64,000 nucleotides of DNA, from positions 124,001 to 188,000 of the forward strand of contig NZ_JANHDK010000001.1 in assembly GCF_024494725.1 (NCBI RefSeq), given 5' to 3'. The notes under the pieces were generated by a model. It was not told the DNA's origin and searched no databases. It worked only from the letters and a program-made list of their open reading frames with translations. This DNA is from Haloplanus ruber (lineage in GTDB: Archaea > Halobacteriota > Halobacteria > Halobacteriales > Haloferacaceae). Position 1 is the first letter of the stretch. Each line of letters begins with the position of its first letter. The translations under genes and the position numbers were made by a program. Of this stretch, positions 1-64,000 are shown piece after piece.

Positions 1-32
1 GGGTCGACGACGTCGAGCGGGTCGTGTTGTAG
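1..32 (+). CDS. 3' tail of an upstream gene (partial, tentative)
   Basis: An open frame enters from the left edge and ends at TAG (30-32), reading V-D-D-V-E-R-V-V-L. The acidic, valine-rich residues fit a haloarchaeal coding end, and the next gene is convergent. Too short to identify; it could be chance. Confidence 0.3.
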   Translation, partial: VDDVERVVL

Positions 33-59
33 TCGGTCGGTCGCCTTGGAGACCGCCGT

Positions 60-842
60 CTACCCGTCCGTGACGCCCGTGTGTCCCGTTGGCTCGGTCG
101 CCACGGGTCCCTCGCGTCCGCCAGGCCCTTCCTCTCGAACCTGGAGGTACGCGGACGCCATGATCCCGTAGAGGACGGTAAAGAGGATGCTATTCAGCGT
201 GTTCGAGACGAGTTCGGCGACCACCGGGGAGCGCGCGAGATCTAGCACCGTGCCGACCGCTCCGACCACGCCGCCGAGCACACCCGCGAGGATCACGACG
301 ACGGCGAGTTTCAGTCGTGCGCCACGCGAGAGCGCCCAACTCCGCTTGAGGGCGCCGATCCAGCCGCGGTCCTCGACGCCGACCGCGAAGATGACGAACA
401 GAAAGCAGGCTGCGAGGAAGATTCCGGGCACCAAAATCAGGGCCAACCCGAGCGTCACGGCAACCCCAACGACCAGCCCGCCCACGAGCATCGACAGCGT
501 CGCGCGGCCGATCCGGCGCGTAACCAGCGTCGACGGGAGCGTCGAAAGCTCCGCCGTCGGGCGGGCGAGCGCCCGCGACAGAACGACGAAGTACGCGGAA
601 CTGAGCACGAGGACGCCCACGAAACAGACGCCGGCGACGGCGCCGGGAATCGGGAGGGTCAACCCGAGTAACGCCTCGAGTTCCCCCGCCGGTCCAGCCG
701 GGAAGATATCCACCACCGCCGTGTTGATCAACGCCTGGGTCAGCAACTGAATCACGATCAGCCCGACGAGCAGGAGGCCGCCGGTCCGGGTCATCACCCG
801 TTCGATCCCGTCGATACACGTTCGGCCGAGTTGGAGGGCCAT
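60..842 (-). CDS. Polytopic membrane protein (DUF7847/GPDPase-membrane-like)
   Basis: A 260-residue integral membrane protein with about five or six hydrophobic segments (roughly residues 20-40, 66-90, 113-155, 172-195 and 207-232) and a short charged C-terminal tail. The cytoplasmic-looking motif ALKRSWALSRG near residue 165 resembles the loop typical of the membrane domain of glycerophosphodiester phosphodiesterases and of haloarchaeal DUF7847 proteins; this is recognition, not a search result. I chose the ATG at 842 over an upstream GTG at 878 because the residues before MALQLGRT are not protein-like. It diverges from the UspA gene. Function unknown, possibly membrane maintenance. Confidence 0.75.
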   Translation of the reverse strand: MALQLGRTCIDGIERVMTRTGGLLLVGLIVIQLLTQALINTAVVDIFPAGPAGELEALLGLTLPIPGAVAGVCFVGVLVLSSAYFVVLSRALARPTAELSTLPSTLVTRRIGRATLSMLVGGLVVGVAVTLGLALILVPGIFLAACFLFVIFAVGVEDRGWIGALKRSWALSRGARLKLAVVVILAGVLGGVVGAVGTVLDLARSPVVAELVSNTLNSILFTVLYGIMASAYLQVREEGPGGREGPVATEPTGHTGVTDG

Positions 843-1023
843 AGTGATGACTCCATTCCACGACAGCATAAACGGCACCGTAAGCTCATACCGTTATTTT
901 ACCATCTGCGCCGGGGTGTCGCGCCACGACTCGACGGGACACGGGGTGACGGTGTGTGCCTCCCGGCCGGAGCGAGCGCGGTCGGTGTCAAGAGTTATGT
1001 GTCAAGATATGATACCAATACAC

Positions 1024-1482
1024 ATGGTCGCGTACGAACGTATCCTCGTCCCCACCGACGGGTCGGACGGCGTCGAGCGAGCCATCGGGCACGCGATAGC
1101 GGTGGCGGAGATTCACGACGCGACCGTACATGGGCTGTATGTCCTCAACTCCGACGCCTACGCGGGGCTGGCGATGGAGTCCTCGTGGGAGAGCGTCGAC
1201 GGCCTGCTTCGGGAGGATGCCGAGGCGGCCGTGACGCGAGTCCGGGAGATTGCCGTCGAGCGCTCCGAGACGGACGAGCCGACGGTCCCCGTTCGGACGG
1301 CGGTCGTCGAGGGGAAGCCGAGTCGGGAAATTGTCCGCTACGCCGAGGCAAACGACTGTGACCTCGTGGTGATGGGCACCCACGGGCGCGGTGGCATCGA
1401 CCGCCTTCTCCTCGGGAGCGTCGCCGAGGGAGTCATCCGCGCCTCGTCGGTGCCCGTGACGACCGTCCCCGTGGAGAACTAG
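1024..1482 (+). CDS. Universal stress protein (UspA family)
   Basis: A single Usp domain of 152 residues. It opens with the canonical strand and loop ERILVPTDGSDG and ends with the ATP-binding signature GTHGRGGIDRLLLGSVAEGVIR, followed by the short V-P-V-T-T-V strand. The glycine-rich motif is intact, so this is likely the ATP-binding subtype, a soluble cytoplasmic dimer of unknown partner. I chose the ATG at 1024, where the family alignment begins; upstream in-frame codons are not Usp-like. A TATA-like TTATGTG lies about 27 nt before the ATG, so the mRNA is probably leaderless. Its 3' end overlaps birA by 4 bp tail to tail. Confidence 0.93.
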   Translation: MVAYERILVPTDGSDGVERAIGHAIAVAEIHDATVHGLYVLNSDAYAGLAMESSWESVDGLLREDAEAAVTRVREIAVERSETDEPTVPVRTAVVEGKPSREIVRYAEANDCDLVVMGTHGRGGIDRLLLGSVAEGVIRASSVPVTTVPVEN

Positions 1483-2414
1483 GCCGGCCGCAGATGCTCA
1501 CAGTCGCCCGCGTGGACGACACGCTCGCCGTCGTCGGTTCGGACGACCAGCGCCCCCGGGAACTCGATGTCGACGGCCTCGCCCTCGACGGTCCCGCCGG
1601 GTGTCTCGACGCGGACCACCCGTCCGAGCGTGACGGCGTGTTCGCGCCACGCCGAGAGCACGGCGTCGGGGTCGAGACCGTGGAACGTCTCGACGACCCG
1701 CTGGCAGAACCGCCGCCGGTCGGTGTCGCCGCCCGCGGCGCGAACGCTCGTCGCCCCCTCCGGCAGGGTCGCCCCGGCCACGTCGACGTTCGCGCCGATT
1801 CCGACGATCAGCCAGGCAACCCGGTCGGACTCGCCCTCCATCTCGGTCAACACGCCCGCCAGCTTTCGCTCTGATCCGGCGAGCAACACGTCGTTCGGCC
1901 ACTTGATGACGGCGTCGACGCCTGCCGCCCGACAGGCGCGGGTCACGGCGACGGCCGCCGCGAGCGTGAAGACGGGCGCGTGAGCCGTTGGTCGGCCGGG
2001 GGCGAGCAGGAGGCTCGCGTAGACGCCGCCCGGCGGCGAGTCCCAGGTGCGGTCGAGCCGTCCGCGACCCCCGGTCTGTTCGCCCGCGACGACCAAGCGG
2101 TCGCTCACCCCCGTGGCGGCGCGTTCGCGAGCCTGGTCGTTCGTGCTCGGGAGGCGGTCGTGGAACTCGACGGCGTAGGGTGCCTCCAGGCCGTAGGCGA
2201 TGGCGTCGGCGCCGTAGTCGGGGACCGACCGGACGGCGTAGCCGTCGGCGCCACTCGCCACCTCGAACCCCGCCTCGCGGAGCGCCTCGATCTGCTTCCA
2301 GACCGCCGCCCGCGAGACGCCGAGGCGGTCTGCGAGCGTCGGTCCCGATATCGGCCCCGTCGCGGCCGCGAGTTCGTCGAGGAGTCGCCGCCGGGTGTCC
2401 CGCTCGCCGCTCAT
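1479..2414 (-). CDS. birA: Biotin--protein ligase / biotin operon repressor (BirA)
   Basis: A 311-residue ligase that activates biotin with ATP and attaches it to the lysine of a carrier protein. An N-terminal winged helix (about residues 8-60, with [19 protein letters not shown]) precedes the catalytic domain: STND at 90-93, [16 protein letters not shown] at 115-130, KWPNDVLL at 171-178, and a C-terminal SH3-like domain. The bifunctional form suggests it also represses transcription. Its start overlaps the stop of the upstream biotin carboxylase gene by 4 bp (ATGA), so ligase and biotinylated substrate are translationally coupled. Confidence 0.95.
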
Positions 2415-4210
2415 TCGAGGACGACCAGCGGGTCACCCATATCCACGCTCTCGCCTTCCTCGACGAGAACCTCGGCCACCGTGCCGCCGCTCTCGGCGAC
2501 CACGTCGTTTTCCATCTTCATCGCTTCGAGGACGAGCACCACGTCGCCGGCTGCCACCTCGTCGCCCGCGTCGACCTCGACGGCGAGAATCGTCCCCTGC
2601 ATCTCGGCCTCGATACGCTCGCCGTCGCCGGCGGCCGCGCTCCCATCCCCGGCGTCCTCGGCGGCGTCCGGGCGCTCCATCCCTCCGCCGCCAGTCCCGC
2701 TTCCCGCATCGGTCGGGATCGGCGGTGCCCCCCGTTCTTCGAGGTTCACCTCGAAGCGCTTGCCGTTGACCTCGACGGTGAAGTCGCGTTCGGTCACCGT
2801 CTCGTCCTCGTCGCTCTCGTCGCCCTCCTCTGTGTCGGGGCCCCAGCGCTCGACCGCGCGGTCGATCCGCGCGGGGTCGAGTTCCTCGTCGAGGTAGTTC
2901 GTCGTGTGCGTCCCCCCGGTGAACCGTTCGTCGGTCACCATCAGCCGGTGGAAGGGAATGACGGTGTGAAGCCCCTCGACGTCGAACTCGCGGAGCGCAC
3001 GCTCCGAGCGCGCGAGACACTCCTCGCGGTCGCCCGCGTGGACGATCAGCTTCGCGATCAGGGAGTCGTAGTCGCCGCCGATTTCGTCGCCTTGCCGGAC
3101 GGCGTCGTCGACCCGGACCCCGATCCCGCCCGCGGGGTCGTAGGTGTCGAGGCGGCCGGTCGCGGGCGCGAAGTCGTTGGCGGCGTTCTCGGCGTTGATC
3201 CGAAACTCGATGGCGTGACCGTCGATTTCGACGTCCTCTTGAGTGAATCCGATCTCCTCGCCCGCGGCGACCCGCAGCTGTTCTTTGACGATGTCGATGC
3301 CAGTGATCGCCTCGGTGACGGGGTGTTCGACCTGGATCCGCGTGTTGACTTCGAGGAAATAAAAGTCGCCGCCGGCGACGAGAAACTCGACGGTGCCGGC
3401 GTTCGTGTAGTTGGTATCGGCGATGCCCCGCCGTGCCGCCTCGCCGATCCGCTCGCGCAGGTCGTCGGAGAGCGCAGGGCTGGGTCCTTCTTCGACGACC
3501 TTCTGGTGGCGCCGCTGGAGCGAGCAGTCCCGCTCGCCGAGGTGGCGGACGTTGCCGTGGTGGTCGGCGACGATCTGTACCTCGATGTGTCGGGGTGCGT
3601 CGAGGTAGCGTTCGAGGTAGATGGAGTCGTTGTCGAAGTAGGCCTCCCCCTCGCGTTTGGCGGCGTCGAACTGCGCTTCGATGTCGTCGGGGCCGTCGAC
3701 GATTTTCATGCCGCGGCCCCCACCGCCGCCCTCGGCCTTGATCGCCACCGGATAGCCGTGTTCCTCGGCGAAGGCGGCCACCTCCTCGGGGTCGTCGATG
3801 GGGTCGGTCGTCCCCGGGACGACCGGGACGCCCGCGTCGTCCATCGCGCGCCGGGCTTTCGTCTTCTCGCCTAGCTGCTCCATCGCCGTCGACGGTGGGC
3901 CGATCCACGTACATTCGCTGTCCTCGACGCGGGCGGCGAACGACGCGTTCTCGGCCATGAAGCCGTACCCTGGGTGGATGGCGTCGGCGTCGGCCTTCCG
4001 GGCCGCCTCGAGCACCGCTGCTTGGTCGAGATACGAGTCTGCCGCCCGAGCCGGCCCGACGTTGTACGCTTCGTCGGCGTAGCGAACGTGACCGGCGTGT
4101 TTGTCCGCCTCGCTGTAGACGGCGACCGTCCGGACCCCCAACTCCTCGCAGGCACGCATCACGCGCACCGCGATTTCGCCCCGGTTGGCGACGAGGACTT
4201 TGCGGAACAT
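2411..4210 (-). CDS. pccA: Biotin carboxylase/BCCP subunit of acyl-CoA (propionyl/acetyl-CoA) carboxylase
   Basis: A 599-residue protein combining biotin carboxylase and biotin carrier functions. It begins [17 protein letters not shown], has the ATP-grasp glycine loop GGGGGRGMK at 161-169 and [14 protein letters not shown] at 287-300, an acidic linker rich in Gly, Asp and Glu, and a C-terminal biotinyl domain with AMKM; the modified lysine is Lys565. Haloarchaeal homologues serve propionyl-CoA (and often acetyl-CoA) carboxylase. The carboxyltransferase partner is not in this window. The ATG at 4210 is the conserved family start; an upstream in-frame stretch of 67 codons is not protein-like. 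birA follows with a 4-bp overlap. Acetyl- versus propionyl-CoA preference cannot be decided from this subunit. Confidence 0.93.
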
Positions 4211-4444
4211 ATCCCCCCTTTCAGGCGATTCCCCCGTTAGTGTATCGGTGGGGTCGGCGGACGCGTGGCCCAGACTGTCTCCTTGCCGCCGGTTCCGATC
4301 CGAAATCGAACGTGGGTGTCGATCCGTCATGCGTCGGATTCTGTACCTATGTGGCCCAATAACCGACCGTTCGGTCGCTCCGGTGTGTCCCGTCGCCGGC
4401 GCCGAATCCAAACGGCCTTATGCGAGTGAGACGCATGGACTCGT

Positions 4445-5479
4445 ATGTCAGTACGAGTCGGCATCCTCGGTGCGACCGGTGCGGTGGGACAGCGGTTCAT
4501 CCAACTACTCGACGGTCATCCGACGTTCGAACTCGCGGCGCTCACCGCCAGCGAGGACAGCGCAGGCAAACCGTATCGGGAGGCGGCGAAGTGGCGAGTC
4601 GACGCTCCCATCCCCGTCGACGTGGCCGAGATGACCGTCCGGGAGACGACGCCGGCGGCAGTCCCGGACGACGTCGACCTGCTCTTTTCCTCACTTCCCT
4701 CCAGCGTCGCCGTCGACATCGAAGAGGACTTCGCGCGCGACGGCTACGTCATCTCCTCGAACTCCTCGAACGACCGACTGGCCGAGGACGTGCCGCTGAC
4801 GATTCCCGAAATCAACCCCGGACACCTCGACTTGATCGAGGTTCAGCGCGACGAGCGCGGGTGGGACGGCGCCCTCGTCAAGAACCCGAACTGCTCGACG
4901 ATCACGATGATCCCGCCGCTCGCGGCACTCGATGCGTTCGGCATCGAACGCGTCGACGTCGCCACGTTGCAGGCCGTCTCCGGCGCCGGCTACTCCGGGG
5001 TCACCTCCATGGAGATCATCGACAACGCCATCCCCCACATCGGCGGCGAGGAGGACAAGATGGAGACCGAGAGCCGGAAACTGCTCGGCGACTTCGATGG
5101 CGCGGAGCTTACCTGGCACGACATGGACGTCGCAGCCTCGTGTAACCGCATCCCCACGCTCGACGGCCACCTAGAGAACGCCTTCGTCGACCTCGAATCC
5201 GACCCGGACGTGGACGAAATCGAGGACGCGATGCGGGAGTTCCCCGGTATCGACCTGCCGAGCGCGCCGAACCAACTCATCCACGTCTTCGATGACCCCG
5301 AGCGACCCCAGCCCCGGATGGACCGAACCCGCGGCCAAGGGATGCAGATCTGTGTCGGCGGCGTCCAGTCCACCGACCACGGCATCAAGTTCAACTGCCT
5401 CGCTCACAACACCGTCCGCGGCGCCGCCGGTGCCAGCCTCCTGAACGGCGAGTTGCTGGTCGAGAACGGCTACCTGTAG
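4445..5479 (+). CDS. asd: Aspartate-semialdehyde dehydrogenase
   Basis: A 344-residue cytoplasmic enzyme that reduces aspartyl phosphate to aspartate semialdehyde with NADPH, feeding threonine, methionine and lysine synthesis. The Rossmann motif GATGAVGQRF is at 9-18, the catalytic cysteine is Cys150 in VKNPNCSTI, a TLQAVSGAGYSG segment lies near 175, and SCNRIP plus an acid/base histidine follow around 230-240. Length and motifs match the archaeal/fungal Asd type. It stands alone on the plus strand. Confidence 0.95.
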   Translation: MSVRVGILGATGAVGQRFIQLLDGHPTFELAALTASEDSAGKPYREAAKWRVDAPIPVDVAEMTVRETTPAAVPDDVDLLFSSLPSSVAVDIEEDFARDGYVISSNSSNDRLAEDVPLTIPEINPGHLDLIEVQRDERGWDGALVKNPNCSTITMIPPLAALDAFGIERVDVATLQAVSGAGYSGVTSMEIIDNAIPHIGGEEDKMETESRKLLGDFDGAELTWHDMDVAASCNRIPTLDGHLENAFVDLESDPDVDEIEDAMREFPGIDLPSAPNQLIHVFDDPERPQPRMDRTRGQGMQICVGGVQSTDHGIKFNCLAHNTVRGAAGASLLNGELLVENGYL

Positions 5480-5480
5480 C

Positions 5481-5660
5481 TCACTCCAGCAGCCGAGCTT
5501 CGGTAAAGGAGAGGTACGCGAAAAAGGAGAGCGCGAGCAGTAGCATCCCCGCCTGCATGTACACTCCCTCGTAGACGAACTTCACGATCAAGACGACGGC
5601 GCCGACGATGATCGTCCGGAAGAGGAGCGAACTCAAGAGGACGGTGAGCGGGGGCGACAC
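5481..5660 (-). CDS. Small two-helix membrane protein (59 aa)
   Basis: A GTG-initiated frame of 59 codons, convergent with asd with 1 bp between stops. The product is hydrophobic with two likely membrane helices, about residues 8-28 (SSLLFRTIIVGAVVLIVKF) and 33-52 (including AGMLLLALSFFAYL), and an acidic-basic tail ending EARLLE. Codon use is haloarchaeal (G or C at most third positions) and it fills the space between asd and the next gene exactly. I do not recognise a family. It is below the usual length cut-off of gene callers, so it may be unannotated in relatives. Confidence 0.6.
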   Translation of the reverse strand: MSPPLTVLLSSLLFRTIIVGAVVLIVKFVYEGVYMQAGMLLLALSFFAYLSFTEARLLE

Positions 5661-5743
5661 GTCGACTGTTGGGCGCCGACCGGCAAAAACGCGCCGCCCG
5701 GATATCGGACAACGCTCATTACGGTGCCCGTTCGTGTGTTCCT

Positions 5744-6355
5744 ATGAGCACCGACGACGGGGCGGACACGCCGGCCGAGGGAAGCGACGATCTGTCGGAG
5801 AGCGGCGTTGGCGACGGGCGAGAGAAACACGTCCGCGTCGTGACCGCGGCCGGCAAGGAGTTCGACCACGACAAGGTCTTCCTCCGGCATACCGAGACGG
5901 AGTATCTCATCTGTGCCGACCCGGACTTCCCACCTGCCGAGACGACACGGTATCGGAAAGACGACCTCCATCGCGCGGAGATCACACAACACCACTCCAA
6001 CTGTTTTATTACGACCGCCACTGCGGGCGAGGGACCCACCCTCGAGTCGCTGCGTGGCTTCCGGGCCGACGTGATGGCGCCGACCCGCTCGGGGCGGGCG
6101 CTGCTCCGCGTGTACGAGACGGTGAGTCCGCCGATTGCCGCGACGTTGGCTCGGCACCCCGACGCGGGACCGACCCGTGCCGTCCGTCGGTTGGTCGACA
6201 CCTGCGGCTCGCTGGCGGATCGCCGTGATCGGACCGGCAGCGTCGGGCAGGCGGCGCTCTCCGTAGTCCTGATCGCGCTCTACGTCGTCGGCGTCGTCAC
6301 CGCCGCCGCGGGCCACGTCTGGCTCCGCGGGCGGGAGGCGTCGTCGCCTAACTGA
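5744..6355 (+). CDS. CFI-box protein with C-terminal membrane helix
   Basis: A 203-residue protein. Residues 1-28 are an acidic disordered lead, 29-82 a small soluble domain, and residues 87-137 hold the motif NCFITTATAGEG, then LRGFRADVM, then SGRALLRVYETVSPPIAA, which is the arrangement of the CFI-box domain found at C-termini of diverse proteins. A hydrophobic helix (169-190) with a positively charged end follows. The CFI-box has no established function; the Cys is its hallmark. I chose the ATG at 5744 (MSTDDGAD) because of the typical acidic haloarchaeal N-terminus. Its 3' end overlaps the convergent next gene by 8 bp. Confidence 0.75.
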   Translation: MSTDDGADTPAEGSDDLSESGVGDGREKHVRVVTAAGKEFDHDKVFLRHTETEYLICADPDFPPAETTRYRKDDLHRAEITQHHSNCFITTATAGEGPTLESLRGFRADVMAPTRSGRALLRVYETVSPPIAATLARHPDAGPTRAVRRLVDTCGSLADRRDRTGSVGQAALSVVLIALYVVGVVTAAAGHVWLRGREASSPN

Positions 6356-6911
6356 AGAATCGCGCGACGTTCTCGCGAGGGGCGAACCCCCAGCCCGACT
6401 TGACGACCACGTCGAAGGGTCGCCCGTCGGCCACCTCGCGCAACTCGGCGGCGAGGGCGTCTGTGTCGTCGTTCTCGTGGAGTCGGTAGGCGTGGGATCG
6501 CTCCGTCTCGTCGGCCGGATAGACGGTGAGCTTCGGCCGACCGAAGCGGCCACCGCGGTGGAGCAACACGCGGTCGATCCCCTCGTCGCCGAGCCAGTAG
6601 ACGGTGTCCGCCTGCAACAACACCTCGTCGAGGCCGTGGACGTCGTAGACGTCCTGCATCGCGCTCGCCTCGCGGCGGTGTTTTTTGGTTCCCAGTCCGA
6701 ACATGGGCGTGATGTAGCTGTACTCGGCGAGGTGCAGTCCGTCGCTCGCAAAGAAGATGTCGGCCATCCGCAGCGGGAATGAGCCGGCCATCCCGAAGTG
6801 GACGTGGAGTTCGACCTCGATGTCGGTCGTCGGGAGGTCCTCGAACTCGTCGAGGTCGACCCCGAGATCAGACTCGGCGGCGTCGGTCTCCGCCCCGGCC
6901 TCAGACGCCAT
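6348..6911 (-). CDS. Conserved-looking haloarchaeal protein of unknown function
   Basis: A 187-residue soluble acidic protein with no membrane segment. The N-terminal 30 residues are Asp/Glu rich; a folded part from about residue 30 contains VELHVHFGMAGSFPLRMADI, GLGTKKHRRE, and a C-terminal VVKSGWGFAPRENVARFF. I do not recognise the family. It starts inside the end of the preceding membrane protein gene (11-bp overlap), so the two form an operon and probably act together. The ATG at 6911 is preferred because residues upstream are not protein-like. Confidence 0.7.
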   Translation of the reverse strand: MASEAGAETDAAESDLGVDLDEFEDLPTTDIEVELHVHFGMAGSFPLRMADIFFASDGLHLAEYSYITPMFGLGTKKHRREASAMQDVYDVHGLDEVLLQADTVYWLGDEGIDRVLLHRGGRFGRPKLTVYPADETERSHAYRLHENDDTDALAAELREVADGRPFDVVVKSGWGFAPRENVARFFS

Positions 6912-7335
6912 TCGCGTCCCCCAGTTCGGTGCGGTAACCCATGTACGCAAAGAGGAACGCACCGAGCACAAAGAAGCTCCCGGTGAGGGGGTTGACCTCC
7001 ATGGCGACGTAGATGCCGATTGCCAGCCCGACGACGGCCGTCGCGATAGACGCCCGGAGACGCAGCGAGTACGTCTCCGCCGACTCGCCGGTGGCGTCGA
7101 CGTGGTCGCGTCCCACCCGGCGCTCGCCGAGGTACGTCACGATCATCAGCCCGAGGCTCACGGCGACGATGGCGGTACGAGCGCCCGGCGAGAGTTCCGT
7201 GCCGTAGGCTCGTTGGAGCAAGAGAGGAATGCCGATGGCGATCAGCCCACCGAGATAGATGAACAGGCGATAGGTGACCAGCAACCGCAATAGGGTCCCG
7301 AACGGACGGTCCGGTGACTGTGTCTGGGATGCCAT
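6901..7335 (-). CDS. Four-helix membrane protein of unknown function
   Basis: A 144-residue membrane protein with hydrophobic stretches at about 22-41, 52-70, 91-110 and 117-133 and loops with arginines. The central loop GERRVGRDHVDATGES is cytoplasmic-looking. No family recognised. It is the first gene of a two-gene operon, overlapping the next gene by 11 bp. The run TAAATAAAAAAC just upstream (about 7357-7370) is a plausible TATA region on the minus strand. Confidence 0.72.
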   Translation of the reverse strand: MASQTQSPDRPFGTLLRLLVTYRLFIYLGGLIAIGIPLLLQRAYGTELSPGARTAIVAVSLGLMIVTYLGERRVGRDHVDATGESAETYSLRLRASIATAVVGLAIGIYVAMEVNPLTGSFFVLGAFLFAYMGYRTELGDANGV

Positions 7336-7390
7336 GGTCTCACTTGACGACGAGGATAAATAAAAAACGGTTGGTCGGTCGAGCGACGCG

Positions 7391-9124
7391 TTACGAGAGG
7401 AAGCCGCGTGCGTCCTCCGAGCCCTCGACGGTCCCGGAAGCGCTCATCTTCCCGGTCGCGGAGCGATACATCGTGTAGACCTGCACGACGAGTGCGAACA
7501 CCCATAGCGCGTAGCCACCCGGACCGCTCCCGACGATACCGACCGTCGTCTCGAACGCCGGGAAGTTCAGTCCGTAGGACTGTGGCGAGTTGAGCACGCC
7601 ACCGATCAGGAGGATGGTGAAGTAGCCGAAGAAGCCGGTCGCCCACCACATCGCGACGATGCGCCCCCAGCCGGGCTGGGTGTGTTCGGGCAGTCGCGTC
7701 GAGTTCAGGATGGTCACCAGCGCGTTGTACGGCCACATCATCGCGCCGGCGATGGCGGCACCGATGACCAGCAGGATCCACGGCTGCTGGAACTGCGCGA
7801 CGATGATGAGGATGCCCCAGAGGGTAAACAGCGTCATCAGGCCGAGGAAGACCCGCGAGAGGTCCCAGCCAGCACCGCGGCCGTACCCCTCGAAGATGAT
7901 GTCGACGCTGTTGCGCACGAACGCCTCGAAGATGGCGTACTGGGTGCTGAACAGGGCGATGAAGATGACGACGTACATCAACTGTTGCTGGACGGCGCCG
8001 AGCTGCGGGATGATGACGTCCAGCCACATGTTGATCGCGCCCTGGTCCGTGCCGGTGGCGTACTCGGCGGAGATGGTCATCGCGACCGTCGCAACGACGA
8101 GCAGGCCGACGACGAAGGTGAGGAAGTGCTCCTGTTGAGTGACCTTCCACCACTGCTTCCAGCGGAGGAGGTTCTTCTTCGTCGGTTCGAAGGTGAAGCC
8201 GCCGTGGACTTCCTCGGGGTCGGCACCGCGAAGCGGGTTTTTGACCCGGCCCTGGTAGGTACCCATGCCGTACCCCTTCTCACGGGCCCAGATGCCCTGT
8301 GCGAGGTTGATATATCCGCCGGCGCCCGCGTACGCGAGGCCGCCGAGGAAGGTGGCGATGTCCATGTTCTGCGGGAGCGCGCCGAAGTTGACGGCGCCAC
8401 CCGGAACACTGGCGAACTGGCCGATAGAGCCGGCGACGAACGCCAGGATTACCGCGCCGAAGATGGCGAGGAACATCATCACCAGTTGTGCCTTCTCGAT
8501 GGCGTTGTACAGGATCGGCCCGGCCTGGTAGCTGAGCCAGATGACGACCATCGTTGCGACGCCGATGATCGCCCAGTTATCGCGGGGAACGATCCCGGTC
8601 CAGACGGCGAATACTTCCGATGCACCGGCCGCCCAGCCGGGCCACCCGACGTGGAAGAACCCGGCCACGAGGAAGAACCACGGCCAGAAGCTGTTCATCC
8701 GGTCGAACGCCCGGAAGATGCTCTCCCCCGTGGCGATGGTCCAGCGCTGAATCTCCGTGTTGATGAAGAACTGGGTGATCACGCCCACCCAGAAGGCCCA
8801 GTACAGGCCCCAGCCGTTCTGGGCGACGAGCGTCGGCCAGAACATCGTCTCCCCGCTCCCGAGCGACGCGCCGAGCATGATGGCGCTCGGACCGACGAGG
8901 TGGGACACCTTCGGGACCTTCGGCATGTCGTATTTCCGGAATCCCCATTTGCCGTCGGTCGACGGGTACTCACTCGTTTCAGGTGCGACCTCGAGTGCGT
9001 CGTAGTCGACGTCCCGATACACCGTTGCACGATACTGCTCACCGACTTCGGCGGTCGTGTGGATGTCTTCTTCCGTCAGACCACCGTCGGTTTCGACTCG
9101 GTTTTCGTCGTGGGTATCTGTCAT
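7391..9124 (-). CDS. Nramp-like membrane transporter lacking metal-site motifs
   Basis: A 577-residue polytopic transporter. After a roughly 65-residue acidic cytosolic lead there are about eleven or twelve membrane segments, and a charged loop near residues 295-330. The first membrane region, VGPSAIMLGASLGSGETMFWP, sits where Nramp/LeuT-fold proteins have a broken helix, but the Nramp metal motif DPGN is absent, and the expected MPH of helix 6 is replaced by a Gly/Ala stretch (AYAGAGGYIN). I infer a LeuT-fold, Nramp-superfamily transporter for a non-metal substrate. It is followed upstream by a cyclophilin-like protein, an FAD/FeS oxidase and an acetamidase, which suggests uptake of an organic acid or amide. 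Confidence 0.75.
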   Translation of the reverse strand: MTDTHDENRVETDGGLTEEDIHTTAEVGEQYRATVYRDVDYDALEVAPETSEYPSTDGKWGFRKYDMPKVPKVSHLVGPSAIMLGASLGSGETMFWPTLVAQNGWGLYWAFWVGVITQFFINTEIQRWTIATGESIFRAFDRMNSFWPWFFLVAGFFHVGWPGWAAGASEVFAVWTGIVPRDNWAIIGVATMVVIWLSYQAGPILYNAIEKAQLVMMFLAIFGAVILAFVAGSIGQFASVPGGAVNFGALPQNMDIATFLGGLAYAGAGGYINLAQGIWAREKGYGMGTYQGRVKNPLRGADPEEVHGGFTFEPTKKNLLRWKQWWKVTQQEHFLTFVVGLLVVATVAMTISAEYATGTDQGAINMWLDVIIPQLGAVQQQLMYVVIFIALFSTQYAIFEAFVRNSVDIIFEGYGRGAGWDLSRVFLGLMTLFTLWGILIIVAQFQQPWILLVIGAAIAGAMMWPYNALVTILNSTRLPEHTQPGWGRIVAMWWATGFFGYFTILLIGGVLNSPQSYGLNFPAFETTVGIVGSGPGGYALWVFALVVQVYTMYRSATGKMSASGTVEGSEDARGFLS

Positions 9125-9205
9125 TGTCTCCCCTGGTTGGATGGGATCATACTTCGTGGGTCATGCTACCATCGTCTGTGCGATCCATGTTATCCAGGAT
9201 TGTCA

Positions 9206-9222
9206 TATCATAAATAATCATC
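9206..9222 (-). promoter_or_regulatory. Putative TATA region of the Nramp-like gene
   Basis: The AT-rich run read on the minus strand as ATGATTATTTATGATA is the only strong TATA-like element in the 214-bp gap before the transporter gene. With archaeal spacing, transcription would start about 60 nt before the ATG. Confidence 0.4.
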
Positions 9223-9338
9223 GATGCATGACAACGTCGCAATATCTACCGTCCGATAACCGCGCGAAGATGTAACTAAACGGGACGTGAACGGCTCTCC
9301 GGATAGAACGCGACGGACGGTTGGTGATCGGATTCCTG

Positions 9339-9725
9339 TCAGTCGTTGGCGACGCGAACCGTCGCCCCCGCACCGCTCGGGAGGGCCGACAGGGGGCCGA
9401 TGTCCTCGAGGTGGGCAACGACGGTTACCGGCGACGCAGCCCGCGGCGTCGCGTCCGTACTCGCCGGGGTCGGCCCCCAGAACAGACAGAGTACCGATCC
9501 CTGTGGCCAGTAAGCAATCGTGCCGGGGTCGACCGCCGTCTGCGGATTCTCGGGGCCGACGTCGACCGGCACGCCGAAGTAGAGTTCGTCGCCCCAACGG
9601 GTGGCCTCGCCTTCGAGTGGGAAGGCGGTGGCCAGCGCTCGGCGGGTCTCGGGGCTCTCGTCGGCCCACGCGGCCTCGACCGCTCGACCGTCGACGACAA
9701 CGGTGAACGTCCCCTCGCTCGTCAC
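9339..9725 (-). CDS. Cyclophilin-like family protein
   Basis: A 128-residue soluble protein with the beta-barrel signature of the Cyclophil_like family (as in TM1367): VPVDVGPENPQ, then GTIAYWPQGSVLCLFWGPTP, then ASPVTVVAHLEDIGPLSAL. Members look like cyclophilins but usually lack the proline-isomerase active site, and their role is unknown; many sit beside metabolic enzymes. Here the ATG overlaps the stop of the upstream FAD/FeS oxidase by 4 bp, so the two are translationally coupled. Confidence 0.8.
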   Translation of the reverse strand: MTSEGTFTVVVDGRAVEAAWADESPETRRALATAFPLEGEATRWGDELYFGVPVDVGPENPQTAVDPGTIAYWPQGSVLCLFWGPTPASTDATPRAASPVTVVAHLEDIGPLSALPSGAGATVRVAND

Positions 9726-12700
9726 AGCGCGTCGGAGAGTTTCTCGACCGGATGTGGCGGGTGGTCGTCGTACTCGTCGCCGAGTTGGGAGCGACAGGAG
9801 GCACCCGGCGCGGTCACCTGATCGCCCGGACTCTCCTCGACTTCCTCGAACAGCAGGCTCCCGATAGCCTGCGAGATGTCGTAATGCTCCTCGTGGTAGC
9901 CGAAGGAGCCGGCCATCCCACAGCAGGTCGTGTCGAGCGGGTCGACGTCGTAGCCCGCACCCTGCAGAACGCCGAGGGCGTGGTGGTCCTTGTTCGTCGC
10001 CTTCTGGTTGCAGTGGCCGTGGTACGACAGCGACTCCCGGGGCGTAGCGAACTCGACTGTCTCGGGCAGGCCGGTCACGTCGGCGTACTCCATGATCCCG
10101 TAGGCGGCGTCGGCGACAGTTTCGACGGCCGACCCCGAGAGCAGGTCACGGTACTCGTCCTGGAACATGACCGCGTCCGAGGGTTCGATGAACACGACCG
10201 ACCAGCCGTCGTCGACGGCCTCCCGGAGCGCGGAGACGTTCTGCTCGGCGCGCTCGCGGCAGAGGTCGAGCATGCCCGAGGAGAAGGCCGCCCGACCCGA
10301 GGGGGCCACGTCGTCGGGGATGCGAACGAAGACGTTGGCCGCTTCCAGCACCTCGATTGCCGCCTTCCCCGCGTCGGGGTAGATGTAGTTCGTGTAGGTG
10401 TCGGGGAAGAGCAACACCTGATCTTCCGCGTCGCTCGGGGCCACCTGACAGCGGCCGCGTCGCTCGAACCAGGCTTCGAGGCTCTCGCTCGCGAAGGTCG
10501 GCAGTTCACGCTCCTGCGAGATACCGATTGCCTCCTCCATCACCTTGCGCGCGCCCGGAATCTTGGGGGCGACGTTCGAGATGGGGGCGAGCATTGAGCC
10601 GACCTTCGATAGCGTGTCGATGTTGGCGAACACCCGCTCGCGCAGGCTGATGCCTTCCTCTTGGTGGTACTGGTGTTTGACCTCGGTTTTCAGCTTCGCC
10701 ATGTCGACGCCGGTCGGGCAGTCGCTCTTACAGCCCTTACAGCCGACACAGAGGTCCATGACCTCCTCTTGGAAGCGGTCGGAGTAGATTTCGTCCTCGT
10801 CGAGTTCGCCGCTGATCGCCGCTCGAAGCATGTTCGCGCGGCCGCGGGTGGTCTGGATTTCCTCTTCGCTGGCCCGGTACGTCGGGCACATCACTTCCGA
10901 GTCCGTCTGTCGGCAGGTCCCACAGCCGTTACAGAGTTCGACGAGGTGTGAGAAGCCGCCCTCGTCCTCGAAGTCGAGTGCCGTCTGCGGTTCCACCGAC
11001 TGGTAGTCGACGCCGTAACGCAGGTTCTCTCGCATGTCGGCGCCGACGCCGCGCTCGGAGTCGGGACCGATGTCCTCGGGGCCGTCGCGGTAGACCACGT
11101 TACCCGGGTGCATGTGCCAGTCGGGGTCGAACGTCGTCTTCAGTTCCTTGAACGCGGTCCAGAGTTCGTCGCCGTACATCTTGGGGTTGAACTCCGTCCG
11201 CGCCATCCCGTCGCCGTGCTCGCCGGAGAACGATCCGTAATGGTCGAGCACGAGGTCGGTGACGTCCTCGGTGATCGAGTGCATCTTCTGGATGCCGCCG
11301 TCGTCCTTGAGGTTGAGGATGGGGCGGATGTGGAGCGTCCCGCTCCCGGCGTGAGCGAAGTAGGCCGCGGAGGTGCCGTGATCCTCCAGAACCTCCTCGA
11401 ACTCGAAGACGTATTCGGACAGTTCCTCGGGTGGCACCGTCGCGTCCTCGATAAACGGATACGGCTTGGGGTCGCCTTTCATCCCCATGAGCAGGGGGAT
11501 AGCGGCTTTCCGAAGCTTCCAGATGTCGGCCTGGTCCTCGTCGGTGTAGGCTTCGATGGCGTGGAAGGCGTCGCCGTTCTCGACGAAGTAGTCGTTCGTC
11601 TCGGCGATGGCCGCCTCGAAGTCGTCGACGAGTTCCGAGTCGAACTCCAGCATCAGCGCCGCCTTCGTCCCCTCGGGGATCATCTCGACGTACTGGGCGT
11701 ACTCCGTCGAGTCCGCGGCGAGTTGGAACACCTCGTCGTCCATGAGTTCCACGGCGCCGACGTCGAAGTTGAGCGCCTCGGGGACGGCCTGCATCGTCTC
11801 CACCAGGTCGTCGAAGCAGTAGAGGACGAGCGCCGTCTCCTCGGGAAGCGTGACCAGCGACACCTCGGCCTCGACGATGACGCCGAGGGTCCCCTCCGCG
11901 CCCACGAAGAGCTTCGAGAGGTTGATGACCTCCTCTCCCGCGTCGTTCTCGTAGATGACCTTCTGGAGGTTGTACCCCGACACCGAGCGCTTGAGGTCGG
12001 GGTACTTCTCGTCGATCTCCGCCTCGTGTTCCTCGACGAGGCGGCGAGTCGTCTCGTAGATCTGAGCTTCCAGCCCGTCGCCCGAAACCTTCGCCTCCCA
12101 CTCGTCGCTGTCGAGGACGACCTCCTCGGTGTGGATCAGCGACCCGTCGGCGAGCACCACGTCGAGTTCCTCGGTGTAGGCGTCGGTGATCCCGTAGCGC
12201 ACCGAGTGTGCACCGGTGGAGTTGTTACCGATGCCGCCAACGACCGTCGAGCGGTTCGAGGACGCCGGATCGGGGGCGAACTTCAGGCCGTGGTCTTCCA
12301 GTTGCTTGTCGAGGTGGTCCTGTACGACGCCAGGCTGGACGACCGCCCGCTGGCCGTCCGGATCGACGTCGACGATGTCGTCCATATATCGCGTGAAGTC
12401 GACGACGACACAGCCCGGGCCGACCGTCTGGCCGCCAAGCGAGGACCCTGTCCCGCGCGGCAGGATCGGCACGCCGTGTTCGGCGGCCGTCGCCACGGTG
12501 TGTTGCACGTCGTCGACCGTCTTCGGCAACACGACCCCCGCGGGCTGCGCTTGGTAGATGCTTCCGTCGGTCGCGTAGAGCACCTGCGCGTACTCGTCGA
12601 AGGAGACGTCCCCCTGCACTCCCTCACGGAGGTCTTCGGCCAGTGCCCGATACTCCTCGGCGTCGGGGTGTTCGTGCCCCAGCGAATCCGCCGAAGCGTC

Positions 12701-12730
12701 TAATCCCGTTGATCGTTCATCAATGGCCAT
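9722..12730 (-). CDS. FAD-linked oxidase fused to FeS/CCG-domain subunit (glycolate/D-lactate dehydrogenase type)
   Basis: A 1002-residue fusion enzyme. The N-terminal half is an FAD-binding PCMH domain with PRGTGSSLGGQTVGPGCVVVDF (about residues 85-110) and an FAD-oxidase C domain; then come two 4Fe-4S motifs, CNGCGTC at 600-606 and CVGCKGCKSDCP around 663-674; the last part holds a CCG domain with HGHCNQKA and TTCCGMAGSFG. This layout matches haloarchaeal D-lactate/glycolate-type dehydrogenases passing electrons to the membrane chain. The substrate cannot be read from sequence. I chose the ATG at 12730 (MAIDERST) over an in-frame ATG at 12802 because the latter adds non-acidic, unlikely residues. 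Confidence 0.9.
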   Translation of the reverse strand: MAIDERSTGLDASADSLGHEHPDAEEYRALAEDLREGVQGDVSFDEYAQVLYATDGSIYQAQPAGVVLPKTVDDVQHTVATAAEHGVPILPRGTGSSLGGQTVGPGCVVVDFTRYMDDIVDVDPDGQRAVVQPGVVQDHLDKQLEDHGLKFAPDPASSNRSTVVGGIGNNSTGAHSVRYGITDAYTEELDVVLADGSLIHTEEVVLDSDEWEAKVSGDGLEAQIYETTRRLVEEHEAEIDEKYPDLKRSVSGYNLQKVIYENDAGEEVINLSKLFVGAEGTLGVIVEAEVSLVTLPEETALVLYCFDDLVETMQAVPEALNFDVGAVELMDDEVFQLAADSTEYAQYVEMIPEGTKAALMLEFDSELVDDFEAAIAETNDYFVENGDAFHAIEAYTDEDQADIWKLRKAAIPLLMGMKGDPKPYPFIEDATVPPEELSEYVFEFEEVLEDHGTSAAYFAHAGSGTLHIRPILNLKDDGGIQKMHSITEDVTDLVLDHYGSFSGEHGDGMARTEFNPKMYGDELWTAFKELKTTFDPDWHMHPGNVVYRDGPEDIGPDSERGVGADMRENLRYGVDYQSVEPQTALDFEDEGGFSHLVELCNGCGTCRQTDSEVMCPTYRASEEEIQTTRGRANMLRAAISGELDEDEIYSDRFQEEVMDLCVGCKGCKSDCPTGVDMAKLKTEVKHQYHQEEGISLRERVFANIDTLSKVGSMLAPISNVAPKIPGARKVMEEAIGISQERELPTFASESLEAWFERRGRCQVAPSDAEDQVLLFPDTYTNYIYPDAGKAAIEVLEAANVFVRIPDDVAPSGRAAFSSGMLDLCRERAEQNVSALREAVDDGWSVVFIEPSDAVMFQDEYRDLLSGSAVETVADAAYGIMEYADVTGLPETVEFATPRESLSYHGHCNQKATNKDHHALGVLQGAGYDVDPLDTTCCGMAGSFGYHEEHYDISQAIGSLLFEEVEESPGDQVTAPGASCRSQLGDEYDDHPPHPVEKLSDAL

Positions 12731-12913
12731 GCGTCCCACACCGGACTGAGCCTGTATAACTCCTACGCTACGGTGGTAGAGCAGCCCCTCGCCGTCTTGC
12801 ATTCTACATGAACGTTCCCGTGAATACTCGCCGGGAGCGATAGAAACCTACACGAACGATCACACACGATGTGTCGGATCGACACACCGCTCGGCGGTGG
12901 GATCGTTCGCCGC

Positions 12914-13837
12914 TTACAGATACGACTTGTCGATGCCGGCGCCGATGGTGTAGTTCGGATCGACCATGTTGCCGAGGCGGACGTGTCCGACCTGGGTCAA
13001 GAGCATGTACGCCTCCATCTCGTCGAAGCCGTAGTCGTCGGCCATCCACGCTACCAGATCCGCGTATGCCGCGCGGGCGGCATCCTCCATGGGACGGACG
13101 CTCCCGATGCTCATGATGAAGTCCTCGGACTCCAGCCGCGGCCATTCGAGGTCCCAGTCTTCGATCAGATCGACCGTAATCGTGGTCGTCGTGGGGATTT
13201 CGATGGCGACGCCACAGAGTTCGCCGTCGCCCTGGGCGGCGTGGCAGTCGCCGAGATAGACGTACCCACCCTCGACCTCGACGGGCAGATAGATGGTGTT
13301 TCCCGGTCGTACGTCCGGGAGGTCCATGTTACCCCCGTGTTTGAACGGCGTCAGCGCGTTCACCGAGTCGATCTCCGGGGCGGTGCTGATGGTGCCGACG
13401 AACGGTTCGTAGGGGATCGTCGTGTTCTCGTCCCACACGGTGCCCTCGGTGGTGACCTCCAGTTTCTTGACGACCTCCGGTAGCGGATCGTGGAGCATCG
13501 CCGTCCGGTCGGTCGCCGAGAGACCGCCGAACTCCGGCACCGTACAGGTCGTTCCACGGGGCTGTGGGCCGCGTGGCTCGATGTTCTCGATGGTGATCGC
13601 TAGCGCGTCGCCCGGCGTGGCACCTTCGACGTAGATCGGTCCGTTCTGTGGATTGAGATAGTCTCCGAGCACCTCGCTCGGCAGGTCGTCCTCCGTCTCG
13701 ATGGCTCCGCCGAAGGCGTCCTGGGTCTCGACGGCGACCGTATCGCCCGGGTCGACCTCCAACACTGGGTCGGCGTATGGCCCGACCGTGTACTGAAAGC
13801 CGTCCTGTCGTGTCTCCGTCAACTCGTGTTCGGTCAC
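12914..13837 (-). CDS. Acetamidase/formamidase family hydrolase
   Basis: A 307-residue member of the FmdA/AmdA family, which hydrolyses short amides to acid and ammonia. Family marks are the N-terminal VGPYADPVLEVDPGDTV, NPQNGPIYVEGATPGDAL, a metal-site-like FKHGGNMDLPDVRPGNTIYLPV, and GDCHAAQGDGELCGVAIE. It begins with GTG at 13837 (residues TEHELTETR); a TTG at 13852 is an alternative. Its neighbours (oxidase, transporter) suggest use of an amide or organic acid as carbon or nitrogen source. A palindromic sequence lies 43-62 bp upstream. Confidence 0.92.
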   Translation of the reverse strand: MTEHELTETRQDGFQYTVGPYADPVLEVDPGDTVAVETQDAFGGAIETEDDLPSEVLGDYLNPQNGPIYVEGATPGDALAITIENIEPRGPQPRGTTCTVPEFGGLSATDRTAMLHDPLPEVVKKLEVTTEGTVWDENTTIPYEPFVGTISTAPEIDSVNALTPFKHGGNMDLPDVRPGNTIYLPVEVEGGYVYLGDCHAAQGDGELCGVAIEIPTTTTITVDLIEDWDLEWPRLESEDFIMSIGSVRPMEDAARAAYADLVAWMADDYGFDEMEAYMLLTQVGHVRLGNMVDPNYTIGAGIDKSYL

Positions 13838-13880
13838 GGTAATCAGTATCAACCGCCGACCACGCGTAGGTAAGTCTTTC

Positions 13881-13899
13881 TCTTATCTCGGAAATAAGA
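13881..13899. promoter_or_regulatory. Inverted repeat upstream of the acetamidase gene
   Basis: Six-base perfect arms TCTTAT and ATAAGA are separated by 7 bases (CTCGGAA). The site lies 44 bp before the GTG of the acetamidase gene, a position suited to an operator or upstream activator site. No regulator can be assigned. Confidence 0.35.
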
Positions 13900-14093
13900 A
13901 CAGATTCAGTCGCTTTCGAGAAGATAGGTGCGACATAAATTACAGATATTGTTCCAATAGCAAACACACAGTAGCTTTGTGTCTTTGGTCGCCCCGGCTT
14001 GACTGTCGCCACGCGAGGCGCGTGGCCCGACACCCGCGCGGGTCGGGGCGTTCAGCCATCTTTTTGTCTGCGGCGGGGCGTCCCACACACGGG

Positions 14094-14462
14094 ATGAACC
14101 TGATTCACGTCTGTCTGAACGTCGCCGACGCGGACGAGTCCATCGAGTTCTACGAGCAGTTCGGCTTCGAGGAGTCGTGGTCCTTCGAGACGCCCGACGG
14201 CGAGACGGAGAACCGCTACGTTGCCGACCCCGACGGGGTCGAGATTCAACTCTCCGAAACCGACGGCGAGACGACGTTCGAGGCGGGGACCGCCTGGGAC
14301 CACCTCGCGCTCGGTGTCGACGACGTGGACGAGGTGTTCGAGACGGTCGATCACTACGGCGTCGTCGAAGAGCCGGGCGATCAGCCCGCCGCCGGCGCGC
14401 GCACCGCCTTCATCGAGGACCCGGACGGTCACGTCGTCGAACTCGTCGAGTCGCTCGAATAA
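14094..14462 (+). CDS. Glyoxalase/VOC family protein
   Basis: A 122-residue vicinal-oxygen-chelate protein with two beta-alpha-beta-beta-beta modules. Metal-ligand positions typical of lactoylglutathione lyase are visible: His5 in MNLIHVCLNV, Glu near 50 in PDGVEIQLSE, His near 67 in WDHLALGVDD, and Glu near 118 in GHVVELVESL. The fold and repeated ADADESIEFYEQFGF fit glyoxalase I. Haloarchaea lack glutathione, so the thiol partner would differ. The ATG at 14094 is the only one giving the family N-terminus. Confidence 0.88.
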   Translation: MNLIHVCLNVADADESIEFYEQFGFEESWSFETPDGETENRYVADPDGVEIQLSETDGETTFEAGTAWDHLALGVDDVDEVFETVDHYGVVEEPGDQPAAGARTAFIEDPDGHVVELVESLE

Positions 14463-14527
14463 CGGGTCGTGCGCCCGCCGCTCACACCCGGCGAAACGTC
14501 TTTTCCACCCGGCCGATTCGTCAGTTC

Positions 14528-15208
14528 ATGAACGACGGCTCGGGGCCGGGACGGCTCACGCGGCGTGGCACCCTTACAGCGGGACTCTCCTTTCTCGGCG
14601 CCGGCTGTCTGGGTGGGGGCGGCGACGAGGATGGCACCCGCTCGCTCTCTACCCACCCGGTCGGGACGGACCTAAACGTCCAACCTCGTCTTGGCCCCGA
14701 GCCTGGGCTCGCGCCCGCCACCATCGTCGCCTTCGAGGATCCCTCCTGTCCCCGGTGTGCGGCCTTCGAACAGAACACGGTCCCGCAGATCCGTACCGAA
14801 CTCGTCGACCCCGGCGAGGCCACCTTCGTTTCCCGCACCATCCCGGTCGTCTACCCGTGGGGCAGCCCCGCGACCTACGCCCTCGAAGCGACGTTCGCCC
14901 GCGACGCCGACGCGTTCTGGACCCTCGCCGCCCACTACTTCGACCGACAGGACACGTTCGACCGCGACAACGTCCTCGACCGGACGGAATCGTTTCTCGC
15001 CGCCGAGACCGACGTAGACGCCGCGGGCGTCGTTGACGACGCCGAACGTGAGGTCCACGCCGACGCCGTCCAGACGGATCTCGACGCGAGCGAGGCAGCC
15101 GACGTGGACGGGACGCCCACGGTCTTTCTCTTCCGAGACGGGGAGTACCGGACACGCGCCACCGGTTCGGTCAGCTTCGACTTCGTGACCGGCGCGCTGG
15201 AGCCCTGA
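14528..15208 (+). CDS. DsbA/thioredoxin-like Tat lipoprotein
   Basis: A 226-residue exported thiol oxidoreductase. The signal has twin arginine (TRRGTLTAGLSFLGAGC) with a lipobox cysteine at Cys27, so it is probably Tat-exported and lipid-anchored outside the membrane. The thioredoxin-fold domain has the active site Cys74-Pro-Arg-Cys77 in FEDPSCPRCAAF and a conserved cis-proline region VDGTPTVFLF. Such proteins form or reshuffle disulfides. The next gene, a membrane protein with a Cys-Ala-Ala-Cys motif, starts 2 bp after its stop, which suggests an electron-exchange pair. Confidence 0.85.
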   Translation: MNDGSGPGRLTRRGTLTAGLSFLGAGCLGGGGDEDGTRSLSTHPVGTDLNVQPRLGPEPGLAPATIVAFEDPSCPRCAAFEQNTVPQIRTELVDPGEATFVSRTIPVVYPWGSPATYALEATFARDADAFWTLAAHYFDRQDTFDRDNVLDRTESFLAAETDVDAAGVVDDAEREVHADAVQTDLDASEAADVDGTPTVFLFRDGEYRTRATGSVSFDFVTGALEP

Positions 15209-15210
15209 GC

Positions 15211-15789
15211 GTGGCGCTCCGTCTACCGCTCCACGCCGACGACTGGCGACTGATGGGCCGGACGGCACGGCTCGTGCTCGGCGGTCCCGTCTACGCCATC
15301 GTCGCTCTCGCCGCGGCCGGCGTCGCCCTCGTCGGGTTCGTCCTCTCGCAGAACGTCACGACCGTGCGCGACGTCTTCGCCGGACGGGTGCCGGTCGTGA
15401 TCCTCACCGAACTGTTCCCATTCGTCGGAACCTCTTACGGGCCGGTGACGGGGTCGGTCGTCGTGGCCGTTGCCGCCCTCGTCGGCGTCGACATTGCCCT
15501 CGTGACCTACCACGTCCGCGAACATCGGCTCTCGGCGGAGAGCGGCGGTGGAAGCCTGCTCGGGGTCGTCCTCGGCACCCTCGGGGCAGGGTGTGCGGCC
15601 TGTGGCTCGGCCGTGATCGCCGGCCTCCTGTCGCTGTTCGGCGCTGCGGGGCTGGTGACGCTCCTGCCGCTCGACGGCTTGGAGTTTTCGATTCTCGCGC
15701 TCGCCGCGCTGGTGCTCTCGATCCACTGGCTCGCCGAGGGGATGCGCGGCGGCGAGATCCGTGGCTGTCCGGTAGGTGCGAAAGAATAG
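15211..15789 (+). CDS. Membrane protein with paired cysteines, partner of DsbA-like lipoprotein
   Basis: A 192-residue membrane protein starting with GTG 2 bp after the DsbA-like gene. Four or five hydrophobic segments are seen (about 24-46, 75-98, 116-142, 147-173). The fourth begins with GTLGAGCAACGSAV, a Cys-x-x-Cys pair at the membrane edge that could exchange electrons with the lipoprotein, as DsbB or CcdA do for their partners; that is inference. Another Cys near the C-terminus (RGCPVG). I know no firm family name. Confidence 0.72.
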   Translation: MALRLPLHADDWRLMGRTARLVLGGPVYAIVALAAAGVALVGFVLSQNVTTVRDVFAGRVPVVILTELFPFVGTSYGPVTGSVVVAVAALVGVDIALVTYHVREHRLSAESGGGSLLGVVLGTLGAGCAACGSAVIAGLLSLFGAAGLVTLLPLDGLEFSILALAALVLSIHWLAEGMRGGEIRGCPVGAKE

Positions 15790-15813
15790 CGGGGTTCGGG
15801 GGTCGACGCCGAC

Positions 15814-16728
15814 TTAGAGCATGCCGGCGGCGCGGGCCTTGGCGACGATCTCCTGAGCCATCTTGTTGGTGGCTTCGTCGACCATCTGGCCGTCGACGGA
15901 GACGGCGCCCTTGCCTTCGTCCATCGCCTCGGCGTAGGCGTCGACGATGCGCTCGGCGCGCTCGGCGACGTCCGGATCGGGGGCGAACACTTCGTTGCCG
16001 ATCTCGATCTGACTCGGGTGGATGGCCCACTTGCCATCACAGCCGATCATGTTGGCGTTGTTGGCCGATTCGCGGAAGCCCTCGGGGTCGTCGATGTCGG
16101 CGTACGGACCGTCCATGCACGGCAGGCCGGCGCTTTTCGCGGCGGAGTTACACTCCGAGAGCGCGTGATGCCAGTAGTGACCGGGGTACTCCGGGAACTG
16201 CCCGATGTCGAGTCCGGGCGTCCCCATGGCGGCCGAGTAGTCGCCGGGGCCGAAGATGATGGAGCTGAGACGGTCGGAGGCGTGGGCGATGTCGTGGACG
16301 TTGTGGATTCCCTCGCCGTCCTCGATCTGGGGTTCCAGCCCGATTCCTCCAACTTCCAGCCCGTTGTTCTCCTCGACCTGCGTGAGGAGGTTCTCGACGG
16401 TGTGGATGTCGCTCGGGCCGGCAACCTTCGGGACGATGATGTCGTCGATGTACTCGCCCGCGCGGCCGACGACCTCGATGATGTCGTCGTACCACCACTT
16501 GGTGTCGATCCCGTTCATCCGGTACGAGAGGATCTTGTCCGACCAGTCGTGGTCCTGCGCGGCCTCGATGAGCGGCTCTCGGGCCTCGGCCTTCGCGTTC
16601 GGCGCCACGGAGTCCTCGAGGTCGAGGAAGACCTCGTCGGCGTCGCTCCCTGCGGCGCTCTCCATGAAGTCCGGGTCGCTCGCCGGTGTCGCAAGCTGCG
16701 TACGTCGGAGTTCTACGTCTTCAGACAT
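15814..16728 (-). CDS. HpcH/HpaI aldolase, malyl-CoA lyase type
   Basis: A 304-residue CitE-like aldolase. Visible marks: DADEVFLDLEDSVAPNAKAEAR (Mg-binding Glu/Asp and CoA-binding region, about residues 30-50), IIVPKVAGPSDI, IGLEPQIEDGEGIHN, IFGPGDYSAAMG and the C-terminal DGKWAIHPSQIEIGNEVFAP. The last segment is typical of malyl-CoA/citramalyl-CoA lyases. In haloarchaea such an enzyme cleaves or forms beta-methylmalyl-CoA in the methylaspartate cycle; that assignment is inference from family. A TATA-like TTTATTTG lies about 35 nt upstream. Confidence 0.87.
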   Translation of the reverse strand: MSEDVELRRTQLATPASDPDFMESAAGSDADEVFLDLEDSVAPNAKAEAREPLIEAAQDHDWSDKILSYRMNGIDTKWWYDDIIEVVGRAGEYIDDIIVPKVAGPSDIHTVENLLTQVEENNGLEVGGIGLEPQIEDGEGIHNVHDIAHASDRLSSIIFGPGDYSAAMGTPGLDIGQFPEYPGHYWHHALSECNSAAKSAGLPCMDGPYADIDDPEGFRESANNANMIGCDGKWAIHPSQIEIGNEVFAPDPDVAERAERIVDAYAEAMDEGKGAVSVDGQMVDEATNKMAQEIVAKARAAGML

Positions 16729-16760
16729 TTTTTCACCACCTACAAACGCCGTTCGCGATC

Positions 16761-16768
16761 AAATAAAG
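16761..16768 (-). promoter_or_regulatory. TATA-like box of the malyl-CoA lyase gene
   Basis: CTTTATTT on the minus strand in an otherwise GC-rich gap. Archaeal spacing puts the transcription start about 9 nt before the ATG at 16728. Confidence 0.45.
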
Positions 16769-16911
16769 ATTCCTTAGTATCTGCATTTTCGGGAGCTGAC
16801 GTACCCGTTTTCGTCCGTTGTCGACACCCATCGATCCGGACGCGACGCCGCCGGTGGGACGGCGACTCGCAGACTGAACGCTTTTAGGCTCGCCGGGTAG
16901 AGATACCGACG

Positions 16912-18780
16912 ATGAGCGAGTACGATTACGAGGCGCTCGGGCTGGTCGCGGGGCTGGAGATTCACCAGCAACTCGACACCGCGACGAAACTGTTCTGTGC
17001 GTGCCCGACCGAGCGTCGGGAACCCGAGAACGCGGTTCGGACGTTCTCCCGGTATCTCCACCCGACGACGAGCGAACTCGGCGAACTCGACGAGGCCGCG
17101 GTCGAGGAGAGTCGCGTCGACCGCGAGTTCGAGTATCTGGCCTTCGACACCACCTGTCTCGTCGAGGAGGACGACGAACCACCGGGCCGGGTCGACGACG
17201 AGGCCTTGGACGTGGCGCTCCAGATTGCCGACCTCCTCGATATGACGGTCGTCGACCAGGCTCACGTCATGCGAAAGATTGTCGTCGACGGGTCGAACAC
17301 CTCCGGCTTCCAGCGGAGCGCGCTGATCGGCCAGGACGGACAGATCGAGACCGACGCGGGACCCGTCGGCGTCGAAGACCTTCTGCTCGAAGAGGAGAGC
17401 GCCGGGCGCGTCGCAGAGACCGACGCGGGCGTCCGCTACAGCCTCGACCGACTCGGCATTCCGCTGGTCGAGATTGGCACCCGCCCGGACATCGGCACGC
17501 CCGAACAGGCCCGCGAGGCGGCCGAGCGGATTGGCATGCTCCTTCGCTCGACCGGCACGGTCAAGCGCGGCCTCGGCACCATCCGCCAGGACGTGAACGT
17601 CTCCATTGCCGACGGCGCTCGCGTCGAGATCAAGGGCGTCCAAGCTCTCGACCAGATCGACGAAATCGTCCGCCTAGAGGTTCGTCGGCAGGTCGAACTC
17701 CTAGACGTCGCCGACGAACTCGCCGAGCGTGACGCCGCAGTCGGCAGCCCGCAGGACGTAACCGACGTCTTCGCCGACACCGACAGCGGCGTGATTCGGG
17801 GGGCACTCGACGACGGTGGCCGGGTGCAGGCCGTCCCGCTCTACGGCTTCGACGGTCTCGTCGGCCGCGAACTCCAGCCCGACCGTCGGTTCGGGACCGA
17901 ACTCTCCGATCACGCCAAGCGCCACGGCGCGGGCGGAATCTTCCACACCGACGAACTCCCGGCCTACGGCGTCACCGAGGCGGAGGTCGGCGCCCTCCGC
18001 GAGACCGTCGACGCCGGTCCCGAGGACGCCGTCGCCATCGTCGCCGACGACCCCGAGACCGCCGAGTTGGCCATCGACGCCGTCGCCGAACGCGCCCAGA
18101 CGGGCATCGAGGGTGTCCCGGAGGAGACCCGCGACGCCACCGACGAGGGGACGACCCGCTATCTTCGCCCCCTGCCCGGCGCGGCGCGGATGTACCCCGA
18201 GACGGACGTGCCGCCGGTCGAACCCGACCCGAGCGACGTCGAGCGGCCGGAACTGTTGACCGAGACGGTCGAGCGGTATCAGAGCGAGTACGGTCTCGAC
18301 GCTGGCCTGGCCGAGCAGGTGGCGTACGGCCGACGCATGCCTCTGTTCGAGCGCGCGGTGGACGCAGGCGTTGACGCCACCTTCGCCGCCGGCGTGTTAG
18401 AGAGCACGCTGACGGAACTCCGCCGCGACGGCGTGGCTGTCGACCGTCTCACCGACGAGCATCTGCTCGGAACTCTCCGACTGGTCGCGGACGATGACCT
18501 GGCGAAGGAGGGTGTCGACGAGGTGCTCGAAACGCTCGCCGACGACCCCGACCTCGACCCCGAGGCGGCCGTCGAGGCGGCGGGTCTCGCCGGCGTCTCC
18601 GAGGACGAGGTGCGCGACGCCGTCGCTGACGTCGTCGAGCGCAACGCTGACCAGGTCGAGCAGGAGGGGATGGGCGCCTTCTCGGCGCTCATGGGCGAGT
18701 GTATGGGGGCGCTCCGCGGCAAGGCCGACGGCGAAGTCGTCAGCGACGCGTTGCGCGAGGAGATCGGCAAACGGACCTGA
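16912..18780 (+). CDS. gatE: Glu-tRNA(Gln) amidotransferase subunit E
   Basis: A 622-residue archaeal GatE, the tRNA-binding/kinase subunit that with GatD converts Glu-tRNA(Gln) to Gln-tRNA(Gln). It begins with a GatB-like core (VAGLEIHQQLDTATKLFCACP; later SNTSGFQRSALIGQDG and DRLGIPLVEIGTRPDI), carries the AspRS-like GAD insertion around residues 300-400 (GFDGLVGRELQPDRRFGTELSDHAK), which separates GatE from GatB, and ends with a YqeY-like helical tail (QEGMGAFSALMGECMGALRGKADGE). Full length. A TATA-like CTTTTAGG lies about 30 nt before the ATG, consistent with a leaderless mRNA. gatD is not in the window. Confidence 0.97.
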   Translation: MSEYDYEALGLVAGLEIHQQLDTATKLFCACPTERREPENAVRTFSRYLHPTTSELGELDEAAVEESRVDREFEYLAFDTTCLVEEDDEPPGRVDDEALDVALQIADLLDMTVVDQAHVMRKIVVDGSNTSGFQRSALIGQDGQIETDAGPVGVEDLLLEEESAGRVAETDAGVRYSLDRLGIPLVEIGTRPDIGTPEQAREAAERIGMLLRSTGTVKRGLGTIRQDVNVSIADGARVEIKGVQALDQIDEIVRLEVRRQVELLDVADELAERDAAVGSPQDVTDVFADTDSGVIRGALDDGGRVQAVPLYGFDGLVGRELQPDRRFGTELSDHAKRHGAGGIFHTDELPAYGVTEAEVGALRETVDAGPEDAVAIVADDPETAELAIDAVAERAQTGIEGVPEETRDATDEGTTRYLRPLPGAARMYPETDVPPVEPDPSDVERPELLTETVERYQSEYGLDAGLAEQVAYGRRMPLFERAVDAGVDATFAAGVLESTLTELRRDGVAVDRLTDEHLLGTLRLVADDDLAKEGVDEVLETLADDPDLDPEAAVEAAGLAGVSEDEVRDAVADVVERNADQVEQEGMGAFSALMGECMGALRGKADGEVVSDALREEIGKRT

Positions 18781-18804
18781 CGCGGCGCCGCCGGGCGGTC
18801 GATC

Positions 18805-21153
18805 TCAGGCCGACGGGTGACGGTCGTTCGGGCGTGTGACGCCGCCAATCTCGATCCGCGTCCCGGCACGCTCGCTCTCGGCAACGCTGACCGTCCAACC
18901 GTGTCCCTCAGCAATCTTCGAGACGATAGAGAGTCCGAATCCCGTCCCGTCCTCGTCCGTCGAATACCCGCTCTCGAAGACCTGTTCGCGCTCCGCCTCG
19001 GGGATGCCCGGCCCGTCGTCGGCGACGTAGAAGCCGTCGGGTAGCTCGCCGACGGTGATCGTCGACGAGCCGCCGTCGGCCTCCGGCCGCCTGTCCGCGG
19101 AGTCACTCCCTGCGCTGTCACCGGACTGCGTCCGGTTGCTCGTGGAGCCGTGCTCCACGCTGTCGTCGGACCCAGTCCGACTGCCCGTCGACCCGTGTTC
19201 GACGCTGTCACCGGACTGCGTCCGGTTGCTCGTGGCGCCGTGCTCCACGCTATCGCCGGTCCTTGACCGGCTGTCAGTCGAACTATGTTCGACACTATTC
19301 CGAAACAGGTTCTCGAGAAGTTGCTGGAGCTGGCTTCGATCCGCGTTGATCGTTCCCTCCGCCTCGACGCGGAGGGTCGTCCCCGGCGACGAGACGTTTC
19401 GCCAGCAGTCCCGTGCGACCGCCGCGAGGTCGACCGACTCGAAGTCGGCGACCCGGTCGTCGGCCTTCGCGAGCGTCAGCAGGTCCTCGATCAGATCCTC
19501 CATCCGCTCCAGCGCGTGGGCCGTCTCGTCGAGGTGTGCGCTCTCGACCTGTCGCTGTGCCACGGACAGGTGGCCGGTGGCAACGTTCAGCGGGTTTCGG
19601 AGGTCGTGAGAGACGACGCTCGCAAACTCGTCGAGGCGCTCGTTCCGGCGCCTGAGCGCCCGCCGATGCTCGCGTCGCTCGGTGGTATCCCGGGCCGAGG
19701 CGATGAGCGAGACGACCGCCCCCGACTCGTCGGTGACCGGACGGATAGTCCCGCTCACGCTCCGCCTCTCGGGCCCGGAGTTGACGTGGTCGCTCTCGTA
19801 CTCGACGTACTCTCCGTCGGCGGCCCGTTCGACCCACTCCCGGACCGCCGCACGGTCGTCCCCGGGCCACCACGGTGTCTCCCAGAACGGCTCGCCAACT
19901 ACCTCCTCGTGGTCCGCGTCGATCAACTCCATCGCCGTCCGGTTGGCCTTGCGCAGTCGGCCGTCGGGAGAGAGCACGCCGACGAGCATCTTGGGGTCCT
20001 CGAAGACGGCTTCGAGGCGTCGCTCGCTCCGCCGCAGTTCCCGTTCGCGTTGCTTCCGGTCCGTAATCTCTCGTCCCTCCGGAACGAGCGAGGTCACCGT
20101 CCCCGCCTCGTCGGTGATCGGGCGGATCGAGAAGTCGATGACCACCGCCCGATCTGTCCCCTGGATGCGGACCTCGTCGCGGAACAGGTCTCCCGACCTG
20201 GCCTGCTGGACCGCCTTGCGGACCGTCGAGCGGGCGGTCTCGCTCGCTGCGAACCAACACGTCTCCCAGAGTCGCTTGCCCACGACCGCCTCACGGTCGA
20301 CGCCGCCGAACTCTAGGGCCGTCTCGTTGGCCTCCCGGACCGTCCCGTCGGGGTCGAGGAGGCCGGTGAAGGTGTAGGTGTTGTCAAAGACGGCCTCGAA
20401 CTGTCGGGTTCGCTCTCGTCGGTCGCTCACGTCCCGGACGGAACAGACTAACTCCCCCCGGTCGGTCGTGGCGAGGCGGTGGTCCTCGACGAACGTGCTG
20501 CCGTCGGCCCGGAGACCGGTGGTCTCGCCGTGCCACTGCCCGTCGGCCCTGACCGTCGGAAGCACCTCCTCGTGGATCACCGCCGTCTCGTCGTCGGGGT
20601 AGACCTGCTCCCACCTCTCGCCGACCAGGTCGTCGGGGTCGTACCCGTACAGCGAGGCGTACGCCTCGTTGACGTAGACGAACTCCTCGTCGTCCAGAAT
20701 GGCGATTCCCTCCTGTGCCGTCTCGATGGCGTCCAGATGCCGCCGTCGCTCTCGTTCCGCGCGGTGTCCGTCGACGGCGTTCCCGATCCGATTGGCTAGG
20801 ATGGCGGCGCCGTCGGCGTGGGCGTCCTTCCGAAGGTAGTCGGTCACCCCTGCGGAGATTGCCTCGCTGGCGACCGACTCGCTCCCCGTGTCGGTAAACA
20901 GGACGAACGGGAGGCCGGGGACGCGCTCGCGGACGAGACACAGAAACTCGACGCCCGTCCGATCCGGCATGTCGTACTCCGAGACGACACAGTCCACGTC
21001 GTCGTCCAGACGGCCGAGTGCCGTCTCCGTGTCGGGGACCGTCTCGACGACGAACCGGTCGTCCGCGCGTTCGAGGGCAGTCGCCGTCAGATCGGCTACG
21101 TCCGGGTCGTCGTCGACGTACAACACTCGAATCTCGTCACCCGCATCTGACAT
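18805..21153 (-). CDS. Hybrid sensor histidine kinase (receiver-like, 3 PAS, HisKA, HATPase) with N-box repeat
   Basis: A 782-residue soluble kinase. An N-terminal receiver-like domain (1-125) has the acidic pocket DDD at 14-16 and Lys109 but Glu59 replaces the phospho-acceptor Asp (CVVSEYDMP). Three PAS domains follow (about 135-248, 250-372, 375-500). The phospho-accepting His516 lies in SVVSHDLRNPLN. The ATPase domain has N-box ENLFRNSVEH (614-623), G1 DDGPGI (712-717) and G2 GTGFGLSIV. Between N-box and G1 lie four 15-residue repeats (619-678) of the N-box itself plus a Ser/Asp-rich tail. Transmembrane helices are absent, so it senses a cytoplasmic signal. No dedicated response regulator adjoins; the receiver-GAF gene upstream may be a partner. 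Confidence 0.92.
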   Translation of the reverse strand: MSDAGDEIRVLYVDDDPDVADLTATALERADDRFVVETVPDTETALGRLDDDVDCVVSEYDMPDRTGVEFLCLVRERVPGLPFVLFTDTGSESVASEAISAGVTDYLRKDAHADGAAILANRIGNAVDGHRAERERRRHLDAIETAQEGIAILDDEEFVYVNEAYASLYGYDPDDLVGERWEQVYPDDETAVIHEEVLPTVRADGQWHGETTGLRADGSTFVEDHRLATTDRGELVCSVRDVSDRRERTRQFEAVFDNTYTFTGLLDPDGTVREANETALEFGGVDREAVVGKRLWETCWFAASETARSTVRKAVQQARSGDLFRDEVRIQGTDRAVVIDFSIRPITDEAGTVTSLVPEGREITDRKQRERELRRSERRLEAVFEDPKMLVGVLSPDGRLRKANRTAMELIDADHEEVVGEPFWETPWWPGDDRAAVREWVERAADGEYVEYESDHVNSGPERRSVSGTIRPVTDESGAVVSLIASARDTTERREHRRALRRRNERLDEFASVVSHDLRNPLNVATGHLSVAQRQVESAHLDETAHALERMEDLIEDLLTLAKADDRVADFESVDLAAVARDCWRNVSSPGTTLRVEAEGTINADRSQLQQLLENLFRNSVEHSSTDSRSRTGDSVEHGATSNRTQSGDSVEHGSTGSRTGSDDSVEHGSTSNRTQSGDSAGSDSADRRPEADGGSSTITVGELPDGFYVADDGPGIPEAEREQVFESGYSTDEDGTGFGLSIVSKIAEGHGWTVSVAESERAGTRIEIGGVTRPNDRHPSA
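19120..19299 (-). repeat. 45-bp minisatellite, four copies, inside a histidine kinase
   Basis: Four in-frame 45-bp units (19255-19299, 19210-19254, 19165-19209, 19120-19164) encode NSVEHSSTDSRSRTG, DSVEHGATSNRTQSG, DSVEHGSTGSRTGSD and DSVEHGSTSNRTQSG; a decayed fifth copy (DSAGSDS) follows. Units 2 and 4 are nearly identical in DNA, differing at few positions, and units 1 and 3 resemble each other, so the last step was probably duplication of a 90-bp pair. Confidence 0.9.
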
Positions 21154-21237
21154 CGGTCGGAAATCATCCCCCCGGACCTAAGAGCTTCGGTGATCCCTAT
21201 CAACGCTGAGACTCTCGCTGCTCCGGGTTGCCGAACG

Positions 21238-21882
21238 TCACTCCGGCAGGGGATCGAACGGGACCCACTCCGCGGCGCCGCCCAGAAACCCTTGGGACCG
21301 AAGTTCCGGCCCTTCGCGCACGTCGATCCGCCCGTCACAGAACTGCGAGATGGTCCTGAGCTCGCGTTCGTCGTGCATCGCCGGGTCGACGAGGAAGACG
21401 CCGAGGCCGTCGACCTTGCTCACCCGTCCCACGAGGGTGTGTACGAACCGGGAGACGGTCTGGAGTTCCGTCAGCGACAGGACGGTCGAAATCGAGAACA
21501 GCCCGGTTCGGACGGCCTCGACGCCTTCCTGGTGGAACTCCCGGTAGAGCGTGGAGTATCGCATCCCGATTCCCGTCAGATCCTGTGCGCTCGACACGGT
21601 CAAGACTCGGGCGGGGACGCCGCTCTCGTCGCTATCCAGACAGTCGACGATGCCCACCCGGTCCGGCGTCGCTTCGATGCCGACCGTCTCACACTCGGCC
21701 GCGATGTCGGCCGCCGTCGCGTTCGTCGTCAGGATGATCACCCCTTCCGCGTCGTCACCGGCGAGCATCCGGTAGGCCAGTTCCTTGGTCCCGCCGTGTG
21801 CCGGCCCGGCCACCAGGATGCTCGTCCCGCCGCGGACGGGGTCGAGGGGTAACCCCTCGAAGCGATACTCAGTCGTCGCCAT
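21238..21882 (-). CDS. DUF7504/RecA-superfamily-like protein with degenerate P-loop
   Basis: A 214-residue protein resembling haloarchaeal DUF7504 proteins, which are shortened relatives of RAD55/KaiC ATPases found beside sensory regulators. The phosphate-loop region ILVAGPAHGGTKELAYRML (about 22-40) has lost the canonical GK[ST], so ATP hydrolysis is doubtful. Later strands EGVIILTTNATA, VGIVDCLDSDESG and the helix FSISTVLSLTELQTVSRFVHTLVGRV are family-like. Its start overlaps the end of the receiver-GAF gene by 14 bp, so they are co-translated. Probably a signalling adaptor; role inferred only from context. A disrupted paralogue lies at 58583-59710. Confidence 0.72.
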   Translation of the reverse strand: MATTEYRFEGLPLDPVRGGTSILVAGPAHGGTKELAYRMLAGDDAEGVIILTTNATAADIAAECETVGIEATPDRVGIVDCLDSDESGVPARVLTVSSAQDLTGIGMRYSTLYREFHQEGVEAVRTGLFSISTVLSLTELQTVSRFVHTLVGRVSKVDGLGVFLVDPAMHDERELRTISQFCDGRIDVREGPELRSQGFLGGAAEWVPFDPLPE

Positions 21883-22759
21883 CGCGCTCCTCCGCCGTCG
21901 CCGCCCGGAGGCGCCGTCTGAGTTCCAGATTCGCCATCACCTCGTCGGCGAGCGTCGACAGCAACTCCCGGTCTTCCGTGCCGAACGAACGGGGTTCCGC
22001 GTCGAACAGACAGAAGGCGCCGATAGCCTCCCCGTCGTCGGTCTGGACGGGAGCGCCGGCGTAAAACCGGATGTCGGCCGCCGCGAGCGAGTCGTTCGTG
22101 TCGAACCGCGGGTCCTCGCGCGTGTCGGGAATCACCATCACCTCGTCGTCGAGGATGGTGTAGGTACAGACCGTGTCCTCCCGGTCCAGACTGTCGACGT
22201 CGGTGCCGTGACAGGCGAGAAACCGCTCTCGGTGGGCCTCGACGAATCCGACCGTGGCCGCGTCGACGTCGAACAGCGCCGCGGCGACGGTGGTGAGGCG
22301 GTCGAGCGACGTATCGAGAGCGTCCGGATCGACCACGTACTGCTCGATGGCAGCCAGACGGGCCTCCTCGTCCGGCGGTAGTGGATAGGACGTCTGGCTC
22401 CGGTTATCGATGCTGAACGTGAGCAGGTCGACCAGTTCGTCGCGGGCGCCCGGCGATTCCTTGTCGACGTACTCGACGACGGCGGGTCCGAGCGCCGTCG
22501 TCTCCAGTTCGTCGAAGTCGGCGTCGGTAAAGAGGACACACGTCACGTCGGGGACGACGTCACGGGCCGCCTCGACGAGCTCTAGACCGGTCCCGTCGGG
22601 GAGGTCGTACTCCGTGACGATGCCGTCGACGGCGCCGTCGAGCGCTTCGCGGGCCTCGCCGAGAGTGCCACAGACCGTGACGTCGATGTCGGCATCGCCG
22701 ATGGCCGACGCCGTGGCGCGTCCCTCGTCGACGTCCGGGTCGACACACAGGACCCTCAT
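21869..22759 (-). CDS. Receiver-like plus GAF domain protein
   Basis: A 296-residue cytoplasmic signalling protein. Residues 1-115 form a receiver-like domain (CVDPDVDEGRATASAI; GIVTEYDLPDGTG; Lys near 101), in which Glu50 replaces the phospho-acceptor Asp. Residues about 130-285 form a GAF domain with the GAF2 signature DTREDPRFDTNDSLAAADIRFYAGAPV and AIGAFCLFDAEPRSF. No output DNA-binding domain is present. A TATA-like TTATGACC about 27 nt before the ATG suggests a leaderless transcript that also covers the DUF7504-like gene. Confidence 0.85.
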   Translation of the reverse strand: MRVLCVDPDVDEGRATASAIGDADIDVTVCGTLGEAREALDGAVDGIVTEYDLPDGTGLELVEAARDVVPDVTCVLFTDADFDELETTALGPAVVEYVDKESPGARDELVDLLTFSIDNRSQTSYPLPPDEEARLAAIEQYVVDPDALDTSLDRLTTVAAALFDVDAATVGFVEAHRERFLACHGTDVDSLDREDTVCTYTILDDEVMVIPDTREDPRFDTNDSLAAADIRFYAGAPVQTDDGEAIGAFCLFDAEPRSFGTEDRELLSTLADEVMANLELRRRLRAATAEERDGDD

Positions 22760-22876
22760 ACACTACCTCTGAGCGGCCCCGGTCATAAGTTCCCGACATC
22801 GAATCACCCTCCACGGGTGTCACCGACGGGAGGGAGTCGCCGCCGGTTTAGGGGCCGGGACTGCCGCGGACGGGGG

Positions 22877-23608
22877 TCATTTCTCGGGCGCGTCTGTCGG
22901 TTCGCGCTGCACCACGAGGACGGGGCCGAGAAACCGGTCGGCGACCTGGTCGGCCGGTAGTCCGAACACGAACGTCGTGAGTGAGGGATCGGACTCGCCC
23001 ATGACGACCACGTCGAATTCGTCGGCCGTATCGACGACTGCGTCGAGGGCCTTCTGATCGCGTTCGACGCGAGTCTCGATCCTCGCGGCGTCCACGCCCA
23101 GGTCAGCCAGGCGACGTACCATCCCATCGAGGAGGGTTTCGACGTCCTCGTCCGTCTCGACCGGTTCGGCGACGTGATACAGCGTCACCGACGCGTCCGT
23201 CGCCCCGAACAGGCCCGCGACGACACGAACGAGGCGGTCGATCCCGACGGCACCCCGGACGGCGACGAGTACGTCCTCGACCGGGCCGGTGGCGTTCGGG
23301 ACCAGTGCGGCCAGACAGTCGTGCTCGGTCGTCATCCGGTCGAGTGTCTTCTGGCCGTCGTGGGTGAACACGAGGCGCCGCTCGACGGTGGCCCCCGCCT
23401 CCTCGAACATCGCCTCGAACTCGTCGAGTCGTTCCGTGGCCCGGTCCTCGAACTGCATCTGTGCCTGTCCCGGCGCCGTTTGACCCGGAACGACGTGATA
23501 CCCCAACAGGACCACGTGCGCGGCCGCGAGGAGGTCGGGGACGCCTTCCGGAATCGATTCGCCGTCGAGTACGCGCACCGGGACGAGTATCGAGGGTCGA
23601 TCCGTCAT
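22877..23608 (-). CDS. Universal stress protein-like, likely regulatory partner of APC permease
   Basis: A 243-residue protein with one or two Usp-like folds: PSILVPVRVLDGES at the start, LVFTHDGQKTL in the middle and a C-terminal FDVVVMGESDPSLTTFVFGLPADQVADRFLGPVLVV, a Usp nucleotide site in altered form. It starts 2 bp after the stop of the amino acid permease gene. In haloarchaea and many bacteria Usp domains are fused or adjoined to APC permeases, which suggests a regulatory role in transport; this is inference. I chose the ATG at 23608, where MTDRPSILVPV gives the family N-terminus. Confidence 0.82.
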   Translation of the reverse strand: MTDRPSILVPVRVLDGESIPEGVPDLLAAAHVVLLGYHVVPGQTAPGQAQMQFEDRATERLDEFEAMFEEAGATVERRLVFTHDGQKTLDRMTTEHDCLAALVPNATGPVEDVLVAVRGAVGIDRLVRVVAGLFGATDASVTLYHVAEPVETDEDVETLLDGMVRRLADLGVDAARIETRVERDQKALDAVVDTADEFDVVVMGESDPSLTTFVFGLPADQVADRFLGPVLVVQREPTDAPEK

Positions 23609-23610
23609 GA

Positions 23611-25038
23611 TCACACGTCCCCCTTGAGCGTGACGCTCCCTGCATAATACCGAAACCACAGGTACGAGACGAGCATGACCACGATTCCGATACCAATCGA
23701 CGCGGGCTGCATGAAGGCGATCAGACCGACACTCGCGAGCGCCCCGACCGCCGGGACCACCGGGTAGCCCGGGACGCGGTAACTCGGCGTGTACCACTCC
23801 GGATCTCGTCGCCGTAACACGATCTGGGCGACACACATCAGCCCGTACATGATCAGGTGGAGAAAGGAGGCGACCTCCGCGAGCAGTTCGACCCGGCCGG
23901 TCGCGACGAGGACCAGGATCGGGCCGCCGGCGGCGAGCAGGGCGATGTGTGGCGTGCCGTACCGGAGATTGATCTCGCTTGCCCGCCTGGGGAGTAAGGC
24001 ATCGCGGCTGAGTGCGTACACCGCCCGCGAGGCGCTGAGAATCGACGCGTTCGCGCTCGAAAACGTCGCCAGCAGTCCGGCCCCCAGAATCGCGACCGCC
24101 CCGGGCAGCCCGAGGAAATCGCGGGCGACTTCGACCATCGCCGTCTCGCCGAACTGCCCCAGGCGGTCGGCACCGAACGCACTCGTCGCGACGAATATCG
24201 TCACGATGTAAAAGACGGTGACGGTCAGGACCGATCCGACCATCGCCAGCGGCAGGTTCCGCCCCGGTTGCTTGATCTCACCCGCGACGGTCGCAACCTG
24301 GGCGAACCCCAGATACGACGTGAACACGAGCGCCGCGGTCGACAACACCGGCACGTAGCCGCGGGAGAAGAACTGCTCGGGGACTGTTCCCCGACCGAAC
24401 ACGCCCACCGCGTCGAGGACGCCGTACGACAGAAAGCCGGTGAGCACCACCAGGAGGACCCCAACCACGGCGTTCTGGAGCTTCGCGGTGTTTTCGGTGC
24501 CGCCGATGCTCAGCGCCGTCAACGCGACGCCAAACAGCAGCCCAATCCCGACGACGGGATTGAACGAGAGCGCGACGTCGAGTTCGGCGAACACGGCGCT
24601 CGCGTAGTGTCCGAGACCGACCAGATAGAACGCGGAGGCGAACATCAGACCCAGCCACAGACCCAGGCCGACGACCGCACCGTAGGCGGTCCCCATCCCC
24701 CGCGAGACGAAGTAGTATCCGCCGCCGCTCCGGGGCATCGCCGTCGCGAGTTCGGAGGTCGGCAGCGCCACGAGCAACGCGATCAATCCGCCGATGGCAA
24801 AGGAGAGGGTGGCCGCGAGTCCAGCGTTGGCGGCCGCCAACCCGGGGAAGACGAAGATTCCAGCCCCGATCATGGTCCCGATGCCGATGGCCAGCCCCCC
24901 GACCAGCCCGATAGTTCGTTCGAGTTCGACGTCGTCGTGGACGGTCGTGTCGTCGGTGACGGCGTCCGGTTCCGCGGCGGGCGCCTCGCCGGCGACGTTC
25001 TCGCCCGTCGGGTCGACGTCGACAAGCCGGTCGGTCAT
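23611..25038 (-). CDS. APC-family amino acid permease
   Basis: A 475-residue amino acid/polyamine transporter with about twelve membrane helices. The first helix has the APC unwound motif [22 protein letters not shown], and later [13 protein letters not shown] matches the conserved loop between helices 6 and 7. The first 38 residues are acidic and cytoplasmic. Substrate unknown. It is the first gene of an operon with the Usp-like gene (2-bp gap). Confidence 0.92.
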
Positions 25039-25221
25039 ACACCGGTAGTCGTTTCAGCTACCCAATAAAAGCGCCGCCGGTCGTCGGGTCGTACCTCCTC
25101 GTTGTGCCTCCAGTCACCCGGTCGCGTGCCCACGCTCCCAAAATCGTGCCAGAGACGCCGGCGCTGGCGGGGAGGCACATTCGGAAGGTAAATGACGCCG
25201 AGGGGAGAATCACCGGGCGTA

Positions 25222-26538
25222 ATGGCGGAGTTCGCCCTCTCGGTCGCTCGCATCGGGTTGGCCCTGTTTCTCGTCGTTCTCAACGGCTTTTTCGTCGCCG
25301 CCGAGTTTGCGTTCGTCCGCTTGCGATCCGCGTCCGTCGAGACGCTGGTTCGAGAGGGGCGGCGCTCGGCGTCGGCGGTGCAGGAAGCGACCGAAAACCT
25401 CGACGACTACCTCGCCGTCTCCCAACTCGGCATCACCATCTCGTCGCTCGGCCTCGGGTGGGTCGGTGAACCTGCGGTTGCCGTGCTGGTCGAACCGCTG
25501 TTGGCTCCGGTGCTCCCGAGTTCGCTCCTTCACGCCGTGACCGTCGCGCTCGGATTCGGCATCGTGACCTTCCTCCACGTCGTCTACGGGGAGTTGGCGC
25601 CGAAGACGCTCGCGATTCAGCGCGCGGAGCAGGTCGCCCTCCTCGTCGCGCCGCCGATGAAACTCTTCTACTATCTCTTTCTCCCGGGAATCGTCGTCTT
25701 CAACGGCGTCGCCATCCGGTCCGTTCGGCTCCTCGGTGTCTCCCCGGCCGCCGAAGAGCACGGCGGCCACACCGAAGCGGAGATTCTCACTCTCCTCTCG
25801 GAAGCGGGTGAGGCGGGACGGGTCGACGCCGGGGAAGTCGAGATGATCGAGAGCGTGTTCAGCCTCGACGACATGACGGTGCGTGAGATTATGCGACCAC
25901 GGCCCGACGTGACGACCATCCCCGCGAACACGTCGCTTTCGGACCTCCGGTCGATGGCCGCCGAGGGTGAGTACACCCGGTACCCCGTCGTCGACGACAG
26001 CGGCGACGTACTCGGATTCGTCGACGTCAAGGATATTCTTCGGGCCAGCGAGACGATCCAAGAGTCGGGCGAACTCACGGCCCGCGACCTGTGTCGGGAC
26101 GTCGTCGTCGTCCCCGAGACGCTCCGCGTCGACAAACTCCTCGCCGAATTTCAGGGCAAACAACGCCAGATGGCGGCTGTCATCGACGAGTGGGGTGAGT
26201 TCGAGGGTCTCGTCACCGTCGAGGACGTCGTCGAGGTGATCGTGGGGGACATCCGCGACCAGTTCGACCTGAATGAGCCGGGGCCGTCGGTCGAACGACT
26301 CGATGACGGCGGCTACGCGGTCGACGGAGGTGTCGCGCTCGCGACGGTGAACGAGCACCTCCAGACCGGCTTCGAGAGCGAAGACGTCGAAACCGTAGGA
26401 GGGTTCGTCCTGAGCCGACTCGGACGGGCACCGACGGTCGGTGACCGCGTCGAGACGGCGTCCCACGAGTTCCGCATCGCGGGCGTCGACGGGGCCCGGA
26501 TCACAGACCTCGTGGCCACCGAACGGGAGTCGGACTGA
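25222..26538 (+). CDS. CNNM/CorC-type membrane protein with CBS pair
   Basis: A 438-residue HlyC/CorC (hemolysin III-like, CNNM) family protein. Residues about 8-190 form the DUF21 membrane domain (VLNGFFVAAEFAFVRLR; DYLAVSQLGITISSLGLGW; VYGELAPKTLAIQ), residues about 205-330 two CBS domains (REIMRPRPDVTTIPAN; VVVVPETLRVDKLLAEFQ; GLVTVEDVVEVIVGDI), and the C-terminal 85 residues the CorC_HlyC domain. Members are linked to magnesium or cobalt transport or efflux. The ATG at 25222 (MAEFALS) opens the DUF21 domain. Confidence 0.92.
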   Translation: MAEFALSVARIGLALFLVVLNGFFVAAEFAFVRLRSASVETLVREGRRSASAVQEATENLDDYLAVSQLGITISSLGLGWVGEPAVAVLVEPLLAPVLPSSLLHAVTVALGFGIVTFLHVVYGELAPKTLAIQRAEQVALLVAPPMKLFYYLFLPGIVVFNGVAIRSVRLLGVSPAAEEHGGHTEAEILTLLSEAGEAGRVDAGEVEMIESVFSLDDMTVREIMRPRPDVTTIPANTSLSDLRSMAAEGEYTRYPVVDDSGDVLGFVDVKDILRASETIQESGELTARDLCRDVVVVPETLRVDKLLAEFQGKQRQMAAVIDEWGEFEGLVTVEDVVEVIVGDIRDQFDLNEPGPSVERLDDGGYAVDGGVALATVNEHLQTGFESEDVETVGGFVLSRLGRAPTVGDRVETASHEFRIAGVDGARITDLVATERESD

Positions 26539-26757
26539 CCGATGACCGTCCACTCGCGCGGCGGCTATCGACCCTCACACCGGCGGCGCGCTCCGGGGGC
26601 CGCCGTTCCCGACAGACGGGTCGACGGCCGGCGCTCCACCGGCCAAACTAGAGCCGTGTTGTCATCTAGCATAATAAAACCTATCGCTGGGGGGCCGCCC
26701 ACACCCGCCCTCACCGTCGGGAATAGTTAACACGCATTACGATCCATTAGGGAATGT
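26539..26757. other. Intergenic region with AT-rich promoter-like stretch
   Basis: About 220 bp without a convincing gene. The AT-rich block around 26663-26682 (GCATAATAAAACC) contrasts with the GC-rich flanks and is the best TATA candidate for the downstream reductase gene, giving a leader of roughly 60 nt. A short arginine-rich frame here looks random. Confidence 0.4.
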
Positions 26758-27540
26758 ATGTCCGAAACGGCTCAACGGATTGATCCGCTTGACCCGCGTC
26801 CCCTCGACGGGCGAACCTGTCTGGTCACCGGCGCGTCCCGGGGCATCGGTCGGGCTATCGCTTACGAACTCGCGCGGTGTGGCGGCGAGGTAGTGGTGAA
26901 CTATCGGAGTTCCGACGACGAGGCGCGGTCGGTCGTCGACCGGATCGAAGCGGCAGGCGAGACGGCGATGTGTGCACAGGGTGACGTCTCAGATCCGGTC
27001 GACGTCGAGCAGATGGCCGCCGACGTCCACGACGAACTCGGTTCCGTCGACGTCCTCGTGAACAACGCCGGCATCACCATCGACCGGAAGTTCGAGGAGA
27101 TGACCCACGACGACTGGCAGACGGTGATCGACGTCAACCTCGGCGGGACGTTCAACTGCACCAAGGCCTTCTTCGAGGACATCCGCGAGGCGGACCACGG
27201 CCGCCTGATCAACATCTCCAGTGTCGTCGGCCAGCAGGGGAACTACGGGCAGGCGAACTACGCCGCCTCGAAGGGCGGCCTGTTCGCGTTCACACGGACG
27301 CTCGCGCTCGAACTCGCGTCCGACGGCTCGACGGCCAACTGCGTCGCGCCCGGCTTCGTCAAGACGGACATGCTGGAGAAGGTCCCCGAACGCGTCCAGG
27401 ACAACATCCGCGAGAAGATTCCGCTGGATCGCTTTGCCGACCCCGAGGATATCGTGGGGATGGTCCGGTTTCTCGCCAGCGACCACGCGAACTACATGAC
27501 CGGACAGGTCCTCGGGGTCAACGGCGGACTGGAGTGGTGA
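26758..27540 (+). CDS. SDR-family 3-oxoacyl/acetoacetyl-CoA reductase (FabG/PhaB type)
   Basis: A 260-residue short-chain dehydrogenase. Cofactor motif TGASRGIG at 24-31, NNAG at 102-105, and the catalytic Ser154/155, Tyr168 and Lys172 (YAASKGG) are all present; the C-terminal PEDIVGMVRFLASDHANYMTGQVLGVNGG is typical. The arginine after the Gly-Ser motif and NYRSS at 48-52 fit NADPH use. Haloarchaeal homologues of this type reduce acetoacetyl-CoA for polyhydroxyalkanoate synthesis. No phaC or phaE adjoins, so a fatty-acid-like or general role remains possible. Confidence 0.88.
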   Translation: MSETAQRIDPLDPRPLDGRTCLVTGASRGIGRAIAYELARCGGEVVVNYRSSDDEARSVVDRIEAAGETAMCAQGDVSDPVDVEQMAADVHDELGSVDVLVNNAGITIDRKFEEMTHDDWQTVIDVNLGGTFNCTKAFFEDIREADHGRLINISSVVGQQGNYGQANYAASKGGLFAFTRTLALELASDGSTANCVAPGFVKTDMLEKVPERVQDNIREKIPLDRFADPEDIVGMVRFLASDHANYMTGQVLGVNGGLEW

Positions 27541-27582
27541 CCTGGCCACGGGACCTTTGCCCGTGGCGGTCCACCCCCGCGT

Positions 27583-28149
27583 ATGGTCACCATCGCCGCA
27601 GTCGCCGGGAGCCTCCGCACGGAGAGCTACACCCGACTCGCGCTCGACCGTGCGCTCGATGCCGCCGAGGCGACCGGCGCCGACACCGAACTGCTCGACC
27701 TCCGGGCTTTCGACCTCCCGATCCTGAACCCCGATGCCGACGATCAGGGCGACGCCGCGGCGTTCACCCGTCGGGTCCGCGAGGCCGACGCCGTGTTGCT
27801 CGGCTCGCCCGTGTATCACGGCTCGTACTCCGGCGCGCTGAAAAACGCCCTCGATCACTGCGGGTTCGACGAGTTCGAGGGGACGACGGTCGGCCTGCTC
27901 GGCGTCGCGGGTGGCGCCTTCCCCATCACGGCGCTCGAACACCTGCGGTCGGTGTGTCGCGCCCTCGACGCGTGGGTGCTCCCACACCAGGCGGCCATCC
28001 CGCGGGCGTCGTCGGCCTTCGCGGACGGTCGACTGACCGACGACACGCTGGCCGAGCGGGTCGCCACCCTCGGCCGACGGATCGTCGAGTACGCCACCAT
28101 CGAAGCCAATCCATCGACGTTCGAGAGTGACCGGAACGTCGGTGGCTGA
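27583..28149 (+). CDS. NADPH-dependent FMN reductase
   Basis: A 188-residue flavodoxin-fold protein. The FMN phosphate loop GSLRTESYTRLAL (residues 9-21), and LLGSPVYHGSYSGALKNALDH (about 72-92) for the isoalloxazine side, are diagnostic of the NADPH-dependent FMN reductase/ArsH-like family. It lies 42 bp after the SDR gene, possibly co-transcribed. Physiological acceptor unknown; roles in quinone or azo reduction or flavin supply are known for the family. Confidence 0.9.
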   Translation: MVTIAAVAGSLRTESYTRLALDRALDAAEATGADTELLDLRAFDLPILNPDADDQGDAAAFTRRVREADAVLLGSPVYHGSYSGALKNALDHCGFDEFEGTTVGLLGVAGGAFPITALEHLRSVCRALDAWVLPHQAAIPRASSAFADGRLTDDTLAERVATLGRRIVEYATIEANPSTFESDRNVGG

Positions 28150-28188
28150 ATCAGAACCCCTTTGCCGACCCGCGCCACAGACACGCCC

Positions 28189-28782
28189 GTGACGACGTGG
28201 GTCGAGAACCCCCGCGGTGGCCGTGACCGCGGACCGCGCGGCATCGCCCGCGCGTGGGCAGAGGTGCTGGTTCGCCCCCAGCGATTCTTCAGCCACGGGG
28301 TGGCACCCGGCGATCAGGCGCCCGGTCTCGTCTTTGCCGTCGTGATGGCCGTGGCGTACGCGCTCGGTCTCGCCCTGTTCGATCCGGGCCGCTTCCCCGT
28401 GTCCAGCGGGCTCCGGGCCGCCGTGGTCGTCCTCCTCGTGGCCATCCTCGTCGCGCCGGCGGCCCTTCACCTGCTGGCGGCGCTCCAGACCCTCGCGCTG
28501 ATGGCGACGGTCCGGGACCGGGCGGGCGTGAGCGAGACGGTACAGGTCATCGCCTACGCGACGGCGCCCTGTCCGCTGGCGGCGGCGCCCGTCACCGAAC
28601 TCACCGCGGCGTGTTGTCTCTACGGTGCGGCGTTGCTTGTCGTCGGTCTCGCCGTCGTCCACGACACCACCACCGGCCGAGCGACCCTCGCGAGTGCGCT
28701 CCCCGCCGCACTTCTCTTCGGCTACGGGTTCGGCGGGTTCGACGCGCTCCACACCCTCTTGCGTGCCTGGTACATCATCTAA
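28189..28782 (+). CDS. YIP1-family membrane protein
   Basis: A 198-residue membrane protein. After a cationic stretch it has RAWAEVLVRPQRFFSHGVAPGDQAPGLVFAV, the signature of haloarchaeal Yip1-domain proteins, then about five hydrophobic segments (48-65, 78-108, 130-150, 154-165, 176-195). The VQVIAYATAP motif in the middle is the second Yip1 landmark. I prefer the GTG at 28189 because the residues before it are not family-like. Function unknown; Yip1 relatives in eukaryotes act in membrane traffic. Confidence 0.83.
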   Translation: MTTWVENPRGGRDRGPRGIARAWAEVLVRPQRFFSHGVAPGDQAPGLVFAVVMAVAYALGLALFDPGRFPVSSGLRAAVVVLLVAILVAPAALHLLAALQTLALMATVRDRAGVSETVQVIAYATAPCPLAAAPVTELTAACCLYGAALLVVGLAVVHDTTTGRATLASALPAALLFGYGFGGFDALHTLLRAWYII

Positions 28783-28835
28783 GCCGCCGAGTCGTTTCGA
28801 CAATCGTTTTACGTTGCGGCTGTTCGATCCTCTCA

Positions 28836-30881
28836 ATGGATTGGATCACCCACGAAGAGGACGTCTGGTTTGATTTCCGCGGCTCCGCGCCGGACCAACT
28901 CGTCTCGGAACGATACTACAAAGGTACGGTCGACGGCTTCGCCGACTTCGGCGTGTTCGTCGACCTCTCGCCCGGTGTGACCGGGCTGCTCCACCGGAGC
29001 GAACTGGACCGCCGGCTCGAAAGTCTGGACTGGGAGCCGGGCGACACCGTGTTCGTCCAGGTGAAAAACGTCCGCGACAACGGCAACGTCGACCTCGCGT
29101 GGTCGAAACGACAGGCCGGCGGCGAGTTCCGCGGTGCCCGGATTCACGACCCCGACGGCGACGCCGACGGCGACCCCATCGACGAATCGACCACCGACGA
29201 GTCCGAGGACACCGGCCCGGTGAAGAAGCGGCCCACCCCGAGCGACGACACGGACGAAGACGACGCCGAACACGAGCAGGAGTCGGGATCTGAGTCGGAC
29301 GCCGAATCGGCGTCACAGTCGGGATCAGAACCGGAACCCTCCCCCCAGACGAACGGTCACCAGACCGTCGCAGGGACGGGCACCCCCGACCACGTCGACG
29401 TCGCGTCGCTCGACGACCGTGTCGGTGAGACGGTTCGTCTCGAAGGCGAAATCGTCGGTGTTCGCCAGACCAGCGGTCCGACGGTGTTCGAGATCCGTGA
29501 CGGCACCGGCGTCGTCGACTGTGCGGCCTTCGTCGAGGCCGGCGTTCGTGCCTACCCCGACGCCGAGGTGGGCAACGCCGTCCGCCTCGACGGTGAGGTG
29601 GAGCGTCGCTACGACGAACTCCAGGTCGAGACCGAGGAACTCACGGTCCTGACCGACGACGAGGCGGCGGCCGTTGAGGAGCGCCTCGCCGACGCGCTGA
29701 CCGCCGAGGCCCGCCCGGACGAGGTGGCCACCCTGATCGAACACGACGCGGTCGACGCCGTGGCCGAGTCCCTGCAGGACGCCGCGGAGACGATCCGTCG
29801 GGCCGTCCTCGAATCCCGTCCCGTGGTGGTCCGACACGCCGCCACGGCGGACGGCTACGTCGCGGGCGCGGCCATCGAGCGAGCGGTCCTCCCGCTGATC
29901 CGCGAGGAACACGCCGCCGCCGACGCCGAGTATCACTACTTCACGCGGCGGCCGCTGGAAGGCTCCGTCTACGATATGGACGACGCCACCAACGACGTGA
30001 CGCGGATGCTCCAGGACCGCGACCGCCACGACGAGAAACTGCCGCTCGTCTTGCTGGTCGGTACGGGAAGCACAGTCGAGTCCAGCGACGGGCTGGGTCT
30101 GCTCGGCATCTACGGCTCCCGACGGGTCGTCGTCGACGCCGAGGTGGCCGACGCCGCCGTCGCCGACGACTGTGACGCCATCGTCAACCCTGGCCTCGCC
30201 GGGGCGGCCGCGGCCGACCTCTCGACGGGCGCGCTCGCGGCCACCCTCGCCGCGACGGTCAACCCCACGGTTCGCGACGACGTCAGCCACCTCCCGGCCA
30301 TCTCCTACTGGGCAGACGCTCCCGAGAGCGCCCGTGACCTCGCCACCGAGGCGGGCTACGACGCCGACCGCACGCGCGAACTCCGCGAGGCTATCGCGCT
30401 GGAGGCGTACTACCAGTCCTACGAGGACAAGCGCGAACTCATCACGGACCTGCTGTTCGACGATGCGGGCGGTCTCGCCGGCCACATCAGCGAGCAGTTC
30501 CGCCAGAAACTCGACACCGAGGTCGACACCGCCACCGCCAACCTCGACCGGCGTGAGACCGACGGCGTCACCGTCGATGTCCTCGACACTGACGCCTACA
30601 CCCACCGCTTTGACTTCCCGCCGACGAGCCTCCTGCTCGACGAACTCCACCGCCGACGCGACGACGATGCTCGCCTGATCGTCGGTGTCGGGACGGACGA
30701 ACTCTACCTGCGGAGCGACGCCGACCTGGATCTGCGTGGCGTCGCCGGCGACGCCGCCGACCGCGAAGCCGACGCGGGCATCGCCGCTGCGAGCGTCCGT
30801 GACGGCCGTCTCGAATTCCTCTCGGGCCGCCGCGACGCGGCGGTCGACGCTGTCGTCGACGCCGCCGTCGACCGGCTCTGA
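28836..30881 (+). CDS. S1/OB-fold and DHH-like phosphoesterase-related protein
   Basis: A 681-residue protein. Residues about 20-90 form an S1 RNA-binding domain (YYKGTVDGFADFGVFVDLSPGVTGLLHRSEL), residues 105-185 a very acidic linker, residues about 190-275 an OB fold (VGETVRLEGEIVGVRQTSGPT), and the rest resembles the RecJ/DHH family of haloarchaeal single-strand nucleases. The motif that should read D-x-D-G reads HAATADGYVAGAAIE, so the first Asp is Thr and activity is doubtful. Late C-terminal part (TSLLLDELHRRRDDDARLIVGVG) is DHHA1-like. Likely acts in DNA or RNA metabolism. Confidence 0.82.
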   Translation: MDWITHEEDVWFDFRGSAPDQLVSERYYKGTVDGFADFGVFVDLSPGVTGLLHRSELDRRLESLDWEPGDTVFVQVKNVRDNGNVDLAWSKRQAGGEFRGARIHDPDGDADGDPIDESTTDESEDTGPVKKRPTPSDDTDEDDAEHEQESGSESDAESASQSGSEPEPSPQTNGHQTVAGTGTPDHVDVASLDDRVGETVRLEGEIVGVRQTSGPTVFEIRDGTGVVDCAAFVEAGVRAYPDAEVGNAVRLDGEVERRYDELQVETEELTVLTDDEAAAVEERLADALTAEARPDEVATLIEHDAVDAVAESLQDAAETIRRAVLESRPVVVRHAATADGYVAGAAIERAVLPLIREEHAAADAEYHYFTRRPLEGSVYDMDDATNDVTRMLQDRDRHDEKLPLVLLVGTGSTVESSDGLGLLGIYGSRRVVVDAEVADAAVADDCDAIVNPGLAGAAAADLSTGALAATLAATVNPTVRDDVSHLPAISYWADAPESARDLATEAGYDADRTRELREAIALEAYYQSYEDKRELITDLLFDDAGGLAGHISEQFRQKLDTEVDTATANLDRRETDGVTVDVLDTDAYTHRFDFPPTSLLLDELHRRRDDDARLIVGVGTDELYLRSDADLDLRGVAGDAADREADAGIAAASVRDGRLEFLSGRRDAAVDAVVDAAVDRL

Positions 30882-30942
30882 GACGACCGTTCGGTTCGGC
30901 CGAACGATACGCTTAACCTTGCGACCCGACGACACGGAGACG

Positions 30943-32622
30943 ATGACCGATAGCGTTGGTGTCGACGCCCCGAGCGAGGCGTTCGACCGGGTCTGTGCGG
31001 ATCTCGTCGAGCGTATCCTCGACGGTGACCTCGACCGCGACGACCTCGAGTCGGCGAAACTCGACGCCTGTTCCGAACACGGCGCCGCGAAGGTGCCCAA
31101 AAACGCGCACATCCTGCAGTACGCCCCCGACGAGCGACGCGACGAGGTGCAGGCGGTCGTCAGGCGCAAGCCCGTCCGCACCGCCTCCGGCGTCTCGCCC
31201 GTCGCCATCATGACCTCGCCGCATATGTGTCCCCACGGGAAGTGTCTCTACTGTCCCGGTGGTCCCGCCTCCGAGTTTGGGAGTGCCCAGAGTTACACGG
31301 GTCACGAACCGGCCGCGGCACGCGGCGAGCAGAACGATTACGACCCGTACGGCCAGGTTCGGCTCCGACTCGAACAGCTCAGACACATTGGCCACCCCGT
31401 CGACAAGGTCGAACTCATCCTGATGGGCGGGACGATGACCGCCCGGAGCCACGACTACCAGGAGTGGTTCGTCAAGCGGGCGCTCCAAGCACTGAACGAC
31501 TACGACACCGACTCGACGCCGAACCCCGCCGAGGGGCGAAGCTTCGCCGAGGACGACCCCGAGTTCCGCTATCTCGAGGACGTGATCGCCGAAAACGAGA
31601 CGGCCGACGTCCGCAACATCGGCACCACCTTCGAAACCAAGCCCGACTGGTGTGGCCCCGAACAGATCGACCGGATGCTCCGGCTCGGAGGCACGAAGGT
31701 GGAGGTTGGCGTCCAGACCACCTACGAGCGGATCAACCGCGAGATGCATCGCGGGCACGGCGTCCAGGCCTCCATCGACGCCAATCGGCGCCTTCGCGAC
31801 GCCGGATTCAAGGTCGGCTTTCACATGATGCCGGGACAGCCGGGCATGACCGAGGAGATGTGTCTGGAGGACTTCCGGCAACTCTTCGCGGACCCGCGCT
31901 GGCGCCCCGACTACCTGAAGATCTATCCCACCCTCGTCGTCCGCGGCACCCGGACCTACGACATGTGGCGTCGCGACGACTTCGACCCCCTCGACAACGA
32001 CGCGGCCGCGGACCTCGTCGCCGAGGTGATGGATCTGATCCCCGAGTACACCCGCCTTCAGCGGGTCCAGCGGGACATCCCCGCCGACCACATCGACGCC
32101 GGCGTCTGGAAGTCCAACCTCCGTCAGTTGGCGAGCCAGCGAGCCGCGGAGCGGGGCATCGCGTCCCGGGACATCCGCGCCCGCGAGGTTGGCCACAACG
32201 ACGCCGACCCGGACCCCGAGCGGGTGACGCTCCGAGAGCGGACCTACGAGGCCGGCGGTGGGACCGAACACTTCCTCAGCTTCGAGGACCCCGAGGCGGA
32301 CCTCCTGATCGGCTTCTGTCGCCTGCGCTTCCCGAACGACCCGGTACGTCCCGAACTCGACGATGCCGCTCTCGTGCGTGAACTCCACGTCTACGGGAGC
32401 GAGGCGGGCATCCGCGAGACGGGGGACGGCGACTGGCAACACCGTGGCTACGGCCGTCGCCTCCTCGAACGCGCCGAGGAACTCGCCGCCGAGGCCGGCT
32501 ACGGGACGGTGAGCGTTATCAGCGGCATCGGCGCGCGTCGCTACTACCGCGACAAACTCGGCTACCACCAGGACGGTCCGTACGTCTCGAAGACGCTCGG
32601 CCGGGACGCCACGATCCGATAG
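30943..32622 (+). CDS. elp3: tRNA uridine(34) carboxymethyl synthase, archaeal Elp3
   Basis: A 559-residue radical-SAM/acetyltransferase enzyme that places a carboxymethyl group on the wobble uridine using acetyl-CoA. The FeS cysteines are Cys96, Cys101 and Cys104 (CPHGKCLYC), followed by LMGGTMTARSHDYQEWF, VEVGVQTTYERIN and GFHMMPGQPGMTEE. The C-terminal GNAT domain (about 400-559) contains RELHVYGSEAGIRE and HRGYGRRLLERAEELA. The ATG at 30943 opens the typical acidic N-terminus; an 86-codon upstream extension overlaps the previous gene and is not protein-like. A 57-codon gene begins directly after its stop. Confidence 0.96.
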   Translation: MTDSVGVDAPSEAFDRVCADLVERILDGDLDRDDLESAKLDACSEHGAAKVPKNAHILQYAPDERRDEVQAVVRRKPVRTASGVSPVAIMTSPHMCPHGKCLYCPGGPASEFGSAQSYTGHEPAAARGEQNDYDPYGQVRLRLEQLRHIGHPVDKVELILMGGTMTARSHDYQEWFVKRALQALNDYDTDSTPNPAEGRSFAEDDPEFRYLEDVIAENETADVRNIGTTFETKPDWCGPEQIDRMLRLGGTKVEVGVQTTYERINREMHRGHGVQASIDANRRLRDAGFKVGFHMMPGQPGMTEEMCLEDFRQLFADPRWRPDYLKIYPTLVVRGTRTYDMWRRDDFDPLDNDAAADLVAEVMDLIPEYTRLQRVQRDIPADHIDAGVWKSNLRQLASQRAAERGIASRDIRAREVGHNDADPDPERVTLRERTYEAGGGTEHFLSFEDPEADLLIGFCRLRFPNDPVRPELDDAALVRELHVYGSEAGIRETGDGDWQHRGYGRRLLERAEELAAEAGYGTVSVISGIGARRYYRDKLGYHQDGPYVSKTLGRDATIR

Positions 32623-32796
32623 ATGGCGTCGGCCGAACGGCTGTCGTGGGCGTTGCTGGCGGCGGCGGTCCCCACCGCCATCGCGCTTGCGTTCACCCCG
32701 GCGAATCGCTACGCCTGGCTGGTCGTCGGGATGGGCACCCTCCTCGGCTGTCTCCCGGCGGCCTACCTCCTCGTCGGGACAGTCGCCGAGGGATAG
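32623..32796 (+). CDS. Small two-helix membrane protein (57 aa)
   Basis: An ATG-initiated frame of 57 codons starting at the base after the elp3 stop. The sequence has two hydrophobic segments, about residues 7-25 (LSWALLAAAVPTAIALAFT) and 31-54 (AWLVVGMGTLLGCLPAAYLL), with a short polar loop. Codons are strongly GC-ending, and direct abutment indicates co-translation with elp3. No family recognised; it is too short for most gene callers. Confidence 0.65.
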   Translation: MASAERLSWALLAAAVPTAIALAFTPANRYAWLVVGMGTLLGCLPAAYLLVGTVAEG

Positions 32797-32850
32797 CGAC
32801 CCGGCGAGGCGGGTGGCGGGATTCAAGACACCGGCACCCGAAGCAATGCC

Positions 32851-33390
32851 GTGAGCGATTCGGACGCCGACCGGCGACACGACCGTCTCGACCGGATCCC
32901 GACGGCCGGGCCGCGAAACTCGCTGTGGCACTGGACCGACGCGAAGGGTCCGCTCCGGGTCGTCGTGAACTACCTCGCGGTCTGGGTGATCCGGATTTCC
33001 CCGAGCCTACGACTGAAAAACTGGGTGTTACGGCGCCTCGGCGCGACGGTCGACCCCGGCGTCGCCGTCGGCTTGGAGGCGACCCCCGACGTGTTCTGGC
33101 CCGAACTGCTGACCATCAGGGCGGACGCCGTCATCGGCTACGACGCCACGCTCCTCTGTCACGAGTTCCTACAGGGCGAGTACCGAACCGGCGAGGTGGT
33201 GATCGGCGAACGGGCGATGATCGGGGCGGGGGCGATTCTCCTCCCCGGGATCGAGGTGGGCGCGGATGCGAAGGTGGCGGCCAACTCGCTGGTGACCGAA
33301 GACGTTCCGTCGGGGACGACCGTCGCAGGCGTCCCGGCCCGGCCGGTCGAAGGTGCGGTCGGCGGCGACGGCGAGGAGACGACCGGGTGA
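32851..33390 (+). CDS. Left-handed beta-helix acyltransferase (hexapeptide repeat)
   Basis: A 179-residue transferase with the repeating hexapeptide pattern of the maltose/galactoside O-acetyltransferase family: ATVDPGVAVGLEAT, then EVVIGERAMIGAGAILLPGIEVGADAKVAANSLV, ending DVPSGTTVAGVPARPV. The N-terminal 60 residues include a basic, amphipathic stretch (GPLRVVVNYLAVWVIRISPSLRLKNWVLRRLG) that could lie on the membrane. GTG start at 32851. Acceptor unknown; candidates are sugar or lipid precursors. Confidence 0.88.
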   Translation: MSDSDADRRHDRLDRIPTAGPRNSLWHWTDAKGPLRVVVNYLAVWVIRISPSLRLKNWVLRRLGATVDPGVAVGLEATPDVFWPELLTIRADAVIGYDATLLCHEFLQGEYRTGEVVIGERAMIGAGAILLPGIEVGADAKVAANSLVTEDVPSGTTVAGVPARPVEGAVGGDGEETTG

Positions 33391-33396
33391 CCGCGC

Positions 33397-35586
33397 TCAG
33401 ACGCCGTCGACGCCCGTGATCTCGAATCTGGCCCCGCCGGCCTCGCTCTCCACGAGTTCGATCCGCCAGCCGTGGCCGACGACGACCTGCGAGACGATTC
33501 CGAGACCGAGGCCGGTGTTCGACGATGCCGTCGAGTAGCCGGTCGAGAAGACGTCCTCGCGCTGTTCCTCGGGCACGCCCGGGCCGTCGTCCGCGACGTA
33601 GAATCCGCCCTCGCAGTCGCCGACGGTGACGGTACAGTCGGCCCCCGCGTGTTCGACCGCGTTGGTGACGAGATTCTCGATGAGTTGCTGGAGTCGACTC
33701 CGGTCGGCCTCGACGGTGCGTGTCGTCTCGACGGCGAGGGTCGCGGCCTCCGTTTCGACTGTCGCCCAGCACTCTCGGGTCAACGGCGCGAGGGCGACCG
33801 GTTCGACGTCGGTCGTTCGCTCGCCGCTCCGTGCGAGTGTCAGGAGGTTATCGACGAGTTCGCGACTCCGGGCTATCGCGTCGGCGGCGGCGTCGAGGTG
33901 GTCGCTATCACACTCCGCGTCCGCCAGTTCGATCCGTCCCTCCGCGACGGTCAGCGGGCTTTTGAGGTCATGGCTGACGACGCTCGCAAACTCCTCGAGA
34001 AGGTCGTTCTGTCGTTCGAGCCGTTCCCGGGTTTGCTCCCGTTCGGTCACGTCCTTCGCGACCCCGAAGATGGCCGCCGGCTGGTCCGTCTCCGTCCCAT
34101 CCTCGGCCACGTAGATCGGCGCTTTCGACACCAGGAAGTGTCGTCGTTCGCCGTCGACGACGATTTCTTCCTCGGCGTTCACCGTCTCCTCGCGCTCTAT
34201 GGCCAGCCGGTCGTTTTGCCGCACCTCCGTGACCATGCGCTCCGGATGAATCTCGGCGTCCGTGTGGCCGACCACCGCCGATTCCGTGATCCCGAACAGT
34301 TCCTCGTAGCCGCGATTGACGAGCAAGTACTCGCCGTCCCGGTCTTTCATAAACATCGGCGCGGTGGTGTTGTCGAGGATCCCGTCGAGATAGCCTTTGG
34401 TCCGTTCGAGTTCCTGCAACCGGCGCTTGCGCTCGGTGATGTCGTGGTGGATCCCGACCATCCGCCGCTCCCCGCCGTCGTCGACGAGTTTGCCGCGTCC
34501 CTCGACCCACAGTACGTCTCCGTCCTCGCGGAGCATCCGAAACTCGACGTGATAAGGCTCGTTCGACGCCAGCGCCTCTTCGACCTGCTCTTGCATCTCC
34601 GGCAGGTCCTCGGGGTGCACTCGCTCGGCGAAGGCCTCGAACGTCCCCTCGAACGAGCCGGGTTCCAGCCCCATCACGCGCTCTAAGGTCTCGTTCCAGA
34701 CGACTTCGCCCGTCGCCGGCGTCCACTCCCAGACGCCCGTATCCGTCACCTCCGCGGCGAGGTCGAGACGGCGTTCCGCGTCCGCCAGCGTCTGGCGCTG
34801 TCGCTCCCACTCAGTCTCGTCGACCAGCGAGAACACGATGCTCTCGACGCCGCCCGCGTCGTCGAACACGGGGGCGCCGCTGGCTCGGATGACCTTCTCG
34901 GTCCCGTCGGGCCACTCGATCCGGTGACGGTATCCGTACACGGGGTCGCCAGACTCCTGGATCCGGCGGAAGGGGAGTTCGTCGTCGGGAATCGGATCGC
35001 CCTCGAGACTTCGAATCTGCCACGCCGGGTCGTCGTACCTCTGCCCGATGAGCGACGACCGCTCCAGTTCGAGCACCTCCTCGGCTCGGTCGTTGGCGAA
35101 GACGAACTCGCCTTCGGGGTTCAACTGGACGATACAGCCCGGGACGGTTTTGAGGAGTTGTTCGAGGCGGCGGCGTCGGGCGTCGGTGTCGGCGGCCGAC
35201 CGGTGAGCCGAGACGGCCTTCGAGATGCGGTGTGCGAGGATGACGTACTGCTCGGCGCCGGTCCCCTGTCGGAGATAGTCGGTCACCCCCGCAGAGATGG
35301 CTTCGTCGGCGACCGACGCGCCACCCTGCTCGGCAAATATAATAAAGGGGAGGTCGCCGTGTCGCTCGCGAACGATATCGAGGAACTCGATGCCGGTCGC
35401 CCCGGGCATGTCGTGGGCCGAGACGATACAGTCGATGTCGCCACCATCGAGACGGTCGAGGGCTGCCTCGGGGCCGGCCGCGCTATCCACGACCAGTCCG
35501 TCGGCCTCGCGTTCGAGACACGCCGTCGTCGTCTCGACGAACTCCGGATCGTCGTCCACGTAGAGAACGTGGGTCGCCGCGGTCAT
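33397..35586 (-). CDS. Hybrid sensor histidine kinase (receiver-like, 3 PAS, HisKA, HATPase)
   Basis: A 729-residue soluble kinase. The receiver-like domain (1-125) has DDD at 11-13 but Ala57 in place of the phospho-acceptor Asp (CIVSAHDMPG) and Gln where Lys is expected after DYLR, so it cannot be phosphorylated normally. Three PAS/PAC domains follow (about 140-258, 270-388, 395-518; ITERKRRLQELERTKGYLDGIL). His539 is in SVVSHDLKSPLT, the N-box is ENLVTNAVEH, G1 is DDGPGVP, and the ATP lid GLGLGIVSQVV is intact. Unlike the kinase at 18805-21153 it has no insertion after the N-box. It lies downstream of mscS in the same direction, 77 bp away. Confidence 0.92.
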   Translation of the reverse strand: MTAATHVLYVDDDPEFVETTTACLEREADGLVVDSAAGPEAALDRLDGGDIDCIVSAHDMPGATGIEFLDIVRERHGDLPFIIFAEQGGASVADEAISAGVTDYLRQGTGAEQYVILAHRISKAVSAHRSAADTDARRRRLEQLLKTVPGCIVQLNPEGEFVFANDRAEEVLELERSSLIGQRYDDPAWQIRSLEGDPIPDDELPFRRIQESGDPVYGYRHRIEWPDGTEKVIRASGAPVFDDAGGVESIVFSLVDETEWERQRQTLADAERRLDLAAEVTDTGVWEWTPATGEVVWNETLERVMGLEPGSFEGTFEAFAERVHPEDLPEMQEQVEEALASNEPYHVEFRMLREDGDVLWVEGRGKLVDDGGERRMVGIHHDITERKRRLQELERTKGYLDGILDNTTAPMFMKDRDGEYLLVNRGYEELFGITESAVVGHTDAEIHPERMVTEVRQNDRLAIEREETVNAEEEIVVDGERRHFLVSKAPIYVAEDGTETDQPAAIFGVAKDVTEREQTRERLERQNDLLEEFASVVSHDLKSPLTVAEGRIELADAECDSDHLDAAADAIARSRELVDNLLTLARSGERTTDVEPVALAPLTRECWATVETEAATLAVETTRTVEADRSRLQQLIENLVTNAVEHAGADCTVTVGDCEGGFYVADDGPGVPEEQREDVFSTGYSTASSNTGLGLGIVSQVVVGHGWRIELVESEAGGARFEITGVDGV

Positions 35587-35663
35587 GTCTACCCATGCTG
35601 TCGAATCGACAAAACGATTCCGCGGCTGACGGTCAGTTGGGACGATTCGGCACCCCGATGTCG

Positions 35664-36446
35664 TCAGGACCGAACCCGTGCGAAGCCATCGGCGAACACT
35701 CTACTGTTCGGCAGGATATACTCCTCGTCGTCAGCCTCGACGTGTGTGACGAAGAGATCCATCTCTTGGACGATGCCTCGGATCTCCCCCACTTGGATCT
35801 CGTCGCCGATTGTGTAGGGCTGGTGTAAGAGGAGGTACGCGCCGACCGCACCGGCCGAGAGCAACTGCCTGAACGCGAGACCGCCGAGAAAGACGAGCGC
35901 GAAGACGTAGGCGGCAAGCAGGACGATCAGGGCGCCGGTGGCGACGCCAACCTGCCCGAGAGCGATCAGCGCTGCGAGATAGAACACGCTGTATTTCGCC
36001 ACCAGCGGGAGCACGTTCGCCTGCGGGAGCTTCACCCCGCGGAACCGCTCGGAGACCACCAACTCCACCTTATCGCCGAGGACGACGCCGACGATAACGA
36101 CGATCACCGCGAGGAACAGTTGCGGGAGAAAGCCCGCGACGGCGTTCCAGAACTGGGCGACGTACTCGATTTCGGCGACGGCGATGGCGGCGAAGACCGC
36201 GATACCGAAGATGAAGTAGCCGGCGATGACCGCCAGAATCGCCACCGTCGAGGTGCCGAACTCGCGGGCGGTCCGCTCGAAGGTGGTGCCCTCGGTGGCG
36301 CTGGGGACGCCCGCCCGTCGGAGGAGGCGCCCGGTGATGATCCGGACCATCCAGCCGAAGACGACGCCGAGAGCGAGCGTCGTCACGGCCAGCCAGAACC
36401 GAAGGGGGACCGCCGACAACACTGCCCGAACCGTACCGCCTTGCAT
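35664..36446 (-). CDS. MscS-family mechanosensitive channel
   Basis: A 260-residue small-conductance mechanosensitive-type channel. About five hydrophobic helices precede a short beta domain. The pore-lining region is around YVFALVFLGGLAFRQLLSAGAVGAYLLLHQPYTIGDEIQVGEIRGIVQEMDLFVT, where HQPYTIGDEI and the following V-x-G-x-V strand are the MscS hallmark, ending EEYILPNSRVFADGF. The large C-terminal cage of E. coli MscS is mostly absent, as in many archaeal versions. It begins 1 bp after the dacZ stop codon, so the two are translationally linked, suggesting osmotic control linked to c-di-AMP. Confidence 0.9.
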   Translation of the reverse strand: MQGGTVRAVLSAVPLRFWLAVTTLALGVVFGWMVRIITGRLLRRAGVPSATEGTTFERTAREFGTSTVAILAVIAGYFIFGIAVFAAIAVAEIEYVAQFWNAVAGFLPQLFLAVIVVIVGVVLGDKVELVVSERFRGVKLPQANVLPLVAKYSVFYLAALIALGQVGVATGALIVLLAAYVFALVFLGGLAFRQLLSAGAVGAYLLLHQPYTIGDEIQVGEIRGIVQEMDLFVTHVEADDEEYILPNSRVFADGFARVRS

Positions 36447-36447
36447 C

Positions 36448-37257
36448 TCAGTACTCCTCCGGATCGATCTCCAGAATCAGGTCGCCGCCCTTGAACGCAC
36501 GGACCATCCCGTCGGACTCCGAGAGGACGATAGCGATGGCGTTGGTGTCTCGGGTGATCGCTCCGCCGGCCATATGTCGTGCCCCGAGTCCCTTCGGGAT
36601 GTCGACGCCCTCGGCGGACGGTTCCAGATAGCGGTACGCCGAGACGATTTTGCCCGAGTCGGAGACGACGAAGGCGCCGTCCAGCCGTGAGAATTCCTTG
36701 AGCATCACGTTCACGATGGGGTCGCCAACGTGGACGTGACTCTTCTCGAAGGGGTTGTAAGAGAGCGGCCGGGACTTGTTCATCACCTTGCCCGCGTCCC
36801 CGACGACGAACAGCGCCCCGACCGGCTTGCCTTTCTGTCCTTTCTTTCCGAGGTCGATAGCCACCTCGAAGACGTCGCGGACGACGCCCGGTTCGGCCCG
36901 CGAGTCGATGAAGAGGTCGTAGATTCCCGAGCGCATCGACTCGTCCACCCGCACCCGAACCAGCGAGTCGGCGTCGTCGCCGAACATCGACAGCGAACAG
37001 ACGACCATGTCGCCCTCCGCGACGAACCCTCGCTCCATTGCCCCCTCGACCCCGAATTTGATCCGGTCACGGACGTTCTCGAACCCGAGCGGCAGTTCGA
37101 CGAATGCATCGGCCTCGACGCCGTTCTCGGCGGCGATCACCACCCGCGTCACCCCACTGTCGTCGAACCGCTCGTAGACGGACGCCGACGGGGAAAACAG
37201 GAACAGACCGTCGACATCCGCCACGAGGCTACCCAACGAATCCCGTAACGTCGCCAT
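36448..37257 (-). CDS. dacZ: Diadenylate cyclase DacZ
   Basis: A 269-residue archaeal diadenylate cyclase that makes c-di-AMP from two ATP. The C-terminal DisA_N domain holds the catalytic motif DGA at 193-195 (LDGAFVVSDSGKIVSAYRYL) and GLGARHMA at 223-230, equivalent to the RHR-type ATP site. The N-terminal 140 residues form the archaeal-specific domain. In Haloferax volcanii DacZ is essential and c-di-AMP levels affect cell size and salt adaptation (published knowledge). A TATA-like TTTATTT about 27 nt before the ATG predicts a leaderless mRNA, shared with mscS. Confidence 0.95.
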   Translation of the reverse strand: MATLRDSLGSLVADVDGLFLFSPSASVYERFDDSGVTRVVIAAENGVEADAFVELPLGFENVRDRIKFGVEGAMERGFVAEGDMVVCSLSMFGDDADSLVRVRVDESMRSGIYDLFIDSRAEPGVVRDVFEVAIDLGKKGQKGKPVGALFVVGDAGKVMNKSRPLSYNPFEKSHVHVGDPIVNVMLKEFSRLDGAFVVSDSGKIVSAYRYLEPSAEGVDIPKGLGARHMAGGAITRDTNAIAIVLSESDGMVRAFKGGDLILEIDPEEY

Positions 37258-37280
37258 TGACGGAACGACGAGACGTGGCG

Positions 37281-37288
37281 AAATAAAG
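37281..37288 (-). promoter_or_regulatory. TATA-like box of dacZ-mscS
   Basis: CTTTATTT on the minus strand, centred about 27 bp before the dacZ ATG. The spacing matches an archaeal TATA box with transcription beginning at the start codon. Confidence 0.55.
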
Positions 37289-37345
37289 GTTTGCAGACCG
37301 TCACACGTCCGTCATGCGCTTCTCGGTTCGTCGTCTCGCTGACGC

Positions 37346-38659
37346 TCACTCCCGCAGTCGCTCGACGTGGTCGATCCGCCGTTGGACGAGCGAGGGCTTG
37401 CCGATGTCCTCACGCACTCGTAGCCCGTCGCCGCCCGACAGCGCCGCGTCGGCGATGGTCTCCGCGTCGGTGATCGTTCCATCGACGCCGACGACGGCGA
37501 ACGCCCGCGAGGTGGTGGTATAGAGGCCGTCCGCCTGGGCGTCGACGCTCGCGTAGAAGAGCAGCGCCTCGCCGGCGTCGGTGCCGTGTTCGGCCGCCGC
37601 ACTCGCGGCGCTCTCCTCGTCGACCGTGATCCGGGCGCCAGCCTCGGGGTCGGCCGGATAGCCCGCGGGGACGGCGTACTTACACACCGTCGCCCGCGAC
37701 GAGAATTCGAGGTCCGGAAGGGGGTTGCCCTCGCGTGCGGCCACCAGCACGTCGAGGAACGGTGTCTCCATGACCGGCAGGGTGTTCATCGCCTCGGGGT
37801 CGCCAAAGCGGGCGTTGAACTCCACGACGCGGACGCCGTCGGCGGTGAGCATGAACTGCCCGTAGAGGACGCCCTTGTAGTCGGGGAGGGCGTCGACCGT
37901 CGCCCGGAGGACGTCGACCGCCGCCTCGTAATCGTCCGCGTCCATGAACGGCAGCGTCGGGCTGCTGTCGCTGTAACTCCCCATCCCGCCCGTGTTCGGC
38001 CCCTCGTCGCCCTCGTAGGCGCGCTTGTGGTCCTGGACCGCGGGCGTGACCCTGAGGTCGCCGTTCGCGACGAACCCCTGAACCGTGAACTCCTCGCCGA
38101 CCAGTCGCTCTTCCAGCACGACGCGGTCGTAGTCGGCGTCCCGGAGGTAGGCCTTGGCCTCGGCTTTCGTCACCTGATCACCGGTGACGCGGACGCCCTT
38201 GCCGCCGGTGAGGCCGGCAGGCTTGACCGCCAGGTCGCCGTCGTAGTCGTCGATGTACTCGCCGGCTGCCTCCATGTCCTCGAACGTCTCGAAGTCGGGA
38301 CAGCCCGGCACGCCGTTGTCCCGCATGAACCGCCGCTGATAGGCCTTATCCGTCTCGATCCGTGCCGCCTCGGCGCCCGGACCGAAGGCGTAGACGCCGG
38401 CGCTATCGAGGGCGTCGGCGACGCCTGCCGCGAGAGCGGACTCGGGGCCAATCACCGCGAGTGTGGCGTCGACGTCCGTCGCGAAGTCGACGATGGCATC
38501 GGCGTCGGTTTCGTCGATGGACCGAGTCTCCGTCGCTAGGTCGGCAATGCCAGGGTTGCGGTTGCTCGCACAGGCATAGAGATCACAGTCCGGCGCGACG
38601 GCGCGGGCGATAGCGTGTTCACGTCCCCCGCCGCCGACGAGGAGCACTGTCTCTGACAT
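37346..38659 (-). CDS. purD: Phosphoribosylamine--glycine ligase
   Basis: A 437-residue purine-synthesis enzyme joining glycine to phosphoribosylamine with ATP. N-terminal LLVGGGGREHAIARAV, ATP-grasp strands VKPAGLTGGKGVRV (about 146-159), EERLVGEEFTVQGFV, and the family signature NARFGDPEAMNTLPV (about 288-302) are all present. Full length. It is transcribed toward dacZ with an 88-bp gap. Confidence 0.96.
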   Translation of the reverse strand: MSETVLLVGGGGREHAIARAVAPDCDLYACASNRNPGIADLATETRSIDETDADAIVDFATDVDATLAVIGPESALAAGVADALDSAGVYAFGPGAEAARIETDKAYQRRFMRDNGVPGCPDFETFEDMEAAGEYIDDYDGDLAVKPAGLTGGKGVRVTGDQVTKAEAKAYLRDADYDRVVLEERLVGEEFTVQGFVANGDLRVTPAVQDHKRAYEGDEGPNTGGMGSYSDSSPTLPFMDADDYEAAVDVLRATVDALPDYKGVLYGQFMLTADGVRVVEFNARFGDPEAMNTLPVMETPFLDVLVAAREGNPLPDLEFSSRATVCKYAVPAGYPADPEAGARITVDEESAASAAAEHGTDAGEALLFYASVDAQADGLYTTTSRAFAVVGVDGTITDAETIADAALSGGDGLRVREDIGKPSLVQRRIDHVERLRE

Positions 38660-38803
38660 GCGTGAGTCACCCCGTGGAAGCGGCCTAAACGTTGCCCTTC
38701 GTGGCGCTCACCCTCCGTCGACGTAGTGACGCCACCCACCCGGACCGCCACCCCCGGCCGGCACCGCCCGGCCCGAAGGCCCACAGCCTCGTCGACGGGT
38801 CGA

Positions 38804-39406
38804 CTACGCCGCGTCGTCGACCTCCTCGTCGAATCGCTCGTATCGCTCCGCGAACCGACGCTCGCAGGACGGACAACAGAACTGGTGGCGGTCGCCGCCG
38901 ATCCGGGCGGTCGTCCCCTCACTTGTCACCGTGTTGCCACACTCGGCACACGAGAGGGCAAAGCCGGTGCCGCCGACCGTCGGCGTCCACTCCCCGTCGG
39001 TCAGGAGTGTCACGGTGTAATCGTCGACGGTCCCCTCGGTCAGCGTCGCGTCGAGCCACCGGGGGACGTTCCCGTCGGGAACGCGGGCATAACAGATCAG
39101 GTCGCGCTCGGCGGTCGTAAACAGGTGTTCGACCGCTTCGGCCTCCCGTAACGTCGCCCGCGTGTCGTCGACGGCCGCCGCTGGCATCTCGATCCGTACC
39201 AGCACCGGCACCCCCTCCCGGAGCTTCGAGCGGTCGACGTCGACGGTGAATCGACGAATCACGCCGGTCTCCTGCAGGCGGTCGACGCGATCAGACACCG
39301 CGGGCGGCGAGAGATCGACCGTTTCGGCAATCTCCGCCCACGGTGTCCGGGCGTCGTCCATCAGGGACTGAAGAATCTCTAAGTCCGTCTCGTCGAGGTC
39401 ACGCAT
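38804..39406 (-). CDS. Lrp/AsnC-type regulator with C-terminal TRASH metal-sensing domain
   Basis: A 200-residue transcription factor. Residues 1-60 form an AsnC winged helix (DETDLEILQSLMDD; DLSPPAVSDRVDRLQETGVIRRF). The ligand-binding half is shortened, and residues about 150-190 form a TRASH domain with Cys153, Cys156, Cys177, Cys178 and Cys181 (CAECG; FCCPSCERRF). A Halobacterium regulator of this architecture responds to copper. No copper ATPase is adjacent here; the gene faces away from the glycosyltransferase on the same strand. Metal specificity is inferred from family only. Confidence 0.9.
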   Translation of the reverse strand: MRDLDETDLEILQSLMDDARTPWAEIAETVDLSPPAVSDRVDRLQETGVIRRFTVDVDRSKLREGVPVLVRIEMPAAAVDDTRATLREAEAVEHLFTTAERDLICYARVPDGNVPRWLDATLTEGTVDDYTVTLLTDGEWTPTVGGTGFALSCAECGNTVTSEGTTARIGGDRHQFCCPSCERRFAERYERFDEEVDDAA

Positions 39407-39460
39407 ACAGGGGCAACGGGCGGCAGCCGGTTTGTACCTTCTCCCGCCGAAAGACCCCCA

Positions 39461-40378
39461 TCACTCTGTGCCGTCCTCGCGCAGTCGCTCGCGGTGCAAG
39501 GAGAGGATCAGATCCGCGAGCACCCCGAACATCAGTAACTGCACACCGACGAGGATGGCGAAGGCGGCGACAACGGCAAGCACTTCGTGGGAGACCTGGC
39601 GCGTGACCCATTCGACCCCGACGTACGCGGCGACCATCCCACCCACGATGGTCGACGCCGCACCGATGCTCCCGAAGTAAAACAGCGGGTTGTTGGTCTT
39701 GGCCCGGCGGTACAGTTCGAGGATGATGATGCCGCCGTCACGAACGGGGTGGAGGTTGGTGTTCGACCCCGAGGGACGCGGGAGGTAGGTGATCGGCACC
39801 ACCGTCGTCGGGATTTCGCGTTTCGCACACTCGACTGCCATCTCCGTCTCGATGCCGAACCCGTCGGCGGTGAGGTGCATCCGCTCGAAGGACGCTCGGG
39901 TGAAGGCACGATAGCCAGAGAGGATGTCGCCGAAGGACTCGCCGTGAATGACGCCGAAGGCGCCGTTGATGAGGCGGTTGCCGAGGCGGTTGAGCGCCGT
40001 CATCGCCCCCGAGCGCATGTCGGCAAAGCGGTTCCCGATGACGTGGTCGGCCGCGCCCGAACGGAGGGGGTCGAGCATCGCGTCGGCGTCCTCGGCGCGG
40101 TAGGTGCCGTCGCCGTCGAGCATGAGAACGTTCGGCGCGTCGACGTGTTTAGCGACCGCCTCCCGAACCGCCTGTCCCTTTCCCGATCCGGACTGTGTCA
40201 CCACGCGAGCACCGGCCTCGCGGGCCACCTCGCGGGTGTCGTCGGTCGATCCCCCGTCGACGACGAGTACGTCATCGAACCCCGCGGCCCGGAAGTCAGT
40301 CACCACGTCGCCGATGGTCGCGGCCTCGTTGAGCGTCGGGACGAGGACGGTGACGTCATCGAAAGCGGACACAGTCAT
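39461..40378 (-). CDS. aglJ: GT2 glycosyltransferase, AglJ-like (dolichol phosphate hexosyltransferase)
   Basis: A 305-residue family 2 glycosyltransferase: VTVLVPTLNEAATIGDVV at the start, VVDGGSTDDT, the metal-binding LMLDGDGTYRAED (about 104-116), RFADMRSGAMTALNRLGN, and GFGIETEMAVECAKR. Two C-terminal membrane helices (about 238-260 and 268-292) anchor it. The closest known architecture is AglJ, which loads the first sugar on dolichol phosphate in N-glycosylation of the haloarchaeal S-layer; a DPM1-like role is the alternative. Next to it lie remnants of a sugar nucleotidyltransferase and a flippase, which supports a glycan locus. Confidence 0.8.
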   Translation of the reverse strand: MTVSAFDDVTVLVPTLNEAATIGDVVTDFRAAGFDDVLVVDGGSTDDTREVAREAGARVVTQSGSGKGQAVREAVAKHVDAPNVLMLDGDGTYRAEDADAMLDPLRSGAADHVIGNRFADMRSGAMTALNRLGNRLINGAFGVIHGESFGDILSGYRAFTRASFERMHLTADGFGIETEMAVECAKREIPTTVVPITYLPRPSGSNTNLHPVRDGGIIILELYRRAKTNNPLFYFGSIGAASTIVGGMVAAYVGVEWVTRQVSHEVLAVVAAFAILVGVQLLMFGVLADLILSLHRERLREDGTE

Positions 40379-40479
40379 GACTCTCCGGGGGGTGTAAAAA
40401 ATCGTTCCATCGAGACGGCTCGTGATCCGCCGCTGTCCCGAAATGTCCGTCTCTGTTTGTGTCTCTTCTTTCCTCTCCG

Positions 40480-40620
40480 TCCGATCCGTTGAGCCGTCGC
40501 TCCGCTTCGTTCCAGTCCTTCCTGAGTCCCGATGTTGACCCGCCAGCAGTCCACCCGGATGGCGTCAATGGTGTGATTGCTCTGGATCAGCAGGTCGATA
40601 GCGTCCGGTATTATCATACT
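40480..40620 (-). pseudogene. 3' remnant of a sugar-1-phosphate nucleotidyltransferase gene, frameshifted
   Basis: Read on the minus strand from 40617, the frame gives PDAIDLLIQSNHTIDAIRVD then CWRVNIGTQE; the homologous continuation KDWNEAERRLNG appears in the next frame. Sugar nucleotidyltransferases (RmlA/AglF type) have just such a C-terminal segment: L-T-D-A-I-D-L-L then G-W-R-V-D-I-G-T-P-E-D. A one-base insertion around 40525-40535 explains the frame change. All of the catalytic N-terminal part is missing, and the break at about 40618 abuts the flippase fragment. Confidence 0.6.
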
Positions 40621-40934
40621 TGAACCGCACGTAGACTATTTTGACGTTGAGAATGGATGGTTCTACGTCGCAATCGTATTTGCCAGTGTGGCACTCTTCA
40701 GGCTGTTCCAGGAAATGGTCTCTGGTATCGGGGACTTCGGGACTGCAGTTGTGCTTGATATGTTCCGGTCAATCCTTACGATTCCATTACAGCTACTTCT
40801 GGTACTAGTCTTCAGGCTTGGTGTCGCAGGAATGGTCTACGGACTTGCACTCGCCTCCGTGTTAGTGCTCCTACTCACGCTGTACATCTTGGCTGTTCGT
40901 CCACGCATTCCTGACAAGAGGATGCTGAGGGGCG
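40612..40934 (+). pseudogene. Internal fragment of an oligosaccharide flippase-like gene
   Basis: An open stretch coding for about 107 residues with three hydrophobic helices: WFYVAIVFASVALFRLFQEM, GIGDFGTAVVLDMFRSILTI, LLVLVFRLGVAGMVYGLALA, then VLLLTLYILAVRPRIPDK. The pattern matches the C-terminal half of Wzx/AglR-type oligosaccharide flippases. The 5' part is absent, and the 3' end is cut by the left end of the IS6-type element at 40935. Third-position GC is clearly lower than in flanking genes, which suggests foreign origin, as is common in glycan loci. Confidence 0.6.
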
Positions 40935-41623
40935 GTGTTCAGATAAGGATCAGGGATAAGGCGGAGCGAATTTCGACCGGTTCATGGAAGAAATCGCCCG
41001 CCTCATCGGTGGTAGCGACCGCTTCGAGTTAGGATTTGTGGAGCGAGAGTCGACACCCGAGCCAGCGATGAAGCTCGGTATTCGACTCCACTTGGCTGGA
41101 CTATCACTTTCGAATACCATCTCAATTCTTGATCGTTTGGGTGTCGAGCGCTGTCGCTCTACTGTTCACAACTGGGTGCAGAAGGCCGATTTACAGCCCA
41201 CAGATGGTGCCGACCCGGATCACGTTGCGGTCGACGAAACCGTGATCCAACTCAATGACGAGCGATATTGGCTGTACACCGCGGTCGATCCCGACACCAA
41301 CCGCCTGCTCCATATACGGCTCTATTCGACGAGAAAACAGGCGGTAAGCGAGATGTACCTCTCTGAACTTCGTGAGAAACATCTCGTTGACGACGCGATC
41401 TTTCTCATCGATGGCGCACCGTGGTTGCAGGCAGCCTGCCACCGCTTCAGACTCCGATTCCAGCATGTTACACATGGGAATCGGAATGCCGTCGAACGTG
41501 CCTTTCGAGAACTAAAACGTCGAACCCACCAGTTCTCAAATACATTCAGCCACGTGGAACCGAGTACCGCTGAAAATTGGTTACAAGCGTTCGCCTTCGC
41601 ATGGAATCGGCTAATCTGAACAC
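40935..41623 (+). mobile_element. IS6-family insertion sequence (689 bp)
   Basis: Perfect 10-bp terminal inverted repeats GTGTTCAGAT (40935-40944) and ATCTGAACAC (41614-41623) bound a single transposase gene, whose stop codon lies within the right repeat. Size and single-gene layout are those of haloarchaeal IS6 elements. The 8-bp flanks (GAGGGGCG on the left, TACCCGCC on the right) do not match, so there is no target duplication. That points to an adjacent deletion or rearrangement after insertion. Confidence 0.85.
40984..41619 (+). CDS. tnp: IS6-family transposase
   Basis: A 211-residue transposase. Acidic triad residues are Asp84 (VAVDETVIQL), Asp143 (FLIDGAPWL) and Glu171 (NAVERAFRELKRRT). 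A short N-terminal helix-turn-helix region (LSLSNTISILDRLGVERCRSTVHNW) precedes the catalytic domain. The frame is complete and could be active. GC content is lower than in the surroundings. IS6 enzymes transpose by replicative cointegrate formation. Confidence 0.93.
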   Translation: MEEIARLIGGSDRFELGFVERESTPEPAMKLGIRLHLAGLSLSNTISILDRLGVERCRSTVHNWVQKADLQPTDGADPDHVAVDETVIQLNDERYWLYTAVDPDTNRLLHIRLYSTRKQAVSEMYLSELREKHLVDDAIFLIDGAPWLQAACHRFRLRFQHVTHGNRNAVERAFRELKRRTHQFSNTFSHVEPSTAENWLQAFAFAWNRLI

Positions 41624-41731
41624 TACCCGCCCGCACCGCTGACTGTCCGCACGGCGTCGGCCCAGTCGCGGTCGGCGGTCCGGTCGACCACCGCGCCGTG
41701 GCTTTTTGTCGAGCCGCGACGAGAGCGGACC

Positions 41732-42706
41732 ATGGAGTACACAACCCTCGGCTCGACCGGCGTGGAGGTATCCCGCATCTGCCTCGGCTGTATGAGCATC
41801 GGCACGAGCGACTGGCGCGACTGGGTGCTGGACGAGGAGGAGGGGATCGAACTCGTCGACCGCGCCATCGAACTCGGGATCAACTTCTTCGACACCGCCA
41901 ACATGTACTCGAACGGCGAGTCGGAGCGGGTCCTGGGAAAGGCCCTAGAGGGCCGCCGCGAGGAACAAGTCGTCGCCACGAAGGGCTACTTCCCGATGAA
42001 CGAGGACGACCCCAACTCCGGCGGCCTGTCGCGGAAGGCCATCGAACAGGAACTGTCGAACTCGCTGGACCGCTTGGGGATGGATACGGTCGATCTCTAC
42101 CAGATCCACCGCTGGGACGACGAGACACCGATCGAGGAGACACTTCGCGCCCTCGACGACGCGGTGCGACGGGGGCAGATCCGCTATCTCGGCGCGAGTT
42201 CGATGTGGGCCCACCAGTTGGCGGACGCGCTTCACACGAGCGATAGCCTCGGCCTCGACCGCTTTGCCACCATGCAGAACCACTACAACCTCGCCTACCG
42301 CGAGGAGGAACGCGAAATGTTGCCCTTCTGTCGAAAGGAGGGGATCGGTGTCATTCCGTGGTCGCCGCTGGCGCGTGGCTACCTCACCCGGCCGGACGAG
42401 GACGTCGACGCGACCACCCGCGGGGCGAGCGAGGAGCGCCTCTACGAACACCCCTACCGCGAGGGCGGCGGGAGAGCGGTCAACGAACGCGTCCGGCAAC
42501 TCGCCGAGGAACGGGGCGTGAAGATGGCACAGATTGCACTCTCGTGGGTGTTACACAAGGACGCCGTCGACGCCCCCATCGTGGGGACCACCTCGGTCGA
42601 ACATCTGGAGGATGCCGTCGAGGCCCTCGACATCGACCTGAGCGACAGCGACATCGAGTATCTGGAAGAACCCTACGAGCCGGTCCCCGTCTCGGGGCAC
42701 GACTAG
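41732..42706 (+). CDS. Aldo/keto reductase
   Basis: A 324-residue NADPH-dependent oxidoreductase with a TIM-barrel fold. The catalytic tetrad region includes FFDTANMYSNGESERVLGKAL (Asp and Tyr), VVATKGYF (Lys) and LYQIHRWDDETP (His). The C-terminal cofactor part PIVGTTSVEHLEDAVEAL is typical of the AKR11/YajO-like group. Substrate unknown. It starts 108 bp after the IS6 end, and overlaps the SCO1-like gene by 4 bp tail to tail. Confidence 0.93.
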   Translation: MEYTTLGSTGVEVSRICLGCMSIGTSDWRDWVLDEEEGIELVDRAIELGINFFDTANMYSNGESERVLGKALEGRREEQVVATKGYFPMNEDDPNSGGLSRKAIEQELSNSLDRLGMDTVDLYQIHRWDDETPIEETLRALDDAVRRGQIRYLGASSMWAHQLADALHTSDSLGLDRFATMQNHYNLAYREEEREMLPFCRKEGIGVIPWSPLARGYLTRPDEDVDATTRGASEERLYEHPYREGGGRAVNERVRQLAEERGVKMAQIALSWVLHKDAVDAPIVGTTSVEHLEDAVEALDIDLSDSDIEYLEEPYEPVPVSGHD

Positions 42707-43377
42707 AGGAATCCGCCGCCGGTCCGCACCGTCTCCAGGTCCTCGATGTACCGCTGTTCTCGCCCCTCCTGGCCGCGGTAGGCGCGTTCGACGTAGCCGT
42801 CGGCGTTCACCAGAAGGACCAGCCCGATGTGGTTGAACATGTATTTCTCCATGTCTTCGGGGTGCGTTCGCTGGAACCGGAATCCGAACGCCTCGCCGAG
42901 GACCGTCTCGGCCCGTTCGGGGCTCTCCGGACGCAGGAACCGCCAGTTGCCGGCCGAGTAGTCGACGTTCATCTGCTCGCCGTACGCACGGAGGCGCTCG
43001 GCGGTGTCACGCTCCGGATCGAAGGTGATGGGATAGAAGCCCACCTCGTCGGCGTAGTCGTTGTCGAGGCTGTGGATCTGCACCTCGCGAAGCGACGAGA
43101 CGAGCCGCGGGCAGACGCTCATGCAGTTGGAGTAGAAGAACGTCACGAACGCGGCCCGGTCGAGACTGCCGAGGTCGATCCGTTCGCCGGTCAGCGGGTC
43201 GGGGAGGGCCACGTCGGGCATCGGTTCGCCCCACGCGGGGTACGCGAGGTCGGCGCTCTCGACGCCACCCCGACGGTCGGGTTCGCCGAGGGCGGTGTTC
43301 GGATCGCCACCGAGACAGCCCGCGGTGACGCCGACGACAGCCGCACCGAACGTCCCGAGGTACGTACGTCGGTCCAT
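42703..43377 (-). CDS. SCO1/SenC-family copper chaperone lipoprotein
   Basis: A 224-residue exported protein. The signal MDRRTYLGTFGAAVVGVTAGC has a twin arginine and lipobox Cys21. The thioredoxin-fold domain carries the copper-binding Cys85 and Cys89 (SNCMSVCP) and His183 (FNHIGL), the full SCO1 set. SCO proteins deliver copper to the CuA site of haem-copper oxidases or act as thiol reductases. Downstream of the CcdA gene (46 bp gap), which supports a redox/copper role. Confidence 0.92.
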   Translation of the reverse strand: MDRRTYLGTFGAAVVGVTAGCLGGDPNTALGEPDRRGGVESADLAYPAWGEPMPDVALPDPLTGERIDLGSLDRAAFVTFFYSNCMSVCPRLVSSLREVQIHSLDNDYADEVGFYPITFDPERDTAERLRAYGEQMNVDYSAGNWRFLRPESPERAETVLGEAFGFRFQRTHPEDMEKYMFNHIGLVLLVNADGYVERAYRGQEGREQRYIEDLETVRTGGGFL

Positions 43378-43423
43378 ACCGTATCCCAGGGGTACACACT
43401 CAAAGCCCGTGTGGTCTGTCCGT

Positions 43424-44089
43424 CTAAAGGACTCCGAGGTAGCGAAGCGAGGCGACGATCTGTGCCACTCCCGCGAGGAGCATGGCGGCCGCGGCGAGTC
43501 GGTGGACCGTGCCGATCCGGTCGCTCCAGGCCCGAACGGCGTCGCTCCCGACGGCCGACAGGAGCGTCACGCCGGTCAGCGGGAGCGCCGTCGCGGCGGC
43601 GTACCCCCCGAGGACCGCCGCCGCCCGCGGGGGAGAGAGCGTCAGCGACTGGGTGATCACGCCGAGCACGACGGGGACGACACAGCCGGCGGCCGCGAGG
43701 GCGTAGCCGCCGCCGAACACCGCGGCGCCCGCAACCGAGCGACGGCGCGCGGGCAGTCGGAGGTGGACCGTCGGCGCTCGCCCGGTCAACAGGAGCGCGC
43801 CCATGACGACGAGCGCGAGACCAACCAGCGGTTCGAGCAACGGTAGGTGACGGACGAGACGGCGGCCGGCAGCGAGGAGGAGTCCGCCGAGCGCCACGAG
43901 GACGACCACCGCGCCGGCGGCGGCCGCGACGCCGCGGACGACCGCCTCGCCGAGGTCCGTGTCCTCGCGGACGGTGTAGCCGACGTAGCCCGGAAGAAGC
44001 GGGTAGGCACAGGGGGCAAAGAAGGTGGCGAGGCCGGCGCCGACGGCGAAGGTGAGCGTGCCGACGAAGCCGGCGTCCACGGCGATCAT
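43424..44089 (-). CDS. CcdA-like thiol-disulfide transmembrane protein
   Basis: A 221-residue six-helix membrane protein of the CcdA/DsbD-beta family, which moves electrons from cytoplasmic thioredoxin to outside proteins. The two redox cysteines lie in FFAPCAYPLLPGYVGY and ALAAAGCVVPVVLG. Its ATG overlaps the stop of the TlpA-like gene by 4 bp (ATGA), indicating coupled synthesis of membrane donor and extracytoplasmic acceptor. Confidence 0.9.
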   Translation of the reverse strand: MIAVDAGFVGTLTFAVGAGLATFFAPCAYPLLPGYVGYTVREDTDLGEAVVRGVAAAAGAVVVLVALGGLLLAAGRRLVRHLPLLEPLVGLALVVMGALLLTGRAPTVHLRLPARRRSVAGAAVFGGGYALAAAGCVVPVVLGVITQSLTLSPPRAAAVLGGYAAATALPLTGVTLLSAVGSDAVRAWSDRIGTVHRLAAAAMLLAGVAQIVASLRYLGVL

Positions 44090-44643
44090 CGCAGCGCCGC
44101 CGCGACCTGGCTGTCGAGCGTCTCGACAGACGCGACACCCCCGTGTGTCCAGACGACGTCTCCTGTCCCGTCGGTCACGGCCAGGAACGGTAGGCCGCTG
44201 GCCCCGAGCGCCGCCAAGAGGTCGCCCGCCGGGTCGTGGCCGAGTGTCCACCGGCCGTCGTGGTCGCGCCACCACGACCGGAGGTCCGACCGGGTGAGTC
44301 CGCCGCCGAGTCGTTCGTTCGTGACCGACACGAACGCGACCCGGTCGGCGTAACGGTCGTGTACCGTCCCGAGCGCGTCCATCTGCTCGACGCAGGGGCC
44401 ACACCAGGTCGCAAAGCAGTCGATGACGGTGGGCGTTCCGTCGGCGGGCACCTGCCGGGTCCCGGCGGTCGACCCCGGTGCGTCAAGTGTCGTCACGTCG
44501 ACCGGGAGCCGACTGTTCGTCCCCCCGCCGAGGCCGACGTCGGTGACGCCCGCGCCGACGAGGCCGGCACCGAGGAGGCCGGTGCCCGCGAGGCCCGCTA
44601 AAAGATGTCGGCGGCCGAGCGACCGCTCGTTCTCGTCGCTCAT
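44086..44643 (-). CDS. TlpA/ResA-like thioredoxin, Tat-exported
   Basis: A 185-residue protein. The Tat-type lead GRRHLLAGLAGTGLLGAGLVG precedes a thioredoxin domain with Cys81-Gly-Pro-Cys84 (FATWCGPCVEQ) and cis-Pro in SGLPFLAV. It probably takes electrons from the CcdA-like protein encoded next and reduces apocytochromes or copper centres. I chose the ATG at 44643, since the upstream in-frame extension is not protein-like and overlaps the DsbA-like gene. Confidence 0.9.
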   Translation of the reverse strand: MSDENERSLGRRHLLAGLAGTGLLGAGLVGAGVTDVGLGGGTNSRLPVDVTTLDAPGSTAGTRQVPADGTPTVIDCFATWCGPCVEQMDALGTVHDRYADRVAFVSVTNERLGGGLTRSDLRSWWRDHDGRWTLGHDPAGDLLAALGASGLPFLAVTDGTGDVVWTHGGVASVETLDSQVAAALR

Positions 44644-44696
44644 CGGCGGCGCTTCGTCCCGGACCGACAAGTGTGTCGTGGTGTGTCCGTCGAAGC

Positions 44697-45341
44697 CTAC
44701 CGCTCGGCCTCGATGGCAGTCGCGATGGCGTCGTAGGTAGGCTCGACCGCTCGCCCGGCGACGAACACGGTGGGCGTCCCCTGCACGCCGGCATCGATTC
44801 CCGCCTGTCGGTCGGCTTCGACGATGGGCCGATAGGTCTCGTTCAGCGCGTCGCCCTGGATCGCACACCCCGGTGCCCCGACATCGTCTGCGAGGTCGGT
44901 GATCAGCTGTGGGGCGAAGGCGTCCTGATTCTCGAAGAGAGCGTGGGCGTACTCGAAGAACGTCTCGTCGTCGGTTTCGTCCTGGACGCCGCGGGCGGCA
45001 CTCGCGGCCTGCCACGACCAGCGTTCGTCGACCGGGATGGGGAAGTCGTAGTGTTCGTACTTGATGACGCCGGACTCGACGTACGCCGACCGGATGTCGG
45101 GGAGCGTGTTCAGGCTGAACGTCGCACAGTGGGGACAGGCGAAGTCCTCGAAGGCGGCGACGGTTACGGCCGCGTCGTCCGCGCCGAGCGTCGGCCGCGA
45201 CAGCTCTGAGACGGTCGACTCGTCGGTGATGGAACAGTCGTCCGTGCCGCCACCGCTCCCGCCGCCGAGACAGCCGGCCGTGAGGCCGGCCGCGCCGAGC
45301 CCCGCCGTCGCGGCGAGGTACTCGCGTCTGGTGTGGGCCAT
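44697..45341 (-). CDS. DsbA-like thiol oxidoreductase, Tat lipoprotein
   Basis: A 214-residue exported protein: twin-arginine signal TRREYLAATAGLGAAGLTAGC with lipobox Cys24, a Gly/Ser linker, and a thioredoxin fold with Cys69-Pro-His-Cys72 (FACPHCATF), the classic DsbA active site, and cis-Pro in VQGTPTVFVAG. It also has an extra Cys in APGCAIQ. It is the first of four codirectional redox genes (DsbA, TlpA, CcdA, SCO1). Confidence 0.92.
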   Translation of the reverse strand: MAHTRREYLAATAGLGAAGLTAGCLGGGSGGGTDDCSITDESTVSELSRPTLGADDAAVTVAAFEDFACPHCATFSLNTLPDIRSAYVESGVIKYEHYDFPIPVDERWSWQAASAARGVQDETDDETFFEYAHALFENQDAFAPQLITDLADDVGAPGCAIQGDALNETYRPIVEADRQAGIDAGVQGTPTVFVAGRAVEPTYDAIATAIEAER

Positions 45342-45444
45342 ATGGGAGCGTTGCACCACCGGCCCTTATCCCCCTCGGTCCCGTCGAACGGCCGCCGGAG
45401 GGGGAATCACGGCGCTTAAATGTGCGCCGGCGGAAGGTCGTGGC

Positions 45445-45630
45445 ATGAGCTTCGAGAAAGACGATTCGGTCGTGCTCCACGACAAACACAGCGAGTACGA
45501 CGGGGACGTGGGGACGATCACGCAGGTGATGGAGACGATGTTCGGCGACGCCACCTACACGGTCAGCTTCGAGGACGGACAGGAGACCGGCGTCCCGGAG
45601 GACGCCCTCGAACTCGCTGACGACGAGTAA
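45445..45630 (+). CDS. Small SH3-like acidic protein (DUF1918-like)
   Basis: A 61-residue soluble protein made of a single small beta barrel: DSVVLHDKHSEYDGDVGTITQVMETMFGDATYTVSFEDGQ then TGVPEDALELADDE. The layout resembles DUF1918/KOW-like domains; function unknown. Small, acidic and complete. A TATA-like CTTAAATG lies about 28 nt before the ATG, so the mRNA is probably leaderless. Confidence 0.72.
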   Translation: MSFEKDDSVVLHDKHSEYDGDVGTITQVMETMFGDATYTVSFEDGQETGVPEDALELADDE

Positions 45631-45647
45631 TCCGGACGCCGCCCTGC

Positions 45648-46079
45648 ATGTCGAACGTCCCCTTTCACTACGTCGACCTTCGCGCGTTCTCCTACGCCAC
45701 CGAGGACGAGAAACGCGTCGAGAGCGCGCTCCGAACCTATCTTCCCGAGGACACGGAGTTGGACCGCCAGGTGACGACGGGCCACCACGGTGACCGGATC
45801 GTCGTCCTCTCGACCCGTCTGGAAACCGCCGACGAGGTGCGCCACGTTCTCGACCGACTGGTCTCACTCCCCGAGTACGACGCCTTCCTCGACGAACTCG
45901 ACGACCGAGTCTCCGAGGACTGCTCGCTGTACCTCACACTGGACAAACAGGCCGCCTTCGGCGGTGACGTGCGCCAGGGCGACGGCATCACCCTCCGTGG
46001 CAAGGTCGAAGCCTACCCGGCAAACCGTGAATCGGCCGTCGAGAACGCCCGAGAGGCGTTCGAAGCCGCCCGCGACTGA
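45648..46079 (+). CDS. COG1325 RNA-binding/exosome-associated protein
   Basis: A 143-residue archaeal protein. The N-terminal FHYVDLRAFSYATEDEKRVESALRTYLP, the middle GHHGDRIVVLSTRLE, and the C-terminal LYLTLDKQAAFGGDVRQGDGITLRGKVEAYP match the COG1325 family, predicted from gene context to work with the archaeal exosome. It follows the small acidic gene by 17 bp on the same strand. Confidence 0.85.
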   Translation: MSNVPFHYVDLRAFSYATEDEKRVESALRTYLPEDTELDRQVTTGHHGDRIVVLSTRLETADEVRHVLDRLVSLPEYDAFLDELDDRVSEDCSLYLTLDKQAAFGGDVRQGDGITLRGKVEAYPANRESAVENAREAFEAARD

Positions 46080-46095
46080 GCAGGCGGCGGCGTGG

Positions 46096-46848
46096 TCAGT
46101 CCTCCCGGAGGCTCGGATGGGTGGGCTGATCGTCCGGATGGTGGTCGTCGAACCGCGACCGCATCGTCTCGAGGGAGTCCGCCTCGCGCTGTCGGCGTTC
46201 GTCCGCGTCGATTTCCTCGCATCCCGGCGGAACGTCTCGACCCCGGTCGGTGAAGTAGCCCTCGGGAGCGACCCAGTCGTGGTAGAAGGGCCGGTCGTCG
46301 TCCTCGAGGAGCGTCACCGCCACCTCGGCGCCGTGACCGGCACAGACGACCGCCTGATGGGGTTTCTCGGCCAATCGTCCGGTTGCGTACAGCCCGTCGA
46401 CGCCGGTACGACCCCGCTCGTCGGTGTCGACGAACGTCTTGCCGCGGTCGACGATACCGACGCCGTCGACCCCCTCGAGGTAGCCCGTCTCGTTTTTGCT
46501 CGCGGCGACGACGTAGGGGGTGCGAAAACGGTCGCCGTCCTCGGTTTCGACGTCGAAGCCGCCGTCGATGACTTCGACGCGCGTGACCCGCCCTCGGCGG
46601 CGCTCGCAACCGGCCGCCGTGGCCCCCTCGCTCATCAACTCCAGCAAGCGTCGTGCGTTGACGCCGGCCGGGAACCCCGGCATGTTCTCGACGTGGGCGT
46701 TCCGCCGCAGGATGGAGTCGCCCGCATCGACGACGAGCGTGTCGAACCCGTGTCGCGCGGTGAAGGTGGCCGCCGAGAGGCCGGCGACGCCGCCGCCGAC
46801 GACGAGGACGTCGCAGTCAGCCGATCCGTCCGCCGTGTTCGTGGTCAT
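46096..46848 (-). CDS. Thioredoxin-reductase-like flavoprotein lacking CxxC and NADPH domain
   Basis: A 250-residue FAD protein. The FAD motif VVGGGVAGLSAATFTARHG is at 16-34 and the second FAD signature TGVDGLYATGRLAEKP lies near 167-182, as in thioredoxin reductases. Between them the NADPH-binding domain with its Cys-x-x-Cys (about 120 residues in E. coli TrxB) is missing. The C-terminal 50 residues are an acidic, His-rich extension (DDHHPDDQPTHP). It might use a different reductant, as do ferredoxin-dependent and other TrxR-like proteins. Confidence 0.85.
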   Translation of the reverse strand: MTTNTADGSADCDVLVVGGGVAGLSAATFTARHGFDTLVVDAGDSILRRNAHVENMPGFPAGVNARRLLELMSEGATAAGCERRRGRVTRVEVIDGGFDVETEDGDRFRTPYVVAASKNETGYLEGVDGVGIVDRGKTFVDTDERGRTGVDGLYATGRLAEKPHQAVVCAGHGAEVAVTLLEDDDRPFYHDWVAPEGYFTDRGRDVPPGCEEIDADERRQREADSLETMRSRFDDHHPDDQPTHPSLRED

Positions 46849-47036
46849 CGTCGTACCCGCATCGGTCGCTCGGCGGCGATGAACGTTCCGGTGTCGGCGT
46901 CGACGGGCGTCGAGTCCCTATCCGACCCGTATCTACACCGCGAACGGATGCGATACTCCGACGGCTCCCGGAACGTCTCGACGAGGGGCCACTCCGGACT
47001 GCGTAGGCACCGATACCGGGAGGATCTGCCGATTCC

Positions 47037-47588
47037 TCAGGGCCACTTGATCCCACAGCCACGCGAGGGACCGGGGTCGAGGGTGACGTTCTCGCCGGCG
47101 CGGACGGCGTCGATGGCCTCGCGAATGTAATACTCGGTGGCCTCCTCGTCGGGACCCATGGCGTCGTCGAGGCGGGCGTGGTAGGCCAGGCGATAGGTGT
47201 CGCCATCGCGCCGGAAGAGGAACGGATCGGGGGTGCAGACGGCGCCGTAGGCGCGGGCCACGTCGGCCGACTCGTCGCGGAGGTAGGCGTCGTAGTCGAC
47301 CCGCCCGTCTTCGACGTACGCTCGCATCGTCTCGACCGAGTCCTCGGGATACTCCTCGGCGTCGTTGGCGTTGATGCCGACGACTGTCACGTCGTCCTCG
47401 GTCGCCAGGTCGTTCAGGAGGTCGAACTTCGCCTGTGCGTACGGACAGTGGTTGCAGGTGAACACGACGAGCAACGCCTCGGTGTCGAACGAATCGAGGG
47501 AGTACGTCTCACCGTCGACGCCGGGGAGTTCGAAGTCGGGGGCCTGATCGCCGGATGCGAGTTCCGAGTCGGATTCCTGGAGTGCCAT
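47037..47588 (-). CDS. Redoxin/thioredoxin-family protein
   Basis: A 183-residue protein of the AhpC/TSA-redoxin type. It has APDFELPGVDGETYSLDSF, then the active site Cys45-Asn-His-Cys48 (VFTCNHCPYAQA), VVGINANDAEEYPEDSVETM, and GAVCTPDPFLF with the cis-Pro region. It lacks a signal peptide, so it is cytoplasmic. C-terminal RGCGIKWP adds a further Cys that is conserved in this subfamily. I chose the ATG at 47588 (MALQESDSE). Confidence 0.88.
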   Translation of the reverse strand: MALQESDSELASGDQAPDFELPGVDGETYSLDSFDTEALLVVFTCNHCPYAQAKFDLLNDLATEDDVTVVGINANDAEEYPEDSVETMRAYVEDGRVDYDAYLRDESADVARAYGAVCTPDPFLFRRDGDTYRLAYHARLDDAMGPDEEATEYYIREAIDAVRAGENVTLDPGPSRGCGIKWP

Positions 47589-47645
47589 ACCGGACGGTAG
47601 CGGGTCGGCGCCCAAATACCCCCGGCCGGCGGCAACCGGCCAGAC

Positions 47646-48071
47646 TCACTCCATCGAGACGAGATAGATGCCGAGGACGGCACAGCCGATGCCCGCCACC
47701 TTGCGGAGGGTGAGCGTCTCGTTGAGGAAGGCGATGCCGATGACGGAACTGATGACGAGGAAGGTGCCGAAGATGGGGACCACCGCGCTGACGGGGCCGA
47801 GTGAAAGCGCCCGGTAGTACGCGAGGATGCCGACGGCGAGGAAGAGACCGGCGAGGTAGAGATACGGCGCCTTCGGGTGGCCGAGATACGCCGACACGGA
47901 CTGGCCCTCGTAGAGGACGACCCCTACGGTGGTCAAAAGCAAGATGCCGTTTGTGATGAGCGCGGCGACGAAGCTGGGAACCTTCGGAGTGCCCGTCGTC
48001 GCGAACCCGACGAGCGGCGCCACCGCCGAGTACGCGACCAGCGCTACCAGCGCCCACTGGAGATAGCCCAT
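47646..48071 (-). CDS. Half-size EamA/DMT transporter
   Basis: A 141-residue membrane protein with five helices equal to one EamA repeat (usual transporters have two, about 300 residues). Ends in FGTFLVISSVIGIAFLNETLTLRKVAGIGCAVLGIYLVS, the hallmark of the repeat. It may work as a homodimer like other short DMT proteins. Substrate unknown. Confidence 0.88.
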   Translation of the reverse strand: MGYLQWALVALVAYSAVAPLVGFATTGTPKVPSFVAALITNGILLLTTVGVVLYEGQSVSAYLGHPKAPYLYLAGLFLAVGILAYYRALSLGPVSAVVPIFGTFLVISSVIGIAFLNETLTLRKVAGIGCAVLGIYLVSME

Positions 48072-48114
48072 GATTGTTACCCATCGTGGCCGACAGTATA
48101 GCGTTTCGATCCGG

Positions 48115-49149
48115 TCACGACGGGTCGTGTGTCACGACGTGATCCAGAAGCGTCGACCGGGTGGCCGTCCCGCGACCCGAGACGTAGTGTGTGGCACAGG
48201 CGTTGCCCGCCGCCAGCGCGACTTCCCAGTCCCAACCAGCCGCCAGCGAGCGGGCGAGTGCGCCGCTGAATCGGTCACCAGCACCGGTTTCGGTCGGTCC
48301 CGGTGACACGTCGAGCGTCGGGACGGTGACCCGACCCACAGGCGTCGCCGCGACGGCGGCGTCCGTACCGTGGACGACGACGCTCGCCTCGTCCACGCCA
48401 CCTGTGCCGTCGGCCCTCGCTCGAACGGCATCCAGAAGCGACGCGTCGGTCGGATCGCCGGCGACGCCGACCGCCTCACCCAACTGTGCCGCCTCGTCCT
48501 CGTTTACGCTCACGACCACGTCGTAGGCGGTCCCGAGCGACCGGAGGGCCGCAAGGAGGGCACGCGCCCCCGCGACCGTGAGCGGACCGGGGTCGACACA
48601 GAGAACACCGCCGTCGGGGTCGTGAGCGGCCATCTCGCGCATCGCCGCCCCGAGGCCCGGCGTCGACGCCCAGTTGACACAGCAGAGCGCGTCGCGTTCG
48701 AGAAACAACTCGACTGGGCCCGGGAGCGCCGCCCGGAGGTCGGCGAAGGTCCACGCCGCGAGATCCGCGGATTCCTCGACGAACATGACATCGTCGTCGT
48801 CGAGCAAGCAGACCGTGACCCGGGCGGGCGACCCCATGGATACCGCCTCGACGTGACGAAACTCGAAGATCGGGTGGTCGAGGTGTCCGGCGAGGCGGAC
48901 GTCGTCGCCGAGGGCGGCCGCCTGTCGCGCCGCGTTCACCGCTTGGCCGCCCGCGTCGGTCGTCACGTGATCGAGGTCGAACGAATCGCGACCCGCGGAG
49001 ATAGCAGCAACCAGGGCGGCCCGCGAGGTAATCGTCGACTCCCCCTCGCGGAGCCGATAGTAGTCGTCGACGCTCCCGTCGGCGAGCGCACCGACAGTCA
49101 CCGTCGTGGGATCGGCACGCAGTCGGCCGGCAAGCCTATCGTACGGCAC
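48115..49149 (-). CDS. PfkB-family sugar/nucleoside kinase
   Basis: A 344-residue ribokinase-like enzyme. The first PfkB region is TTDAGGQAVNAARQAAALGDDVRLAGHL (about 65-92) and the second, with the catalytic Asp, is GPTETGAGDRFSGALARSL (about 288-306). The family phosphorylates sugars, nucleosides or fructose 1-phosphate. Here the glycine pair near residue 67 is GGQ rather than the usual GG-x-x-N-x-A, so the substrate is uncertain. A short acidic loop DDDDVMFVEESADLA is unusual. Confidence 0.88.
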   Translation of the reverse strand: MPYDRLAGRLRADPTTVTVGALADGSVDDYYRLREGESTITSRAALVAAISAGRDSFDLDHVTTDAGGQAVNAARQAAALGDDVRLAGHLDHPIFEFRHVEAVSMGSPARVTVCLLDDDDVMFVEESADLAAWTFADLRAALPGPVELFLERDALCCVNWASTPGLGAAMREMAAHDPDGGVLCVDPGPLTVAGARALLAALRSLGTAYDVVVSVNEDEAAQLGEAVGVAGDPTDASLLDAVRARADGTGGVDEASVVVHGTDAAVAATPVGRVTVPTLDVSPGPTETGAGDRFSGALARSLAAGWDWEVALAAGNACATHYVSGRGTATRSTLLDHVVTHDPS

Positions 49150-49227
49150 ACCGCTCCCTACGGCACCGGCACAGAAAACGTCCGGTCACGCTGCCGGCGA
49201 ATCGACGGACAGCCACGGTTGCCCGCA

Positions 49228-50088
49228 TCAGCCGATCCACACCGACGAGAACGCGTCGAAAAACTCCTCGTCGGTCCCGATCAGTGCGTGGGTGATGCCG
49301 AGGTCCTGTGCCCGGTCCGAGACGTCGTCAGCGAACTCGTCGACACGGGTCCGATAGCGCTCGGCGAGGCGGCCGCCGAAGTAGGTCCGGCGGGTCAACT
49401 CAGACTCCAAGTCCTCGAAGATGGTATCGCCGCCAACCTCGGGATCGAGTTCGTCCGGCGAGAGGGTCTGTATCAGGACGACCTCGTTGCGTGCGAGCGA
49501 TGCGATGCCGGTCTCTAGCCCGTCGAGGTCACCGATACAATCGGTGACGACGATCACCAGCGACCGCGAACGGATGCTCGCCGCGTACTCGCCGAGCGCC
49601 GTCTCGAAGTCGGTATCGCCACTCGGATCGGTCTCGTTGATGCGGTCGACCAGCGCCAGCACCTCACCGCGGGTCGACTTTCCGGTGTCGATGCGCTCGT
49701 GACGCTCCCGGAACAGCGAGAACTGGAAGTCGTTGTGCTCCTCGGCGGTGAGGTAGGCGTAGCCGAGACCGAGTTTCGCGCCGAACTCGAACTTGTGCTG
49801 GTCGCCCTCGCCGAAGTCCATCGACGCGCTCGCATCGAGCAGAATGTGGACGGTGAGGTTGCGCTCCTCCTCGAACTGCTTGATGTAAAATTCCTCCGTG
49901 CGGGCGTAGAGACGCCAGTCGATGAGGCGGGTGTCGTCGCCGGGCGAGTAGCGCCGGTAGTCGCTGAAAGTCAAGCCTTCGCCGACGCTCTGGGACTCCT
50001 GTTCGCCCTTCTTGACCGCCGTCGACTGCTGGCTCAGCGACGCCTCGAATCGGTCGAGTTCGTCGAGGAAGCCGGGATCGATGGGCAT
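49228..50088 (-). CDS. DUF58 protein of MoxR-type operon
   Basis: A 286-residue protein with the DUF58 signature FSDYRRYSPGDDTRLIDWRLYARTEEFYIKQFEEE, followed by a VWA-like fold whose metal site reads LLDASASMDFGEG. Known members act with MoxR ATPases and VWA proteins, probably in assembly of protein complexes or metal centres. Last gene of a six-gene operon; it starts 1 bp after the moxR stop. Confidence 0.92.
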   Translation of the reverse strand: MPIDPGFLDELDRFEASLSQQSTAVKKGEQESQSVGEGLTFSDYRRYSPGDDTRLIDWRLYARTEEFYIKQFEEERNLTVHILLDASASMDFGEGDQHKFEFGAKLGLGYAYLTAEEHNDFQFSLFRERHERIDTGKSTRGEVLALVDRINETDPSGDTDFETALGEYAASIRSRSLVIVVTDCIGDLDGLETGIASLARNEVVLIQTLSPDELDPEVGGDTIFEDLESELTRRTYFGGRLAERYRTRVDEFADDVSDRAQDLGITHALIGTDEEFFDAFSSVWIG

Positions 50089-50089
50089 C

Positions 50090-51040
50090 TCAGACCTCGG
50101 ACAGCAGTTGATCGATCACGTCGTCGGTGGTGAGTCCTTCCCGCTCCGCGCGGAAGTCGAGCATGATGCGGTGACGGAGCACCGGCGGCGCCATCGCGAT
50201 TACGTCCTCCCAGGAGACGTGGTTGCGGCCGTGCAGGAACGCCCGCGCCTTCGCGGTGACGATGAGGCCCATGCTCGCCCGGGGGCTGGCGCCGAAATCG
50301 ACCGTGTCGGCCTCACGGGTCGCCCGCACCACCTCGATGGCGCGGTTGCGGATCTCCTCGGCAATCGGCACCTCGCGGACGAGCGACTGGACCTCGCGGA
50401 GTTCCGACAGGCTCAGCACCTTCTCGACCGGCGGCGCCGATCCGCCCTGGGTGTAGAGGTTCACGATGTCCCGCTCCTCGTCGAAGGAGGGGTAATCGAG
50501 GACGAGTTTCAGGAGAAAGCGGTCGGTCTGGGCCTCCGGGAGGGGGTAGGTCCCCTCCTGGTCGATAGGGTTCTGGGTCGCAAGCACGAAAAACGGCCGC
50601 GGGAGGTCGTAGGTGTCGCCGGCGGCGGTCACCTGCTTTTCCTGCATGGCCTCCAACAGCGCGGCCTGGGTCTTCGGCGTCGCGCGGTTGATTTCGTCGG
50701 CGAGGACGACGTTCGCGAAGATTGGCCCCTTCTCGAAGACGAACTCGCGGCCGTCACTCGACTCGCGGATGATCTCCGTGCCCGTGATGTCGGACGGCAT
50801 CAGGTCGGGGGTGTTCTGCACCCGCGAGAAATCGAGGTCGATCACGTCCGCGACGGTGCGGACCATCGTGGTCTTTCCGAGTCCGGGGTTGCTCTCGAGG
50901 AGGGCGTTGCCGTCGGCGAGAATGCAGACGAGCAGTCGTTCGAGAACCTCCCGCTGGCCGACGATTCGCTTGCCGACCTCCTCGCGGACGCGTCCGAGCC
51001 GTTCCTGTAACGTGTCGATGTCGGTCGTTGGTTCGCTCAT
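50090..51040 (-). CDS. MoxR-family AAA+ ATPase
   Basis: A 316-residue chaperone-like ATPase. Walker A NPGLGKTT at 51-58, Walker B and sensor VVLADEINRATPKTQAALLEAMQEKQV, and arginine finger region ATQNPIDQEGTYPLPEAQTDRF are all canonical. It remodels partner complexes bearing VWA domains. It overlaps the upstream membrane protein gene by 4 bp. Confidence 0.95.
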   Translation of the reverse strand: MSEPTTDIDTLQERLGRVREEVGKRIVGQREVLERLLVCILADGNALLESNPGLGKTTMVRTVADVIDLDFSRVQNTPDLMPSDITGTEIIRESSDGREFVFEKGPIFANVVLADEINRATPKTQAALLEAMQEKQVTAAGDTYDLPRPFFVLATQNPIDQEGTYPLPEAQTDRFLLKLVLDYPSFDEERDIVNLYTQGGSAPPVEKVLSLSELREVQSLVREVPIAEEIRNRAIEVVRATREADTVDFGASPRASMGLIVTAKARAFLHGRNHVSWEDVIAMAPPVLRHRIMLDFRAEREGLTTDDVIDQLLSEV

Positions 51041-51957
51041 GTATCTGAGTTCGAGTCCGTATTCTGCCGAATCCGCAGGTTGTACTCCCGGATCAGCGCC
51101 GCATCTTCGAGACGTTCGCGCTCGTCGAAGCCCGCCCGCTGGCTCTCGACGGCGGTCGACGAGTCGAGGCCGCTGTTCTCGTAGGCTGCGGACGATTCCA
51201 CCTCGGTGCCGTTCCCACTTCCCGACCCGCTGGTGTCGATGTCCGCCTCCAGTTCCTCGCTTCCCTCCGGCACGTCCTCGGCCTCCCCGAGAATCGAGGA
51301 GCCGTCCTGGAGGCCGCGGTACTCCGTCTGCGTGCCGCCGTCCGGCCCGGCCGTGTCGCCCGGGCCACCGAGGCCGGCCAGCGAGAGGTCGACCACGGCC
51401 AGTTGAATGGTCGCGATACTGACGACCGAGAGCAGAAGCACCGCGAGCGCCAGCCGGCGGGTCGAGAGCAGGCCGATACTCGATGCGTCCCGCAGTTGGT
51501 CGAGGACATCCTCGTAGAGCCGGAGGACGATTCGCGACTGCCGGTCGCTCGCGACGGCGTCACGCGCGGTGCGCAACGACTCGGAGAGCGAGGGGTTGGC
51601 GGCCGCGAACTGGTCGACGAGTGGCCGACGGATTCGCCAGCCCACCTCGACGCCGAAGACGAGGAGGCCGGCGGCCGCGCCGAGGACGGCGGCACTCGAC
51701 ACCGTCGGCTCCGCGGGCGTCACGCCGACGCCGGCGAGGGCGTCGAGAACCGCGCCGGGGATGGGGAGCCGGGTCGGAAGCCCGGGAGCGCCGGCGACGG
51801 TTGTGGCGAGGTTCACGAGGAGGGTCGCCAGCGCCGCGTCGACGACGGCGTAGATGACGGCCACCTTCAGTCCCTCGCGGCGGATCTGTGTCAGCGCGCG
51901 CTGGAGGTTGCGCTCGGCGGGTGGCGGGTCCGCGTCGGCGGGCGTCGAATCCGACAT
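51037..51957 (-). CDS. Membrane protein of MoxR operon, unknown family
   Basis: A 306-residue protein with about three membrane segments (28-52, 82-105, 168-190), a cytosolic helix region (SESLRTARDAVASDRQSRIVLRLYEDVLDQL), and a C-terminal 110-residue extracytoplasmic-looking part rich in Gly, Ser, Glu and Asp (TSGSGSGNGTEVE). No enzyme motif. Position between MoxR and VWA genes suggests it anchors or is a substrate of the MoxR complex. Confidence 0.75.
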   Translation of the reverse strand: MSDSTPADADPPPAERNLQRALTQIRREGLKVAVIYAVVDAALATLLVNLATTVAGAPGLPTRLPIPGAVLDALAGVGVTPAEPTVSSAAVLGAAAGLLVFGVEVGWRIRRPLVDQFAAANPSLSESLRTARDAVASDRQSRIVLRLYEDVLDQLRDASSIGLLSTRRLALAVLLLSVVSIATIQLAVVDLSLAGLGGPGDTAGPDGGTQTEYRGLQDGSSILGEAEDVPEGSEELEADIDTSGSGSGNGTEVESSAAYENSGLDSSTAVESQRAGFDERERLEDAALIREYNLRIRQNTDSNSDT

Positions 51958-51960
51958 GAC

Positions 51961-52614
51961 TTAGCTACACTCCGGCGGCGGATTCTCGACTTCCGCACAG
52001 ACCGCCGCGAGGTCGCTACGGAGCCGGTCGTTCTCGCGCCGGAGCTGTTGGATCTGGTCGTTCCGCCGTTCGAGTTGGCTTTCGAGGTCGGTCACGTCGC
52101 TTTCCAACTGACTCACCTCATCGTTCAGGTCGTCGACCTCGTTCTGGAGGTCGTCCCGTTCATCCCGGAGGTTCTCGTTCGTGGTTTCGAGGTTGGAGAC
52201 CCGGGATTGGAGCTGGTTGTTCCGAGATTCGAGCGTCTGGACCTCTCCTTGTAACTCCTCGGCGCGCCGCTGGGCGGCCTGGAGGTCGCTCCGCGTCGAG
52301 GCGAGTTCCTCCTCGGTCGACTGCAGTTGTCCCTCGGTCTCTTCGAGGTTCTCCGAAACCTGGTTCACGTCGCTCCGGGTGGTGCTGAGGCTCTCGTTGA
52401 GATCCTGCAGCCGCTGGCTGGTCTGCTGGAGTTCACGTTCTGTCGACTGGAGGTCCTCCTGCAGGCGCTGGTTCTCCTGACGGAGTTGGCTGTTCTCGGC
52501 GTCGAGTTCCTCGACCGACTCCTGATAGTACAGCGTCGCGCCGGCGGTGCCGGCGACGGACAGACAGATGAGGAGGGCGAGGGCAACGTTGATAGATCGG
52601 CCGATGAGGCTCAT
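51961..52614 (-). CDS. Membrane-anchored coiled-coil protein
   Basis: A 217-residue protein: one N-terminal membrane helix or uncleaved signal (residues 7-27, NVALALLICLSVAGTAGATLY) followed by roughly 175 residues of continuous coiled coil with heptads rich in Leu, Gln, Glu, Asp, Arg and Asn, and a C-terminal tail with two cysteines (AAVCAEVENPPPECS). It overlaps the VWA gene by 4 bp. Probably a spacer or scaffold on the outside of the membrane; not a standard member of MoxR operons. Confidence 0.8.
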   Translation of the reverse strand: MSLIGRSINVALALLICLSVAGTAGATLYYQESVEELDAENSQLRQENQRLQEDLQSTERELQQTSQRLQDLNESLSTTRSDVNQVSENLEETEGQLQSTEEELASTRSDLQAAQRRAEELQGEVQTLESRNNQLQSRVSNLETTNENLRDERDDLQNEVDDLNDEVSQLESDVTDLESQLERRNDQIQQLRRENDRLRSDLAAVCAEVENPPPECS

Positions 52615-54986
52615 GGCAATCCACTCTCGGTTCTCGTACGACCGTTGTACACTTGAAGCCGCCGGACGACCACCTCCGTCACGAAGAGGAGGAGGGCGGC
52701 GATCAACAGCGCCCAGTCCCAGTTTCGCCGCACGTCGCGCACCCGGGTGGACTGCTCGCGGGTGAACTCGGTAATCGCCGCAGCTTGGTCGCTGGAGAAC
52801 TCGCGCCCACCAGTCGCCTCCACCGCGTCCGAGAGCGCCGACGAGGTGCCAAAGCCTGCGTACTCCGCGGGGGAGTTCGCGGCGTAGGTCGCTCCCGCCG
52901 CCGTCTGGTAACCGACCTCGGTGGGGGTCACCGACGCCCGGTAGACCCCCTCGTCGACGGCGCTGAACGCGAGGTCGGTGTCGCTGGGCGGGGCATCACC
53001 GCGGTAGACCACGGTCGTCGGTTCGCCCACCCGCGTGTCGGAGACGTCGGTGACGCCCGAGGCCTTCCGCTCCGGGTCTCCGATGGCGTAGTTCACCGAC
53101 TTCGTGACCAGCAGAGAGTCGGGCTGGCTGAGCAAGCCGTCGAGGCCGCCGCCCTCCGCGTAGGTGGTGATCGTGGCGACCCGGCCGAGGCCGTAGCGCC
53201 ACGAGGCGACCGCCGGTGTGCCGTCCGGACTGGCGACGAGGAAGTTCGCGCCCGGCCGCATCGACACGTCGTTGACCGATCCGGGCGAGGACTCCAAGGT
53301 GACGCCGCTCGTGATGAAGTTCCCGGAGTCGACGACGGTGAGTCCCTCGCCCTGGAACTGGCGGCTCCCGCCGCCGAAGAGCAGACGCAGGCGCTCGGTT
53401 TCGCTGGCGCGGAAGTAGTTGCCACCGGACTCCTCGGCGACCCGGCGGAGGACGCCCTCGTTGACGTTGCGACCGGCGCCGACGGTGATGACCCGGATGC
53501 CCTGCCGGCCGAGTGCGTTGGCGACGACGGCCGACCGACTCTCGGTGTCGCCGCCGTCGCTGACGAGGATGACCGTCCCACGCTGACCGCCGAGCATCTC
53601 CTCGGCGCCCCGGAGGCCGTTGGCGATGTTCGTCGCACCGCCCGCCCGGAGGCGACTGATCCGATCCTGGACCACGCCGCGGTTCTCGCTCAGCGACGCG
53701 GGGTCGGAGACGCTGTAGGCCTGGTAGTTGAAGCCGACGACGCCGACGACGTTGTTATCGTCGAGTTGTGAGAGCGCGTCAAGCGCGATGGCCTTCTGGA
53801 TTCGCATCCCGCTGCCCGCGCTCCCCGAGACGTCGATCAGCATGACGATCCGTGCGCTCCCCGGCGCCGACGGGCCGAAGGTGACCGGGAGCATCGACCC
53901 CACCGAGGAGTTGGCGTAGCCGCCGTTCTCGAAGCTGTTGGGGCCGCCGGTCATCAACAGGCCGCCGCCGTCGATGACGAACCGCTGGAGTTCGTCGACG
54001 TTGCCCAGGTCGCCAGCCGCGACGTTCTGGACCACGACCGCGTAGTACGGATCGAGATTCTCCGGCACCGACTCGACCCGGTCGACCTGGTACAGTTGAT
54101 CGAGGTAGGTTCCCAGCGAGTAGTTCCCCCGCGAGACGTAGAGCACGCGCGGCTGATCGACGACCCGGATGGTCTTGCGGGCCACGTCATTGACGGTAAA
54201 GACGTCCTCACCGTCGATTTCGGCGGTGATCCGGTGGCTCCCGGTCGACTCGAACGTGTGCGCGACGGGGACGGCGCCGGTGCCTTCGTCGATCCGCTCG
54301 GAGGCGACCGTCTCACCGTCGACCGTGACGCTCACCGAGACGGGTGAGTCGGCCTCGACGCCGTCGACACGTACCAGAAACCGGCTCTCGACGCCGACAC
54401 TCGCCTTGTTGGGACCGGTGAGGGTGACGTACCGTTCGGTCCGGGTCGGCTCGGGCGAGACGGTGCTGATCGTAGCGTTGATCGAGCGGGCGAACTCCGC
54501 CGTCTCGGTCAGGCTCTGGCCGCCGGTTACCTGCCCGTCGGAGACGACGACGACCGATCCGTTCTCACGGAGGTTGGCGGCGACACCGTCACCGATCCGG
54601 GAGTTCGTCCCTTGGCCGACCGTCGAGACGGTGACCGGGACGCCCTGATCCTCGATATCGGTGGCGAGGTCCTCGGCCACATCGGGCGAGACGGCGGTAC
54701 TGTTCGAGCGGTCTACGAGCATCGACACCGAGGGGTCGCCCTGTGTCTCCGTCGTGACGACGGTGAAGGGACCGGCGGCCGCGACGATGATCAGCGTCGC
54801 GACGACGACCCGCGAGGCGAGCAGGAGCCGCCGACTCCGGGTGGCGGCCGTTCCCGAGACACGGTAGTGGATCAGGACGGCGAGGACACCGACGACGACC
54901 GGTAGGGCGACGAGGACCGCCGGGCGTTCCAGACCGACGACGGTGCCGTCCGACAGCGCCGTCCGGACGGCGAGAGCGACCCACAT
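52611..54986 (-). CDS. Large VWA-domain membrane protein
   Basis: A 791-residue protein. Two N-terminal helices (about 20-42 and 56-78), a first degenerate VWA-like region with MLVDRSNS (90-96), a long beta-rich region, a glutamine-amidotransferase-like fold (FVIDGGGLLMTGGPNSFENGGY, about 336-357), then a complete VWA domain with metal site DVSGS at 385-389, and a C-terminal membrane helix (about 765-785). This architecture is typical of extracytoplasmic VWA proteins in MoxR clusters. It shares one base with the stop of the BatA-like gene. Confidence 0.9.
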   Translation of the reverse strand: MWVALAVRTALSDGTVVGLERPAVLVALPVVVGVLAVLIHYRVSGTAATRSRRLLLASRVVVATLIIVAAAGPFTVVTTETQGDPSVSMLVDRSNSTAVSPDVAEDLATDIEDQGVPVTVSTVGQGTNSRIGDGVAANLRENGSVVVVSDGQVTGGQSLTETAEFARSINATISTVSPEPTRTERYVTLTGPNKASVGVESRFLVRVDGVEADSPVSVSVTVDGETVASERIDEGTGAVPVAHTFESTGSHRITAEIDGEDVFTVNDVARKTIRVVDQPRVLYVSRGNYSLGTYLDQLYQVDRVESVPENLDPYYAVVVQNVAAGDLGNVDELQRFVIDGGGLLMTGGPNSFENGGYANSSVGSMLPVTFGPSAPGSARIVMLIDVSGSAGSGMRIQKAIALDALSQLDDNNVVGVVGFNYQAYSVSDPASLSENRGVVQDRISRLRAGGATNIANGLRGAEEMLGGQRGTVILVSDGGDTESRSAVVANALGRQGIRVITVGAGRNVNEGVLRRVAEESGGNYFRASETERLRLLFGGGSRQFQGEGLTVVDSGNFITSGVTLESSPGSVNDVSMRPGANFLVASPDGTPAVASWRYGLGRVATITTYAEGGGLDGLLSQPDSLLVTKSVNYAIGDPERKASGVTDVSDTRVGEPTTVVYRGDAPPSDTDLAFSAVDEGVYRASVTPTEVGYQTAAGATYAANSPAEYAGFGTSSALSDAVEATGGREFSSDQAAAITEFTREQSTRVRDVRRNWDWALLIAALLLFVTEVVVRRLQVYNGRTRTESGLP

Positions 54987-56779
54987 CAGAGATCACCCCG
55001 CCGTCGGAGGAAGGCAACCTCGCCGACGATCACGAGGAGGGCCGACAGCGCGACCAGCCAGGTCAGCGGCTGGGGCACCTGCCGCTCCTCCTCGCGGGTG
55101 ACCGCCTCGCCGTCGTCCGTGCGGTCGGCGAGCGGGACGGCCTCGACGTCGGATTCGGCCTCGCTGTACAGCGAGACGCCGATGCGCCGGTCACCGACGG
55201 CGTAGAAGCCGACGGTGTCAAGCGGGACCGTCCGCGCCGAGACGCTGCCGGCGGGCGTCTCGACGTCCGTCTCGTTGCCAAACTGGAGACGGTCGCCGGT
55301 GCCGCGGTTGAGTGAGGCGAGCGACTCCCGGCCGGCGAGGTGGAAGGTCGCTCGCTTCCAGAAGACGGGATACTGGTAGTTGAACCGGAACGGGTCGTCG
55401 CCCACGTAGCCGTAGTAGAGCACCCGGCCCGCCCCGCGTCGCTGGGTCGCCACGAGCGGCGTCCCACCGGTGGTCTGGACCAGCGGCGTCCCCGCACGCA
55501 ACGATCCTTGGAGGTACGTCCCCGGTGGCGGGAAGTCGATACCGCGGGTGAGTTCCGTCGTCGTCACGCGACCGACCGACGGGTTCTGTCCGGTTCCGTT
55601 CGGCGAGAGGAGGAGGAGGTCGCCGTACGTGTCCGGCGGACTCGGTTGGGCGAGGATGCCCACGCCGCCACCGGCTTCGATCACGTTCCGTCCCGCCTCG
55701 ACGTTGCCACGGAGGAGGCTCTCAGGCTCCAGATCACTGTAGAGAATCACGTCGTACTCGTCCTCGACGGTGGTCGGTGGCTCGTCGACCGTCAGATCGA
55801 CCTCCTCGATCACCGAGAGGGCGGTCGTCAGATACCGGTCCCGGTCGTTGGTTAGAAGCAGGACGTCGACCGTCGGATCGGCGGGGGCGGCGACATAGGC
55901 GACGTCGTCGGCAGGGAAGGCGTCGCCGGGGGTCAACTGTGCCCGTCCGCCACCGCCGGGGATGGTGAGGGTCACACGCTCGATGTCGCCGGGGCCGAGG
56001 TCGACCGACCGGCTGCGGCCACCGAGTTCGACCGACCGAGTGGCCGTCGCGTTCCCGAAGTTCTTGACCGACAGCGTGACGTTGCGCCCCGAGAAGGAGC
56101 GGTCGACGATGCCGACGTTGTTCGCGCCGCCGTCCGCGAACTGCCGGAGGTCGACCTGGAGGTCACGGGCCCGGGCAGACCGGACGGCGTTGGTCCACCC
56201 GTCGTCGGCGAAGTCGCTGAATACGACGATCCGCGCGTTCTCACCGGCGATGGAGGCGGCCTGGGAGACGGCGGCGCCGAGGTCGGCCGACACGTCGGTC
56301 ACGGTGAGTTCGTCGAGGGTGGCTTGCACCTCGGTGTCGCCGCCGGAGCGGAGGGCGATACGGCTCTCGGTGCCCGCGAAGACGACGGAGTTGGTACCGG
56401 TGGTCGTCTCCCGGGCGGCGGCGCGGGCGGCGGCAAAGCGCGTCCCGTCGCCGGTGTCGACGGTCATGCTCGCGCTCCCATCGAGGACGATAACCGTCTC
56501 CTCGACGGTCTGACTCTCCGAGACGGAGACGTAGGGGCCGGCGAGCGCCACCGCGAGCGCGACGAGGACGAGAAGCTGAAGCAACAAGAGGAGATTGCGC
56601 CTGAGTCGCTCCAGTAAGGGGTTGCTCGCGTCGCGTTGCTCGTCGTCGAGCAGAAGCGCGATGGTCGGCAGTTCGACCCGGCGAGGGTCGGGCTGGACGA
56701 GATAGAGGAGGATGACGGGGACCACCGCCAACAGGGCGGCCAGCCCCAGCGGCGTGAGAAACACGTCGGAGAGGGCCAT
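54986..56779 (-). CDS. BatA-like VWA membrane protein
   Basis: A 597-residue protein beginning with the BatA N-terminal domain (FLTPLGLAALLAVVPVILLYLVQPDPRRVELPTI), a second helix (61-81), a VWA domain with metal site DGSAS at 100-104, a beta-rich region, a GATase1-like region and a C-terminal helix (LTWLVALSALLVIVGEVAFL). It is the first gene of the operon BatA, VWA, coiled coil, membrane protein, MoxR, DUF58. Confidence 0.92.
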   Translation of the reverse strand: MALSDVFLTPLGLAALLAVVPVILLYLVQPDPRRVELPTIALLLDDEQRDASNPLLERLRRNLLLLLQLLVLVALAVALAGPYVSVSESQTVEETVIVLDGSASMTVDTGDGTRFAAARAAARETTTGTNSVVFAGTESRIALRSGGDTEVQATLDELTVTDVSADLGAAVSQAASIAGENARIVVFSDFADDGWTNAVRSARARDLQVDLRQFADGGANNVGIVDRSFSGRNVTLSVKNFGNATATRSVELGGRSRSVDLGPGDIERVTLTIPGGGGRAQLTPGDAFPADDVAYVAAPADPTVDVLLLTNDRDRYLTTALSVIEEVDLTVDEPPTTVEDEYDVILYSDLEPESLLRGNVEAGRNVIEAGGGVGILAQPSPPDTYGDLLLLSPNGTGQNPSVGRVTTTELTRGIDFPPPGTYLQGSLRAGTPLVQTTGGTPLVATQRRGAGRVLYYGYVGDDPFRFNYQYPVFWKRATFHLAGRESLASLNRGTGDRLQFGNETDVETPAGSVSARTVPLDTVGFYAVGDRRIGVSLYSEAESDVEAVPLADRTDDGEAVTREEERQVPQPLTWLVALSALLVIVGEVAFLRRRGDL

Positions 56780-56900
56780 AGCTCCACTGTGTCACCGCCG
56801 CCTATCGGTCTTTCGCCACGACGGAGGATTTCCGACCATCGTTCGGGATGGATACTGACGCGTAAGCAAACCCTTTCACCGAGGGCGCCAACGGGACGGT

Positions 56901-57389
56901 ATGGCCGATAAGTTGGAGCTACTCGATCTCCTCCTCGAGGACGCCCGCGAAAGCACGGACACCATCGCGCGGCAACTCGGTTGTGACGAGAGCGAGGTGG
57001 AGTCGATGATCGCGGAACTCGAAGGCGATGGGGCGATCCTCGGCTATCAGCCGGTCGTCGACTGGAGCCGCGTCGAGACCGACCACGTCGCCGCCGAGGT
57101 AGAACTCAACTTAGAGCTCGACCGCGAGACGAAATACGCCGACGTGGCGGGGCGGATCACGAAGTTCGACGAGGTGACGGCGCTCCGACTCGTCTCCGGC
57201 GACTACGACTTCGACGTGACCGTCGAGGGTGACTCGATGCGCGACGTGTCCATGTTCGTCTCCGAACAGATCGCGCCCATCCCGGAGGTGACCCAGACGG
57301 TGACCCACTTCGTGATGAACACGTACAAGAACCGTGGGTTGGAGTTCATCGACAGCGACGACGACGACCGCCTCTCGATCTCACCATGA
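56901..57389 (+). CDS. Lrp/AsnC-family transcriptional regulator
   Basis: A 162-residue regulator. The DNA-binding half reads ELLDLLLEDARESTDTIARQLGCDESEVESMIAELEGDGAILGYQ, and residues about 60-150 form the RAM ligand-binding domain (LRLVSGDYDFDVTVEG). Its stop overlaps the start of the aminotransferase gene by 4 bp, so it probably senses and controls the same amino acid pathway. Confidence 0.93.
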   Translation: MADKLELLDLLLEDARESTDTIARQLGCDESEVESMIAELEGDGAILGYQPVVDWSRVETDHVAAEVELNLELDRETKYADVAGRITKFDEVTALRLVSGDYDFDVTVEGDSMRDVSMFVSEQIAPIPEVTQTVTHFVMNTYKNRGLEFIDSDDDDRLSISP

Positions 57390-58546
57390 AGCTCTCGGAG
57401 CGCGCCAGAAACACGCCCCCGTCGGGCATTCGACGCTTCTTCGAACTCGCCGAGGAGATGGACGACGTCATCTCTCTCGGCGTCGGCGAACCGGACTTCA
57501 GCGCGCCGTGGAAGGCGCGGGCGGCCGCTATCCACTCGCTCGAACGGGGTCGAACCTCGTACACCACCAACCGGGGGATGCTGGAACTTCGTGAGGCCAT
57601 CGCCGATCACGTTCCCCGGTACGGCCTCGATTACGACCCCGAGAGCGAGATTCTCGTGACGACGGGTGCGAGCGAGGCGGTGGATCTGGCGCTTCGGGCC
57701 CTCGTCGATCCCGGCGACGCCGTCGCAGTCCAGTCACCGGCGTACATCTCCTACGGGCCGGGCGTGCGCTTCTCCGGCGGCGACCCGCTCCCGGTTTCAA
57801 CGCGCGCGGAGAACGACTTCGTGATGACCGCCGACGATCTGGAGCGGGCGGGGGCCGCCGACGCCGAGGTGTTGATGATCTGTTATCCGAACAATCCCAC
57901 GGGGGCGACCGCGAGCGCCGACGACCTCGCCGAGATTGCGGCCTTCGCTCGGGAACACGACCTGACGGTGTTGGCCGACGAGATATACGCCGGTCTCACC
58001 TACGAGGGCGAACACACCTCCATCGCGACCCTGCCGGGGATGCGCGAGCGGACGGTCGTCATCAACGGCTTCTCGAAGGCCTACGCGATGACGGGGCTGC
58101 GCCTCGGCTACGCGCTCGGACCGAGCGAGGCGGTCGACGCCATGAACCGCATTCACCAGTATACGATGCTCTCCGCCCCGACGACGGCCCAGTACGCTGC
58201 CCTCGAGGCCCTCGAGGCCTGCCAAGACGACGTCGAGGAGATGCGAACACAGTACGACCGCCGGCGTCGGTTCGTCATCTCGCGGTTCCAAGACATGGGC
58301 CTCGACTGCTTCAAGGCGACGGGTGCCTTCTATGCCTTCCCCGAGGCGCCCTACGACGACGAGCAGTTCGCGGAGGACCTCCTCCAGTCGGAGGGGGTCG
58401 CGGTGGTCCCCGGCCGCGTCTTCGGCGAGGAGGGGCACGGCCATCTTCGCGTCTCGTACGCCACGGGGATGTCGGACCTGAAAGCGGCGATGAACCGCAT
58501 CGAGCGCTTTGTGGCGGAGTGCGAGCGAGGGCGGGCCGAGACATAA
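57386..58546 (+). CDS. Pyridoxal-phosphate aminotransferase (class I/II)
   Basis: A 386-residue AspC-like enzyme. Substrate loop LGVGEPDF, NPTG at 170-173, Asp198 and Tyr201 (LADEIYAGLTYEGEH), the Schiff-base Lys231 in NGFSKAYAMTGLRLGYAL, and Arg near 376 for the carboxylate are all present. Substrate could be aspartate or an aromatic amino acid. Coupled to the Lrp gene by a 4-bp overlap. Confidence 0.93.
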   Translation: MKLSERARNTPPSGIRRFFELAEEMDDVISLGVGEPDFSAPWKARAAAIHSLERGRTSYTTNRGMLELREAIADHVPRYGLDYDPESEILVTTGASEAVDLALRALVDPGDAVAVQSPAYISYGPGVRFSGGDPLPVSTRAENDFVMTADDLERAGAADAEVLMICYPNNPTGATASADDLAEIAAFAREHDLTVLADEIYAGLTYEGEHTSIATLPGMRERTVVINGFSKAYAMTGLRLGYALGPSEAVDAMNRIHQYTMLSAPTTAQYAALEALEACQDDVEEMRTQYDRRRRFVISRFQDMGLDCFKATGAFYAFPEAPYDDEQFAEDLLQSEGVAVVPGRVFGEEGHGHLRVSYATGMSDLKAAMNRIERFVAECERGRAET

Positions 58547-59036
58547 GAAGAATTATCTGTCACGCTTCCGTACCACAGTCTGATGGTCGCGGGTGGTGGG
58601 ATGGGGCCCGACGACGAAGGGATTAGCTTCGCACATGCGCTGGCGACGCTGAAAGAACAGGGTAGCGCACTGCTTGTCGTTGGCTCGGTTCCCGAGGGAA
58701 TGTTCGTACAGGCATCGGCCACGATGCTCGGCGCACCTGACGCCGAACCGCCGCGGCGCCGACTTGTCGTGACGCCGAAATCGACCCGCGAGACGGGGGT
58801 TCAGCGACTCCGTGAGACCGGACCGCTCTCCGCGGAGTACGCGCGCCTGATCACGTGTGGAAAGCAGGCACGCAGTGCAGCCGCGAGCCAGCCTCTGAAC
58901 GAGGTGACCCCCCGGACGCACGTCGTCGACGGGTCGGTCGGCGACCTCGGGGCGATGATGACCGACGTCGTCGAGGAGTTCGAACTATTTGCCGGAAAGC
59001 TGGCGCCCGCTGAGTTTCGGATGGCCTTCGACTGCT

Positions 59037-59045
59037 TACCGAGCC
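59037..59045. repeat. Target-site duplication, left copy
   Basis: TACCGAGCC, repeated exactly at 59451-59459 on the other side of the 405-bp element. One copy is needed to restore the reading frame of the host gene. Confidence 0.85.
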
Positions 59046-59106
59046 GAGCCTGTCATAGAAGAGTTCACATGGATCGCTGAATCAGCTTAGACAAGTTCAA
59101 ATCGTC

Positions 59107-59121
59107 GTACACTTGGTGCAC
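59107..59121. promoter_or_regulatory. 15-bp near-palindromic site before the RHH gene
   Basis: GTACACTTGGTGCAC lies 24 bp before the ATG of the RHH gene. It matches the site after the gene (59361-59375) at 13 of 15 positions. Half-sites G-T-R-C-A-C spaced by 3 bp suit a ribbon-helix-helix dimer pair; autoregulation is inferred. Confidence 0.55.
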
Positions 59122-59144
59122 GCTGTTTTCAGCTTGTGTTAGCT

Positions 59145-59345
59145 ATGGCGAAAGAGAAGTTCGGCGTCGCTGTTGACGAGGAAATTGTGCGAGAAGTGGA
59201 TGAACTGGTCGCTGAGTGTGACGATCTCGGAGTCAGCCGCTCCGAGATCGTCGAAGCCATCCTCACAGCATTCGTTCAATCTGAGACGAACCACATTGAA
59301 CGGGTTCGAGAAATCATTATTCGGAAACGAAAGGGCACTCTATAA
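59145..59345 (+). CDS. Ribbon-helix-helix (CopG-like) DNA-binding protein of the element
   Basis: A 66-residue protein: an N-terminal strand KEKFGVAVDEEIVREVDELV, a turn GVSRSEIVEAILTAFVQSE, and a basic tail (IIIRKRKGTL). Strand-helix-helix order with SRSEIVEAIL is characteristic of RHH repressors such as CopG, NikR and antitoxins. No toxin gene adjoins. It sits alone within the 405-bp element and probably binds the two 15-bp sites around it, possibly regulating itself or transposition. Confidence 0.85.
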   Translation: MAKEKFGVAVDEEIVREVDELVAECDDLGVSRSEIVEAILTAFVQSETNHIERVREIIIRKRKGTL

Positions 59346-59360
59346 CTAGTTTTAAACGCT

Positions 59361-59375
59361 GTGCACCTGGTGCAC
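59361..59375. promoter_or_regulatory. 15-bp near-palindromic site after the RHH gene
   Basis: GTGCACCTGGTGCAC, a near-perfect palindrome except its centre, resembles the site at 59107-59121. It lies 16 bp after the RHH stop codon, so the gene is bracketed by the pair; the two may be subterminal binding sites of the element. Confidence 0.55.
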
Positions 59376-59450
59376 GCATATCTAAGCAAATAACCTGCTA
59401 TAATAGTACTCAAACTGACTATAGTATGTGAAGAGTTCTATGACACGCTC

Positions 59451-59459
59451 TACCGAGCC
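59451..59459. repeat. Target-site duplication, right copy
   Basis: TACCGAGCC, identical to 59037-59045. The C-terminal coding part of the DUF7504-like gene continues directly from here in the restored frame. Confidence 0.85.
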
Positions 59460-59761
59460 TGCTGACCACGTACGGCCGCGAGACGGCGTTTCGACTCGTC
59501 CACGCGGTCGTCGCACAGTCTCGGTCGGCCGCGGGACTGACCCACGTCAGGCTCCCCCGCGACGTGAGCGCAGAGGTGGTGCGGCTGTTCCAGCCCCTGT
59601 TCGACGCCACCGTCGAACTCCGGGTCGACGGCGGCGACCTGGACCAGCGGTGGCACTTCCGTGATCGGAACCTCACGTCCGACTGGCTTCCCGTAGGCAA
59701 GCCTTCATGACGAACAACCAACAATACCCTTTTGTGCGCGACGGCCGACTCAATAGATAAG

Positions 59762-61885
59762 ATGAGTCGAGCCGAGCGGCCGGAGGGGCCCGGCGTCGAA
59801 CAAGAGGGTGACGCCCTCGAAGTGTCGTTCCGGACACTCGAGGAGCGTTCCGGACTGGTCGTCGCCGACCTCATCGAGCGCAACCAGTTTCGGCTGTTCA
59901 CCGACCGCCCCGTGTCGCCGACGCCCGCCGACCCTGCCGGCCATCGGTTCCCCGTTGACGCCGCCGTCGCCGTCGAGACGGCCGAAATCGAATTACCGAC
60001 GGTTGTCTCCGTCTGCGTTCGCGACGAACACGGCCAGATGCTCGCCGAGACGGAGCACTCCGCCTACGAGGAGTTTCCGGCCGGGAGCTACAGCCTCGAA
60101 CTCTGTGGTCCCATCAAGATCTATCTCCGGGTCGAAGGGCGCGTGACGGTCGCCACGGACGTGACACAGACGCGCATCGGATTCGACGGCCCGAGCGAGG
60201 TTCGGATCGGCGCCCGCTCTCATCACGAGGGGCCGGCGGCGACGCTGACGACGACCGACGATCCCGCGGACGTGATGACGGCCGTTTCGACGTTCTCCTC
60301 GGCGCTCAAGACCACGTCCCCCGAGCGGTCCTATCCGACGCTCCGGGGCCACCCACCGCTGGTAGAACGCGGCGACCACGTCGAGATTCCGGATGGCGTC
60401 ACGTCGCCCGAGACGGGAATTAGGCTCGAACTACCCCCCGAGTATCGTTCGATCTACGTGGCCACACCGCTTGCGTACTACCTCGCCGCCGACGTGGTGC
60501 CGAGCGACCGGCCGCGTCTCGTGACCGACCGTGGCTTCGAACACGACTTAGATACGATGCGCGGGTTCGAGACGGAGATCGAACGCGTCCTCAAGCAGAC
60601 GTTCTTCCTCGACTGCGTGACACGCACCGAGGGATACTACTCGGTCGACCTCCACGAACGCGATGCCGTCGAAACGGATCTCGACCTCGACTTCGAGTGG
60701 CTGTACGACCAGTCGCTCGCGACACAGTTAGAGGAGTATCTCTCGGTCCCGTTCGGCGCCGTTGAGGACGAACTCCCCGAGTGGCGACTCACCTCCCACG
60801 TCGACCCGAGGCCCGAAAACGTCGAACTGCTCCCCTTCGTGACGAACGACCTCGCGGTGGTCCGGACGCCGCGGGACCAACCCGAACCGAGTTCGGCGGT
60901 CCAGACGGCCGCTGCCGACGAGTTCTTTCGTGACTCGGCGTTCACCCGAAGCGCGTCGTCCGACGACGCCACGCGGTCGTACGTCCAACCGGAGACGGCC
61001 GACTCGCTGGAACAGTCCTGGATTGGCGATGGCGCGCCCATCGGCGCCAGCAAGGCCACCACCGACGCCTTCTACAACCGTCTCGACCGGACCCCCGCCG
61101 ACGGCGACATCGGAATCACGGTCGTCTGTAACGACCCCCGGATGGCCGACGAACGCGATGTGGTCGACGAGGTGTACGGCTCTCGCGAGCAACTCCCCTT
61201 CGACGTCCGGGTCCATCACGACCTGCGACGAGCGGAACTGCGAGAGGTGCTTTCGGCGGAGACGGACCTCCTGCATTACATCGGCCACATCGACGCCGCG
61301 GGCTTCGAGTGTGCGGATGGCAAACTCGACGCGACGACGCTCACGAGCGCCGGTCCCGACGCCTTCCTGCTGAACGCCTGTCAGTCCTACGAGCAAGGGT
61401 CGGCGCTCATCGAGGCCGGAGCCATCGCCGGCATCGTGACCCTCTCGGACGTGATCAACAGCGGCGCCGTCCGGATGGGTCGGATGCTGGCACGCCTGCT
61501 CGACCAGGGGTTCACCGTCGGGAGCGCACTCGAAGTCGCGCGCGAGGACTCGATCATCGGCGAGCAGTACACCGTCATTGGGGACAGTAGCCTCTCCCTG
61601 GCCCGGACCGACGGCGGTCCGCCGAACGTCTGTGTCGTCCGGTCCCGCACCGACGACCGGTTCGAACTGGAGTGGCAAAGTCACCCCTCGACGTCGTTCG
61701 GCATGGGAAGTCTCGTGATGCCGTGGCTCGACGAGGTCAACGAGTACTACCTCTGGTCGGGCGACTCTCGGACGTTCGAGTTGACCCGCAAGGAGTTACG
61801 ACAGTTTCTCTCGCTGGAGACGGTACCGGTGAAAATCGACGGTTCGCTCGTCTGGAGTGACGAACTCGATCTTTCGAAGGTTTAG
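59762..61885 (+). CDS. CHAT-domain (caspase-like) cysteine protease
   Basis: A 707-residue protein. The C-terminal CHAT domain (about 430-660) has both catalytic residues: His509 in HYIGHIDAAGFECADG and Cys540 in LLNACQSYEQG, followed by the helix SALIEAGAIAGIVTLSDV and the loop GEQYTVIGDSSLSLA. The N-terminal 430 residues contain no TPR repeats; they look like two beta-rich domains (VVSVCVRDEHGQMLAETEHS; GIRLELPPEYRSIYVATPLAYYLAAD) and may sense a signal. Cytoplasmic; no signal peptide. It follows the split DUF7504-like gene by 51 bp and meets the 13-repeat gene tail to tail with a 4-bp overlap. I chose the ATG at 59762 (MSRAERPE). Probably cleaves a dedicated substrate; the neighbouring repeat protein is a candidate. 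Confidence 0.9.
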   Translation: MSRAERPEGPGVEQEGDALEVSFRTLEERSGLVVADLIERNQFRLFTDRPVSPTPADPAGHRFPVDAAVAVETAEIELPTVVSVCVRDEHGQMLAETEHSAYEEFPAGSYSLELCGPIKIYLRVEGRVTVATDVTQTRIGFDGPSEVRIGARSHHEGPAATLTTTDDPADVMTAVSTFSSALKTTSPERSYPTLRGHPPLVERGDHVEIPDGVTSPETGIRLELPPEYRSIYVATPLAYYLAADVVPSDRPRLVTDRGFEHDLDTMRGFETEIERVLKQTFFLDCVTRTEGYYSVDLHERDAVETDLDLDFEWLYDQSLATQLEEYLSVPFGAVEDELPEWRLTSHVDPRPENVELLPFVTNDLAVVRTPRDQPEPSSAVQTAAADEFFRDSAFTRSASSDDATRSYVQPETADSLEQSWIGDGAPIGASKATTDAFYNRLDRTPADGDIGITVVCNDPRMADERDVVDEVYGSREQLPFDVRVHHDLRRAELREVLSAETDLLHYIGHIDAAGFECADGKLDATTLTSAGPDAFLLNACQSYEQGSALIEAGAIAGIVTLSDVINSGAVRMGRMLARLLDQGFTVGSALEVAREDSIIGEQYTVIGDSSLSLARTDGGPPNVCVVRSRTDDRFELEWQSHPSTSFGMGSLVMPWLDEVNEYYLWSGDSRTFELTRKELRQFLSLETVPVKIDGSLVWSDELDLSKV

Positions 61886-62448
61886 GGACCGGAGATGCCG
61901 CCGCTGTTGCCGTCGGCAGTGTAGGGCCCGGAAATGCCACCACTGTTGCCGTCTGCGGTGAAGGGGCCAGAGATACCGCCACTGTTTCCGTCAGCAGTGT
62001 AGGGACCAGAGATACCGCCACTGTTGCCGTCCGCGGTGAAGGGACCAGAGATACCGCCACTGTTCCCGTCGGCAGTGTAGGGGCCGGAAATTCCGCCGCT
62101 GTTGCCGTCTGCGGTGAAGGGACCGGAAATGCCACCACTGTTGCCATCGGCAGTGTAGGGACCGGAGATGCCGCCACTGTTTCCATCCGCAGTGTAGGGC
62201 CCAGAGATGCCACCACTGTTGCCGTCAGCGGTGAACGGACCGGAGATGCCACCGCTGTTCCCGTCCGCGGTTGAGGGTCCGGAGATTCCGCCGCTGTTAC
62301 CGTCCGCGGTGAAGGGGCCAGAGATGCCGCCGCTGTTGCCGTCGGCAGTGTAGGGACCGGAGATACCGCCGCTGTTGCCGTCGGCAGTAACGTTTGACTG
62401 TCGAGTCTTGTCGGCCGCTGCCACCGTGCCGCTGTCACGTTTGGACAT
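61882..62448 (-). CDS. Protein of thirteen 13-residue repeats (TADGNSGGISGPY/F)
   Basis: A 188-residue protein: a 20-residue lead (MSKRDSGTVAAADKTRQSNV) and thirteen copies of TADGNSGGISGP plus one variable residue, in order Y, F, S, F, Y, Y, F, Y, F, Y, F, Y; the last copy ends at Pro. The repeats are identical at the protein level apart from that position, although the DNA differs at many third positions. Each copy has only one charge (Asp). No signal peptide, no hydrophobic helix. It could be a scaffold, a beta-rich fibre, a multi-core precursor or the substrate of the CHAT protease; I do not recognise the family. A strong TATA box lies upstream, so it has its own promoter. Confidence 0.85.
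   Translation of the reverse strand: MSKRDSGTVAAADKTRQSNVTADGNSGGISGPYTADGNSGGISGPFTADGNSGGISGPSTADGNSGGISGPFTADGNSGGISGPYTADGNSGGISGPYTADGNSGGISGPFTADGNSGGISGPYTADGNSGGISGPFTADGNSGGISGPYTADGNSGGISGPFTADGNSGGISGPYTADGNSGGISGP
61885..62388 (-). repeat. 39-bp tandem array, 13 units, coding
   Basis: Twelve full 39-bp units and one 36-bp unit. Units coding F are followed by Thr codon ACC, and those coding Y mostly by ACT, so codon and amino-acid types are linked and the array seems to have grown by copying Y-F pairs of 78 bp. Synonymous changes at Gly, Ser, Ile, Pro and Asn codons are frequent. Confidence 0.9.
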
Positions 62449-62474
62449 CGCAACTGAACAGTCACCCGGACAAG

Positions 62475-62488
62475 AATTATAATTTTTC
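62475..62488 (-). promoter_or_regulatory. TATA box of the repeat-protein gene
   Basis: AAAATTATAATTC on the minus strand, centred about 30 bp before the ATG at 62448, in a 60-bp AT-rich block (62476-62520). It predicts transcription starting within a few bases of the start codon, giving a leaderless or nearly leaderless mRNA. Confidence 0.6.
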
Positions 62489-62616
62489 GAGAATATCTGA
62501 TAGTTAATATAATCAATTAACCGCGTTGACTACTGACATAAACTGGGTCGACCCGAAGACGGCTGGCGGCGGCGGGGAGCGACGGGAAAAGGCAGCACTT
62601 CGTGTCTCTTCAGTTA

Positions 62617-63201
62617 CTATTCTTCGTCCGCGTCACGCCCGATATCCTGATAGATCCGTTTCAGATCGTCACTCTCGCCGAGTTGTGCCAGCGTGTCGTC
62701 GAGATCGCCCCGCAGTTCCTCGATATCGTCGAGAAGTTGCTGGTACTTTTCGGAGTCTTCGGGTGTCAAGTTGGGAGACTCGGATTCGAGCAGGGCCTTC
62801 TTCGAGGCGAGCGAGAAGAGTCGGCGGACACCCTCGTCGTACGCGTCGCGGGCGAGCAGGTTCGACACCGTGCCCGTGAGTTCCTCCCGCGAAACGGGTT
62901 TGACGAGGTAGTCGTCGAACCCCATGTCGATCACGTCGATGTCGGGTTCCACGGCAGTCACCATCGTTACCCGGCAATCGAGGCCACGGTCACGGATGGC
63001 ATCGAGTACTTCGTCGCCCGAAAAGTCGGGCATTCGGCGGTCCAACAGAACGACACGCACCTCGTCGTCGAGTTCGTCGAGCGCCGTGTAGCCGTCGTTG
63101 ACCGCACGTGTGCGGTAGGACTCGGCAAGCCACGTCGTGTAGAGTTCAGCCAAGTCGCGTTCGTCTTCGACGACCAAGACGAGGGGGGAATCGTCGGTCA
63201 T
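62617..63201 (-). CDS. HalX-type response regulator
   Basis: A 194-residue regulator. The receiver domain has EDE at 11-13, phospho-acceptor Asp in VRVVLLDRRMPDFSG (about residue 55), Thr in MVTAVEP and Lys in DYLVKPVS, all canonical. The C-terminal 70 residues form the HalX helical domain (YDEGVRRLFSLASKKALLESE; LTPEDSEKYQQLLDDIEELRGDLDDTL). The ATG at 63201 is preceded by AGGAG at 10 nt, an unusual case of a Shine-Dalgarno-like site here; an in-frame ATG at 63243 is an alternative. It may read out signals for the neighbouring CHAT/repeat genes. Confidence 0.92.
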   Translation of the reverse strand: MTDDSPLVLVVEDERDLAELYTTWLAESYRTRAVNDGYTALDELDDEVRVVLLDRRMPDFSGDEVLDAIRDRGLDCRVTMVTAVEPDIDVIDMGFDDYLVKPVSREELTGTVSNLLARDAYDEGVRRLFSLASKKALLESESPNLTPEDSEKYQQLLDDIEELRGDLDDTLAQLGESDDLKRIYQDIGRDADEE

Positions 63202-63324
63202 ATCTGCTCCTGGAGAGGAGTGCGGCCACTCACGGATGTCCATGTATCGCCGGATCATATCAAAATACTCCTTGCGGAACCGGTGATTGTAGAATATTGA
63301 CGGATATCACCGGCAGGTCGGTGA

Positions 63325-64000
<676 letters not shown>

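Follow-up and report, generated by a model that had tools for sequence, protein, structure and literature searches.

A histidine kinase gene in the analysed DNA of Haloplanus ruber, a stretch of 64,000 nucleotides called the window below, carries a tandem array of short hairpins in which the complementarity of the arms, and not their sequence, is conserved, synonymous sites included. We lean towards reading this array as an in-frame cassette of hairpins at the level of DNA, which would expand by tandem duplication and pass from one kinase paralogue to another by way of a disordered loop, as the comparison of present-day sequences suggests.

Results

The kinase gene and its repeats

The gene occupies positions 18805..21153 of the minus strand and encodes a protein of 782 aa with a REC-PAS-PAS-PAS-HisKA-HATPase arrangement, based on the open reading frame and the Pfam matches (Response_reg, PAS_4/PAS_9, HisKA with E 4e-12 and HATPase_c with E 3e-16). 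It is a HisKA/HATPase_c histidine kinase with N, G1 and G2 motifs, and the residues invariant in the alignment (A1) are H25, N128, D221, G223, G225 and G247. The translation places the functional N-box NSVEH, whose Asn codon AAT (19297..19299, minus strand) corresponds to the invariant N128, and the G1 box DDGPGI (19003..19020, minus strand), which holds the invariant D221, G223 and G225. The best structural matches are the solved kinases ZraS, CpxA and HK853, and the fold is canonical. The loop encoded by the array links the N-box helix with the strand that precedes the G1 box; AlphaFold models it as disordered, with most pLDDT values at about 50 or lower. It is worth adding that the codon two upstream of the N-box Asn (19303-19305) encodes Phe, which is written TTT in 39 of 71 hairpin kinases and in 16 of 34 others, compared with only about 11% elsewhere in those kinase genes; unusual codon conservation thus reaches upstream of the array.

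The stretch from the N-box Asn to the G1 box contains four units of 45 bp (19114-19293, minus strand), which directly follow this Asn and read in order NSVEHSSTDSRSRTG, DSVEHGATSNRTQSG, DSVEHGSTGSRTGSD and DSVEHGSTSNRTQSG. An earlier sequence-only reading had described tandem N-box-like copies in this loop, and both its description and its coordinates are correct. The same is true of its remark that the second kinase of the window has a short loop: the gene at 33397-35586 encodes NAVEHAGADCTVTVG at this site, without an array. For positions 19113-19293, TRF reported a period of 45 with 3.3 copies (score 189) and a higher-order period of 90 bp with 85% matches (score 271). Unit 1 (VEHSSTDSRSRTGDS, 19249..19293) holds the functional N-box tail and is followed on the same minus strand by unit 2 (VEHGATSNRTQSGDS, 19204..19248, type B), unit 3 (VEHGSTGSRTGSDDS, 19159..19203, type A) and unit 4 (VEHGSTSNRTQSGDS, 19114..19158, type B).

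In the coding orientation, each unit consists of H1 (17 nt, with a 7-bp stem and a 3-nt loop), 5 nt, H2 (17 nt) and 6 nt, and the inverted repeats H1 and H2, with their 7-bp stems and 3-nt loops, are spaced about 22.5 bp apart. H1 encodes VEHGST, while H2 encodes SRTESD or NRTQSG. All coordinates of the hairpins refer to the minus strand. H1 is perfect in unit 1 (GTCGAAC-ATA-GTTCGAC, 19277..19293) and in unit 4 (GTGGAGC-ACG-GCTCCAC, 19142..19158, 8 bp including the flanking C/G) and has one mismatch in unit 2 (GTGGAGC-ACG-GCGCCAC, 19232..19248) and in unit 3 (GTCGAAC-ACG-GGTCGAC, 19187..19203). H2 is perfect in unit 1 (GCCGGTC-AAG-GACCGGC, 19255..19271), unit 2 (ACCGGAC-GCA-GTCCGGT, 19210..19226), unit 3 (GTCGGAC-TGG-GTCCGAC, 19165..19181) and unit 4 (ACCGGAC-GCA-GTCCGGT, 19120..19136). 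Six of the eight hairpins are therefore perfect and two have one mismatch. The stems vary between units yet pair, as GTCGAAC/GTTCGAC or GTGGAGC/GCTCCAC in H1 and as GCCGGTC/GACCGGC, ACCGGAC/GTCCGGT or GTCGGAC/GTCCGAC in H2.

Perfect 7-3-7 inverted repeats occupy 6 of the 8 positions set by the 45-bp period, versus 16 occurrences in the rest of the 64 kb, and the array gave folding z-scores of -7.6 as DNA and -7.0 as RNA, being more stable than 200 of 200 dinucleotide shuffles. These hairpins and z-scores exclude a chance origin. An assembly artefact, a doubt raised by the sequence-only reading, is excluded by the presence of similar arrays in many other kinases and genomes; a search of other haloarchaeal kinases for the repeats, which it had proposed, did find them.

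Covariation of the hairpin arms

The peptide VEHGST sets five of the seven H1 pairs, and the other two join wobble bases, V3 with S3 and E3 with G3. Among 150 VEHGST-coding sites from 39 genomes, collected with a search pattern that left the wobble bases free, V3/S3 were paired in 117 (64±5.5 in shuffles) and E3/G3 in 119 (71±5.6 in shuffles), while the control cross pairs V3-G3 and E3-S3 were at chance level. When one site per genome was taken, the values were 31/39 (16.9±2.9) and 30/39 (18.5±2.8), respectively. H2 was sampled blind, with a pattern in which every H2 base was free, and proved to be a perfect palindrome in 30 of the 33 units and imperfect in three. Pairing was found in 226 of 231 H2 pairs, compared with 179 (at most 194) after shuffling and 24-63 in a slid register; 96.9% of cells were paired, and double-sided changes numbered 44 versus 13.7±3.5. 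The pair types GC, AT, CG and TA all occur at a single H2 position. Changes in H2 alter the peptide in a coupled fashion (SRT.SD with NRT.SG), and part of the protein pattern is therefore a by-product of base pairing.

Synonymous codon resampling yielded 10.8±3.0 hairpins for 52 kinases of the class, in which 89 were seen, and 2.3±1.4 for 11 kinases of the window's own genome, in which 33 were seen. These nulls hold 8-14 times fewer hairpins than observed, although the shuffle and resampling statistics overstate significance because units related by descent were counted as independent, and the argument is borne by the effect size and the controls. Hairpins were at background level in the 90 codons before and the 60 codons after the linker, and in array-less kinases. 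An independent set of named kinases was chosen by protein similarity, from genera including Halorubrum, Haloferax, Halapricum, Natrinema, Haloterrigena, Halorussus and Halorientalis; in this set, 24 repeat kinases contained 52 hairpins (5.0±2.0 expected) and 19 short-linker kinases contained one (0.6 expected). Both arms were also changed together in an orthologue pair, with H1 GTCGAAC versus GTGGAGC and H2 GCCGGTC versus GCCGGAC. Many long linkers hold eroded or longer-loop palindromes, and the kinase can therefore do without the hairpins.

It could be supposed that the pattern is purely mutational, i.e., that the codons for VEHGST are accidentally quasi-palindromic, template switching homogenises the arms and slippage expands the units, with no function or selection involved. 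Template switching both gives rise to hairpins and repairs them (PMC8794818), it also rewrites inverted repeats in coding sequence (PMC8604942), and the five H1 pairs imposed by the peptide agree with this account. We nevertheless consider it unlikely, as the background ratio of perfect to one-mismatch repeats was 0.085 versus 0.068 in the null, against 30:3 in H2, and, by our own count, none of six VEHGST sequences standing alone outside arrays was perfect. With so little arm homogenisation elsewhere in the genome and with imperfect solitary sites, a site-specific maintaining force is needed.

Differences between neighbouring stems

Neighbouring stems are kept different. Across all genomes, 24 of 31 pairs of adjacent perfect H1 stems were unlike at each of the two free positions (28% at random), and second-neighbour H1 stems were identical in 9 of 9. 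The adjacent stems also differed in 8 of the 13 arrays with just two perfect H1, and when units were permuted within genes the fraction of results as low was 0.0000 of 5000. Units alternate strictly as A-B-A-B in six own-genome kinases. The stem pairs in use vary between genomes: GTCGAAC occurs with GTGGAGC, and elsewhere GTCGAGC with GTGGAAC. The 90-bp duplication unit accounts for the identity of second neighbours, but not for the two-hairpin arrays. Unlike neighbours are the expectation if every hairpin must fold on itself, and the purely mutational account does not predict them.

The same difference between neighbours would be expected if local RNA folding matters, and the RNA z-score given above also suits a selected mRNA structure, in which the tandem hairpins would control translation, folding pauses or decay of the kinase message. 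One-mismatch stems, read in the sense orientation, however, comprise 14 G.T and 29 A.C mismatches, which is the opposite of RNA stems. Since an RNA stem would favour G.U, the excess of A.C points to DNA rather than mRNA; this mismatch asymmetry, to which codon usage contributes, is the single basis for that distinction. The number and kind of arrays shift between sister species, orthologues can be without hairpins, and an Rfam search of the array gave no match above the gathering score. Overall, the mRNA explanation appears distinctly unlikely.

Distribution

Codons for VEHGST were found in 94 of 145 haloarchaeal genomes and 35 of 58 genera, these matches being not all arrays and at least one lying in an unrelated gene (L082). 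Of the 197 genomes of the phylum, 12 were found to have the tandem 45-bp pattern, and all 12 belong to the window's own order. In the own genome (3.28 Mb), 18 of 18 strict H1 matches lie inside kinase linkers, with 0 for the reversed-pattern control, and 16 of 18 H2 matches lie in kinases, with 1 for the reversed control; the genome-wide statements on this genome come from pattern searches and a 464-kb sample. The other two H2 matches are one in the rpS4e tail, which as a mobile palindrome was rejected because it falls within the control rate, and one at C2:342181-342197 (L141), where a perfect H2 hairpin ACCGGACTGCGTCCGGT lies in none of the array kinases listed. A general mobile palindrome was likewise rejected, as strict H1 patterns matched kinases only. 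Matches on plasmids came from four haloarchaeal records, all of them kinases, and no similar DNA was found in the phages searched.

In the 464-kb sample, the kinase array apart, perfect 7-bp/3-nt inverted repeats were about 1.5 times as frequent as the local Markov expectation (140 vs 96). The other hairpin clusters of this sample fall in three genes, by eye PQQ-repeat, NosD-like and P450, and look like GC-rich coding repeats, as does the cluster at 30.7-31.0 kb of the window. A further repeat gene of the window, at 61882-62448 (minus strand), is an ORF of 188 aa in which a 13-residue repeat (TADGNSGGISGPY/F) recurs about 13 times. It is convergent with, and touches, the ORF at 59732-61885, whose C-terminal part is CHAT-type protease-like by eye.

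The arrays L138 and L139 contain Ns, and a unit in G111:C21 starts at base 14, at the contig end. Short-read assemblies therefore probably break or collapse the arrays, and copy numbers in drafts are unreliable. Two loci of genome G134 (L174 and L165) have four or more near-identical tandem units each, with one H1 mismatch in nearly every copy, and look like very recent expansions.

Turnover between orthologues and exchange among paralogues

Orthologous linkers turn over between sister species, and the pieces of a linker fit same-genome paralogues better. The syntenic orthologue of the window kinase in genome G152 has about 87% DNA identity on either side of the linker, yet in place of four units it carries a single complete one plus a remnant, and both arms are altered in H1 and in H2. 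The variation in copy number between orthologues that the sequence-only reading anticipated is thus real. Hairpin number or kind differed in 10 of 10 orthologous pairs with long linkers, whose flanks are 83-87% identical, while matched array-less pairs keep short linkers.

Linker tiles of 30 nt matched same-genome paralogues at ≥93% identity in 31% of cases, sister-genome non-orthologues in 13% and the orthologue in 4%, whereas for tiles of the upstream flank the order was reversed (0.8%, 0.5% and 22%, respectively); the best of about 10 paralogues was here compared with one orthologue, and in the size-matched comparison, with the sister-genome non-orthologues (13%), the values lie closer together. 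Concerted evolution was judged from units and tiles in place of the codon identity of the first unit, which is uninformative because genes begin with unit type A or B. In the linker-free tree, kinases with and without hairpins are interspersed, with 15 changes, of which at least five are forced by starred branches. In G147, G145 and G154, the kinases most closely related to that of the window have no array, and their N-boxes are NAITHGG, NALRHGG and NALDHGG; acquisition of the array was therefore accompanied by a new N-box tail, and this, by comparison of these sequences, suggests a copied cassette.

G152 also has a third hairpin type, CGAGGGATC-GGA-GATCCCTCG (encoding EGSEIPRE), at loci L288, L298 and L305, and at L305 the identical 9-bp stem has its loop inverted to TCC. 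Loop inversion is a hallmark of template switching, and an identical stem with an inverted loop in different kinases of one genome is in line with the purely mutational account. It is, however, the one clear same-genome case, and the excess of such inversions was not significant (6 observed vs 5.2 permuted).

At locus L159, the VEHGST peptide is lost beyond the first hairpin, yet hairpins still form in the part that follows. The sequence-only reading had seen in the array an amplification of a catalytic motif: the copies are real, but with this loss of the peptide and the synonymous covariation they are better described as a side effect of a DNA hairpin unit. Its further proposal of phase variation found no support, the arrays being identical in one pair of plasmids, from Haloferax lucentense SVX82 and H. 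alexandrinus BNX82, which are 99.5% identical over 3 kb. A protein-level knob beside the ATP-binding site, tuned by copy number and possibly phase-variable, would fit a loop that leads from the N-box helix towards G1 and varies widely in length among array kinases. The signal, however, sits at synonymous sites, hairpins persist where the peptide is lost, the loop is predicted to be disordered and the two near-identical plasmids do not differ in their arrays, all of which makes such a knob very improbable.

Discussion

In the reading that we favour, that of a hairpin cassette, the units would multiply through tandem duplication, and gene conversion, with the conserved N-box DNA as its anchor, would carry them to other kinase paralogues, as judged from present-day sequences. 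As H1 re-encodes VEHG, catalysis would survive the insertion, and the kinase would tolerate the peptide as a disordered loop. Selection for the local folding of hairpins in DNA would preserve the complementarity of the arms, with hairpin-templated (template-switch) repair probably assisting. The array may thus be a recombination-prone, possibly selfish element that targets the kinase family itself, with any effect on kinase output being secondary.

Like coding minisatellites (VNTRs), the array has a tandem, in-frame 45-bp unit whose copy number differs between orthologues, but we know of no ordinary coding minisatellite with conserved complementarity within the unit, alternation of stem types or sharing among paralogues. 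Template-switch quasipalindromes resemble it in that template switching explains simultaneous compensatory changes in both arms (PMC8794818, PMC8604942), such as are found here; the known cases are sporadic single events, whereas the kinase arrays are class-wide, lie at one gene site and have unlike neighbours.

Rickettsia palindromic elements (RPEs) are in-frame palindromic DNA in protein genes and encode a tolerated peptide; they are about 100-150 bp long, conserved in sequence and dispersed in unrelated genes and non-coding DNA (PMC10969869). The kinase hairpins are also in-frame palindromic insertions in coding DNA, but their units are tandem and of 45 bp instead of a conserved 100-150-bp element, their stems vary in sequence while complementarity is conserved, and in the own genome they lie at one histidine-kinase site and are not dispersed in unrelated or intergenic DNA. 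REPs with GTAG- and CGTC-tagged repeats are short stem-loops present in multiple copies per genome and sometimes intragenic; they are mainly extragenic, are sorted by family consensus and carry a tag that stays unpaired, with RAYT transposases linked to the GTAG class (PMC3733652). The kinase hairpins share the short stem-loops and the multiple copies per genome, but in the own genome they are not predominantly extragenic, and consensus families and an unpaired tag were not seen. We therefore give little credence to an in-frame palindromic element mobilised by a transposase in the manner of RPEs or of RAYT-mobilised REPs, even though such insertions are present or absent between close relatives and the units are common to paralogues of one genome: the strict H1 matches of the own genome all lie at a single site of a single gene family, stems that vary while remaining complementary are unlike mobile-element copies and a constant unpaired GTAG/CGTC tag was not noted.

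In-frame palindromic elements that are dispersed and sequence-conserved are already known (RPEs, PMC10969869; intragenic REPs, PMC3733652). An array of hairpins that is confined to a single site in one gene family, conserves complementarity and has unlike neighbours appears to be undescribed: we found no description of these repeats in the literature searched, which did not extend to subscription papers, nor are they mentioned in the archaeal two-component census.

That compensatory synonymous changes occur within a conserved catalytic motif shows the maintenance of a nucleic-acid hairpin in a protein gene, and repeat "mimicry" of a protein motif can thus be a DNA phenomenon. The class-wide spread, which includes the tractable genus Haloferax, makes selection and template switching directly testable as sources of the compensation. 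It is conceivable, and we offer it tentatively, that Haloarchaea keep an actively exchanged library of mutually orthogonal DNA hairpins in a single loop of many sensor kinases, as a recombination system, programmed or selfish, that is restricted to one gene family; arm complementarity, rather than sequence or peptide, would be inherited, and the catalytic motif beside the insertion would be re-created. In this class, the kinase linkers are likely sites at which paralogue exchange and breaks in assemblies are frequent.
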